Source of the DNA: Clostridiales bacterium
Lineage (GTDB): Bacteria > Bacillota > Clostridia > Christensenellales > DTU072
Assembly (NCBI GenBank): GCA_012520515.1
Contig: JAAYOD010000032.1
Location: 73,967-116,344 of the forward strand
Direction: 5' to 3'
DNA length: 42,378 nt
The notes under the pieces were generated by a model, which was given only the letters and a program-made list of their open reading frames with translations, was not told where the DNA came from and ran no database searches. Shown one piece after another: positions 1 through 42,378 of the stretch. Every line of letters starts with the position of its first letter. Position 1 is the stretch's first letter. The translations under genes and the position numbers were made by a program.

Positions 1-1
1 C

Positions 2-232
2 GACTCTCTGCCCTACGGGCATGGCGAAAAAAGCGTATATATGATAAGCGGATTTATGCGCCTTAAGAGAGAAGAAGCAATGGCTATAAATTGGCATATG
101 GGCGGATTTGACACTAGAGTGCTAGGCGGTAGTTATGGCCTTAGTGACGCATTTTATAAGTACCCAGTCGCTTTACTTTTTCACATAGCCGATGTGCAGG
201 CCACATATCTTGATGAAACAATAAGTAGGTAA
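2..232 (+). CDS. HD-domain phosphohydrolase, C-terminal fragment
   Basis: The reading frame is open from base 2 and ends at a TAG at 230-232, so only the last 76 residues of a larger gene are present. They carry LPYGHGEKS, INWHMGGFD and FHIADVQATYLDE, which I recognise as the C-terminal part of small HD-type hydrolases common in Firmicutes and their phages. The metal-binding HD signature itself would lie upstream, outside the window. An internal ATG at 41 has no good ribosome binding site and is not the start. The substrate is unknown. The cation transporter gene follows after 6 bases, suggesting cotranscription. Confidence 0.75.
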   Translation, partial: DSLPYGHGEKSVYMISGFMRLKREEAMAINWHMGGFDTRVLGGSYGLSDAFYKYPVALLFHIADVQATYLDETISR

Positions 233-238
233 AGAGCA

Positions 239-1414
239 TTGAAACTGTTAAAAAAATTATTTATTAAAGATTATAACAATGTTGAAAAGCAAGAAGTGAG
301 ACTGCGCTATGGCGTGGTGGCTGGGATTTTTGGAATAATCTCAAATATTGTACTGGTTGCGGGCAAAATGGCAATAGGCCTAATTGCAAACAGTGTTACA
401 ATTATTGCTGACGCTGTAAACAATCTTTCCGACGCTGGAAGTTCAGTAGTTACGGCAATAGGTTTTAAGATGGCATCAAAGCCTGCCGACAAAGAGCATC
501 CGTACGGCCACGCAAGATACGAATATATAACCGCGCTAATGGTGAGTTTATTTATATTTGTCATTGGCATACTGCTTGGCAAATCTTCCATTGAAAAAAT
601 AATCTCAAACGAAAAAACTACGGTGAGCATTGTTACATTTGTAGTGCTTATTCTCTCTATACTTATTAAGCTATGGCAAATGCTTGTTTATAAAGATTTC
701 GGCAAAGCCATAAATAGCGACGCTTTAAGAGCCACGGCAACGGATAGCCGTAACGACATTATAAGCACTGGCGTTGTGCTGATATCTGCAATAATTATTT
801 GGTTTGTTGGCGACAGCAAAGTAAGCGTTGATGGCATATTTGGTTTGGCGGTGTCATTGTTTGTAATAATTTCTGCGGTGTCGCTTGTTAAAGAAACAAT
901 TGACCCCCTGATTGGCACTAGGCCAGACTCTGAGCTTGTAAAAAAAATTAAGAAAAAATTGCTTAGCTATGATGGAGTGCTGGGTATTCATGATTTAATG
1001 ATTCACAGCTATGGCGCAAAGGGCAACACTTTTGTTATGGTGCATATAGAAGTATCAGCAGACGGCGACCTAATAAAAGCGCACGATATGATTGACAATA
1101 TAGAAAGAGAGTTTTTTGATGAACTTGGTATGCGCCTATCTGTTCATATGGATCCTATTGAAACAGACAATGAGATGGGAAAAGAGCATAAAATGCGTGC
1201 TATGAAAATTCTTTCTGCCATCAATTCAAAACTTTCATTGCACGATTTTAGAATGGTAATAGGCGATACCCACACCAATATATTATTTGATGTCGTTGTG
1301 CCTTATAGCGTAAAGACAACCTTAAAAGAACTAGAAGATGCTTTTGCTAGCGCTTATGCTAAAGAAGATAAACAATATTTCTTTATAATAAGCATAGATA
1401 GAAGCTATCTATAA
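239..1414 (+). CDS. Cation diffusion facilitator (CDF) family transporter
   Basis: The product is a 391-residue integral membrane protein of the CDF family, which exports divalent metals (Zn, Mn, Fe, Co) in exchange for protons. The N-terminal half has about six membrane segments. Metal-site motifs appear as ADAVNNLSDAGSS (about residues 58-70) and HPYGHARYEY (about 88-97), both hallmarks of the family. The C-terminal half is a cytoplasmic domain of more than 150 residues, longer than in a typical 290-300 residue CDF, and looks like a ZT-dimer domain plus an extension. The start is a TTG at 239, preceded by a GGTAAAGAG ribosome binding site that overlaps the end of the upstream gene. Which metal it moves cannot be read from the sequence. 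Confidence 0.9.
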   Translation: MKLLKKLFIKDYNNVEKQEVRLRYGVVAGIFGIISNIVLVAGKMAIGLIANSVTIIADAVNNLSDAGSSVVTAIGFKMASKPADKEHPYGHARYEYITALMVSLFIFVIGILLGKSSIEKIISNEKTTVSIVTFVVLILSILIKLWQMLVYKDFGKAINSDALRATATDSRNDIISTGVVLISAIIIWFVGDSKVSVDGIFGLAVSLFVIISAVSLVKETIDPLIGTRPDSELVKKIKKKLLSYDGVLGIHDLMIHSYGAKGNTFVMVHIEVSADGDLIKAHDMIDNIEREFFDELGMRLSVHMDPIETDNEMGKEHKMRAMKILSAINSKLSLHDFRMVIGDTHTNILFDVVVPYSVKTTLKELEDAFASAYAKEDKQYFFIISIDRSYL

Positions 1415-1486
1415 AGCATACTAAAATTGTAAAGCCAAAAAAAGCTTTGAGAAAATAAATTATTTGGTATGTAAAAAATCAAATGA

Positions 1487-1687
1487 TTATGAGTTTTCTT
1501 TGTAATACAGCATACAGTGGCAGTATCCAATAAAATCGGGGTCTTTTATCTGCTGGCGGAACTCTTCACACATACATTTGTTTTCAGGTGTTCTTTCCCT
1601 TTTGCAAGGACAGTATCCGCCCGTTCTCTTTAGACCATTTTTTATAGTTTCCACAACGCTTGTATCGTCATTCAAACGGATTTTCAT
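1487..1687 (-). CDS. Small ferredoxin-thioredoxin reductase (FTR) catalytic-like protein
   Basis: This 66-residue protein has three Cys-x-Cys pairs, C26-P-C28, C38-M-C40 and C56-H-C58. The CPC...CxC...CHC order is that of the catalytic beta subunit of ferredoxin-thioredoxin reductase, in which a 4Fe-4S cluster next to a redox disulfide passes electrons from ferredoxin to a disulfide substrate. The spacing between the first two pairs (nine residues) is shorter than in plant-type FTR, so it is best called FTR-like. The start ATG at 1687 has an AGGAGA site 7 bases upstream. It stands alone. A disulfide partner is not obvious, although the glutaredoxin-fused NrdD and the trxB-like gene lie about 4-7 kb away on the same strand. 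An equally simple reading is a short Fe-S protein of unknown role. Confidence 0.75.
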   Translation of the reverse strand: MKIRLNDDTSVVETIKNGLKRTGGYCPCKRERTPENKCMCEEFRQQIKDPDFIGYCHCMLYYKENS

Positions 1688-1784
1688 AAAAAATCTCCTG
1701 ATATATTTTGTTCTATATTATTAATTATACTTTATTTATTAAAAAATTGCCATAGGTTTTGTATCGATACGCTAAAATCTCCGC

Positions 1785-1817
1785 AAAAAAAAGCGGTTAC
1801 AATTTAAAACCGCTTTA
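1785..1817 (-). terminator. Rho-independent terminator of the HAD gene
   Basis: On the minus strand an AAAGCGGTTT / AACCGCTTT hairpin is followed by a run of T residues (the A run at 1785-1792 of the + strand). It lies about 40 bases beyond the stop codon of the HAD phosphatase gene. Confidence 0.8.
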
Positions 1818-1855
1818 GCATTTATTCAAATACATTTTATGATTAAATTTTTACT

Positions 1856-2623
1856 TTACCAATCACATTTATGGTCAATTTTGCTATAAATTTTTTGGTC
1901 GTCGTAAAAGTTTTTATAGTTTTCTATAAAGGCTTGGTCTATATTTGGCTTTACCTTAGCTTTGTTAATTTCCTTTAGGGTGCATTCATCAAAGACATAG
2001 TCGTATAATTGGTGATAGTCGGTTATGACAGGCACTCCGATAGTATATAAAGCTTTAAGCGCGCCATGTCCGCCTGCGTAAAGAATGCAGTCCATTCCAA
2101 GAGCTGTGGCCACTTCATAATCATGATAGGTATCGCCTATCATTAGCGCTTTTTGGTCAAAGTTATTTTCTTCAAACCAAGTTTTAGCAATATCTATCTT
2201 GCCTTCGGCATAGATATTGTCAAGAGCAATAATGTCGGTAAAGAAAGTGGCTATCCCATACCTTTCCAGCCCTTTTAGCAGTATTTCTTTTTCACTTGCG
2301 CTTAGTATATACTGCTTTATGCCATACATTGCAAATTTTGCAATAACTTCCGCCGAATGTTTTTGCAATTTTGCCTCATGAACTCTTTTGTTATAGTTGT
2401 CTATAAACTCATGGGCAAGCTCTTCATAATTTTCTTTTTCTAAATCCAGTCCAATTTTTTTATAATACTCCTCCACAGGAAAAGAAAAGGTCTCAAAGTA
2501 CCTTTCTTTGTTCATCAAGGGAAGATTTCTCTTTGCAAGAGTAACATTGACGCTGTCTATGCTTGTTTGTAAGTCATCAATTAGTGTACCGTTCCAATCC
2601 CAAAAAATGTGTTTATACTTCAT
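1856..2623 (-). CDS. HAD superfamily hydrolase, phosphoglycolate phosphatase-like
   Basis: A 255-residue haloacid dehalogenase-type hydrolase. Motif I is D9-W-N11-G-T-L, motif II is the serine of YILSAS, and motif IV is MIGDTYHDYEVA. Together with an alpha-helical cap these place it among the PGP-like phosphatases that hydrolyse small phosphomonoesters. The second position of motif I, the usual general-acid Asp, is Asn here (DWNGT), a variation common in one branch of the family. The ATG at 2623 follows an AAAGGA site. The gene lies 11 bases downstream of the LOG-like gene on the same strand, and the two probably form one transcript. The substrate is unknown. Confidence 0.88.
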   Translation of the reverse strand: MKYKHIFWDWNGTLIDDLQTSIDSVNVTLAKRNLPLMNKERYFETFSFPVEEYYKKIGLDLEKENYEELAHEFIDNYNKRVHEAKLQKHSAEVIAKFAMYGIKQYILSASEKEILLKGLERYGIATFFTDIIALDNIYAEGKIDIAKTWFEENNFDQKALMIGDTYHDYEVATALGMDCILYAGGHGALKALYTIGVPVITDYHQLYDYVFDECTLKEINKAKVKPNIDQAFIENYKNFYDDQKIYSKIDHKCDW

Positions 2624-2634
2624 TTATCATTCCT

Positions 2635-3201
2635 TTAACTATCTTTAGGTATGCTAGTATGGAAAGTGTTGTACTTATGCAATCTCTCCTTTAATAATTT
2701 GACCACTTCTTGAGCATTTGATACGCTATAAATTTTATCATCGGGAATATCGGGATAGCGCACTCTGTTATCCATGCGCGTACCTGCTACCTTAGCAGAC
2801 CAGCCGTCCACATTATTAAAAGCAATTATCATGCGTTTAAGCGCCCAAGCGTTAGCAATTTCGCTAAGCGTGCCTGCTCCGCCGCCAATAGCTACTACAG
2901 CGCAAGCGTTACTAACTATGACATTGCGAAAAACATCTAAGCCAGTAGGAATGGCTATGTCGGCATATTCATTTGCGTCATTTGGGTCAAAACTAGGAAT
3001 AATAGCAATAGTAGAGCCCTCTGAATAGTTTTCAGCGTCATGCGCTCCTTTAAATGCCGCTTCCATAACTCCGCGCAATCCGCCGCTTTGTATTCTAAAT
3101 CCAGCTTCAACTAGCGCTTTTCCCGTTTCATAAGCCAACTGATACTTTGGTCCATCTTTTTCAATCTTAGCATCGCCCACTATGGCAATAATCTTTTTCA
3201 T
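2635..3201 (-). CDS. TIGR00725/LOG-like Rossmann protein (SLOG superfamily)
   Basis: A 188-residue protein with an N-terminal IVGDAK strand-loop, SGG-LRGVMEAAFKGA and GGGAGTLSEIANAW. This is the nucleotide-binding fold of the SLOG superfamily, which also contains LOG cytokinin-activating enzymes and DprA. The PGGxGTxxE active-site motif of true LOG hydrolases appears as GGGAGTLSE. That makes a nucleotide or nucleoside ligand likely, but not necessarily LOG phosphoribohydrolase activity. I chose the ATG at 3201, 6 bases after GGGG, over the in-frame TTG one codon upstream. It is the first gene of a two-gene operon with the HAD phosphatase; a nucleotide-directed binder plus a phosphatase would fit damage or salvage chemistry, but that is inference. 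Confidence 0.82.
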   Translation of the reverse strand: MKKIIAIVGDAKIEKDGPKYQLAYETGKALVEAGFRIQSGGLRGVMEAAFKGAHDAENYSEGSTIAIIPSFDPNDANEYADIAIPTGLDVFRNVIVSNACAVVAIGGGAGTLSEIANAWALKRMIIAFNNVDGWSAKVAGTRMDNRVRYPDIPDDKIYSVSNAQEVVKLLKERLHKYNTFHTSIPKDS

Positions 3202-3379
3202 CAATTACCCCTTTTTTCTTTATTTAGTTTATGATGACTTACAGTTATTATACTGAAGTTTATACTAACAATTATATTATAAAATAACATAATTGTTGCT
3301 TTACCATAACTATAAGTATAAAGTAATAATAACCAAAAATACACATAATGTCAAAGGTATTTTTACTTAGTACAAACTA

Positions 3380-3408
3380 TTGCAAAATAACAAAACTTGC
3401 GGTAATAT
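3380..3408 (+). promoter_or_regulatory. Probable promoter of tRNA-Ser
   Basis: TTGCAA at 3380-3385 and TAATAT at 3403-3408 are separated by 17 bases, about 60 bases before the mature tRNA 5' end. Confidence 0.5.
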
Positions 3409-3466
3409 ATATAAAGTTGGCTAGAAAATCAAACTAAGAAAGTTAATTTTAGCAATTTTTTTTTAC

Positions 3467-3560
3467 GGAGAAGTATTGAAGTGGTCGTAACTTGGCGCAC
3501 TCGAAATGCGTTTGTCACCTAGTAAGTGGCACGTGGGTTCGAATCCCACCTTCTCCGCCA
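3467..3560 (+). tRNA. tRNA-Ser (anticodon CGA), CCA encoded
   Basis: The acceptor stem GGAGAAG (3467-3473) pairs with CTTCTCC (3550-3556), followed by G and an encoded CCA. The anticodon loop CTCGAAA is closed by GCGCA/TGCGT, giving anticodon CGA (codon UCG). A long variable arm (GTCAC...GTGGC) and a T arm GTGGG-TTCGAAT-CCCAC confirm a class II serine tRNA. Confidence 0.95.
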
Positions 3561-3700
3561 AACCCTAAAACACCCTAAAACACCCATTTTATAGTATTTT
3601 TGTCTATAATTTAGGGTTATTTAGGGTCGTTTAATGTGGTACTCCATGTTTTTGTTCCCTGTTTGTTCCCTATTCGCACCAAGATTTATTGAATTTTGTC
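3561..3700. other. Possible integration scar next to tRNA-Ser
   Basis: Directly after the tRNA CCA end lie repeated ACCCTAAAA motifs (about 3562-3583), then their inverse, TTTAGGGTTATTTAGGGT, around 3611-3628. Next come two TTTGTTCCCT repeats. On the minus strand the GTTCCCT stretch reads as a short open frame, GANREQTGNK then about nine more residues and a stop, reminiscent of the low-complexity tails of tyrosine recombinases. This suggests an old element insertion at the tRNA 3' end, but no integrase body is left. The inverted repeats could instead simply form a hairpin that ends tRNA transcription. Confidence 0.25.
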
Positions 3701-3788
3701 ATTTTTGTTCAGAAAAAAATTTATAGACAAGCGTTCTTTTTGGCTATATAATGATTATAAAGAATTAAAGATAAGGAGTGGTTATGGA

Positions 3789-4205
3789 ATGAGCGCTAGA
3801 TGGAGAAGGTACAAAAGACCACGCAATGAGAGAGTGGGGAACTTCTTTTTTACTCTTAGCATAATTGCGTTTATTATAGGAATGTTGCCCATATTGTCAA
3901 AGGTTGCCGCAATAGCTTACTATATCGCAATTGGCGTTATTGTAATAGGTACGATAGGACTTATTATGTTAGTTGATGGTTTTAGAGAAAGCCTGACCTC
4001 AAGTGGAGAAAGATTTGAAAAGTTTGCAGAGTTGATAAAATATACTCCCTATATATTAGGTGTCGCTGCTTTCTTTGCTCTTATCGCTACCATAATTTAT
4101 GCAAAGTCAACTACGCTTCGCAGAAAAGGCGGCAATGTTGTGGCTGGGATTATATTTACAGCGTTACCTATCGTTGTTATTATATTTGTGTTAGTCAAAC
4201 CCTAA
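3789..4205 (+). CDS. Small membrane protein of unknown function, four membrane segments
   Basis: I do not recognise the family. The 138-residue product begins with a very basic stretch (ARWRRYKRPRNER) followed by four predicted membrane helices, roughly residues 17-35, 38-62, 80-98 and 112-135, with a short charged loop between helices 2 and 3. The frame is open further upstream to 3696, but AAGGAG at 3773-3778 lies 10 bases before the ATG at 3789 and decides that start. A nearer ATG at 3784 is out of frame and hits a stop after two codons. It sits alone between the tRNA and the glyA operon and ends at a bidirectional terminator. Confidence 0.75.
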   Translation: MSARWRRYKRPRNERVGNFFFTLSIIAFIIGMLPILSKVAAIAYYIAIGVIVIGTIGLIMLVDGFRESLTSSGERFEKFAELIKYTPYILGVAAFFALIATIIYAKSTTLRRKGGNVVAGIIFTALPIVVIIFVLVKP

Positions 4206-4209
4206 TAAA

Positions 4210-4242
4210 AAAACCGTCTAATAATTAGACGGTTTTTATTTT
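4210..4242. terminator. Bidirectional terminator
   Basis: AAAACCGTCTAAT / AATTAGACGGTTTT forms a long perfect hairpin with T runs on both strands. It lies between the convergent membrane protein gene and glyA and can serve both. Confidence 0.9.
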
Positions 4243-4255
4243 ACGCTATAAAAAA

Positions 4256-5494
4256 TTATTGATATAATGGAAAATCAGCAACTAAGCTGTTTACGCCTTG
4301 TAAAACTTTATTAATAGCATTTTCTCTATCATTAATTATTTCTGTGATAAAATCAGCAATTTGCTCCATTTCTTTTTCTTTCATACCCCTTGTTGTCACT
4401 GCCGCTGTGCCTATTCTTAAACCGCTTGTTACAAATGGGCTTAGTTTTTCGTTGGGGATAGTGTTTTTGTTGGCTGTTATGTTTACTTTGCCTAGCAACT
4501 CCTGCAGTTCTTTGCCGTTAACTCCTGTTTCAGAAAGGTTTAGCAACATTAGATGATTGTCTGTACCGCCAGAAACTAGTTTTATGCCGTTATGGATAAA
4601 TCTATCCGCCATAGCTTTTGCGTTTTTTACAACTTGCTTTTGGTAGTTTGCAAAATCTTCAGTTAAAGCTTCCTTAAAAGAAACGGCTTTGCCTGCAATA
4701 ACATGCATAAGCGGTCCACCTTGCGTGCCAGGGAATACCGCCTTATCGATAGCTTTTGCAAACTCTTCTTTACACATAACCATTCCGCCTCTTGGACCGC
4801 GCAATGTCTTATGTGTAGTTGTGGTTACAAAATGGGCATAAGGAACTGGACTTTGATGCTGGCTGGCCACCACCAAACCTGCTATGTGCGCAATATCTGC
4901 CATAAGGTATGCGCCTACTTTATCAGCTATCTCTCTAAAGCGTCTAAAGTCAATTTTTCTAGGATATGCGCTTGCTCCGCAAACAATTAGCTTAGGTTTG
5001 CACTTTATGGCAATGCGCTCAACTTCATCATAGTCTATTACTTCAGTTAAGGGGTCTACGCCATAAAAGCAGGGCTTAAAAAAGTTCCCGGAAATGTTCA
5101 TTGTTCCGCCGTGAGATAAGTGTCCGCCATGGGATAAACTCATGCCAAGCACAGTATCGCCTGGCTTTAGCACTGCGTAAAATACCGCTAAGTTGGCATT
5201 TGCTCCGCTGTGGGGCTGAACATTGACATGATCGCACTTAAAAAGCTCTTTAGCTCTATCTCTTGCTATATCTTCTGCAATATCTACAAATTCACAACCG
5301 CCATAATATCTCTTTGACGGCAAGCCTTCGGCGTATTTGTTGGTAAGTACGCTTCCAACTGCTTCTAGTACAGCTTTGCTAACAAAGTTTTCGCTTGCGA
5401 TAAGCTCTATATGTTGTTGCTGTCTTTCAAGCTCTTTATTGATAACGCTAAAGATTGCTTGGTCTTCTTGCTTTAAATTTGCATTTATATTCAT
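4256..5494 (-). CDS. glyA: Serine hydroxymethyltransferase
   Basis: A 412-residue pyridoxal-phosphate enzyme that converts serine and tetrahydrofolate to glycine and 5,10-methylene-tetrahydrofolate, the one-carbon source for thymidylate and purines. [10 protein letters not shown] at the N-terminus, the cofactor residues D200 and H203 (MADIAHIAG) and the Schiff-base lysine K229 in [14 protein letters not shown] are all present, and the length is normal. The open frame extends 52 codons upstream into trxB, but the ATG at 5494 follows AGAGGAAAAG and begins the conserved protein. It is the last gene of the nrdG-nrdD-trxB-glyA operon, 20 bases after trxB. That links one-carbon supply for dTMP with deoxynucleotide synthesis. 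Confidence 0.96.
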
Positions 5495-5514
5495 AACTTT
5501 TCCTCTAATGTATA

Positions 5515-6426
5515 TTAAAAATTTTGGTCTATATATTGACTGGCGGCATAACCTGCTACCGCTCCATCGCTTGCCGCTGTTGTAAGTTGTCTTACATCTT
5601 TTGTGCGGCAGTCGCCAGCTGCAAAAACGCCTAGGGTGCGTGTGGCGCAAGTTTCGTTAGATATTATATATCCTTCGTTGTCTAGGTCTACAATATTTTT
5701 AAAAGCTTCATTTTTAGGCACTTGTCCAATTGCCACAAAGCAAGCCTTGACATTAAGCGTAAATTCGCTGTTGTCTTGACGCTTAAATGTGACGCCTGTA
5801 AGTTCAGATTCTCCTTCAAAACGGATTGCGCTAATATTATGAACAACTTCTATGTTTTCCTTGGTTTCTAGCACTTTAACTAAGGCTTTATCGCCAAAAA
5901 ACTTGTCAAAAAGCGTGCAGACATAAACTTTAGGGCAATATGAAGATAAAAGTATGGCATATTGTAGCGCTGTGTTGCCGTCGCCAATAAGGGCAACTTC
6001 TTGACCTTTATAAAAAGCGCCGTCGCATAGAGCGCAATAAGATATGCCTTTGCCTTCTAGTTCTTCTTCTCCTGGGATAGTAAAACGGCGGCTCTTTACG
6101 CCAGTAGCTATAATTACGCTGCGCGCTGTAAAAGATTTGTCATCTTCACTAATCACATTAAAGACATTGCCTTGCTGTTCTATACGCTCTACTTTTTCTA
6201 ATTCAACTTCAGCGCCAAGAGCTGTTACTTGTTCATACAATCTATCGGCAAGTTCCATGCCTGTAATTTGCGTAATTGTAGGGAAATTTTCTACGCGCGG
6301 AGAAAAAGAAATTTGTCCCCCTAAAGTTTCTTGTTCCAAAATCAAAACGGTTTTGCCATTCCGTAACGCATTGAGTGCTGCTGTCATTCCAGCAACGCCC
6401 GCGCCTATAACAATTATGTCTGTCAT
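5515..6426 (-). CDS. trxB: Thioredoxin reductase-like flavoprotein lacking the NADPH HRRxxxR motif
   Basis: A 303-residue flavoprotein of the low-molecular-weight thioredoxin reductase family. It has the FAD dinucleotide motif GAGVAG (8-13), the redox pair C131-A-L-C134, a GDGNTA motif (148-153) and the C-terminal FAD motif VFAAGDCR. In NADPH-dependent enzymes GxGxxA is followed by HRRxxxRA, which holds the 2'-phosphate. Here the aligned residues 171-178 read TLFDKFFG, so all the basic residues are gone. Clostridial ferredoxin-dependent flavin thioredoxin reductases also lack NADPH motifs, so a donor other than NADPH is a reasonable inference. The ATG at 6426 starts one base after the nrdD stop; the frame is open 27 codons further upstream, inside nrdD. 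Its likely partner is the glutaredoxin domain fused to NrdD. Confidence 0.88.
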
Positions 6427-6427
6427 A

Positions 6428-8800
6428 CTATGCTTTGTATCCCTCCACAAACTTTTTGATATTGCTTGCGTTTTCAAAACGGTCAGCGCTGTTTTCGTCA
6501 TAGACAAGCAAAGTTGGAGCTTTTCTTATGCCGAACTTTACAGTTTTGTCCTTTTCTTCTTCAGCGTCAACAATAGTATATCCTATATTTGCCTTGTCTA
6601 GCATGGTTTTTGCCATTTTGCAGTTAGGGCAAGTTTTGGTAGTGAACAGTAAAACATTGGGTTTGGTAGCTTTAATTTGGTTTTTTGCAATCTCAATTCT
6701 TTCAATTACGCTTGGTTCTCTTTTCATAACTGAACTATCAATGTCATAAACCTTTCTGTCCTTAAATTCTTGCGATTTGCCGTCGTTCCAGTTTTGCACT
6801 GGGCGATAGTAGCCTGTTATACGGCTATAAACTTCAGTCTTTCTATCGCAGGTTGGGCATTTGTATACTTCGCCATTGATGTATCCGTGTGTTTGGCATA
6901 CAGAATATGTGGGTGATAATGTATAGTAAGGCAATTTATAATTTTCAGCAATTTTTCTTACCAGCTCTCTAGCAGATTTCCAGCTAGGCATCTTTTCGCC
7001 TAAGAATGCGTGGAATACCGTACCTGAAGTGTAAAGAGTTTGGATAGAATCTTGCACATCAAGCGCTGTAAAGATATCTTCTGTATAACCAACGGGCAAA
7101 TGGCTGCTGTTGGTATAATAAGGAGTGCCGTTTTGGTTGGCTGTTTTGATATCGGGATATCTCTTGATATCGTGCATTGCCAAGCGGTAGCTTGTGCTTT
7201 CTGCTGGGGTGGCTTCTAGATTGTATAAGTCGCCATATTGCTCTTGATAATCGCTAAGGCGATTTCTCATATGGTTAAGCACATTTTTAGTAAACTCTTG
7301 TGTCTTTTCGCTGGTCATATCGGCTTTTATCCAATTTGCGTTTAGCCCAGCTTCATTCATACCAACAAGTCCTATGGTGGAGAAGTGGTTGTCCAAAGTA
7401 CCTAAATAGCGCTTGGTGTAAGGATACAAACCTTCTTCCAAAAGATTGGTAATAATTTGTCTTTTTATCTTTAAGCTGCGCGCTGAAATATCCATAATTT
7501 TGTTAAGTCTTTTGTAGAAGTCTTGCTCATTTTCTGCCAAGTACGCTATACGTGGAATGTTTATGGTAACTACTCCAATAGAGCCAGTGCTTTCGCCGCT
7601 TCCAAAGAATCCGCCAGCTTTCTTTCTTAGTTCTCTAAGGTCTAGTCTTAGCCTGCAGCACATACTTCTTACATCACTAGGCTCCATGTCGCTGTTGACA
7701 TAGTTGCTAAAGTAAGGCGTACCATACTTTGAAGTCATTTCAAACAGCAATCTATTGTTTTCGGTATCGGACCAGTCAAAGTCGCTAGTAATAGAGTATG
7801 TTGGGATAGGATATTGGAATCCTCTGCCATTGGCGTCACCTTCTATCATAGTTTCAATAAACGCTTTGTTTATCATATCCATTTCTTTTTGGCAGTCTTT
7901 ATACTTAAAGTTCATTTCTACACCGCCAACTATACAGTTAAGTTCAGCTAAGTCATTGGGTACAGTCCAGTCTAGCGTGACATTGCTAAATGGTGCTTGA
8001 GTGCCCCAGCGTGAAGGAGTGTTTACGCCATAAACAAAAGACTCAATGCATTTTTTAACTTGATTATAGGAAAGATTATCTGTCTTTACAAAGGGAGCAA
8101 GATATGTGTCAAAGGATGAAAATGCTTGCGCGCCTGCCCATTCATTTTGCATAATGCCAAGGAAGTTTACCATTTGATTGCAAAGGGTGGCAAGGTGTTT
8201 TGCAGGAGATGATGTTATTTTGCCAGGAACGCCGCCAAGACCGTCAGTTATTAATTGTTTTAATGACCAGCCTGCGCAGTAACCAGTCAGCATAGACAAG
8301 TCGTGAATATGTATATCTGCGTTGCGGTGAGCGGCAGCAATTTCGCCATCATAAATTTCACTTAGCCAATAGTTTGCAGTAATTGCGCCAGAGTTGCTTA
8401 AGATAAGTCCGCCCACAGAATAGGTAACGGTGGAGTTTTCCTTTACTCTCCAGTCATTATCTTTTACATAGTTGTTTACTATCTCTTTATAGTCAAGCAA
8501 GGTAGACTTCATATTACGAAGTTTTTCGCGTTGCTTACGATAGAGTATATATGTTTTTGCCACATCAGCGTATCCAGCTTGCACCAAAACATTTTCTACA
8601 GAGTCTTGCACATCTTCTACAGCTATAAGACTATCTTTAATCTTTGGCTCAAAGTCAGCAGTTACTTTTAAGCTGAGCATATCTATTATGTTTTGATGAT
8701 AAATCTTATCTTGCGCCTCAAACGCTTTAATTATGGCATTTCCTATCTTTGAGATTTCAAAATCTACTATTTTACCGTCCCTTTTTACTACCTTGAACAT
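6428..8800 (-). CDS. nrdD: Anaerobic (class III) ribonucleotide reductase with fused C-terminal glutaredoxin domain
   Basis: A 790-residue glycyl-radical enzyme that reduces ribonucleoside triphosphates to deoxy forms. An N-terminal ATP cone (about 1-95, starting MFKVVKRDG) is followed by the catalytic barrel with the active-site cysteine region RSMCCRLRLD. A zinc site is formed by CQTHG and CPTC, and the radical loop is RITGYYRPVQNWNDGK with Gly663. After the radical loop, where most NrdD proteins end, there is a glutaredoxin/NrdH-like domain (about 713-790) with C724-P-N-C727 and a cis-proline RKAPTLLV. The fusion suggests that the substrate-reducing disulfide is recycled by an attached redoxin rather than by formate. 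GGAGG precedes the ATG at 8800; a TTG-started extension of 20 codons is rejected. nrdG lies upstream and trxB immediately downstream. Confidence 0.95.
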   Translation of the reverse strand: MFKVVKRDGKIVDFEISKIGNAIIKAFEAQDKIYHQNIIDMLSLKVTADFEPKIKDSLIAVEDVQDSVENVLVQAGYADVAKTYILYRKQREKLRNMKSTLLDYKEIVNNYVKDNDWRVKENSTVTYSVGGLILSNSGAITANYWLSEIYDGEIAAAHRNADIHIHDLSMLTGYCAGWSLKQLITDGLGGVPGKITSSPAKHLATLCNQMVNFLGIMQNEWAGAQAFSSFDTYLAPFVKTDNLSYNQVKKCIESFVYGVNTPSRWGTQAPFSNVTLDWTVPNDLAELNCIVGGVEMNFKYKDCQKEMDMINKAFIETMIEGDANGRGFQYPIPTYSITSDFDWSDTENNRLLFEMTSKYGTPYFSNYVNSDMEPSDVRSMCCRLRLDLRELRKKAGGFFGSGESTGSIGVVTINIPRIAYLAENEQDFYKRLNKIMDISARSLKIKRQIITNLLEEGLYPYTKRYLGTLDNHFSTIGLVGMNEAGLNANWIKADMTSEKTQEFTKNVLNHMRNRLSDYQEQYGDLYNLEATPAESTSYRLAMHDIKRYPDIKTANQNGTPYYTNSSHLPVGYTEDIFTALDVQDSIQTLYTSGTVFHAFLGEKMPSWKSARELVRKIAENYKLPYYTLSPTYSVCQTHGYINGEVYKCPTCDRKTEVYSRITGYYRPVQNWNDGKSQEFKDRKVYDIDSSVMKREPSVIERIEIAKNQIKATKPNVLLFTTKTCPNCKMAKTMLDKANIGYTIVDAEEEKDKTVKFGIRKAPTLLVYDENSADRFENASNIKKFVEGYKA

Positions 8801-8913
8801 TTCAATCCTCCAAATAAATAATCGTAAATGTATTCTAGCAAATAATATGTACGCTGTCAATACAAAAATACCAAATGTTGTGGTTTATTTTTTATTGCAA
8901 CCACTATATATAG

Positions 8914-9606
8914 TTATTCACTTCTTATAAAAACATTGTCTATATATTGTTTTAGAATGGTTTTTGCCTCTATTAGTTCATTTTTCGACAAAGAATGCAG
9001 CCCTTTTTGCAAGACATTTTCACTGTCTTTATAATTTTGCAAAAAATATTTTTTACTTTCTTTTAACCACTTTGCAATAGCTTCAAAATCTTGCTTTGTG
9101 TGAAATTCTTTAACAGTGGTGGTGCGAAACTCATAATCTATATTTGAGTCCATCAAAATATTGACGCTTTGTTTTATTTTGTCTAAGTCTATATTAGCCA
9201 AACCTGTGGTAAGGGCATACTTTTCAGGGGAATTTTTTATATCCATAGCCACATAGTCCACAAGTTTTTGGTCTATTAGGCTTTGCAAAATATCTGGATA
9301 TGAGCCGTTTGTGTCTATCTTAATTTGATATCCAAGTTCTTTTACCTTAGTCAAAAACCGTTTTAAGTTTTTTTGCATAAGCGGTTCGCCGCCTGATACG
9401 CAAACGCCATCTAAAATACCTTTTCTCTTTTCTAGATAATTTATTATTTCCGTTTGAGATATGCTAGGAGCATTTTTTATATCAACTACCAAACTTGAAT
9501 TATGGCAAAATGGACATCTAAAATTACATCCGCCTGTAAATACTGTGCAAGCGACTTTGCCTGGGAAATCTAGTAAAGTAAGTTTTTGAAAGCCTTTTAT
9601 ATCCAT
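8914..9606 (-). CDS. nrdG: Anaerobic ribonucleotide reductase activating protein (radical SAM)
   Basis: A 230-residue radical SAM enzyme that cleaves S-adenosylmethionine to install the glycyl radical on NrdD. The cluster-binding motif C27-x3-C31-x2-C34 is seen in GGCNFRCPFCHN, followed by VSGGEPL and an IDTNGSYP strand. The N-terminal MDIKGFQKLTLLDFPGK is typical of the NrdG2 branch (TIGR02495-like), which is longer than E. coli NrdG. AAGGAGA precedes the ATG. A near-consensus promoter lies 27-56 bases upstream. It is the first gene of the operon, 113 bases ahead of nrdD. Confidence 0.95.
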   Translation of the reverse strand: MDIKGFQKLTLLDFPGKVACTVFTGGCNFRCPFCHNSSLVVDIKNAPSISQTEIINYLEKRKGILDGVCVSGGEPLMQKNLKRFLTKVKELGYQIKIDTNGSYPDILQSLIDQKLVDYVAMDIKNSPEKYALTTGLANIDLDKIKQSVNILMDSNIDYEFRTTTVKEFHTKQDFEAIAKWLKESKKYFLQNYKDSENVLQKGLHSLSKNELIEAKTILKQYIDNVFIRSE

Positions 9607-9632
9607 ACATTCTCCTTATTCCGCGTAAACAC

Positions 9633-9662
9633 ATTATAGCAACATTTTATATAAATTTGCAA
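9633..9662 (-). promoter_or_regulatory. Promoter of the nrdG-nrdD-trxB-glyA operon
   Basis: On the minus strand TTGCAA (9657-9662) and TATAAT (9633-9638) are separated by 18 bases, just ahead of the nrdG ribosome binding site. I see no NrdR box pair. Confidence 0.6.
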
Positions 9663-9715
9663 TCCTTACAGGGTAACTTAATAGGGTAAATAATTTGTAA
9701 CATTTTTAATTTAAG

Positions 9716-9744
9716 TTGAAAAAATCATCAATAAATTATATAAT
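9716..9744 (+). promoter_or_regulatory. Promoter of mscL
   Basis: TTGAAA at 9716-9721 and TATAAT at 9739-9744 with a 17-base spacer, about 30 bases before the mscL start. Confidence 0.65.
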
Positions 9745-9773
9745 GATGAAAATAATAAGAAAAGGGGTTGTTT

Positions 9774-10223
9774 ATGGAAAAGGAGCAAGTAAAAGAGCAA
9801 GAATCGGCAATCAAAAAGACCAAGAAGAAAGGTAGAAAGTTTGTAAAAGACTTCATGTCCTTTATTCAAAGGGGAAGCGTTATTGACCTAGCAGTAGGTA
9901 TTGTAGTGGGTGGAGCTTTTCAAAAGATTGTGTCCAGCTTGGTAAACGATATAATAATGCCGTTACTTAGCCTTATAGGCAAACAAAATCTCTCCGACGC
10001 TAAAGTTATACTTAGAGAAGCCGTTATGGATGGAGATGTTGTGGTAAAAGCTGAAGTTGCTCTTTTGTGGGGCTCATTTGTGCAAGCAATAATTGACTTT
10101 TTAATAATCGCATTTGCTATTTTTGTGGCAATTAGGGCAATGGGCGTATTTAGAGCAAAGTTAGACAAAAGAGTAAAAAAGGTTGTGGAAAAAGTAAAAG
10201 AAAATATAAAAGATGATGAATAG
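9774..10223 (+). CDS. mscL: Large-conductance mechanosensitive channel
   Basis: A 149-residue pore-forming protein that opens under membrane tension to release solutes during osmotic downshock. The pore helix RGSVIDLAVGIVVGGAFQKIVSSLVNDIIMP and the second membrane helix (SFVQAIIDFLIIAFAIFVAI) are clear. A lysine/glutamate-rich C-terminal bundle follows. About 20 extra, highly charged residues precede the family's usual start. AAGGGG lies 6 bases before the ATG at 9774, so that ATG is preferred over the TTG two codons earlier. It is transcribed alone from its own promoter and ends at a bidirectional hairpin. Confidence 0.95.
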   Translation: MEKEQVKEQESAIKKTKKKGRKFVKDFMSFIQRGSVIDLAVGIVVGGAFQKIVSSLVNDIIMPLLSLIGKQNLSDAKVILREAVMDGDVVVKAEVALLWGSFVQAIIDFLIIAFAIFVAIRAMGVFRAKLDKRVKKVVEKVKENIKDDE

Positions 10224-10260
10224 CAACTTGCTATTATTATAAGGATAGGATTAACATATA

Positions 10261-10288
10261 AAAAGGACAGTTTTTACGCTGTCCTTTT
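10261..10288. terminator. Bidirectional terminator
   Basis: AAAAGGACAG (10261-10270) pairs with CTGTCCTTTT (10279-10288) between the convergent mscL and XRE regulator genes, and can end both transcripts. Confidence 0.85.
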
Positions 10289-10293
10289 CACTT

Positions 10294-11178
10294 TTAGCTT
10301 TTTGTGCTATCTACACCTTTTAATATTGTAGAAACTATTGCGCAAAGTATACCACCTATTGGAAACACCACCCAGCCAGGATGCCATTTTTCCCAAACAA
10401 AGCCAAGCAAAAAGAATGTGGCAGTGGCAAGCAGCATAATAACACCACAAATAGTTTCTTCTAGTTTTTTTGCTTTTACACTATGGTGAGCGCTATCGCC
10501 GCTAGGGAGGGTGTATTTTTTGTTAAATATATCCCAAGAGATACCGCCAAATACCATTAAAAATATTGCTACTATCAAGATGGAAAAGAAAGCTATTAAT
10601 CCATATTTATATCCAAAAGCTGAAAGTCCTATCATTAAAGCGGCTGCGCAAATAATTAAAAACACACCGCCTGCTATCATTAGGATACACCTAAATGCTT
10701 TTATATAGTCATCAGGCTCAATGTCTACACTCTTTATACTTTTGCGCATATTAATAAGGATAAGGAAAAAAACTCCTAACGCTACGCAAAACAGCATAAC
10801 AGGTACGGCAATATGATAGGCAACTTTTTGCATACTTAATATAACGATACAAAAAACACCTGCCAAAATTAAGGCTATTGATAATGCTGAACCTAAAGCT
10901 TCTAGCTTTGTCATAGGCTTGAGAGTAGGCTTAACAATCTCTGTCGCATCAGTTTTAGTAATTATGCTTTCATTTCGCTGTCCTTTTAGTAGTTCGTCCA
11001 CTGTAACTGAAAAAATGTTAGACAATGGCAACAGTTGTGCCGTTTCGGGAAAGGATTCTCCCGTCTCCCACTTAGATATGGCTTTATTGGTTATGCCTAG
11101 CATATCGGCAAGTTCAGCTTGCGTCAGGCCTTTTTCTTTTCGCAATAAGTAAAGGAATTCTCCAAATTTATTTGTCAT
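10294..11178 (-). CDS. XRE-family transcriptional regulator with membrane domain
   Basis: The first 65 or so residues form a Cro/CI-type helix-turn-helix domain (LRKEKGLTQAELADMLGITNKAISKWETGESFP). The remaining 220 residues hold about six hydrophobic segments, so the DNA-binding domain is tethered to the membrane. Proteins of this layout are common in Firmicutes and often respond to envelope or peptide signals, but this one has no recognisable sensor. AAGGAG precedes the ATG at 11178. Its promoter contains a 13-bp perfect dyad overlapping the -35 box, suggesting autoregulation. The divergent neighbour across 245 bases is the small spore coat pair, a possible target. Confidence 0.88.
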   Translation of the reverse strand: MTNKFGEFLYLLRKEKGLTQAELADMLGITNKAISKWETGESFPETAQLLPLSNIFSVTVDELLKGQRNESIITKTDATEIVKPTLKPMTKLEALGSALSIALILAGVFCIVILSMQKVAYHIAVPVMLFCVALGVFFLILINMRKSIKSVDIEPDDYIKAFRCILMIAGGVFLIICAAALMIGLSAFGYKYGLIAFFSILIVAIFLMVFGGISWDIFNKKYTLPSGDSAHHSVKAKKLEETICGVIMLLATATFFLLGFVWEKWHPGWVVFPIGGILCAIVSTILKGVDSTKS

Positions 11179-11198
11179 ATATCATTCTCCTTTTCTAA

Positions 11199-11227
11199 AT
11201 TATATTGTCTTTTACTGTTGTTGGCAA
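11199..11227 (-). promoter_or_regulatory. Promoter of the XRE regulator
   Basis: On the minus strand TTGCCA (11222-11227) and TATAAT (11199-11204) are 17 bases apart, close to the ribosome binding site of the regulator gene. Confidence 0.65.
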
Positions 11228-11230
11228 CAA
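11218..11230. promoter_or_regulatory. Candidate operator dyad
   Basis: TTGTTGGCAACAA is a perfect dyad with 6-base arms around one central base and covers the -35 box of the XRE regulator. Its position fits an autorepression site, but no binding evidence exists in the sequence. Confidence 0.35.
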
Positions 11231-11423
11231 TCATTATATATAAAGGTATGAAAAATCTAAACTATTTTCCTTAGAACTTGATTGCTAACTGTTAGAACAT
11301 TGTCTACTTTAAGTAGAATTATACAAATTCTAGCTAAACTAGACTAAAAAAAGGTAAACAGGAATGAATAAAAGTATTCAATATGCAGATAACTAAGGTA
11401 TTAAAAAAATTGGAGGTTATCTT

Positions 11424-11624
11424 ATGGCAAAACAAATGGCAACTAAAAATCTACAAAATATTTCCGATATTTTAGGAGCTGAAAAACTTAATTATGAAAA
11501 AGTTTGTTACTATTCAGAAATTGCGAAAGACCCTGCGCTTATCAATTTACTATCTGAGTTAAAAGAGGCAAGCAAAGCTCACTATGGAGCAGTTTACAAC
11601 TATTTAAAATCACATCAACAATAA
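11424..11624 (+). CDS. Small helical protein paired with a CotF-like coat protein
   Basis: A 66-residue, mostly helical protein without a signal peptide. Its layout (ISDILGAEKLNYEKVCYYSEIAKDPALINLLSELKEASKAHYG) resembles one helix pair of the ferritin-like CotF fold, so it is probably a short relative of the gene that follows 11 bases later. A TTGGAGG ribosome binding site precedes the ATG. Such paired small genes are frequent in clostridial spore formers. A role in the spore coat is inferred from the partner, not from any motif in this protein. Confidence 0.65.
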   Translation: MAKQMATKNLQNISDILGAEKLNYEKVCYYSEIAKDPALINLLSELKEASKAHYGAVYNYLKSHQQ

Positions 11625-11635
11625 GGAGAATGATT

Positions 11636-11911
11636 ATGAGAACGCAAACGCAAACAAAACCGCAACTTAATGATATTCAAATAATACAAGATGTGCTATC
11701 ATCTGAAAAATCATTGGCAAAAATGTATATGAACGCCATTTTGGAAAGTAGCTGTCCCAAAATGAGAAAGGTGCTTGGCGATGTGCATATGGAAATTGCT
11801 GATAAGCAATTTAAGTGCTTTGAATATATGTCGCAAAACAATCTTTATCCTATAGAATATGCCGACTCTCAAAAGCTAACTGACGCTATCAACAAATATG
11901 CGGAATTATAA
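11636..11911 (+). CDS. CotF-like spore coat protein
   Basis: A 91-residue protein similar to the CotF family of small spore coat proteins. The recognisable features are SEKSLAKMYMNAILESSCPKMRK, a central helix ending in QFKCFEYMSQNNLYP, and the tail PIEYADSQKLTDAINKY. The AAGGAG at the end of the upstream gene sits 7 bases before the ATG at 11636, which I prefer to the ATG two codons earlier that almost touches the site. It forms a two-gene operon with the preceding 66-residue protein and ends at a strong terminator. I could not identify a SigE or SigK promoter with confidence. Confidence 0.75.
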   Translation: MRTQTQTKPQLNDIQIIQDVLSSEKSLAKMYMNAILESSCPKMRKVLGDVHMEIADKQFKCFEYMSQNNLYPIEYADSQKLTDAINKYAEL

Positions 11912-11945
11912 AGCTTTTTAATAAAAACCTAATTTTAGGATTAAA

Positions 11946-11974
11946 AGACAACCTAACTATTTAGGTTGTTTTTT
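11946..11974 (+). terminator. Rho-independent terminator of the coat protein pair
   Basis: ACAACCTA (11948-11955) pairs with TAGGTTGT (11962-11969) and is followed by a T run. Confidence 0.85.
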
Positions 11975-12001
11975 AAATGTATGTACATAGCTTGATTATA
12001 A

Positions 12002-12030
12002 TTGAATAATATTTTTGCTTATGATATACT
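12002..12030 (+). promoter_or_regulatory. Promoter of the DUF1538-PII operon
   Basis: TTGAAT at 12002-12007 and TATACT at 12025-12030 with a 17-base spacer; a TG just upstream of the -10 makes it an extended -10 promoter. Confidence 0.65.
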
Positions 12031-12062
12031 TTAATTGCTAATATTATATTAAAAGGTGGAAC

Positions 12063-13640
12063 TTGAGAAAGAACTTATTTAGTAAATTTAAAGAATCATT
12101 GTTTGCAGTATTGCCAATTACGGTAATAGTAGTTATCATTAGTCTAACAATGTTAGATGTGTCAGGCTATACCCTAGCGTCTTTTTTGATAGGCGCTGCC
12201 ATAATCGTAGTTGGAATGGGACTTTTTACTTTGGGCGTAGATATGGCAATAATGCCCATGGGCGAGAGCATGAGCGAATCGCTAGTTAAGTCAAAAAAGC
12301 CAGTATTTATTGTACTAATGTTTTTTCTTATGGGTTTTTTAATTACTTTGGCAGAACCTGATTTGCAAATTCTTGCTCAGCAAATAGAGACCATTCCTAA
12401 TACTATTTTAATATTATCAGTAGGTGTAGGCGTCGGGCTTGCTGTAGTGGTATTTGTGTTAAAGGTGCTTCTAAAAGTCAAGTTATCCTATATTTTGCTA
12501 GCTCTTTATGGCATTGTTTTTATACTTTCATTTTTGGTCAACAAAAATTTTGTGGCAATAGCATATGAAGCGGGCGGGGTAACAACAGGACCTATGTGCG
12601 TGCCTTTTGTGCTTGCGCTTGGAGCAGGGCTTTCCCATATGAAGTCAGGAAGTGACGACCAAGACCAAGATGGATTTGGTATGGTTGCTCTTACGCTAAT
12701 TGGGCCTATTATAGCTGTGCTTATACTTGGTATGTTTTATAAGCCAACTAGTAGCGTAGCGCCTCAAGCCGATGTTTTAATTACTAGCGTAAAAGATATG
12801 TTGCTTGGCTTTGTAAAAGCAATTCCTGGCTCTATGAAAGATGTGGGAATTTCCCTTGTGCCCATTGTATTTTTGTTTATAATATTTCAATTTGCGTCAT
12901 TGCGGCTTTCTAATTCTAGCATTATAAAGATTATCATTGGCGTAATTTATAACTTTGTAGGACTAACGCTATTCTTTGTTGGCGTCAATGTTGGCTTTTT
13001 GCCAATGGGCAAGCTAATAGGGGCGGCTCTTGCGTTAAAATCTTATAATTGGATATTAATAATACTAGGCGCGGTGCTAGGTTTTGTTGTCGTTTTGGCA
13101 GAGCCTTCAGTGCCTGTTTTAAATAAACAAGTAGAGAGAATAACAGGCGGCGCTATTACCAAAAGAGCAATGCTGCTTTGTATGTGCATAGGCATTGCAG
13201 TAGCTGTTGCGCTTTCTATGGTTAGAGTGCTTACGGGAATTAGTATCTTGTACTTTATAATTCCTGGCTATGCCATTGCGCTGTTGTTAACATTTTTTGT
13301 GCCGCCTATATTTACATCTATTGCTTTTGACTCAGGCGCAGTTGCGTCAGGGCCTATGACAGCAGTATTTATGCTGCCGCTTGCCATGGGGGCAACTACG
13401 GCGCTTGGCGGCAACCTATATACAGATGCGTTTGGTCTTGTTGGTATGGTGGCAATGGCGCCTACCATTACTATACAAATACTTGGATTAATTTATAAAC
13501 TTAAGACAAAATCAGCTCCTGTGGGCAGCATGGATATGGAAGAAGAGCCTATTGACATTGCTTTTGACAGTGAATCCACACAAGAAAGTATAGGCGACAA
13601 TGAATTAGAGCAAACTTCTCAAGATATAGTTGAAAGTTAA
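12063..13640 (+). CDS. DUF1538 family membrane protein, internally duplicated
   Basis: A 525-residue protein with about 12 membrane segments and an acidic cytoplasmic tail (from about residue 490). It consists of two homologous halves (about 1-240 and 241-480). LAEPD (96-100) matches LAEPS (345-349), YEAGGVTTGPM (168-178) matches FDSGAVASGPM (422-432), and DGFGMVALTLIGP (203-215) matches DAFGLVGMVAMAP (455-467). Such pseudo-symmetry with conserved Gly/Pro/acidic loops is characteristic of transporters, and I recognise the family as DUF1538, of unknown substrate. The start is TTG at 12063 after AGGTGG. Two PII-like genes follow in the same operon, as AmtB is followed by GlnK, so its transport activity is probably gated by them. 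Confidence 0.85.
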   Translation: MRKNLFSKFKESLFAVLPITVIVVIISLTMLDVSGYTLASFLIGAAIIVVGMGLFTLGVDMAIMPMGESMSESLVKSKKPVFIVLMFFLMGFLITLAEPDLQILAQQIETIPNTILILSVGVGVGLAVVVFVLKVLLKVKLSYILLALYGIVFILSFLVNKNFVAIAYEAGGVTTGPMCVPFVLALGAGLSHMKSGSDDQDQDGFGMVALTLIGPIIAVLILGMFYKPTSSVAPQADVLITSVKDMLLGFVKAIPGSMKDVGISLVPIVFLFIIFQFASLRLSNSSIIKIIIGVIYNFVGLTLFFVGVNVGFLPMGKLIGAALALKSYNWILIILGAVLGFVVVLAEPSVPVLNKQVERITGGAITKRAMLLCMCIGIAVAVALSMVRVLTGISILYFIIPGYAIALLLTFFVPPIFTSIAFDSGAVASGPMTAVFMLPLAMGATTALGGNLYTDAFGLVGMVAMAPTITIQILGLIYKLKTKSAPVGSMDMEEEPIDIAFDSESTQESIGDNELEQTSQDIVES

Positions 13641-13655
13641 AAAAAGGGGAGAGCT

Positions 13656-14009
13656 ATGCCAGACATTAACAGCATTAAATCAATCAACTTGGCTATTGTT
13701 ATAGTTGACCGCGGAAAAGGTAAGCGCATTACAAAACTTTTTAATAAAATAAATGTGCCCTATCAAGTGAGTGCACTAGGAAAAGGCACTGCGCCTACCG
13801 AAATGCAAGCCTATTTTGGATTTGGAGAGACGGAAAAGGATATAATCTTTGCCCTTATTTCCGATGAAAAAACAAAGACCTTTAACGCTATGCTAACTGA
13901 AGAGTTATGCACCAAAAAACCAAAATCCGGGATAGCGTTTGTTATACCTATCAATAGCGTTTCTGGAAAGCAAGAATTAGAGTATTTCTTAGGTGAGATG
14001 GAGGAATAA
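13656..14009 (+). CDS. PII-like signalling protein (first of two)
   Basis: A 117-residue protein with the ferredoxin-like beta-alpha-beta fold of the PII superfamily. It opens with the strand NLAIVIVDRGKGKRITKLF, has a loop-bearing middle (SALGKGTAPTEMQAYFGFGETEKDII) where PII has its T-loop, and ends with a strand GIAFVIPINSVSG. The canonical GlnB uridylylation tyrosine context is absent. It lies 15 bases after the DUF1538 gene behind GGGGAGAG, and 1 base before a second, divergent PII-like gene. It probably binds a nucleotide or small metabolite and contacts the membrane protein; which ligand cannot be seen. Confidence 0.82.
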   Translation: MPDINSIKSINLAIVIVDRGKGKRITKLFNKINVPYQVSALGKGTAPTEMQAYFGFGETEKDIIFALISDEKTKTFNAMLTEELCTKKPKSGIAFVIPINSVSGKQELEYFLGEMEE

Positions 14010-14010
14010 T

Positions 14011-14346
14011 ATGCAAGATTTTAAGTATTCGCTTATAATAACCATTGTCAATAAAGGTTTTTCCAACGATGTTATGGAAGCTGCCAGAGCTGAGGGAGTA
14101 AGTGGCGGTACTGTGATGAGAGCTAGGGGAACGGCGGAAAAAGAAGTTACCAAGTTTATGGGCTTTACCATAGAGCCAGAAAAAGATATAGTGCTGGTTT
14201 TGGTGGAAAATGAAAAACGCGCCGCCACAATTAAGGCAATTCACGCAAAAGCAGGTCTTGGCACAAAAGGACACGGGTTTACTTTTTCACTGCCCGTAAA
14301 AGATGTCATAGGCGGATTTAGGCTTAATAATAAAGAGCAAGAATAA
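14011..14346 (+). CDS. PII-like signalling protein (second of two)
   Basis: A 111-residue PII-superfamily protein, clearly different in sequence from its upstream neighbour. It shows the helix-turn EAARAEGVSGGTVMRARGT, then FMGFTIEPEKDIVLVLVENEK, and a C-terminal GLGTKGHGFTFSLPVKDVIGG that matches the ligand-proximal end of PII trimers. The start ATG at 14011 follows GGAGG and comes 1 base after the stop of the first PII-like gene; an in-frame upstream ATG at 13993 lies inside that gene and is rejected. Two unequal PII-like subunits in one operon could form heterotrimers or sense two separate signals for the DUF1538 transporter. Confidence 0.85.
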   Translation: MQDFKYSLIITIVNKGFSNDVMEAARAEGVSGGTVMRARGTAEKEVTKFMGFTIEPEKDIVLVLVENEKRAATIKAIHAKAGLGTKGHGFTFSLPVKDVIGGFRLNNKEQE

Positions 14347-14406
14347 CCTTAAATAACTTTTTTTATAAGGATATTTTCAATGTTTTCATAGATATTATTT
14401 TCACTA

Positions 14407-14435
14407 TTGAAACGCAAGCTTTTTTGTGTTAAAAT
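14407..14435 (+). promoter_or_regulatory. Promoter of the GH13 glucosidase
   Basis: TTGAAA at 14407-14412 and TAAAAT at 14430-14435 with a 17-base spacer, about 30 bases ahead of the start codon. Confidence 0.6.
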
Positions 14436-14467
14436 ACTATTTAGAATTAATTTAAAGGAGCGTTGAC

Positions 14468-16156
14468 ATGAAAAGAACTCATTGGTATAAAAATGCCGTT
14501 ATCTATCAAATTTATCCTAGAAGTTTTTACGATTCTAATGGCGATGGCATAGGCGATTTAAAAGGTATTACAGCCAAACTAGACTACCTTAAGGAATTAG
14601 GTGTAAACTGTGTATGGCTAAGCCCTTGCTACAAATCTCCAAACGCAGACAATGGATACGATATTAGCGACTATCGTGACATAATGGACGAATTTGGCAC
14701 GCTTGATGACTGGAAAGAAATGATTAAAGCCATGCATGAGCGTGGCATAAAGCTAGTTATGGACTTAGTTGTTAATCACACTAGCGATGAACACGAGTGG
14801 TTTAAAGAAAGCAGAAAGAGCAAAGATAATCCTTACCGTGATTATTATTTTTGGCGTAAAGGCAGAGGCAAAAATGGCAAAAAAGCTCCAAATAACTGGA
14901 CTTCACGGTTTGGCGGAACGGCTTGGCAATATGATGAAGCCACAAAAGAGTGGTATATGCATCTTTGGGCGGTAAAACAGCCTGACCTTAACTGGCACAA
15001 TCCCAAAGTTAGGCAAGAAGTGCATGACTTAGTAAAGTTTTGGCTTGACTTGGGCGTAGATGGATTCCGCTGTGATGTCATAACTTATATAAGCAAAGTG
15101 GTAAGGTCTGATGGCTCTATTCCAGATGGCAAGTGGAAACCTGGTATAAGAGGGGACGAAATGTTCTTGCATGGACCGCATATCCACGAATATTTGCATG
15201 ACCTAAATAAAGAAGTTTTGTCAAAGTATGACTGTATGACAGTAGGCGAAGCCGCAGGTGTTACCATAGAAGAAGCTTTGCTTTATACTGATGAAAAGAG
15301 AGAAGAGCTAGATACCGTATTCCATTTTGAACATATGGGTTGTGATATGTTTATGGAAGTTATACCTAAGAAGTTTGATTTTGTTAAATTCAAAAAAATC
15401 TTAGGCAAGTGGCAAAAAGCGCTTTTTGACAAGTCTTGGAACAGCTTATACTATGAAAACCATGACCAACCTAGAAGTTTGGGCAGGTTTACTGGCAAGT
15501 TTGGCGACAAGCGTAAAGAAGCTGCTAAGATGCTTGCTATATCATTACACATGCAACAAGGCGTTCCTTATATCTATCAAGGACAAGAAATTGGTATGAC
15601 CAATGTCAAATTCCGCAAAGTATCTCAACTTAGAGACCAACTTGCTCTAAATATCTATGATATGATAAAAAAGATACCGTTTATGAAGCCTATATTTATG
15701 GCAATAATGAATAGGCGCGGTCGTGACCATGGCAGAGTGCCAATGCAATGGAGCGCGGAAAAGAACGCTGGCTTTACATCAGGAACACCTTGGTTTGAGC
15801 CACACGAAAACTATACTGAGGTAAATGTAGAAGAGAGTTTGAAAGACCCAAACAGCATTTTCTATTTTTATCAAAAGCTTATTAAGCTTCGCTTGGACAG
15901 CGATGTCAGCGACATAATAAGAGATGGCAGTTATGACAGTTATTATGACAACAGCAAAGATTTGTTTGTCTATACCCGTACATTAGGAGAAAGAAAGCTT
16001 TTGGTAATTTGCAACTTCAAAAACAAAGATGTATACTTTGAAGTGCCTAAGAACTTAAAAGGCAAAGAGGCAAAAGTGGTAATCACAAACTATGACGAAA
16101 AACCGCTCAAAGATATGCTGCTAAGGCCATACGAAGCAATAGTTTACGAAATATAA
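14468..16156 (+). CDS. GH13 alpha-glucosidase (oligo-1,6-glucosidase type)
   Basis: A 562-residue cytoplasmic glycoside hydrolase of family GH13, with no signal peptide and the usual (beta/alpha)8 barrel plus C-terminal beta domain. The nucleophile is D203 in GFRCDVI, the acid/base is E261 in TVGEA, and the transition-state stabiliser is D333 in ENHDQ. The opening WYKNAVIYQIYPRSFYDSNGDGIGDLKG is diagnostic for the oligo-1,6-glucosidase / trehalose-6-phosphate hydrolase subfamily. The residue after the nucleophile is Val, which in this subfamily favours alpha-1,6 bonds. It hydrolyses short isomalto- or malto-oligosaccharides taken up by the cell. AAAGGAG precedes the ATG. It is monocistronic, with no sugar transporter next to it. 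Confidence 0.93.
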   Translation: MKRTHWYKNAVIYQIYPRSFYDSNGDGIGDLKGITAKLDYLKELGVNCVWLSPCYKSPNADNGYDISDYRDIMDEFGTLDDWKEMIKAMHERGIKLVMDLVVNHTSDEHEWFKESRKSKDNPYRDYYFWRKGRGKNGKKAPNNWTSRFGGTAWQYDEATKEWYMHLWAVKQPDLNWHNPKVRQEVHDLVKFWLDLGVDGFRCDVITYISKVVRSDGSIPDGKWKPGIRGDEMFLHGPHIHEYLHDLNKEVLSKYDCMTVGEAAGVTIEEALLYTDEKREELDTVFHFEHMGCDMFMEVIPKKFDFVKFKKILGKWQKALFDKSWNSLYYENHDQPRSLGRFTGKFGDKRKEAAKMLAISLHMQQGVPYIYQGQEIGMTNVKFRKVSQLRDQLALNIYDMIKKIPFMKPIFMAIMNRRGRDHGRVPMQWSAEKNAGFTSGTPWFEPHENYTEVNVEESLKDPNSIFYFYQKLIKLRLDSDVSDIIRDGSYDSYYDNSKDLFVYTRTLGERKLLVICNFKNKDVYFEVPKNLKGKEAKVVITNYDEKPLKDMLLRPYEAIVYEI

Positions 16157-16164
16157 AACTATAT

Positions 16165-16193
16165 AAGTCCTTCCTAAGTTTTAGGAAGGACTT
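16165..16193. terminator. Hairpin after the glucosidase gene, probable terminator
   Basis: AAGTCCTTCCTAA (16165-16177) pairs perfectly with TTAGGAAGGACTT (16181-16193). The 13-bp stem is strong but the following T run is weak, so termination is likely rather than certain. Confidence 0.6.
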
Positions 16194-16218
16194 CTAAAAA
16201 TAGGAGCATTTATTTAAA

Positions 16219-16953
16219 GTGAAGATATTATTTTTTTCAGGCACAGGAAATTCTTACGCAACAGCAAAACTAATTGCAGGCCGTGAAGGAATGCTGTTTG
16301 ATATGGCAAGTTCCGTTATAGAAAAAGTAAAAGATGAATATGTAGGCATAGTGTTGCCTTGCTATTGCAACGATATACCTCAAAAGGCAAGAGAGTTTTT
16401 ACAAAAGGTGCAAATTGAAAGTGACTATATTTTTGCCATAGTAACTTGCGGACTGTCGGCAGGCAATAGCTTTATTACTATAAATAATATTTTGAAAGAA
16501 AAAGGCTTACAGCTATCTTACGCTAAAAAATTAGTTTTGCCCGATAGCTGTATAGTTTTTGCCACCAAAACGGAAAAGGCAAAGAGCTTGCTTGCCAGCC
16601 ATCAAGAGCGCGTCAATGAAATTAATAGCGATTTGAGCGAAAAAATTAAAACACCTATGCCCAAGGATAAAAAAACACCAACTATGTACACTAAACTACT
16701 GTGGAGGCTGTTTAAGGGCTTTTATAAACTTGACGACAAGAAAACCAACGGCAGATGTATTTCTTGCGGGAAATGCTTAGAATATTGCCCTGTAAAGAAT
16801 ATAATCATGCAAGATAAAAAAATAATTTTTGGCGACAGTTGCGAAAATTGCTTTGCTTGTATTCAAAGATGTGATAAAATGGCAATTCAGTTTGGTAAAA
16901 TTCAAGTGAGCAACGCAACACGCTACTACCATCCAATAATTTCGGAGGACTAA
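16219..16953 (+). CDS. EFR1-type flavodoxin-ferredoxin fusion protein
   Basis: A 244-residue electron-transfer protein. The first half is a flavodoxin domain whose FMN phosphate loop is FSGTGNSYATA. The C-terminal part is a bacterial ferredoxin domain with two 4Fe-4S ligand sets, C180/C183/C186/C190 and C208/C211/C214/C218. This architecture is known as the EFR1 family in anaerobes and should pass electrons between ferredoxin and flavin. The start is GTG at 16219 with a TAGGAG site 12 bases upstream. It is followed after 7 bases by the ABC transporter genes, so it appears to be the first gene of a four-gene operon. The electron acceptor is unknown. Confidence 0.88.
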   Translation: MKILFFSGTGNSYATAKLIAGREGMLFDMASSVIEKVKDEYVGIVLPCYCNDIPQKAREFLQKVQIESDYIFAIVTCGLSAGNSFITINNILKEKGLQLSYAKKLVLPDSCIVFATKTEKAKSLLASHQERVNEINSDLSEKIKTPMPKDKKTPTMYTKLLWRLFKGFYKLDDKKTNGRCISCGKCLEYCPVKNIIMQDKKIIFGDSCENCFACIQRCDKMAIQFGKIQVSNATRYYHPIISED

Positions 16954-16960
16954 TAATAGT

Positions 16961-17929
16961 ATGGCAGTCTTGGAGATAAAGGACATAACAAAAATTTATC
17001 GCGCTAGCGGTAAGTCCAAAATCACTGCAGTAAGCGGCGTTTCTTTTAATGTGGACGCTGGCGAAGTGGTAGGTTTTATTGGACCTAATGGAGCTGGCAA
17101 GTCAACCACCTTAAAAATTATTACAGGTCTTGCTAGAGCCACTAGCGGGGCAGTGGCCATTGAAGGAAATGACATAGTAAAAAGTAGAGTTAAGGCTATG
17201 AAAAATGTAGGCGCAATAGTGGAAGCGCCTGATATGTACCTCGATTGGACGGGATTGGAGAATATGAAGTATCTTGCAAGCATTTCTAATATAGAGATGC
17301 CTAGCGATATGGGAGAGTATTCCAAAAAAGAAGTAATATTAGACCGCATAGATGAACTACTTAAGCTAGTTGGTCTATATGAAAGGAGAAAAGATAAGGT
17401 AAGAAGCTATTCATTAGGCATGAAACAGCGTTTAGGCATAGCGCAAGCGCTGCTTTCTCGCCCCAAGCTGCTTGTTTTGGACGAACCAAACAATGGACTT
17501 GACCCAAGCGGTATTATAGAGATGCGCAACATTATTTTGCACCTTGCGCATGAACTTAATATGGCGGTACTAGTTAGCAGTCACCAGCTTGCCGAAATGC
17601 AACTGCTTTGTGACCGTTTTATTATTATAGATAAAGGCAAGATTATTGCCACTCCTAATAAAGCTGAGCTATTTGAGCAAAACATAGATGCCGCTGTCAC
17701 TATCGCCACCGATAATATAGTAGGCGCAAGAGATTTGTTAAAAGAAAAATTTGATATAGAGGCAACTCTTAAAAATGGACATATAGAGTTTACAACGGCC
17801 ATTGATGTAGGAGAAATTACAAAAGAGCTTATACTTAGCGGTATCAATGTAAAAGGGGTACAGCGTAAAGAAGCCACTTTGGAAGAGTTGTTTATAAAAT
17901 TGACGGCAGGGGGGAAATCAAAATGTTAG
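16961..17929 (+). CDS. ABC transporter ATP-binding protein
   Basis: A 322-residue ATPase with Walker A GPNGAGKST (41-49), the signature YSLGMKQRLGIAQALL, and Walker B LLVLDEPNNGLDPSG followed by the switch histidine in VSSHQLAEM. The C-terminal 90 residues form the accessory domain usual for the ABC-2 export group, the drug, antibiotic or bacteriocin exporters (CcmA-like). It lies 7 bases after the EFR1 gene and overlaps the permease gene by 7 bases, so it is translationally coupled to its partner. The exported substrate is not evident. Confidence 0.92.
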   Translation: MAVLEIKDITKIYRASGKSKITAVSGVSFNVDAGEVVGFIGPNGAGKSTTLKIITGLARATSGAVAIEGNDIVKSRVKAMKNVGAIVEAPDMYLDWTGLENMKYLASISNIEMPSDMGEYSKKEVILDRIDELLKLVGLYERRKDKVRSYSLGMKQRLGIAQALLSRPKLLVLDEPNNGLDPSGIIEMRNIILHLAHELNMAVLVSSHQLAEMQLLCDRFIIIDKGKIIATPNKAELFEQNIDAAVTIATDNIVGARDLLKEKFDIEATLKNGHIEFTTAIDVGEITKELILSGINVKGVQRKEATLEELFIKLTAGGKSKC

Positions 17930-18969
17930 GTAAACTTATTTTAGGTGAAATAAAAAAGATTTTACGCCCCAAGTCACTTATTACCATAGGCGTGCTTTTT
18001 GTGATATTTTTTATATTGTTTGCTGTATTTTATAACATTAACTGGGATAGCTTGCTTGATTCTATCGCAACAGAAACAGAAGGGGAAGTTGGGGAGCTTA
18101 TTGAAATACTAGAAGGGGAAATTGACTTTTTGGTAGATGTGGATAAGACCAATGTAGATTCTTACATTAGCTTTTATCAGTCAGAATATCAAAGAGCGTT
18201 AGAGCAAGAGAACGGACTTGATTATTATTATAAAGGCGTAGTTACTATACTAAGGTATGTCAAAGCCAATGACCTTTTTGGACAAGATATCAAGATAGCA
18301 GGACAGCCTACAATAAAAGCAAGCGCAGAAAATTTTGCTATGACTTATTTTTCTACTGTGCTTGCAATACTTTATATTTACGCAATAGTGGTTATGGCAG
18401 GGCTGTATGCCGACGAATACAAAAATGGCACTATAAAGTTAGTTATGCTAAGGCCAGTTACGCCAACTAGCGTAATACTAGCTAAGATAATAGCTATGTT
18501 TATTGTGCTACTTTCTCTTCTTGGCATTACGACCTTGATAGGATTTTTATATGGACTTGCGGCCTTTGGCAGTGTGGGAATGACTAAAGTTTTGGTGCTG
18601 TTTAACGCGCGGCATATATGGCGTATGAGTTATAGCGGATATGTGTTTTTGACTATGGCGCTAAGCGCTATATCCTTGCTTTCTTATGGTATGCTTAGCT
18701 TTTCGCTAGGCACTGTGCTAAAAAGAAAAACTTGGGCAATTCTTCTTGGTTTGGTGGCAATGCTTAGCATAATTGCTTCTATTTTGTCATTTTTAGGAAT
18801 AGACCGCTTTATGTTCTCTAAAATAAGCAACCTTTCCGATTATTTTACGCTTAACTATGGAGCTCCATATAAAGCTAGTTTCTTTATTGCTATGCCTATG
18901 CTCATTGTATACAATGCGCTTATGTACTTTGCAGTATTCTTTATTACAAATAAGAGAGATATTGTGTAA
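17923..18969 (+). CDS. ABC-2 type transporter permease
   Basis: A 348-residue membrane protein with one helix near the N-terminus (about 20-40), then an acidic external loop of roughly 90 residues, then five helices between about residues 145 and 340. The stretch YADEYKNGTIKLVMLRPVTPTSVILAKI is the recognisable ABC-2 permease coupling region. It overlaps the ATPase gene by 7 bases and its stop codon overlaps the queT start by one base, so all three are coupled. It is the membrane half of the exporter; the substrate is unknown. Confidence 0.88.
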   Translation: MLGKLILGEIKKILRPKSLITIGVLFVIFFILFAVFYNINWDSLLDSIATETEGEVGELIEILEGEIDFLVDVDKTNVDSYISFYQSEYQRALEQENGLDYYYKGVVTILRYVKANDLFGQDIKIAGQPTIKASAENFAMTYFSTVLAILYIYAIVVMAGLYADEYKNGTIKLVMLRPVTPTSVILAKIIAMFIVLLSLLGITTLIGFLYGLAAFGSVGMTKVLVLFNARHIWRMSYSGYVFLTMALSAISLLSYGMLSFSLGTVLKRKTWAILLGLVAMLSIIASILSFLGIDRFMFSKISNLSDYFTLNYGAPYKASFFIAMPMLIVYNALMYFAVFFITNKRDIV

Positions 18970-19484
18970 TGCAAAAAAAAGCAAGGCTATCTATATCTTT
19001 GGCAAGAATAGGACTTATTGCTGCGCTTTATGCTGTATTAACGCTAGTGTTATACCCTATATCCTATGGTCCTTGGCAATGCAGAGTTAGCGAAGTCATG
19101 ACGCTGCTGCCGCTGCTTTTTTGGGAAGCTGTGCCTGCCCTTATTATTGGCTGTTTTGTTGCCAATTTGTTTTCTGGATTTGTTATGGATATTGTGTTTG
19201 GCACTTTGGCAACAGCTTTAGCTGCGCTTTTTACATATTTTATAGGCAAGATAATAAAGTCAAAAGCTATGCCTTTTATAGCGGCTTTGCCCCCTGTTAT
19301 TTTTAATGCTTTTATTTTGCCGCTTATGTGGAAATTATTTACAGAAAACGCAGGGCTTTATTGGGTTAATTTTGGATTTGTTTTTGCTGGGCAGTTTGTA
19401 GCTGTTTATGTGCTTGGTTTACCTGTTTATTATGTGTTAAAGTCGCGGTATAAAATGGTATTAAATAATAAAAAGGATAATTAA
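18969..19484 (+). CDS. queT: QueT family transporter (queuosine precursor ECF S-component)
   Basis: A 171-residue protein with five or six membrane segments and the family's conserved blocks RVSEVMTLLPLLFWEAVPALIIGC and DIVFGTLATALAALFTYFIGK. QueT proteins are substrate-binding S-components of energy-coupling-factor transporters for queuosine precursors such as preQ1 or queuine. The ATG at 18969 overlaps the permease stop codon (TAATG). The ECF ATPases are not here, and the upstream ABC exporter is of a different class. I found no preQ1 riboswitch upstream. The gene ends at a strong bidirectional terminator. Confidence 0.85.
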   Translation: MQKKARLSISLARIGLIAALYAVLTLVLYPISYGPWQCRVSEVMTLLPLLFWEAVPALIIGCFVANLFSGFVMDIVFGTLATALAALFTYFIGKIIKSKAMPFIAALPPVIFNAFILPLMWKLFTENAGLYWVNFGFVFAGQFVAVYVLGLPVYYVLKSRYKMVLNNKKDN

Positions 19485-19509
19485 AAAGCGGTTTTAATAA
19501 ACCGCTTTT
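19484..19509. terminator. Bidirectional terminator
   Basis: AAAAGCGGTTT (19484-19494) pairs with AAACCGCTTTT (19499-19509), between the convergent queT and asnA genes. Confidence 0.9.
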
Positions 19510-19520
19510 GTTGTTTGATG

Positions 19521-20525
19521 TTATAACAACTCTATTCCTGCTTCTTTGCATTTTTGCATAGTGTAGTCATCCCAAATAGATGCTTGCACTTCGCCTATGT
19601 GGATTTTGTTTAGCATAAGCATACAAAGTCGGCTTTGACCTATTCCGCCCCCCATAGTCAGAGGCAGTTTATCTTCAAGTAGCGCTTTATGAAAAGGCAA
19701 ATTTGCTCTTTCTAGGCAGTTTGCCTTAGCAAGCTGGTCAATTAGACTCTCTTTATTTACCCTTATACCCATAGAGCTTATTTCAATGGCGTGTCCAAGC
19801 GGCTCATAGTAGACTAAGATATCACCATTTAGACTCCAGTCATCATAGTCAGGTGCTCTGCCGTCATGCGGTTTGCCGCTCTTTAGCTTGTCGCCTATTT
19901 GCATAATAAATACTGTGCCGTATTTTTTAGCAATGGCATCTTCTCTTGCTTTTGGGTTAAGGTCAGGATATAAGTCTTCTAACTCTTGGCTAGTAATAAA
20001 AGTTACTTCCCTTTTTATATGGGCATTTGTAGGGTATTTCTTTGCAACTTCTTGTAAAGTGTCGCAAACGGCGTTCATAATTAAAGTTACCGTTTCTTTT
20101 AGGTAATCAATGTTTCTGCATTCTTCCGTTATGACCTTTTCCCAGTCCCATTGGTCTACATAAATGGAGTGAATGTTGTCCATTTCTTCATCGCGCCTTA
20201 TGGCATTCATATCAGTATATAGACCTTTTAGCGGTCTAAAGTCATATTTGTGCAAAGCGTACCTTTTCCATTTTGCTAGAGAATGCACAACTTCGGCATA
20301 CCTGCCTGTTTCCTTTATGTCAAACTTTACAGGGCGCTCAACGCCATTAAGATTGTCATTAAGTCCTGATTGGCTATCTACAAAAAGGGGACTGCTGACA
20401 CGCTTTAAGTTAAGCGATTTTGCTAGCTTTTTTTGAAAAGAATTCTTTATCGCCGCAATAGCTGCTTGCGTTTGATAAAGAGTTAGCTTTGACTTATAGT
20501 TTTTTGGTATGAAAACAGAACTCAT
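19521..20525 (-). CDS. asnA: Aspartate-ammonia ligase (asparagine synthetase A)
   Basis: A 334-residue class II synthetase-like enzyme that makes asparagine from aspartate, ammonia and ATP. Family-specific blocks are [22 protein letters not shown], the DQWDWEK core, GRAPDYDDW and the C-terminal [15 protein letters not shown] motif. The length is normal for AsnA. AAGGAG precedes the ATG. It is monocistronic, with its own promoter (20563-20591), and ends at the shared terminator. Use of the ammonia-dependent rather than glutamine-dependent enzyme fits an anaerobic, ammonia-rich habitat. Confidence 0.96.
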
Positions 20526-20562
20526 TAAATCTCCTTGACCTTTTCTTTAGGTAATAATAACA

Positions 20563-20591
20563 ATTATATAATAGTTATTGTTAATAATCAA
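20563..20591 (-). promoter_or_regulatory. Promoter of asnA
   Basis: On the minus strand TTGATT (20586-20591) and TATAAT (20563-20568) are 17 bases apart. The AATAAC...GTTATT dyad around the -10 could bind a regulator. Confidence 0.55.
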
Positions 20592-20634
20592 TAAATTAAT
20601 TGTTATAACATAAATTATTAGCGGAGTTTTGCTA

Positions 20635-20664
20635 TTGACAATAGCATTGCCGTTTTTATATAAT
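20635..20664 (+). promoter_or_regulatory. Promoter of the MFS transporter
   Basis: Consensus TTGACA (20635-20640) and TATAAT (20659-20664) with an 18-base spacer. Confidence 0.75.
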
Positions 20665-20707
20665 AGATATGTTATATTTTGTTTTAAATATAATTACGGA
20701 GGTAAAA

Positions 20708-22546
20708 ATGGAAGACAATCAAGTTGCCCAAAGGGAAACTAATCAAACAAAAGATTGGTCAGGATTAAAGCTTAACTATCCAAGAACCATTAAAGTAGGA
20801 CTAGGTTTTTGCGTAGTTATGATATTCTGGACAGTCTATAACTTTGTTGTACCGCTGCTTTTGGAGCAAGCATTCGGATTTAGCAACACTATCCGCAATA
20901 TTATAGTCGGTATAGCTAGCGCGCTTTGCATATTTTTGTTGCCTTTCTTTGGAAAAAAGAGTGATAAATGCAAATCAAAGTATGGTAGAAGGACGCCGTT
21001 TATAGTTGTAGGAACTGCAATTTCTATTATAGCAATGGTATTAATTCCGCTATCGGTAAATGGACAGCTTTCAGAATCACACGCTACAAGAAATACATAC
21101 AAAAACTTCTTTTTAGTGGAAGATGCAAGCGTACATACCCCAGATGGAACAACCACAAGGGAAGAACTTTTAGGCACTTGGTGGGATAAAGCAGACAAAG
21201 GCGATTTTTCTTTTGTGGAAAAATCCACTTATGTTAAGCTAATTGAAGTACACGGCACTAGCCAAGAAGCGCGCGCGTACTTTACAAAAATATATAACGC
21301 CAAAGTTGACAGCAATGACAATGGCTTTTTAGGTTTTGGCGGTAAACCAACAAAATTTTATAAGTATCCAACTTACTATGGCGAAAATAACGAACTAGAA
21401 AGAGATGAAAAAGTTGCTATAGACAAAAAAGAGTATAATGCTCTTAAAGAAGATTATAGCAAATATTTAAAATATGGCGCTGACGAATACACAAGCAATG
21501 CTGTAAACAGCAATATGAAAACAGGCGCTTTAGTATTTTTCATAATAGCGCTACTGCTTGTAATTATCAGCCAAACAATAATTAGAACGCCAGCAGTTAG
21601 TTTGATGCCTGATGTCACGCCAAGCCCATTAAGAAGTCCTGGCAACGCTATGATAAACCTAATTGGCGGCGTTGGCGGCGCAGTAGGCTTTTTGATTTAT
21701 ACAATTACATTTATGTTTGAAGACAAGCTGGCATTGCCTACACAGTATTGGATAATCTTTGGTTCTATGGCAGTTGCGCTTGGGTTAGTGCTTGCGCTAT
21801 TTATACTGCTAGTTAAGGAAAACAAATGGGTTAAGGAAAACCAACTAATCTGTGAACAGTATGGCTTAGAAACGGGCAATGAAGAGCAAGAAAAAAATGC
21901 TCCAAGAGTTAATATGTTTAAGCAATACGGCAAGGCAAAAATGACTAGCTTTTTCCTTATCTTAGGTTCAATATCCTTATGGTTTATAGGCTACTATGCT
22001 ATTTCTACCAACCTTGCTATTTATGCAGTTAAGGTGCTAGAGCTTGGCAGCGGACTAGCAAGTATTGTAAGTGGAGCAAGTATGCTTGTTGCGGCAATTG
22101 GATTTATTCCTGTTGGTATTTTGGCTAGAAAAATAGGCAGAAGATGGTCCATTATCTTAGGATTTGGATTAGCTATTGTTTCATTTATACTAGTTGGTTT
22201 ATTTGTAACGCCTGCAAGCAGCAGCAAAATGGCGGTATTTACTCTTTGCTATTTAATTTCAGGATTTGGACTTATCTTTGCAAATGTTAATACCTTGCCT
22301 ATGGTGCTAGAGCTTTCCACCCCCAGAGATGTGGGCAAGTTTACAGGATACTATTATGTTGCAACCATGACAGCGCAAACCTTAGGTCCAATCTTTGGCG
22401 GACTAGTTATGGACTACATAAGCAGCAGAGGAATATTCTTCTTCTCAGCAATCTGCATTACAATCGGCGCAATCTTAATGCTATTTGTAAAACATGGTGA
22501 AAGCCCTGACTTTGCAACTAAAGGAAAGAGAAAAGCTGTTGCGTAA
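20708..22546 (+). CDS. MFS transporter, GPH/SLC45-like, with large extracytoplasmic insertion
   Basis: A 612-residue major facilitator with about 12 membrane helices. The blocks RTIKVGLGFCVVMIFWTVYNF, SLMPDVTPSPLRSPGNA and the cytoplasmic KKSDKCKSKYGRRTPF (motif A) are those of sugar-cation symporters related to GPH and SLC45 carriers. Between helices 3 and 4 sits a hydrophilic insertion of about 150 residues (117-270) that must face outward; typical carriers have only a few residues there and are about 450 long. GGAGG lies 6 bases before the ATG at 20708, so that start is preferred over the ATG 13 codons upstream. It is transcribed alone and likely imports a glycoside or disaccharide; the GH13 enzyme encoded 5 kb away could use the product. 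Confidence 0.87.
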   Translation: MEDNQVAQRETNQTKDWSGLKLNYPRTIKVGLGFCVVMIFWTVYNFVVPLLLEQAFGFSNTIRNIIVGIASALCIFLLPFFGKKSDKCKSKYGRRTPFIVVGTAISIIAMVLIPLSVNGQLSESHATRNTYKNFFLVEDASVHTPDGTTTREELLGTWWDKADKGDFSFVEKSTYVKLIEVHGTSQEARAYFTKIYNAKVDSNDNGFLGFGGKPTKFYKYPTYYGENNELERDEKVAIDKKEYNALKEDYSKYLKYGADEYTSNAVNSNMKTGALVFFIIALLLVIISQTIIRTPAVSLMPDVTPSPLRSPGNAMINLIGGVGGAVGFLIYTITFMFEDKLALPTQYWIIFGSMAVALGLVLALFILLVKENKWVKENQLICEQYGLETGNEEQEKNAPRVNMFKQYGKAKMTSFFLILGSISLWFIGYYAISTNLAIYAVKVLELGSGLASIVSGASMLVAAIGFIPVGILARKIGRRWSIILGFGLAIVSFILVGLFVTPASSSKMAVFTLCYLISGFGLIFANVNTLPMVLELSTPRDVGKFTGYYYVATMTAQTLGPIFGGLVMDYISSRGIFFFSAICITIGAILMLFVKHGESPDFATKGKRKAVA

Positions 22547-22564
22547 AAAATTAATTGCAAAAGT

Positions 22565-22595
22565 AAAAAAGGCAAGGTTTACCTTGCCTTTTTTG
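22565..22595 (+). terminator. Rho-independent terminator of the MFS gene
   Basis: AAAAAAGGCAAGGT pairs with ACCTTGCCTTTTTT, giving a long stem followed by T residues. Confidence 0.9.
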
Positions 22596-22694
22596 CTATT
22601 TACCTAATTTAATAAAAACTTAGGGTAGTAAATTGGGTATTGGGTATGGTATAATAATACAATAAAAATTGTTTTTACGCTAAAGGAGAAAATT

Positions 22695-23513
22695 ATGGCA
22701 GAGAGTTATACGATAATTTATGTGATTGGCGCTTTAGTCGCCGCAGCAATTATTGTGATGAGCGTGTTTTTTATTGTCAAGGCATTTCGCAGAGCAAAAC
22801 TAATTGGTATGGATACAAAAGTTTTGAAAAAAACTATAAAAAATAGCGCAATATTTTCCATTGTGCCAAGTATTCCCATTGTTATAGGAATAGGTATTAT
22901 GATGCAATATCTAGGCATTGCAATTCCTTGGATTAGGCTGACTGTAATTGGCGCGCTTCAATATGAACTTATAGCTATGGATACAGCAGGCAAGGCGCTT
23001 GAATCAGTAGCACCGAACTACACTTCACAAATGCTTATAGCAAATGCCGTTACCGTAATGACACTGAGTATTTTAGGCGGACTTATCTTTAACCTTATCG
23101 CCTACAAAAAGTATCAAACTAAGTTAGCCGACTTGCAAAAAAAGAATGCAAAACTTATGGACGCAATAACGGGCGCGTTGCTTAGCGGTATGCTATCAGG
23201 TATGCTAAGCGCAATTCTAGTTGGCGGAATATTTACCGTTGGCAAGCCCGCTTCTTACACTGGCGGCATAAATAACTATGGCGAAATTGTGCTAATTACG
23301 CTTGCAGCTAGCGTTGTTATTATGGCGCTTTGCGGACTTGTTATGATTGTATTTAAGCAAAAATGGGTAGAGAATTATGCTTTGCCAATTACTATTTTAG
23401 GGGCGCTTGCAGTAGCTTATGCTTTTGTACCTTTGTTTGACTCAAGGTACATAGTAGAAAGCCAAAAAGCTATAAAACTTTTGTGGGCGGTTGTGCCATT
23501 TGTGGGGGTGTAA
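22695..23513 (+). CDS. DUF5058 family membrane protein
   Basis: A 272-residue integral membrane protein with about six or seven hydrophobic segments. The central part FSIVPSIPIVIGIGIMMQYLGIAIPWIRL, followed by VIGALQYELIAMDTAGKAL, is how I recognise the uncharacterised family DUF5058. A charged loop (KKYQTKLADLQKKNAKLM) divides it into two parts. AAAGGAG precedes the ATG. The next gene, also a membrane protein, starts 1 base after its stop, so the two are almost certainly subunits of one complex, possibly a transporter. An extended -10 (TGGTATAAT at about 22647-22655) may drive the pair. Confidence 0.75.
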   Translation: MAESYTIIYVIGALVAAAIIVMSVFFIVKAFRRAKLIGMDTKVLKKTIKNSAIFSIVPSIPIVIGIGIMMQYLGIAIPWIRLTVIGALQYELIAMDTAGKALESVAPNYTSQMLIANAVTVMTLSILGGLIFNLIAYKKYQTKLADLQKKNAKLMDAITGALLSGMLSGMLSAILVGGIFTVGKPASYTGGINNYGEIVLITLAASVVIMALCGLVMIVFKQKWVENYALPITILGALAVAYAFVPLFDSRYIVESQKAIKLLWAVVPFVGV

Positions 23514-23514
23514 A

Positions 23515-24204
23515 ATGACAAAGGATAAAAATAAAACTCAAACAAGAGAGCAATATAATTTACAGATGCATAACTATGGCAGAATTTTTTCCTGGATATC
23601 AATGGCACTTATTTTGTTTGTGCCCGTAGCTTATTTTATAGCCTCTAAAACAGTGCCGTCAGTTAAAGCGCTTGTAAAGTGCATACCATTTTTACTTGGA
23701 TATTTTGCAGTAGGGTTAGTAGAAGCAGTAAGCTATGCGCCCCTTCTTGGACCGGGGGGACAGTATATGAGCTTTATAACGGGCAATATAAGCAATCTCA
23801 AGCTTCCTTGCTCAATTAATAGCCAAGCCATAGCTAAGGTAAAGCAAGGCAGTGAAGAGCAAGAGCTTGTGTCTACTGTAAGCATTGCGGTAAGCAGTAT
23901 AACAACAACTATAATTATAGTAATAGGTCTTATACCTTTATTTATATTCCAAGAGCAGATAGTGACTATTCTAAACCCTATTTCTCCTTATGTAATACCT
24001 GCTATATTTGGCGGACTTACCGTAGTTCTTGCGGCAAAGTACTACAAAACGGCGGCTATTCCTTTTATTTCTTGTATAATTATATGCGTTGGGGCAAACC
24101 TTGCTGGATTTGGCAAAGTCTTTGACCAGTCCACAATGGTTATTGTAGGTATGATAGTAAGCGGGCTTAGCACCTTTATTCTCTATAAGAAAAACAAGAT
24201 ATAA
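23515..24204 (+). CDS. Membrane protein, partner of DUF5058 protein
   Basis: I do not know a name for this family. The 229-residue product has about five or six membrane segments after a 25-residue polar N-terminus. A conspicuous conserved-looking block, GLVEAVSYAPLLGPGGQYMSF then ITGNISNLKLP, is rich in Gly, Pro and polar residues, the kind of loop that lines a substrate path. The ATG at 23515 lies 1 base after the DUF5058 stop and behind GGGGGTG. The tight coupling suggests a two-subunit membrane complex. A terminator follows 17 bases later, so the operon has just these two genes. Confidence 0.72.
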   Translation: MTKDKNKTQTREQYNLQMHNYGRIFSWISMALILFVPVAYFIASKTVPSVKALVKCIPFLLGYFAVGLVEAVSYAPLLGPGGQYMSFITGNISNLKLPCSINSQAIAKVKQGSEEQELVSTVSIAVSSITTTIIIVIGLIPLFIFQEQIVTILNPISPYVIPAIFGGLTVVLAAKYYKTAAIPFISCIIICVGANLAGFGKVFDQSTMVIVGMIVSGLSTFILYKKNKI

Positions 24205-24221
24205 GCGTAAATAAAAAGAAT

Positions 24222-24253
24222 AAAAAAACCTTCTTGCAATAAGAAGGTTTTTT
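24222..24253. terminator. Bidirectional terminator
   Basis: AAAAAACCTTCTT pairs with AAGAAGGTTTTTT between the convergent DUF5058 pair and the trpB2 gene. Confidence 0.9.
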
Positions 24254-24272
24254 GTTGCAGTAATTCTAAATC

Positions 24273-25640
24273 TTATTCTACTACTGGTATTGATGCAAAG
24301 CCTTTTTCTAAGTCTTTATCTGTTGGAATATAGTCTTTCATCATGTTGCTGTTGTAAGCTGAATATGCTGAAAGGTCAAAGTAGCCAGTTCCTGTCAATC
24401 CAAAGAGTATGGACTTTTTCTCTCCCGTTTGCTTGCACTTAATCGCTTCATCAATTGCGCCTTTTATTGCGTGTGCTGACTCTGGAGCTGGCAATATTCC
24501 TTCCGTTCTTGCAAACTTTATGGCTGCTTCAAAAACTGCTGTTTGTTCTACTGCAACGGCTTCAAAATATCCATCGTGATGTAATTTTGAAATAATAGGA
24601 CTCATGCCATGGAATCTTAATCCGCCAGCGTGGTCTGATGAGGGCATAAAGCCTGAGCCTAGAGTATACATCTTTATAAGCGGTGTTGTCTTTCCTGTAT
24701 CTGCAAAGTCATATGCATATTTTCCTCGTGTGAGAGATGGACATGAAGCTGGCTCTACTGCTATAAAGCGCGTATTTGATTTGCCATTTATCTTGTCTGC
24801 CATAAATGGCGCAATAAGTCCGCCTAAATTAGAGCCACCGCCTGCGCAACCAATTATGATATCGGGTGTTACGCCGTATTTATCTAGCGCAATTTTACAC
24901 TCTTGGCCAATAATGGATTGGTGCAACACAACATGGTCTAAAACGCTTCCAAGGACATACCTGCATTTGTCTGAAGTTAGCGCAACTTCAATAGCTTCGC
25001 TTATAGCGCAGCCAAGAGAACCGCCTGTTTTGGGGCTATTGGCAAGAATTTTTCTACCTACTTTTGTGGTGTCTGACGGTGATGGCACAACGGTTGCGCC
25101 ATAAGTTTCCATAACAGCTTTTCTGTATGGTTTCTGCTTTGCGCTCACCTTTACCATAAAGACTTTTAAGTCTATGTCAAAGTATGCGCACGCCATGCTA
25201 AGCGCAGTGCCCCATTGTCCAGCGCCTGTTTCTGTGGTAAGAGAAGTAAGCCCTTCTTGTTTTGCGTAATACGCTTGCGCTACGGCTGAATTTAGCTTAT
25301 GCGAACCTGAGGTATTATTGCCTTCAAATTTATAATAAATTTCTGCAGGTGTATCTAGCGCTCTTTCCAAGCAATATGCTCTAACTAGTGGGGAAGGGCG
25401 AAACATTTTGTAAAATTCTCTTACTTCACAAGGGATTTCTATAAGCCTGTTGGTGTGGTCTAATTCTTCTTCCACCAATTTTTTTAGAAACACAGGGTAT
25501 AAATCTTCTGCAATGCAAACTTTATGCGTAACAGGGTGAATAAAGGGCGCGTGCTTTTCTTTCATATCGGCACGCAGGTTATACCAATGTGTAGGCATTT
25601 CCTTTTCCGATAGGTATATTTTTGTCGGTATTTCTTTCAT
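24273..25640 (-). CDS. TrpB2-type pyridoxal-phosphate enzyme (stand-alone tryptophan synthase beta-like)
   Basis: A 455-residue fold-type II PLP enzyme of the TrpB2 group. The cofactor lysine is K115 in NTSGSHKLNSA, the phosphate cup is GCAGGGSNLGG, and the long N-terminal region (YLSEKEMPTHWYNLRADM) is specific to TrpB2 rather than TrpB1. TrpB2 proteins condense serine with indole in some organisms, but in many genomes they sit outside trp operons and their role is unclear. There is no trpA or other trp gene in the window. GGAG precedes the ATG at 25640. It begins 23 bases after the DUF6320 gene and is the last gene of an acyltransferase-DUF6320-trpB2 operon. Confidence 0.87.
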   Translation of the reverse strand: MKEIPTKIYLSEKEMPTHWYNLRADMKEKHAPFIHPVTHKVCIAEDLYPVFLKKLVEEELDHTNRLIEIPCEVREFYKMFRPSPLVRAYCLERALDTPAEIYYKFEGNNTSGSHKLNSAVAQAYYAKQEGLTSLTTETGAGQWGTALSMACAYFDIDLKVFMVKVSAKQKPYRKAVMETYGATVVPSPSDTTKVGRKILANSPKTGGSLGCAISEAIEVALTSDKCRYVLGSVLDHVVLHQSIIGQECKIALDKYGVTPDIIIGCAGGGSNLGGLIAPFMADKINGKSNTRFIAVEPASCPSLTRGKYAYDFADTGKTTPLIKMYTLGSGFMPSSDHAGGLRFHGMSPIISKLHHDGYFEAVAVEQTAVFEAAIKFARTEGILPAPESAHAIKGAIDEAIKCKQTGEKKSILFGLTGTGYFDLSAYSAYNSNMMKDYIPTDKDLEKGFASIPVVE

Positions 25641-25663
25641 TTTATCTCCTTTGTTGACAATAA

Positions 25664-26326
25664 TCAAAGATGGAAAAACTTCCTTATCTCTAATATAATT
25701 AATTTTCTAAAGATTATGGTAACTACAATTACTAGCATCGCGCTAAGTCCGCTTGCTATAAAAGCTGGTATTTTCATGCTCAAGTCAAAAGCATAAGCTG
25801 TTATTATTGGAATAAGTCCCATAAAACCTAAAATATATGACGATATTATGTTTTTCTTGGCATACTTAGAGTATTTTATCATGCGCGTTACCAATAGTAT
25901 GATGCTTACTATATAGATTGTGGGCAGAACGGATATAAATATCCAATCAAACTTACTAGTTACCAGTCTAACCACAAATGCGATTATGGTCAAAAAAAGC
26001 GTTTGGCCAATGAGTCTTTGCCTAAAGTGCGATTGAGCCAAAATAGTGCGTTTTATAAAAAATCCTATATAAAATAGCGCAAAAAATACAATTAGACTCC
26101 ATGGATAAGAATAAGATTTGTAATAATAAACATTAAGGGCAATGCTGACTGCCATTACCACGACAAAAATAATAGAAAAAATAGGCAAAAAGCGGCTTGA
26201 AGCTGTTTGTTTTGGGTTGGGTACAGGGAATGCTGGCTTGTCATGGGTGTTGACAATTTGCTTGTGGCATAAGGGGCAAACCGTTGTTTTGCCGTCTATT
26301 TTTACACGACAATTTTCACAGTACAT
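25664..26326 (-). CDS. DUF6320-like zinc-ribbon membrane protein
   Basis: A 220-residue protein. It starts with a zinc-ribbon, C3-x2-C6 and C17-x2-C20 (MYCENC...CPLC), then a Pro-rich linker, then six predicted membrane helices between about residues 45 and 212. I recognise the layout as the DUF6320 family. Its start overlaps the last 11 bases of the acyltransferase gene, so the two are translationally coupled. The partner has a condensation-type acyltransferase fold without membrane helices, so this protein may anchor it or move its product through the membrane. That is inference. Confidence 0.72.
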   Translation of the reverse strand: MYCENCRVKIDGKTTVCPLCHKQIVNTHDKPAFPVPNPKQTASSRFLPIFSIIFVVVMAVSIALNVYYYKSYSYPWSLIVFFALFYIGFFIKRTILAQSHFRQRLIGQTLFLTIIAFVVRLVTSKFDWIFISVLPTIYIVSIILLVTRMIKYSKYAKKNIISSYILGFMGLIPIITAYAFDLSMKIPAFIASGLSAMLVIVVTIIFRKLIILEIRKFFHL

Positions 26327-27599
26327 CGCATTCCTCCCTAAAGTTACTGCTTACTGTCACTTCAAGTCCAAGAGAAACAAGATTTTGAGCAAATTCTCTT
26401 TCTATTTCCGTCTCTATAAGTTTTCTGGAAAAGCTTATTACCGTTTTGTCTTTATAGCTAACAATACCCATATTTAATGGAGAATTTTTGCCACAGTTTT
26501 GGTGGAAAAAGAAATAATCTACAAAATCTCCATCATTGTCAAAATCAATTTTGCCTAAGTTGCTTATTATCATAGTTTGTTTGCTCTTAGGTGAGATATC
26601 TCTGCCAACTTTTGAAATAAAGCTCTTTACAAAGATGGGCATAAAGCGTAAAAGGTATAGTTTGTCCATAAGGGAAGTAAAGCTAATTTTAGTTTCAAGC
26701 TCTCTTTTGTCCGTTTGCGCCTTTAGGTCTTTTTGAATGATTTTGATAAAGTTTTCCAAACTTAGCTGGTTTTTGGGGGAAACTTTGCCTTTTGCAAACA
26801 AGGTAAAATTGCCTAGCGTGTTGCTTGGGAATATCTTGCGTAAATTAATAGGAATAAAAGCGACATAGTCATCTTTGTTGTTGATATCTTTATAGCGATT
26901 TGCAATGGTATACATAGCTAGCGCGCTTAAAAATACCGTTATGGTGGTTTTGTAGCTTCTTGCTAAGTCAAGTAGCTTTTGCGTGTTTACCATAAATTGA
27001 ATAAGCCCAAGTCCTTGGCTGGAAAATTGTTTGGACGGGATACGGAAAGCAGAACCGCCCGCCATCTTTTTTGTACCCTCTATTATGTTAATTTTTTTGT
27101 AGTACTTCAAAAAAGCGTCTTCCATTTCGCCTTTTTTAATAGGAGTAGATAAGGTTATGACATTATCTCTTGAGATAAAGATATTTTGCGCTTTTAGGTA
27201 GTAGTAAACAATGGTCTTTAAAAATTCAATACCGCCTGAGCCGTCACAAAGTCCATGAAATAGGTCCAAAAATATCTTGTTTTCATAGTAAGTTAGGCGG
27301 AATAAATAATGGCGATTGTGCTTAAAATTAAAGATTTCTAGCAAGTTGCCGTCGGCTTTTTCCACAATGGGATAGTGTAAATTTTCATCTAGAAAATAGC
27401 GAAACAAGCCATGCTTTAGTTCCACTTTAAAGTAAGGGAATCTCTCTAGCGCAGTACTTAGTCCAATACGCAAAAAATTGCCGTCAACAGGTTCTTTCAA
27501 AGCAACGCCAAGCCTAAAAATACTTTGCGTATTTTGCGTAATGACCATAGGATAAATCATAGCTGAATTATCCATTCTGTACCATTTAGTTTTTTCCAT
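26316..27599 (-). CDS. Condensation-domain-like acyltransferase
   Basis: A 427-residue soluble protein with the HxxxDG active-site motif H115-GLC-D119-G120. It belongs to the superfamily of chloramphenicol acetyltransferase, non-ribosomal peptide condensation domains, PapA and alcohol acetyltransferases. The N-terminal WYRMDNSAMIYPM and the later LRKIFPSNTLGNF (an NFxxxR/DFGWG-like region) are typical of the clostridial alcohol-acetyltransferase-like branch. The ATG at 27599 follows AAAAGGGG; the start ten codons upstream is rejected. It is the first gene of the operon with DUF6320 and trpB2, from a near-perfect promoter. The acyl donor and acceptor are unknown; a lipid or amino-acid acceptor are both possible. 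Confidence 0.78.
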   Translation of the reverse strand: MEKTKWYRMDNSAMIYPMVITQNTQSIFRLGVALKEPVDGNFLRIGLSTALERFPYFKVELKHGLFRYFLDENLHYPIVEKADGNLLEIFNFKHNRHYLFRLTYYENKIFLDLFHGLCDGSGGIEFLKTIVYYYLKAQNIFISRDNVITLSTPIKKGEMEDAFLKYYKKINIIEGTKKMAGGSAFRIPSKQFSSQGLGLIQFMVNTQKLLDLARSYKTTITVFLSALAMYTIANRYKDINNKDDYVAFIPINLRKIFPSNTLGNFTLFAKGKVSPKNQLSLENFIKIIQKDLKAQTDKRELETKISFTSLMDKLYLLRFMPIFVKSFISKVGRDISPKSKQTMIISNLGKIDFDNDGDFVDYFFFHQNCGKNSPLNMGIVSYKDKTVISFSRKLIETEIEREFAQNLVSLGLEVTVSSNFREECDVL

Positions 27600-27627
27600 A
27601 TTTCCCCTTTTTAAGTATGATACTAAC

Positions 27628-27656
27628 ATTATATTTGATAAACGCTAGCTTGTCAA
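27628..27656 (-). promoter_or_regulatory. Promoter of the acyltransferase-DUF6320-trpB2 operon
   Basis: On the minus strand consensus TTGACA (27651-27656) and TATAAT (27628-27633) are 17 bases apart. Confidence 0.8.
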
Positions 27657-27702
27657 TTTATATTACGTGTGATAAACTATTATAGTATTATAAGGAGATT
27701 TC

Positions 27703-29178
27703 ATGAAGATTACTATTGCAAATTGTGAAAAAGTGGTAGACGCTGAAACTTTGCAAAAAGCGCGCGCGCTATTATTTGAAAACAAAGTAATTTCTGTTAC
27801 CAATGTGGAGGTAAACGAACACATTGGCTCTCTTTATGAAGGAGTAATTAAGGTTGGCAGAAAGACCTACACCTTATGTTTTGCAATAGCTATAAATGGT
27901 CTAATTGCGTTAGATGATTGCTTTTGTTCATTCCATACAGGCTCAATTTGCAAACACTATTTGGCTATTTTTCTATATATGAAGTATAGAAAAAATATCA
28001 CCATAGACAAGCGCGTCTTTAATCCTGTCAGAGTTATTTTAGCGTCGTCGGATAGCTCTCCTGAGTGCGTAGATAAAACAGTAGACAGCGTATTTAACCG
28101 CTACATTGTAAAAAACAAGATATCTAAGTGGTATATGTCTTGCGCAATAGAGGGACTGGTATTTGCCTTTATGTGCGCCGAAGCGCAAGAAAAAAGCTTT
28201 TTAGAGCGAACAGCTTTATATGCGGTGGCTTTTTCTAAAGTAGACAGACTATTTTCTTTAAGTGCAGAAAAACATTCAAGAATACTTATAAGCCACGCAA
28301 AAACGCTAGTCAAGCTTGTCAATAGCTATTTATCTAGCAAGTTGCCAAACACTTCGCTAAACGATACAAAAACAGCGTTTTTTAAGTTTTATGAAACTTC
28401 AAAAACTATAAGAAACTGGATGGTAAAGTATAATGTGCTTGGCATATTGACACAATTTTGCCATACGCCCTCTCTCAGAATTTTTTTAGAGCGCAACTTT
28501 AAAAAGAAAATTTATAATCAAAAAAATGTCGACAAAAAATCTGATCTTAGAGTGCTTTATTGTATGGTGCTAAGAGCATATAGCATAAAACTTGCAAGCA
28601 GCTATATTGAAAAAAATCTAGACGATGCGTCTTTTAGGAGAATGGCAATAGACCTAAACATAGCAAATGGCGAATTTGCCGAAGCAAAAAGGCTGGCAAA
28701 AGAGGGATTAGAGTACGATAAAGGCAACAAGAAAAATACTGTTATGTGGACAGAAACTATGTATGATATAAGCGCGTATTTAGACGATAAAAAGTCCATG
28801 AAAACTTACGCTAAAAAGTTGCTTCTTTTAGGGGACTTTGACTACTTTGGCAAGTATAAAAAAATGTTTGATCAAGATGAATGGCAAAATGAGCGGGAAA
28901 AACTAATTGCCTCGCTTAAAGCTAGCAAAAAACACAGTGAAATATACCTGCAAATAATAATTGAAGAAAATATACAAAAAGAATTAGTGGCATTTTGTCA
29001 AGACAACCCCGACAAGATAGCAAATTATTATCCTTATATCAAAACAGAGTACTATAAGGATATTCAATCACACCTGGAAAACTATTGTAAAAAACTTGTG
29101 TCACAAAGCGTAGGGAAAGAAGAAATAAAATTTCAAAAAATAGCGCTGACTAAATTAAAAAGGAAAACGGCAAGATAG
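27703..29178 (+). CDS. SWIM zinc-finger protein of unknown function
   Basis: A 491-residue soluble protein. A SWIM zinc finger is visible at C73-x-C75-x7-C83-x-H85 (DCFCSFHTGSICKHYLA). SWIM fingers bind DNA or protein and occur with helicases, transposases or alone. The rest is helical with TPR-like stretches (for example FAEAKRLAKEGLEYD around residues 325-340) and has no helicase or nuclease motif. It is divergently transcribed from the acyltransferase operon, begins after AAGGAG and ends at its own terminator. In bacteria SWIM proteins are often near SWI2/SNF2 helicases, but there is none here. Confidence 0.75.
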   Translation: MKITIANCEKVVDAETLQKARALLFENKVISVTNVEVNEHIGSLYEGVIKVGRKTYTLCFAIAINGLIALDDCFCSFHTGSICKHYLAIFLYMKYRKNITIDKRVFNPVRVILASSDSSPECVDKTVDSVFNRYIVKNKISKWYMSCAIEGLVFAFMCAEAQEKSFLERTALYAVAFSKVDRLFSLSAEKHSRILISHAKTLVKLVNSYLSSKLPNTSLNDTKTAFFKFYETSKTIRNWMVKYNVLGILTQFCHTPSLRIFLERNFKKKIYNQKNVDKKSDLRVLYCMVLRAYSIKLASSYIEKNLDDASFRRMAIDLNIANGEFAEAKRLAKEGLEYDKGNKKNTVMWTETMYDISAYLDDKKSMKTYAKKLLLLGDFDYFGKYKKMFDQDEWQNEREKLIASLKASKKHSEIYLQIIIEENIQKELVAFCQDNPDKIANYYPYIKTEYYKDIQSHLENYCKKLVSQSVGKEEIKFQKIALTKLKRKTAR

Positions 29179-29197
29179 CAATCTTGCCGTTTTTTTA
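29164..29197. terminator. Bidirectional terminator
   Basis: AAAACGGCAAGAT pairs with ATCTTGCCGTTTT followed by a T run, between the convergent SWIM protein and luxS genes. Confidence 0.9.
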
Positions 29198-29698
29198 TTA
29201 CTTACTTTGTCTTTTCTTTCGTGGCTGTGGATAGTTAAAGTTTGTTTTGGTGGCAGTTATAAGCACATTATAATATAGCGCAGCATCTCTCTTAGCTCCT
29301 GTTAAGTCCATATCCACACAAAAACCGCACTCTTTAGGCGTTGCGCCTGGGATTTCTCCTTCAAACTCTGCGGCATAGTCAAAGGTGCGCTCTACAAGAG
29401 GCAATATGGTGTCTGTACCTATATCCCCTTCCACAATAAGATAAAAGCCAGTACGGCAGCCCATAGGACCAAAATAAATAATTTTGTCTTTCCAAAGTTG
29501 GTCATTGCGTAAATATGTGGCGCAAATATGCTCTAGGGCATGAATAGAGCCTGTGTCCATTACTTCTTCTTTGTAAGGTCTTTTCATTCGTATATCAAAA
29601 GTGGTGACGCACTCATAGCCGATATAGTCTTTTCTGGACACATACAGGCCTGGTTTTAGCCTTAGATGGTCCACTTGAAAACTTGGAATCAGTTGCAT
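29198..29698 (-). CDS. luxS: S-ribosylhomocysteine lyase
   Basis: A 166-residue metalloenzyme that splits S-ribosylhomocysteine into homocysteine and the autoinducer-2 precursor DPD, as part of the activated methyl cycle. The metal ligands H53 and H57 (HALEH) and C124 (PKECG), and the catalytic C81 in GPMGCRTGFY, are present. The region after the third ligand reads ECGFCVDMDL; the usual Asn-Tyr and Asp-His there are replaced, but none of the ligands is lost. The ATG at 29698 follows AGGAG. The gene is monocistronic with a good promoter. The mtn/pfs gene that makes its substrate is not in the window. Confidence 0.95.
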   Translation of the reverse strand: MQLIPSFQVDHLRLKPGLYVSRKDYIGYECVTTFDIRMKRPYKEEVMDTGSIHALEHICATYLRNDQLWKDKIIYFGPMGCRTGFYLIVEGDIGTDTILPLVERTFDYAAEFEGEIPGATPKECGFCVDMDLTGAKRDAALYYNVLITATKTNFNYPQPRKKRQSK

Positions 29699-29729
29699 AT
29701 TTTTCTCCTAAAATCATCAATGTAAACTT

Positions 29730-29758
29730 AGTATATATTATTTTGCCGTATTTTTCAA
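29730..29758 (-). promoter_or_regulatory. Promoter of luxS
   Basis: On the minus strand TTGAAA (29753-29758) and TATACT (29730-29735) with a 17-base spacer. Confidence 0.7.
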
Positions 29759-29764
29759 CTGCAA

Positions 29765-29793
29765 TTGACAAATGGGCTATTAATAAGTACAAT
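29765..29793 (+). promoter_or_regulatory. Promoter of the DUF3267 gene
   Basis: TTGACA (29765-29770) and TACAAT (29788-29793) with a 17-base spacer, back-to-back with the luxS promoter and separated from it by only six bases. Confidence 0.7.
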
Positions 29794-29813
29794 TACAAAA
29801 AAGGCGGTTTGTT

Positions 29814-30521
29814 ATGAATTATAAAAGACAACTAAAAAGTTTTAACTTAAACACAGTAGCCACAATTTCGCTAGTGATGTTTTTGGTTTCATTTATTGCT
29901 TTTTCCCTCATTAATCTATCTTTAGAAAACAAGCTTTTATTAACGGGCAAAGTATACCTAGATGTCATTATTTCTATACTGATGCTAGCAGTTTTGCTAG
30001 TAATCCATGAACTTTTGCATGCAATAAGCGCAGTTATTTTTGGCAAATTAACATTTAAGGATATAAAATTGGGCGCAAATCTAAAACAAGGTATGATTTA
30101 TTGCCATATAAAAAAGCCTTTGAAAATTAACGCTTACAGAATATCTATTATTTTACCAATTATAATAACGGGAATAATTCCGTTAGTTATTTCCGCTATT
30201 TTTGGCAACTTATTTTTGGTGGCGGTATTTAGCTTTATGGTAAGCGGCGGCGCAGGCGATATAGTAATGTTTTTTAGCCTAAGCGGCATAGATAGCCATA
30301 CTCTTATTGAAGACCACCCTAAAGCCTTAGCTTATTATTTATTATATGAGAATGGCAAAGAGCCAAAGAACTTTATTGAATGCACCAAAGAACAGCAAGA
30401 AGAAGTTTCTTTAGCTATGCAAGGCGGTAAAAGCACCATTAAAGTACTGCTTATAGCTATATTTTGCGGCCTTGTTGTGCTGGTCATTTATTTGTCTGCT
30501 TTGCTTATGAAAATATTTTAA
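29814..30521 (+). CDS. DUF3267 family membrane zincin (putative metalloprotease)
   Basis: A 235-residue protein with four or five membrane helices. An HExxH-type zinc motif, VIHELLHAISAVIFG, lies inside a membrane helix at about residue 64, and YCHIKKPLKINAYR follows, as in the DUF3267 zincin family. A conserved late motif, GGAGDIVMFF, may supply the third metal ligand (Asp). These are putative intramembrane proteases of unknown substrate. The ATG follows AAAGGCGG. It is transcribed alone and convergently towards mgtE. Confidence 0.82.
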   Translation: MNYKRQLKSFNLNTVATISLVMFLVSFIAFSLINLSLENKLLLTGKVYLDVIISILMLAVLLVIHELLHAISAVIFGKLTFKDIKLGANLKQGMIYCHIKKPLKINAYRISIILPIIITGIIPLVISAIFGNLFLVAVFSFMVSGGAGDIVMFFSLSGIDSHTLIEDHPKALAYYLLYENGKEPKNFIECTKEQQEEVSLAMQGGKSTIKVLLIAIFCGLVVLVIYLSALLMKIF

Positions 30522-30622
30522 ATAATCTTAAAAAAATTTTTTTAGTTTTTAATATGCATTTAAGGTTGTTACAGTATAGTTAAATTAGCTAAAGAACAAT
30601 AGTAATAACCTCCTAAGGAAAT

Positions 30623-30658
30623 AAAAGAAAAGGCGCTTAAAAAACCGCCTTTTCTTTT
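30623..30658. terminator. Bidirectional terminator
   Basis: AAAAGAAAAGGCG (30623-30635) pairs with CGCCTTTTCTTTT (30646-30658), between the convergent DUF3267 and mgtE genes. Confidence 0.85.
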
Positions 30659-30662
30659 GCGT

Positions 30663-32027
30663 TTATAACACTCCTAGAGGTCTAAGCAAAAGTATAGTCA
30701 CATTGCAGTAAATTATTAGGCTTACGGCATCTACCATAGTTGTAATAAAGGGGTTGGCAACTACCGCAGGGTCTAGTTTTAATAGCTTAGCAAACAGCGG
30801 CAATGTACCGCCTATTATTTTTGCAACCATTATTGTTATGAACATAGTAACGCATACTGCCGCTGCTATGATATAGCCGTGGGGAATGCGGAAAAGCTGG
30901 TCTATTGCCATAAGTTTTATAAAGCATGCCACAGACAGTGTACCACCAAGCAGTATAGACAGCCTAGTTTCTTTCCATAAAATTTTGCCAATGTCTTTAA
31001 ATTCTAATTCATCTAGCGCAAGCCCGCGTATAACTGTTACGCTTGCTTGGCTGCTTGCGTTGCCGCCTGTGTCCATAAGCATTGGTATAAAGGCGGTTAG
31101 CGCAATGGACACAGCAAGTGTGCTTTCGTATTTTCTTATTATCATACCTGTAAAGGTAGCTCCTACCATTAAAAAGAGCAGCCATGGCACACGGTTTGCC
31201 CAAATCTGCCAAATGCTAGTTTTTAGATAAGGCTTGTCGGCTGGAGTGACACCTGCTAGCTTAGTAATATCTTCCGTTGCTTCATCTTCAATAACATCCA
31301 TAGCGTCATCAACGGTTATGATACCAACAAGTCTGCCCTCTTTGTCCACAACGGGCATTGCCAAAAAAGAATATTTACTAAACAGCTTAGCCACTTCTTC
31401 TTTATCGGTGTGGGTGTCTATATGAATTATGTTAGTCTCCATAATATCTTTTATCAAAGTATTATCTTTGCTAAGCAACAAGGTCTTTACAGTGACAATG
31501 CCTTGAAGATATTTTTGATGGTCGGTAACATAACAAGTATAAATGGTTTCTTTATCAACGCCTGTTTTTCTAATGGTGTCAAAGGCGTCTTTTACCGTCA
31601 TATCTTTGCGCAAGGTGACATACTCTATCGTCATCAAACTACCTGCGCTGTCCTCTGGGTACTGTAAAATTTCGTTTATGGTTTTGCGGCTTTCAGCATC
31701 GCTTTGGTTTAGGATACGCTTGACGACATTAGCAGGCATTTCTTCAATAATGTCTACGGTATCATCAATAAATAGTTCTTCTAATATAAGACGCAACTCT
31801 CTATCTGAAAAAGACGATATCAACAGATGTTGCATATCGGTATCCATTTCTACAAAAGTGTCTGCCGCTAAATCTTTAGGAAGCAGCCTAAATAAAATGG
31901 GCAAGTCTTCCTTGCTCACATCGTTAAGCAGGTGCGCAATATCAACAGCGTTCATTGCAGCTAATATAGGGCGCAACTCCCTAATGTTTTTTTCCTTTAT
32001 CATTGAAAATAGAATTTCTTCATCCAT
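30663..32027 (-). CDS. mgtE: Magnesium transporter MgtE
   Basis: A 454-residue Mg2+ channel/transporter. The domains in order are an N-terminal superhelical MgtE_N domain (1 to about 125), two CBS domains (about 130-255, with YVTDHQKYLQGIV and VVDKEGRLVGIITVDDAMDVI), a plug helix, and five membrane helices. The Mg2+ site motif MDTGGNASSQASVTVIRG and the DPAVVANPFITTMVD helix are intact. GGAGG precedes the ATG at 32027. About 200 bases of leader separate it from the promoter, and the leader contains a 29-codon upstream ORF with an equally strong ribosome binding site. This suggests translational or attenuation control in place of an M-box riboswitch, which I do not find. Confidence 0.95.
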   Translation of the reverse strand: MDEEILFSMIKEKNIRELRPILAAMNAVDIAHLLNDVSKEDLPILFRLLPKDLAADTFVEMDTDMQHLLISSFSDRELRLILEELFIDDTVDIIEEMPANVVKRILNQSDAESRKTINEILQYPEDSAGSLMTIEYVTLRKDMTVKDAFDTIRKTGVDKETIYTCYVTDHQKYLQGIVTVKTLLLSKDNTLIKDIMETNIIHIDTHTDKEEVAKLFSKYSFLAMPVVDKEGRLVGIITVDDAMDVIEDEATEDITKLAGVTPADKPYLKTSIWQIWANRVPWLLFLMVGATFTGMIIRKYESTLAVSIALTAFIPMLMDTGGNASSQASVTVIRGLALDELEFKDIGKILWKETRLSILLGGTLSVACFIKLMAIDQLFRIPHGYIIAAAVCVTMFITIMVAKIIGGTLPLFAKLLKLDPAVVANPFITTMVDAVSLIIYCNVTILLLRPLGVL

Positions 32028-32090
32028 TCTTCTTACCTCCTTTAGTTGTTTTTAAGGCAAAGCCCAAGGAAATAAGACACAAAAAAGCTG

Positions 32091-32180
32091 TTAGGTAATA
32101 AGTCCGTAAGTAAACAAACATAACGGAACTTCATTACTCTGACAACTGCCATCGGTGCCTTTGCTATTTCCGCTGTCCAT
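32091..32180 (-). CDS. 29-residue upstream ORF in the mgtE leader
   Basis: ATG at 32180, preceded by an ideal AAGGAGG site 6 bases upstream, opens a 29-codon frame ending in TAA at 32091. The peptide starts MDSGNSKGTDGSCQ, is polar, Gly/Ser-rich and acidic at first, and ends hydrophobic (PLCLFTYGLIT). The eight bases GTAAGTAA next to its start codon are repeated inverted (TTACTTAC) near its 3' end, so the transcript can fold the start region against codons 23-26. It lies between the mgtE promoter and mgtE, 63 bases before the mgtE start. It is either a regulatory leader peptide or a small membrane-associated partner of MgtE. I do not recognise a family. Confidence 0.6.
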   Translation of the reverse strand: MDSGNSKGTDGSCQSNEVPLCLFTYGLIT

Positions 32181-32235
32181 TACTTACCTCCTTTTTCAAA
32201 AATAATTTCGCTTAAATCCTAATTAGGTATAATAC

Positions 32236-32264
32236 ATTGTATGCCCAAAATGCCATAAAGTCAA
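32236..32264 (-). promoter_or_regulatory. Promoter of the mgtE leader and mgtE
   Basis: On the minus strand TTGACT (32259-32264) and TACAAT (32236-32241) with a 17-base spacer. A perfect palindrome CCTAATTAGG (32218-32227) sits at the expected transcription start and could be an operator. Confidence 0.6.
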
Positions 32265-32297
32265 TCCATAAGCCACTATAAAAGGCATATTTTTTAA

Positions 32298-33011
32298 TTA
32301 GTATCCGCCATCTACTCCTATGATTTGACCTGTGACATAGGAAGATTGTTTGCTGGCAAGAAAACTGACAACTTCGGCTACTTCTTCAGGATTGCCTATC
32401 CTGCCAAGTGATACATTTTTTGCAAATTCATCTAAATCATTTTTGCTTAAGTTGCTGTTCATAGGGGTATCAATAAGTCCTAAACTTAAGCAGTTTGCAG
32501 TAATACAAGACAGTCCAAGCTCTCTGCTAAGCGCTTTGGTAAAAGAGATAATTCCGCCCTTGCTTGCCGAATACGCAACTTCGCAACTTCCGCCATAAAC
32601 ACCCCACACAGAAGAAATATTAATAATTCTGCCATAGCGTAAATTTATCATATTATTGCAAATTTTTTGAGTCACTATCATGGTAGAAGTTAGGTTGGTG
32701 TTTATAATATTCAAGATTTCTTCCAATTCCATATCGGTATAAAGACACTGTCTTGCCATACTTGCGTTATTTACAAGCACATTGATTTTTGGGTAGGTTT
32801 TTGCAATATGTTCTGCCCACAAGCTAGTTTGTTTAAGGTCAGAAAAATCGCACTTTGTAGCAATAATTTTGTCGCCGTAAATTGCCCATAATTCTTTTAT
32901 AGCTTGCTCATTTTGACAATAGTGACAAATAACGGTAAAACCGTCATCAGCCAACTTTTTAACTATCTCTTTTCCTATTCCGCCAGATGCGCCAGTAACT
33001 AATGCAAACAT
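32298..33011 (-). CDS. SDR family oxidoreductase (FabG / EF-P 5-aminopentanone reductase-like)
   Basis: A 237-residue short-chain dehydrogenase. It has the NAD(P) motif TGASGGIG, the NNAS structural motif (here NNASMA), the catalytic serine in NISSVWG and the YxxxK pair in YSASK, and it ends at the family C-terminus TGQIIGVDGGY. The block SSVWGVYGGSCEVAYSASKGG is characteristic of the YmfI-like clostridial proteins. One member reduces 5-aminopentanone on elongation factor P; others are FabG-like 3-ketoacyl reductases. No EF-P or fatty-acid gene lies nearby to decide. AAGGAG precedes the ATG. It is transcribed alone, divergently from ileS. Confidence 0.85.
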   Translation of the reverse strand: MFALVTGASGGIGKEIVKKLADDGFTVICHYCQNEQAIKELWAIYGDKIIATKCDFSDLKQTSLWAEHIAKTYPKINVLVNNASMARQCLYTDMELEEILNIINTNLTSTMIVTQKICNNMINLRYGRIINISSVWGVYGGSCEVAYSASKGGIISFTKALSRELGLSCITANCLSLGLIDTPMNSNLSKNDLDEFAKNVSLGRIGNPEEVAEVVSFLASKQSSYVTGQIIGVDGGY

Positions 33012-33097
33012 AATAAACTCCTTGGTAGATTATACACTATAAGGTGTTGATTAAGCAAGAAAAATGCCTAGATATAAGGTTTTTTCCCTAGTTATGT

Positions 33098-33126
33098 TTG
33101 ACATAAGTTTATTGTATGGTTATAAT
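33098..33126 (+). promoter_or_regulatory. Promoter of ileS
   Basis: Perfect TTGACA (33098-33103) and TATAAT (33121-33126) with a 17-base spacer. No T-box specifier hairpin or antiterminator follows in the 47-base leader. Confidence 0.8.
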
Positions 33127-33173
33127 TTATTAGATTATAATAATAAAGCCATGTTTTTTATGGAGGAATATAA

Positions 33174-36100
33174 ATGAAAAAGGAAAATGCAACACCAGAT
33201 TTTGTAGCTTTGGAAAAGCAAATGCTAAAATTCTGGGAGGACAATAAATGCTTTGAAAAACTTGTAGAGCAAAATAAAAATAATGAGCCATTTCGCTTTT
33301 TGGACGGTCCAATAACGGCAAATAACCCTATGGGCGTCCATCATGCTTGGGGCAGAACGCTTAAAGATGTCAACATTAGATACCATGCTATGCACGGCAA
33401 AAGTTGCCAGTATCGCAATGGCTTTGACAGCCAAGGCTTATGGGTGGAAGTAGAAACGGAAAAAGAAGCTGGCATCAAGGATAAGCGCGGCATAGAAGAG
33501 TATGGACTAGACAAGTTTACCGAAGCGTGTATGCAAAGGGTAAAGCATTTTTCCGATATTATCACTAAGCAAAGTAAGCGTCTTGGTCAATGGATGGACT
33601 GGGACAACAGTTATTATACTAATACCGACCTTAACATAACATCTATTTGGTATTTTCTAAAGAAATGCCACCAAAAAGGCTACCTTGTAAAAAGCCATAG
33701 GCCTATGCCTTGGTGTCCTAGGTGCGGGACAAGTTTGAGTGAGCATGAAATGGCTGGAAGCTATAAAGACATAGTGCATACTTCCATTTACGCAAAGCTT
33801 CCTATAAAAGACTCAAACGACAGCATACTTGTATGGACTACTACACCTTGGACGCTTTCTAGCAATGTGGCCCTTGCTGTAAACTCTGAAATAGACTATG
33901 TAAGAGTTAAGGTAAAGAGCGACAGCCGTACTTTAATTGTGGGTAAAAATGCGCTAGGCAAGCTAAAAGGCGATATTGTTACAGTGCTTGACGAATTTAA
34001 AGGCGCAGAACTTATTGGAAAAGAATATACCACAGTATTTTCAGATTTAGATAGTCAAAAATTTGTGCATACCATAGTGCATTGGGAGGAAGTGGACGCC
34101 AATGAAGGAACGGGCGTTGTGCATATTGCGCCAGGGTGCGGAGCAGGTGACTTTGACTTAGGCAAGAGCCTTTGCTTGCCCACCATTTGCCCCATTGACG
34201 ATAGCGGCATTATTTTGGAAGGGTTTGGACCGCTAAGCGGCAAAAACACCGACGAAGTCACCGAAATTGTGGTGGCGGAAATGCAAAAGAATGGAACGCT
34301 TTATAAGACAGAAGACATAGAGCATAGCTATCCGCATTGCTGGAGATGCAAAACTTCTGTGGTATTTAAGCTAGTTGATGAGTGGAGTATAGCAACTGAT
34401 GAGCTCAGGCCGCAACTTATAGCGGCAAGCAATACAGTAAAATATGAGCCTGAACATGCAGGTAAGAGAATGAATGACTGGCTTACCAATATGGGCGACT
34501 GGAATATCTCAAGGAAGCGTTTTTATGGCTTGCCATTACCTTTTTATGACTGCAAGCAATGCGGAGAGTTGACAGTTATAGGCAGTAAAGAAGAATTGCT
34601 TGAGCTTAGCGAAAACGGCTCACTAGAAGACGTGCCACATTTGCATAGGCCTTATATAGATAAGGTAAAGATACGCTGTCCAAAGTGCGGCAACTTGGTA
34701 CAGCGCGTGCCTGAAGTTGGCGACTGTTGGTTAGACGCTGGCATTGCGCCATTTTCCACTAAAGGCTATTTTACCGACAGAGAGTACTTTGACAAGAACT
34801 TCCCTAGCGATATGGTGCTAGAGATGAAAGAACAGATAAGACTATGGTTTTATTCTATGCTGTTTATGAGCGTCGTTCTAACTGGTAAAGCGCCGTGGAA
34901 AAACGCCGTTGTGCATTCTTCCGTTGTGCAAGAAACAGGTGAGAAGTTTAGCAAAACGGGCCATATGATAAGGTTTGACGAAGCCGCTGACAAAATGGGC
35001 GTAGATGCAATTAGGTATATCTTTGGCGGCGCGCCTATAAATAACGATGTGCGCTTTGGTTTTACGTTGGCTGACGAAGCTAGGAGAAAGATTTTATCTT
35101 TTTGGAATATCTATATTTTCTTTAATCTTTACGCAAGCCTTGATAAGCCTGATTTAGATAACTTTAAGCCAAATTATGATACCTTTACTCATAGCGATAA
35201 GTGGCTGATAGAAAGGACAAATCAATTTATCAAAAAGGCAGATCAAGGTTATAAGAACTATAATACTGCTGCAACAATTAAGGAGTTTGAAAGCTTTACA
35301 GACGATGTTAGCAACTGGTATATAAGAATAAACCGCAAACGCTTTTGGAAATCAGAAAACAAGCTAGACCAAATGAACGCTTATTGGTGCTTGTATCAAG
35401 CTATAAAAGCAGCCATAAAAGTTATGGCGCCCATTATTCCTTTTATTACTGATTATATTTATCAAAATACAGTAAGAGCGCTAGAAAAAGATGCAAAGAT
35501 AAGCGTGCATTTAAGCGATTTTGCAAAAGAAATAGATATGCCAAAGAATGAAAAAGTTTTGGCAGAAACTGCAATAGCTAGAGAAGTTATAGCTACCTGC
35601 CAAAGAATGAGAAACGAAGTGCAGATAAAGATAAAACAACCGCTTAGCCAGCTTTATGTAGTTACTTCTAAAGAAAAGCAAGATAACTTAGTGCCACTAC
35701 TTGACATTGTTAAAGAAGAACTTAACATAAAAGAAATAGTGTTTGCACAAAACGAAGACGCCTTTAATGAAAAATACTTTACGGTAAACTTCCGCAACGC
35801 AGGCGCAGTTCTAAAAAAAGATGCGCAAAAGTTAAAGCCGCTTGTCGATGCTCTAGAAAACAAAGAGCTAGAAAAGTTTTATGAGCAATATAAAACAGGC
35901 AAGGTAACCATAGGGAATTTTGTAGATTTAGATAGCAGTCTTTTTGATATTCACGATAGACCAAAGTCTGGCTTTGCCGTAGCTAAAGAAAATAACTTTA
36001 CGCTGGCTCTTGACACTCATATAACTCTTGAGCTTAAGAAAGAAGGTTTTATTAGAGAAACTATAAGACAAATACAAGTGTTAAGGAAAGAAGCAGGCTT

Positions 36101-36293
36101 TGCCGTAGAGCAAAGGATAGTTGCATCTTTTGACAATGCAAGCAATGAAGTTTTAAGCGCGCTAAATGAATACAAAGAGCGTATTAAGCAAGATATTTTG
36201 GCTGTTTCTATTGAGAATGACTTAGATACTGGTATTGTAAAAGAAATAAAAGTAAATGACGAAACCTTTACTATAAAGTTAAAACTTGCCTAA
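33174..36293 (+). CDS. ileS: Isoleucyl-tRNA synthetase, unusual clade
   Basis: A 1039-residue class I aminoacyl-tRNA synthetase. The HIGH motif is replaced by HHAW (56-59) in PMGVHHAWGRTLKD, and KMSKS by KFSKT (591-595). A Zn-binding PWCPRCGTSLSEHE and two further CxxC pairs (CKQC and CPKC) lie in the catalytic part. The editing (CP1) domain has WTTTPWTLSSNVAL. The C-terminal 400 residues are the helical anticodon-binding domain. NGFDSQGLWVEVETEK replaces the usual GWDTHGLPIE block. The protein looks closer to the long IleS2-like forms than to the standard bacterial IleS1 with its C-terminal zinc finger. GGAGG precedes the ATG. It is the only tRNA synthetase in the window. Confidence 0.9.
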   Translation: MKKENATPDFVALEKQMLKFWEDNKCFEKLVEQNKNNEPFRFLDGPITANNPMGVHHAWGRTLKDVNIRYHAMHGKSCQYRNGFDSQGLWVEVETEKEAGIKDKRGIEEYGLDKFTEACMQRVKHFSDIITKQSKRLGQWMDWDNSYYTNTDLNITSIWYFLKKCHQKGYLVKSHRPMPWCPRCGTSLSEHEMAGSYKDIVHTSIYAKLPIKDSNDSILVWTTTPWTLSSNVALAVNSEIDYVRVKVKSDSRTLIVGKNALGKLKGDIVTVLDEFKGAELIGKEYTTVFSDLDSQKFVHTIVHWEEVDANEGTGVVHIAPGCGAGDFDLGKSLCLPTICPIDDSGIILEGFGPLSGKNTDEVTEIVVAEMQKNGTLYKTEDIEHSYPHCWRCKTSVVFKLVDEWSIATDELRPQLIAASNTVKYEPEHAGKRMNDWLTNMGDWNISRKRFYGLPLPFYDCKQCGELTVIGSKEELLELSENGSLEDVPHLHRPYIDKVKIRCPKCGNLVQRVPEVGDCWLDAGIAPFSTKGYFTDREYFDKNFPSDMVLEMKEQIRLWFYSMLFMSVVLTGKAPWKNAVVHSSVVQETGEKFSKTGHMIRFDEAADKMGVDAIRYIFGGAPINNDVRFGFTLADEARRKILSFWNIYIFFNLYASLDKPDLDNFKPNYDTFTHSDKWLIERTNQFIKKADQGYKNYNTAATIKEFESFTDDVSNWYIRINRKRFWKSENKLDQMNAYWCLYQAIKAAIKVMAPIIPFITDYIYQNTVRALEKDAKISVHLSDFAKEIDMPKNEKVLAETAIAREVIATCQRMRNEVQIKIKQPLSQLYVVTSKEKQDNLVPLLDIVKEELNIKEIVFAQNEDAFNEKYFTVNFRNAGAVLKKDAQKLKPLVDALENKELEKFYEQYKTGKVTIGNFVDLDSSLFDIHDRPKSGFAVAKENNFTLALDTHITLELKKEGFIRETIRQIQVLRKEAGFAVEQRIVASFDNASNEVLSALNEYKERIKQDILAVSIENDLDTGIVKEIKVNDETFTIKLKLA

Positions 36294-36323
36294 AAAACGC
36301 TTGTATTTTAATGTAGATATATA

Positions 36324-36366
36324 AAATTGCCGCCTTTTTTGATACAAGGTGGCAATTTGTTTTTTG
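36324..36366 (+). terminator. Rho-independent terminator of ileS
   Basis: AAATTGCCGCCTT pairs with AAGGTGGCAATTT (one G-T pair) and is followed by a run of six T after a G. Confidence 0.85.
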
Positions 36367-36537
36367 CGTGAATATACTTATATTTATCTTGCAAAATTCC
36401 AATTTATGCAAAAAAGCAAAATAAAGGTAAATGAAAAATATTTTTTTGACAAAATGAGTGCGAATATTGCAATAGAAAAAGCGATATGTTATTATATGAA
36501 TTATAAAAAACCTATAAAAAATAAAGGGGAGAAAAGT

Positions 36538-38946
36538 ATGAAAAAGAAAGTATTTATTTTAGCCATTTTAACGGTCATTTTGGCGTGTTTATTAGCGGCT
36601 TGCACTAATGATTTTAAGGTATCCAAGAAAGGACACGACGCCATTATTCGAGGGTCTGAAGACACCTATATTGCCGTTGAAGATGGAAAAAGTTATTTAT
36701 ATAGTATGAAAAATAGCAAAAAGCTTACCAAAAAAGGATTTGATGAGCTTAGATATTTGGATTCTTATATGGGTGATATTTGTGAAGATTTTCTATTTGC
36801 GCGCAACGATGGCGAAATAGGCCACATGGTAATTAATCAAAAAGGCGAACCAATAATTGCAAGCACTACCGATATGAAGATAGTTGACGCATATATGGTG
36901 CAAGACTTTAGCCTTAAAGGTGAGAGTACATATATAGAAGACAAGTTTATTGCTGTAGACTTCTTAAATGATGAAAACAGGTATAGAAGTGCGGCGTTTA
37001 ACTTGAATGGCTCAGCGCTTTTTTATGACAAGAATAGTGATACAAATTTTGTTTTCTATCAAGATTGGGCTACTTATACTGCTAAGTTAAACTATGTTGT
37101 TGCAACCAGTGTTGATTCAGAAACAGACGACGAAACAAGAGTTGAGATTTTTGACGGCGCGCTTAAATCTATTTATGCTCAAGATTATAATGATAGCTTT
37201 AAACATGTTAATTGTAATATGGAGACAAATTCTTCACTAGGGTTTGTGGAAAATAAGCGCATAAATGACGAAAAAACTACTTACCATGCCGATATTATTG
37301 CTGGCAACAATATATATGAAGGTTATACAACCGTGTTAGATTCTCTAAGAGACGACAAGGGTGCTGCTTATTTTTATGTTGCGCAAAAAGAGAATACAGA
37401 TACTGGGATTAGCACATATCATCTAGTAGGTCAAAGCGGAGAGATTAGGTCTTTTGATTCTTACTCTATCTCTTATGGCAATTTGCTTATTCCATCAGGA
37501 GACAAAACTGATGTCATTAATTATAAGGGAGAAACCATTCTTAGCAATGCTGAAATAAGCGGTGGCTATTATTACATAACAAATGGCGACACCAAGGCAA
37601 TTTATAACTTGAAAGGCAAAAAATTATTTGACACAGCAACCACTACTTTTATATTGAATGATTGGGATACCTTTAATGGCGTAGAAGTAGAGTATTATAA
37701 GCTTAGTGACGACCAAGGCAAATTCTCATTCAAATTTTTCAGAGATGGCGTACTTACTAAAGAATATGACGATAGCTTTATCTTAGAGGACATTGACTAT
37801 AGTTTAGCGTGCGCATTTTTCTCCAATCAAAATGATTCAGAGGATAGAGAATTTATCTATTGCTATGATTATGCGTCAAATATAGAAACATTAATTGAAA
37901 ACGATGACCCAAACATTGAAGTTTATGGGAAGATAGACCTTGGCCAATACTCAGCTAGTTACTATGTCAATAAAGAATCTAGCGAAATTGTGTTTATTAG
38001 CGGTATAACTGGCACAATTGCACCATATAAGGGCGACAAAGTGCCAAGCTATAGCATAGAAAACAAGATGTTTAGTATTGAAGTTAATGAAGAAGTCTAT
38101 TGGCTTAATGGTACTAGATATAAATATCTTGAGATTGTCTATGAAGCTTTGTCAAAAGTTCCTAGAAAAAATACTGACCCTGTAGAATATGACTATCAGT
38201 CAAGGGGAGAAGTGCTTTACGCTTATTATATGATAAATGGCATAGATAGCGGAAGCGGACTAGTTGAGCTATATTCAGGATATAATGCAGCAAAGGTTTA
38301 TATTGATTTTGACAAGGAAATAATTGTGGCTAGCACAGTTGACCATTATGCAAACCTAGAGGACGATGATATAGACAATTATAAAGGCCATGAACCTTTA
38401 GAAGATAAAACAAGAGTGTTTGAGTTTGTAATAGATAAAGAAACGAGCAGCTATACGCTAAAACTTTTATCAGAATTTAATAGCAGCAATGTTGAGATAG
38501 CAAGCGATAAGTATTTGATGGCAAAAGACTTTTTGAATTATTCTACTTTCAGAAACAGTGTGTATAATTATGAAGGCACTCAAGTTTTAGAGGGAAAATA
38601 TGAAGTGTCAGCTATTGAAGGCGACTTAGCCGTAGTAGAAGTAGGCGGAGTAAAAGGACTTTACAACCTTAATAAAGGCAAAATTGTAGAAGATATTAAG
38701 CACCACGATGTTGACTTGCTTAACGCTAATTTATATGGTGTGGTTACCATAAGCAAAAATGGACTAATGACCACACTTAAAGATGGTAGCGGAAAGAAAA
38801 TTGTAGCCAATTGTTATAGCTATGAATACCTAAACGAAGTTACTGATTTTGTAAATAAAAAGGTGACTGTGTTCTATACAATTTATCTGGGTAAAGGTCA
38901 AGTTAAGATACTGTCAGTGACCTATGATATACAACTATTTATATAA
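36538..38946 (+). CDS. Large lipoprotein of unknown function (first of tandem paralogues)
   Basis: An 802-residue exported lipoprotein. A lysine-rich signal peptide with a hydrophobic core ends in the lipobox L19-A-A-C22, so Cys22 should carry the lipid anchor. The rest is a long, acidic, beta-rich chain with repeating modules in which a strand ends in a short 'DG' or 'KG' turn (INQKGEP, YNLKGKKL, YNYEGTQV, YNLNKGKI). This is suggestive of WG-type repeats or a beta-propeller, though I cannot define a named domain. The frame is open 63 codons further upstream, but AAGGGGAG before the ATG at 36538 and the signal peptide decide the start. Its paralogue follows after 63 bases. Confidence 0.8.
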   Translation: MKKKVFILAILTVILACLLAACTNDFKVSKKGHDAIIRGSEDTYIAVEDGKSYLYSMKNSKKLTKKGFDELRYLDSYMGDICEDFLFARNDGEIGHMVINQKGEPIIASTTDMKIVDAYMVQDFSLKGESTYIEDKFIAVDFLNDENRYRSAAFNLNGSALFYDKNSDTNFVFYQDWATYTAKLNYVVATSVDSETDDETRVEIFDGALKSIYAQDYNDSFKHVNCNMETNSSLGFVENKRINDEKTTYHADIIAGNNIYEGYTTVLDSLRDDKGAAYFYVAQKENTDTGISTYHLVGQSGEIRSFDSYSISYGNLLIPSGDKTDVINYKGETILSNAEISGGYYYITNGDTKAIYNLKGKKLFDTATTTFILNDWDTFNGVEVEYYKLSDDQGKFSFKFFRDGVLTKEYDDSFILEDIDYSLACAFFSNQNDSEDREFIYCYDYASNIETLIENDDPNIEVYGKIDLGQYSASYYVNKESSEIVFISGITGTIAPYKGDKVPSYSIENKMFSIEVNEEVYWLNGTRYKYLEIVYEALSKVPRKNTDPVEYDYQSRGEVLYAYYMINGIDSGSGLVELYSGYNAAKVYIDFDKEIIVASTVDHYANLEDDDIDNYKGHEPLEDKTRVFEFVIDKETSSYTLKLLSEFNSSNVEIASDKYLMAKDFLNYSTFRNSVYNYEGTQVLEGKYEVSAIEGDLAVVEVGGVKGLYNLNKGKIVEDIKHHDVDLLNANLYGVVTISKNGLMTTLKDGSGKKIVANCYSYEYLNEVTDFVNKKVTVFYTIYLGKGQVKILSVTYDIQLFI

Positions 38947-38955
38947 AATAAATTG

Positions 38956-38985
38956 CTGAGAGCGTAAAATATTTTACGCTCTCAG
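38956..38985. repeat. Perfect 30-bp palindrome between the two lipoprotein genes
   Basis: CTGAGAGCGTAAAAT is followed directly by its exact reverse complement, ending at 38985. In RNA it would form a 12-13 bp stem with a very small loop. No T run follows, and the next ribosome binding site is only 10 bases away, so it is a weak terminator candidate. It may instead be an mRNA processing or stability element that sets the ratio of the two lipoproteins. Confidence 0.8.
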
Positions 38986-39009
38986 TAGCTTATGAGGAGT
39001 TTTGTTTAG

Positions 39010-41337
39010 ATGAAAAAGAAGGTGCTGCTTCTTTTAATTGTGGCGGTAGTTTCATTGTTTTACCTTAGCGCATGCACAAACAATTATGATGTATCTAAAA
39101 ATGGGCATGACGATATTCTGGATTCAAGCAAACAAGAATATATTGCGGTAGACGATGGTAAATTTTATTTGTACAGCATTGACAAAACAAAAAAACTTGT
39201 AGGCGGATATGACCATTTAGAGTTTTTAGACGATACTAATGAAAAATTTCTTTTAGCCTATAATGATGGCGATTATGGATACTCTATTTTAGACAATGAC
39301 GGCAATACGCTAATAACAAGCGACAAAGACATAAAAATTAAGGGCGCAAATCTTATTTATGAAATTACACTAGATAAGGAAAGCAAATATAGCTATGAGT
39401 ATTATGGATTTGTTGTACACTTTGTAAACTCTTATGGCAATAGCTCTACTGCCCTATATCATTTAGACGGCAAGGCGGCATTTTTGACACAATCTTGCCA
39501 AGCAGAAGTGCTAACAACTTCTCATAGCGATAACGCTTTTTCCATAATTTATATTTATTTTACCAGCTATGACGACAGCGGCAAAATAACTTCCCGTAAA
39601 GTAATAGATAAAAACCTAAATGTTATTCACCAGCTTGAATTTGACAAGTATAAAGAGTTTATTTCAAGTCAAAGTTTTACAACCAGCATTGGATATATTG
39701 TATATTCTCAAAAAGAATTTGATGAAAACGATAACGAAATAGCAAGCAAGGTTTATTACGATATCTATTGCAACAATGCTGTTTTTGCAGCATTTGAAAG
39801 CGTGTCTAGGCTGTCAACTTTTGGCAATGGCAACGCTTTGTTCGCAAAAAAAAGCAATAAGTTTACTTTGTTTGACGAAAGCGGCGCAGTTAGGGAATTT
39901 GATAGCCCTGCAACAGTGGAAAACAACAATATAAAGGTAGGCAATGACCTTGTAGATATTTACAGGTATGATGGCGAATTTTTGCTAGAAGGCGTTAGGC
40001 AAGGTATAGGAAGTTATGTTAAGCAAGATGGAGATAAAGTTGCTTTATATAGCTATGAAGGCAAAGAGTTGTCTCTATATAATCTAAATGAAATAAAGCG
40101 GGCAGAAACTAAAAGATATGTCAACTTAAATACAATATCAGAAGTTGTAAAGCACACGGATACGCAAGATAAAAATATATATAAATTCTTTTTAGATGGC
40201 GCGCTTACAAAAGAATATGACGCATCTTATACCTATGTATCCGACCAAAACGGCGTTTATATATTTACTACTAAAAAAAATGGCGTAGTGGATTTTTATT
40301 ATTACTATAATGTACATAGCGGGACAGAGTTTATTATAAAGGCGCAGCAAGACGGTACAAACGGGGCGGAATTTAATAAAGTTTTGGATTATAATTATTA
40401 TACCGAAAAACACTCTAAGGATATAAGTTTTTATGAAAATGCCGTAAAAAAGATAACTCCGTATACAGGACCTTATATCCCAGGTTATGCGTGCAAAGGG
40501 GGATATTTTAGCATAACGCACCAATCGCTTAATCCGCTTAAAATGGTTGTTCTTAAGCTAGAATTTGATATATATAAGATAAGAAAAGTAAATTTAATGG
40601 ATACTTATATAAACTTAAATGAGCGTTGGTATGCTTACTATGCCATAACGGATACAGGAAAGAGCGCAAACATTATGTATATCTATTCGGGGCTAAGTAA
40701 AATGACAATAGATTATAACAGCGATTATAATTTAATGTGCTTTTCTACCATAGATAGATATGTAGATAAAGAATTATATATAGCAACTAATAAACTTGAC
40801 AACAAAACACTTACTTTTAGCGTGGCGCAAAGTAAGATAGGCGATAGAATTACGCTAACTAAAATAAGTGAAATAAAGAGCAGCAACTTAGGGATATTTG
40901 ACAATACTTATTTAGTGGGCATTGACTATAACAATGATAAGAGAAACTTTGTATACACAATTTACGGTCGAAAGGTGCTTGACACTAAATATTATATAAA
41001 AGATATAAAAGATAGTCTTGCCATAATAAACTTTATAGGACCTAATAAAAACAACTCATTTGGCGTATTTGATTTGACGCAAAACAAAGTAATTAAAGAG
41101 TGCAATAACTTTGACATAATTTTACTAGGTGGCGGCTGTTACGCAATAGCTAAAATGGGCAAAACAGGTATAGTCTATGAAATAAGAGATTATAAATCGC
41201 GCCTTATTAAAAATAATGTTATAAGCATTGAATATATCAAACAAAGAGTAGATACATTTACTTTGGAAAAGTGCTATTATTATAAAATTTATTTAAACAA
41301 AAAAGGCTATAAACTTATTAAATTTACAGCCTCTTAG
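39010..41337 (+). CDS. Large lipoprotein of unknown function (second of tandem paralogues)
   Basis: A 775-residue lipoprotein, clearly paralogous to the gene upstream. The signal peptide ends at L19-S-A-C22. Both mature proteins begin CTN-x-x-x-VSK-x-GHD, continue YIAV-x-DGK-x-YLYS, and share the later motif KFF-x-DG-x-LTKEYD. It is Tyr-, Asp- and Lys-rich with many short beta-strand repeats and no enzyme motif. GAGGAG precedes the ATG. The two genes probably form one operon divided by the palindrome. They are likely cell-surface proteins with a structural or binding role; diverged duplicates could bind different ligands or pair with each other. Confidence 0.8.
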   Translation: MKKKVLLLLIVAVVSLFYLSACTNNYDVSKNGHDDILDSSKQEYIAVDDGKFYLYSIDKTKKLVGGYDHLEFLDDTNEKFLLAYNDGDYGYSILDNDGNTLITSDKDIKIKGANLIYEITLDKESKYSYEYYGFVVHFVNSYGNSSTALYHLDGKAAFLTQSCQAEVLTTSHSDNAFSIIYIYFTSYDDSGKITSRKVIDKNLNVIHQLEFDKYKEFISSQSFTTSIGYIVYSQKEFDENDNEIASKVYYDIYCNNAVFAAFESVSRLSTFGNGNALFAKKSNKFTLFDESGAVREFDSPATVENNNIKVGNDLVDIYRYDGEFLLEGVRQGIGSYVKQDGDKVALYSYEGKELSLYNLNEIKRAETKRYVNLNTISEVVKHTDTQDKNIYKFFLDGALTKEYDASYTYVSDQNGVYIFTTKKNGVVDFYYYYNVHSGTEFIIKAQQDGTNGAEFNKVLDYNYYTEKHSKDISFYENAVKKITPYTGPYIPGYACKGGYFSITHQSLNPLKMVVLKLEFDIYKIRKVNLMDTYINLNERWYAYYAITDTGKSANIMYIYSGLSKMTIDYNSDYNLMCFSTIDRYVDKELYIATNKLDNKTLTFSVAQSKIGDRITLTKISEIKSSNLGIFDNTYLVGIDYNNDKRNFVYTIYGRKVLDTKYYIKDIKDSLAIINFIGPNKNNSFGVFDLTQNKVIKECNNFDIILLGGGCYAIAKMGKTGIVYEIRDYKSRLIKNNVISIEYIKQRVDTFTLEKCYYYKIYLNKKGYKLIKFTAS

Positions 41338-41366
41338 AGTTAAATAAAGCAAAAGAATATGTATAA

Positions 41367-41389
41367 TTAAGGGGCGTTTTGCCCCTTAA
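41367..41389. terminator. Hairpin terminator between lipoprotein 2 and the collagen-like gene
   Basis: TTAAGGGGC (41367-41375) pairs with GCCCCTTAA (41381-41389) around a GTTTT loop, in the gap between convergent genes; a TTTTT run follows on the + strand at 41395. Confidence 0.7.
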
Positions 41390-41424
41390 TGCGCTTTTTA
41401 GGGTTTTAGTGCTAAACCACTAGC

Positions 41425-42378
41425 TTAAGATAACTTTTCTACCGTGATGGCAAGGTTGTCAATAGTTGCGCCTTCAACGCTAGTGTTAACAATTGTGATA
41501 ACATCATCGGCTTCTGCCTCAACATAAACAGCTGTGCCAAGGTTTTTGGTCAAGTTATTACCTGCAGCTTCTAGAACAGCATTACTATTGGGGATAGGCG
41601 TATCGTTAAGGTATAATGTTACGCTAAGCACTTGATTGTTTTCATCAGGCGTAAAGTTAAGATTATAACCTATCTTATATATACCCTCTTCTTCCAAAGT
41701 AATGGAGCTGCCATCTGTGGTAACTGTATTGTTTGGTGTAGCTATCAAAAGTGTAAAGGTCATAGTACTGTCTGCGTCAACAGTTTGGGTTTGATTGCCA
41801 AAATACACACCTTCAATTGCAGGACCAGTTTCACCAGGAGGACCGGCAGGACCAGTTTCACCAGGAGGACCAGCAGGACCAGTTTCGCCGGGAGGACCAG
41901 GAGGACCAGTTTCACCGGGAGGACCAGCAGGACCAGTTTCACCGGGAGGACCGGCAGGGCCAGTTTCACCAGGAGGACCAGCAGGACCAGTTTCGCCAGC
42001 AGGACCAGCAGGACCTACTGGCCCAGGAAAACCCCTAGGACCTATGGGGCCTGGAAATCCCCTTGGACCTATGGGACCTATTGGACCAGTGCAGCCGCGA
42101 GGACCACGAGGACCTTGAGGGCCTGGACAGCCAGGAGGACCTATTGGACCAGGTGGGCAGCAAGGGCAATGGCAGAAAGGTTTTGTTGGGCTTACTGAAA
42201 AGTAAGCTTTAGAAGGGTTTGTTCTCTTGTGGCATTGGAAACAACAAGGTTTTTGAGGACAGCAGCCTTTAAATGGACTTGCGTCTTTACAGCTTTTGCA
42301 GCTGAAACAAGAGCAGCTCCAGCGAAAATCTTTATGGCCACACTTGTCAAAACAATCTTTATGGCCACACTTGTCAAA
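41425..42378 (-). CDS. Collagen-like, BclA-type surface protein with Cys-rich N-terminal region (5' end outside window)
   Basis: The minus-strand frame is open from the window end and codes for 317 residues. Residues 1-76 are cysteine-rich (about 20 Cys), starting with a tandem FDKCGHKD repeat. Residues 77-187 are 37 uninterrupted Gly-X-Y triplets, first varied (GPRGFPGPI), then a nine-residue repeat GPPGETGPA. Residues 188-317 form a beta-rich C-terminal domain like the trimerising jelly roll of exosporium BclA. There, acidic and Asn-rich strands such as [17 protein letters not shown] end in LAITVEKLS. Such proteins form triple-helical fibres on spores or cells. The GTG at 41808 is an internal Val codon, not a start. 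The Cys block could be a metal-binding or cross-linking anchor. Confidence 0.85.
41822..42010 (-). repeat. 27-bp collagen repeats (seven copies)
   Basis: Seven tandem copies of a 27-base unit encode G-P-P-G-E-T-G-P-A with mostly silent third-base differences. Copies differ by one Ala/Pro swap in the middle and at the N-terminal end. Near-identity at the DNA level allows length variation by slippage or recombination. Confidence 0.9.
42328..42378 (-). repeat. 27-bp tandem repeat in the Cys-rich region, cut by the window end
   Basis: A 24-base identical segment occurs at 42328-42351 and again at 42355-42378, period 27, coding for FDKCGHKD. More copies may lie beyond the window. Confidence 0.85.

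Follow-up and report, generated by a model that had tools for sequence, protein, structure and literature searches.

The window analysed here is a stretch of 42,378 nucleotides from a Clostridiales bacterium (assembly GCA_012520515.1, contig JAAYOD010000032.1), and all coordinates refer to it. Three of its open reading frames lie on the same (+) strand with gaps of 15 and 1 bases: a DUF1538 gene (12063..13640; 525 aa, TTG start), followed by genes for two PII-fold proteins, PII-A (13656..14009; 117 aa) and PII-B (14011..14346; 111 aa from ATG, the longest frame starting at a GTG at 13993). PII-B exceeded the cut-off of the Pfam P-II model PF00543 (29.7 vs. 25 bits). For PII-A no match was obtained in a Pfam search up to an E-value of 1, including PF00543. 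Its kinship to the PII superfamily rests on a single BLASTP comparison with PII-B (26% identity, E = 4e-8), on a score of 45.3 bits with a profile built from single PII proteins, and on the fold of a fused relative; in the tree it falls into the A group of loci. The prediction of two divergent PII-fold genes at these spacings, made from the sequence-only reading, was thereby borne out, as was that of a twofold repeated membrane protein upstream of them.

The product of the DUF1538 gene carries two homologous repeats in one chain and resembles a UmpA-UmpB fusion. PF07556 covered two stretches of the protein (429.1 bits vs. a cut-off of 22.6; E = 2.8e-129), and three motif pairs, counted on the translation at residues 97/346, 169/423 and 205/457, are spaced 249-254 residues apart. 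Repeat 1 (residues about 5-225; 12075..12737, +) was matched below cut-off by NF041627, and the distribution of K+R predicts a cytosolic N-terminus; repeat 2 (residues 268-477; 12864..13493, +), a Pfam stretch, is predicted by the same bias to be inverted relative to repeat 1. An AlphaFold2 model of the protein (pLDDT 90.5, pTM 0.89), together with an alignment of 65 sequences, places four acidic residues at helix breaks. In repeat 1 these are E98 in AEPD (12351..12362, +), identical in 65/65 sequences, and position 169 in EAGGVTTGP (12567..12593, +), which is D in 63/65 and E in 2/65. Their counterparts in repeat 2 are E347 in AEPS (13098..13109, +) and D423 in DSGAVASGP (13329..13355, +), both identical in 65/65. 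In split DUF1538 pairs the K+R bias was 7.0 vs. 1.8 for the first gene and 3.9 vs. 9.4 for the second, and in fused proteins it alternates and is inverted between the halves; the 14 'single' DUF1538 rows of this count include one contig-cut fragment (L071). Judged by charge bias, the two halves of the transporter are thus predicted to be antiparallel. Searches for a solved relative yielded none by sequence (best E = 0.17) and no match with E ≤ 0.001 by fold (best E = 0.014), with TM-scores of at most 0.21 among the 50 of 249 matches listed.

The acidic C-terminal tail (residues 485-525; 13515..13637, +) is predicted to be disordered by the model and cytosolic by charge bias. Near the C-terminus of fused DUF1538 proteins an acidic-hydrophobic motif occurred in 47/130 tails (shuffled mean 1.0, maximum 5), using a pattern picked after inspection of the tails. 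The window's own tail does not contain it, and a looser form was found in no D1 gene (0/43 and 0/30). A conserved docking motif was therefore rejected and is kept as a lead.

To determine whether the gene arrangement is conserved, DUF1538 neighbourhoods were scanned, as the sequence-only reading had proposed. A PII-like gene was located downstream, on the same strand and within 157 bases, in 180 of the 181 loci, the remaining locus running into a contig edge; spacings based on first-start frames ranged from -232 to +157 bases. In further distinct loci linkage was seen in 10/11, the exception being a decayed DUF1538 gene. When 58 related genomes were searched with a profile of the DUF1538-linked PII type, matches were present in 36/36 genomes with a DUF1538 match and in 3/22 without one, the latter comprising one match at a contig end, one of 20.6 bits and one lone B-type gene; in genome G011 the B-type gene was on a different contig. 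Linkage spans Bacillota, Spirochaetota, Synergistota and two Alphaproteobacteria plasmids, these two records being the entire sample of Pseudomonadota. The genome of the window (1.56 Mb, 92.7% complete) contains a second DUF1538 gene with the same module, and Pfam P-II matched just two of the genome's genes, in each case the second PII gene of a DUF1538 locus. Given this exclusive placement and the linkage in 180/181 loci, the arrangement is more than chance.

Beside DUF1538, PII is present as one, two (often fused) or three domains. A fused two-repeat DUF1538 is as a rule accompanied by two divergent PII domains (136/140 loci), with A and B fused to each other in many relatives; a single-repeat DUF1538 comes with one PII (13/13). 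Two separate DUF1538 halves share one PII per pair at 18 loci (11 in the main scan and 7 further ones), and five spirochaete loci encode three-domain PII chains. As the loci were selected (36 through relatives, 80 as the closest by similarity and 60 so as to enrich split and single forms), these proportions are not taken as population frequencies. In the tree, the A and B rows of split pairs fell among the single PII rows with low deep support (0.02-0.46), for which reason an independent origin of the doubled PII beside split pairs is not claimed.

Inspection of the nucleotide cleft revealed that in many loci the two domains have lost opposite edges. In fused-DUF1538 loci, 130 in number and including one three-domain chain (L227), domain A keeps the G27+T29 edge in only 11, and domain B has lost the opposite edge in 71. 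A retains both G35 and G89 in 126/130, B lacks one or both in 72/130. The combination of an A missing one edge with a B possessing both was found in 45/130 loci, among them the window, where PII-A has Y and V at the G27/T29 positions and keeps the equivalents of G35 and G89, and PII-B keeps all four. The window thus belongs to the milder class of half-site loss. On the tree these losses are few (about 2 changes in A and 5 in B). In the three-domain chains one complete composite site is present, between domains 2 and 3, in 5/5. The complementary losses, together with these chains, lend support to the idea of a mixed A/B oligomer, and the loss of opposite pocket halves in the sensor copies suggests that an ion exchanger is switched in an unusual, asymmetric manner.

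Residues typical of GlnB and GlnK (Tyr51, Lys90, Arg101, Arg103) are not preserved as a set in the DUF1538-linked proteins. Position 51 is F or L; K is missing from the four most frequent residues at position 90 in every PII group, including the 'single PII' group (19 rows, in which two loci occur twice and two tandem split-pair loci account for four rows; the same group served for the cleft comparison); R101 is nearly always replaced (R in 1% of B); and at position 103 an R aligned in 25% of B, in C-terminal columns that align poorly. Because of the replacements at positions 90 and 101 the canonical ATP site is not conserved. A diadenylate cyclase is encoded in the genome of the window. Rfam searches with 38 sources uncovered no riboswitch family common to the regions upstream of DUF1538. 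Single matches (FMN, Moco twice, T-box, guanidine-I, c-di-GMP-I, tRNA) are positioned at other genes, and a common riboswitch was consequently dismissed as a clue to the ligand.

The sequence-only reading had regarded the transport system as uncharacterised. This does not hold for the family, since UmpAB, a DUF1538 pair of Halomonas zhaodongensis, was shown to be a Na+(Li+,K+)/H+ antiporter (PMC5484666). UmpAB resembles the window protein in its Pfam family, in being built of two homologous parts of seven helices each, which function as a pair, and in conserved acidic residues, but is encoded by two genes instead of one. The text of that paper mentions PII or P-II nowhere, and the umpAB clone, which had no named PII gene, conferred antiport in E. 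coli (PMC5484666), indicating that PII is dispensable for UmpAB transport in that host. With NCBIfam models the window protein scored far below the equivalog cut-offs (UmpA, NF041627, 175.9 vs. 490 bits; UmpB, NF041628, 130.6 vs. 500 bits), so that it is classed as working like UmpAB and not as UmpAB, and its substrate may differ. No report of a DUF1538-PII link was found in the DUF1538 literature searched, outside of which most subscription journals fell.

PII genes adjoining the gene of a membrane protein under their control are exemplified by GlnK-AmtB. AmtB is a trimeric ammonium channel and GlnK a canonical PII with a uridylylated Tyr51, unlike the system described here, in which the T-loop stretch is also shorter (about 17 vs. 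22 residues). Another precedent is SbtA-SbtB, an inverted-repeat bicarbonate transporter on which a PII-like protein acts; SbtB is a symmetric homotrimer on trimeric SbtA (PMC8352866, PMC10117731), in contrast to one to three unequal PII domains beside DUF1538. In a Foldseek search with a fused A-B relative SbtB was the PII protein among the 50 matches listed (TM-score by target 0.53-0.68), a likeness that is a fold resemblance of one domain; the first ten matches by E-value were two-domain ferredoxin-like or designed proteins and not PII. Two unlike P-II chains, in 12 and 6 copies, occur in PDB entry 9p1x, which may be NifI1/NifI2. Like A and B, NifI1 and NifI2 are two unequal PII proteins encoded by adjacent genes and both needed for one target, but this target is nitrogenase, which they switch off, and not a membrane transporter (PMC9765008).

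Given the conserved linkage and the GlnK-AmtB and SbtB-SbtA precedents, the PII-regulated transporter envisaged in the sequence-only reading is the natural interpretation. We propose that the three genes form one system, consisting of a UmpAB-kind cation/proton antiporter with two antiparallel seven-helix halves fused in one chain and a dedicated regulator with the unequal PII domains A and B. At the level of sequence the proposal draws on the order and linkage of the genes, on the presence of two unequal PII types, on the A-B fusion in many relatives and on the opposite loss of cleft edges; substrate, ligand and binding we infer. With most certainty, PII would exert a direct, cytosolic action on the transporter, comparable to that of GlnK on AmtB or SbtB on SbtA. 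Less certainly, the transporter would exchange Na+ and/or K+ for H+. Less certain again is that A and B assemble to form a nucleotide cleft, its T-loop-base/B-loop edge coming from A and the opposite one from B; least certain is the nature of the ligand, taken to be an adenyl nucleotide (AMP/ADP/ATP, cAMP or c-di-AMP). Ligand binding would alter the T-loop and thereby open or block the antiporter, coupling ion and pH homeostasis to the energy or second-messenger state. A PII with broken threefold symmetry would fit a transporter that is an asymmetric pseudo-dimer and not a trimer. We give even chances to the scheme as a whole, in which a PII heteromer of broken symmetry senses an adenyl nucleotide and gates a cation/H+ antiporter with inverted repeats.

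Part of the scheme would change if the DUF1538 protein of the window's branch carried another cargo (cation, anion or metabolite) under the same PII control. This we regard as rather unlikely: the literature found contains assays of a single DUF1538 pair, the UmpA and UmpB scores are far below cut-off and no solved transporter among the matches listed is similar to the predicted fold, yet the invariance of acidic residues where helices break suits a cation/proton exchanger, and a machine-learning study lists DUF1538 with the gene families that carry information on growth pH (PMC13255231). It is unlikely, too, that only B senses the nucleotide, with A as a structural or docking subunit bringing B to the membrane. 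B is the domain closest in motif to the single PII proteins, and in 45 loci A lacks one edge and B keeps both; the window is one of them, and a B-only site may exist there; but the retention of G35 and G89 by A, when B has so often lost one or both, argues that A takes part in the ligand site.

An assignment of one PII to each repeat half, as suggested in the sequence-only reading, would make A and B two ordinary homotrimers that sense separate ligands and gate one half of the transporter each. Although two PII domains do accompany fused DUF1538 proteins and one PII the single-repeat form, this is improbable in view of the 18 loci where a pair of separate halves has just one PII and the five where two halves face three domains. 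Homotrimers of A would moreover be devoid of the G27/T29 edge in 119/130 loci, and the predicted antiparallel halves would show the cytosol different faces. Finally, the PGAP label of these genes, 'P-II family nitrogen regulator', would agree with a role in nitrogen metabolism or transcription and mere co-transcription with the transporter. We consider this very improbable, since the linkage extends across Bacillota, Spirochaetota, Synergistota and the two Alphaproteobacteria plasmids, neither the uridylylation site nor the canonical phosphate-binding Lys is conserved, and a search of the window's own genome found no ammonium transporter or canonical PII.

If the proposed heteromeric gating is correct, it would represent a PII-transporter pair other than trimer on trimer. 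A widespread antiparallel pseudo-dimer antiporter linked to one to three unequal PII copies would illustrate how a symmetric sensor turns asymmetric, and it would provide a candidate function for many genes, in and beyond gut Clostridia, that are annotated as 'DUF1538' or 'P-II family nitrogen regulator', a question open to test with small soluble proteins. The antiport activity of UmpAB is already known; new here are the series of one-, two- and three-domain PII proteins and the opposite half-site losses. Tentatively, this series can be read as a path from a single PII, acting with one DUF1538 that is perhaps a dual-topology homodimer, via two unequal domains to the covalent three-domain ring of spirochaetes with one composite site. 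The surviving site would be formed by the edge of A or domain 2 against that of B or domain 3, one asymmetric ring would sit on one asymmetric antiparallel antiporter, and a single nucleotide would set open versus closed. In the text available for DUF606 no dedicated PII partner is mentioned, unlike for DUF1538, but that family comprises, as DUF1538 does by charge bias, a low-bias single gene, an opposite-bias split pair and a fused antiparallel protein (PMC3962082).

The window encodes, on the forward strand, a two-repeat DUF1538 protein of 525 amino acids (12063–13640; two repeats matching Pfam DUF1538), followed after 15 bases by PII-A (13656–14009; 117 amino acids) and after 1 further base by PII-B (14011–14346; 111 amino acids). 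PII-B scored above the Pfam P-II cut-off; PII-A had no match to any Pfam family and aligned with PII-B (26% identity, E 4e-8). The genome of the window (1.56 Mb, completeness 92.7%) contains a second DUF1538 protein 45 kb from this module, again with two PII-like genes after it. Pfam P-II matched just two of its genes, namely the second PII gene of each module, and no match to an ammonium transporter was found in this 92.7% complete genome. Upstream on the same strand lie mscL, encoding a mechanosensitive channel (PF01741; 9768–10223, 1.8 kb from the module), and, immediately before the module, two small genes (11424–11911), the second of which encodes a Coat F domain protein (PF07875).

Loci were read in three sets with profiles built for this analysis. 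Among 58 relatives, DUF1538 was present in 36 genomes, all of which matched the PII profile of this type. Such matches were found in three of the 22 genomes lacking DUF1538: G031, where the match lies at the end of a contig; G043, where it scores 20.6 bits and contains an internal stop; and G019, which has a lone B-type gene. The best 80 of 583 named loci by similarity comprised 73 with a fused DUF1538 (both repeats in one chain) and one fused two-PII protein, five with a fused DUF1538 and two PII genes, and two truncated by contig ends; they came mostly from Clostridia, with others from the spirochaete Breznakiella, two Enterococcus species and a Synergistaceae bacterium. Wider surveys covered three phyla: 249 genomes from that of the window, of which 84 had DUF1538; 60 from that of Breznakiella, with DUF1538 in 11 (10 above cut-off); and 41 from that of the Synergistaceae bacterium, with DUF1538 in 12. 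From these, 60 stretches were taken: 39 from the window's phylum, representing 38 of its 84 genomes with DUF1538 and picked among the matches listed so as to favour split and single forms (two separate DUF1538 genes, or one alone), 10 from spirochaetes and 11 from Synergistota. Four annotated plasmid records, out of nine that matched, completed a pool of 181 loci.

A PII-like gene followed DUF1538 in 180 of the 181 loci, and at the remaining one (L077) the contig ends. In all 183 adjacent DUF1538-PII pairs the two genes share a strand and lie no more than 157 bases apart. The proposal, made from the sequence alone, of a DUF1538 transporter with two PII-like regulators is thus borne out as a conserved regulator-transporter system, a link of which no report was found in the literature searched. 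Eleven further genomes, weakest matches included, gave 11 distinct loci, ten of them with PII; in the exception (L258 in G178) DUF1538 is decayed, carrying several stops, and PII is missing from the 3.4 kb examined; the two genes seem to have been lost together. The plasmid records from Peptoclostridium and Paraclostridium (L154, L155) carry fused forms of the module, those from Chelativorans and Methylocystis (L152, L153) a split DUF1538 with one PII. In two genera of the window's family, g2 and g3 (L063, L068, L071, L242, L245), PII-A lies beside DUF1538 and PII-B 297 or 1030 bases beyond or on another contig. Molybdenum/tungsten riboswitch matches near two modules (L007:6378–6502, L181:989–1107) lie at other genes.

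A profile survey of these neighbourhoods for one versus two PII domains found at least two at 136 of 140 fused loci. Of the 181 loci, 98 combine a fused DUF1538 with a single PII protein of two fused domains, and 31, the window included, combine it with two separate PII genes. Five spirochaete loci (L223–L227) encode three PII domains in one chain (hhalign probabilities 97.6, 99.4 and 98.4; for example L223:5716–6894), together with a long insert in the second DUF1538 repeat that splits the repeat in four of the five. Tandem fused DUF1538 genes occur at L065 and L238. Of the four fused loci with fewer PII domains, three (L039, L077, L094) end at contig edges and L063 has its second PII gene elsewhere in the genome, on a different contig; L071 consists of a truncated DUF1538 fragment and two PII genes. 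Split pairs were accompanied by two PII domains at 16 loci (11 as a fused protein, four as two genes, plus L183), and each of the 13 single DUF1538 genes by one PII. The suggestion of one PII per transporter half fails at 18 loci where two separate halves share one PII (11 in the pool and seven from further genomes). One Breznakiella genome has two modules, one fused (L097) and one with a split DUF1538 and a single PII (L218). The number of PII domains thus only partly matches transporter state.

In GlnK proteins the nucleotide sits between subunits, contacted by residues 38, 39, 87, 88 and 90 of one and T29, 64, R101 and R103 of the next (PMC8395244). We scored G35 and G89 as markers of the first edge of the cleft and G27 and T29 as markers of the second. 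All four were kept in single PII proteins (19/19 and 9/9 rows) and in A and B of split pairs (15/15 each). Beside fused DUF1538 (130 loci), the first edge was kept by A at 126 loci and by B at 58, the second edge by A at 11 and by B at 128. Losses were strictly reciprocal at 71 of the 130 loci (70/99 with fused PII, 1/31 with separate genes); at 45, including the window and 30 of the 31 with separate genes, A lacked one edge and B had both, and at 10 all edges were retained. In the three-domain chains, domain 2 retains the first edge (G35, G37, K58, G87 and G89, all 5/5) and domain 3 the second (G27 and T29 5/5, G35 0/5); neither marker pair is complete in domain 1. In the reciprocal two-domain and the three-domain designs the only complete cleft would thus lie between the penultimate and last domains.

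A tree of 312 PII domain sequences and GlnK resolved one clade of 128 first domains (support 0.96) and one of 129 second domains (0.72). Domains of split pairs fell outside both clades and grouped among the single PII proteins; support for the deep nodes was weak. About two changes on this tree account for the second edge of A and about five for the first edge of B, so the 71 reciprocal loci should not be counted as that many independent events. Relative to GlnK of E. coli, the T-loop stretch is about five residues shorter in all groups, K90 is absent from all and R101 nearly always absent; R103 aligned with an arginine in 25% of second domains. The predicted structure of a fused A-B relative consists of two ferredoxin-like domains (pLDDT 84); among the fold-search matches listed for it, ten two-domain ferredoxin-like or designed proteins ranked above the PII proteins, which were SbtB chains.

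UmpAB from Halomonas zhaodongensis, itself a pair of DUF1538 proteins, is a Na+(Li+,K+)/H+ antiporter formed as a heterodimer of two seven-helix proteins, and umpAB alone was enough for antiport in an E. coli test strain (PMC5484666). As the window protein scored far under the NCBIfam UmpA and UmpB cut-offs, we call it UmpAB-like only. An AlphaFold2 model from 65 sequences (pLDDT 90.5, pTM 0.89) predicted helix breaks at AEPD and GGVTTGP and at both repeat-2 counterparts. E98, E347 and D423 were invariant and position 169 was D or E in all 65 aligned sequences; the four are read as candidate ion and proton sites. Among 50 of 249 Foldseek matches listed, no solved structure resembled the model at E ≤ 0.001, and the predicted fold is possibly novel. 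Lys+Arg counts alternate from loop to loop in fused DUF1538, in reverse in repeat 2; split pairs gave 7.0 on the N-terminal side versus 1.8 for the first gene and 3.9 versus 9.4 for the second, and single genes 6.6 versus 4.6. At the sequence level this pattern is a signature of antiparallel halves, with a predicted near-dual topology in the single form, and it resembles the charge-bias series reported for DUF606 (PMC3962082).

In GlnK-AmtB and SbtB-SbtA, PII-like proteins that bind adenyl nucleotides between their subunits lock the transporter by T-loop insertion (PMC8352866, PMC10117731, PMC10710835). By analogy, A and B may assemble as a mixed oligomer on the cytosolic face of the antiporter, where nucleotide in the A-B cleft would set the state of the T-loops, which in turn would open or block Na+ or K+/H+ exchange. 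NifI1 and NifI2, an unequal pair from adjacent genes, provide a precedent for joint action by PII proteins (PMC9765008), and PMC5448240 cites mixed trimers of GlnB and GlnK. Cyclic di-AMP is an attractive candidate ligand because it controls potassium and binds PstA and SbtB (PMC4316997, PMC10117731), and because the genome of the window has one diadenylate cyclase match; AMP, ADP, ATP or cAMP are equally possible. Transporters under PII control are already known; what is unusual here is that the PII domains are unequal, in some cases covalently linked, and complementary in their half-sites. In the C-terminal tails of fused DUF1538 proteins an acidic-hydrophobic motif like DEIIDL, a pattern picked post hoc, occurred in 47 of 130 (shuffled mean 1.0; for example L083, L103 and L147; the tail of the window protein lacks it) and is possibly a docking peptide.
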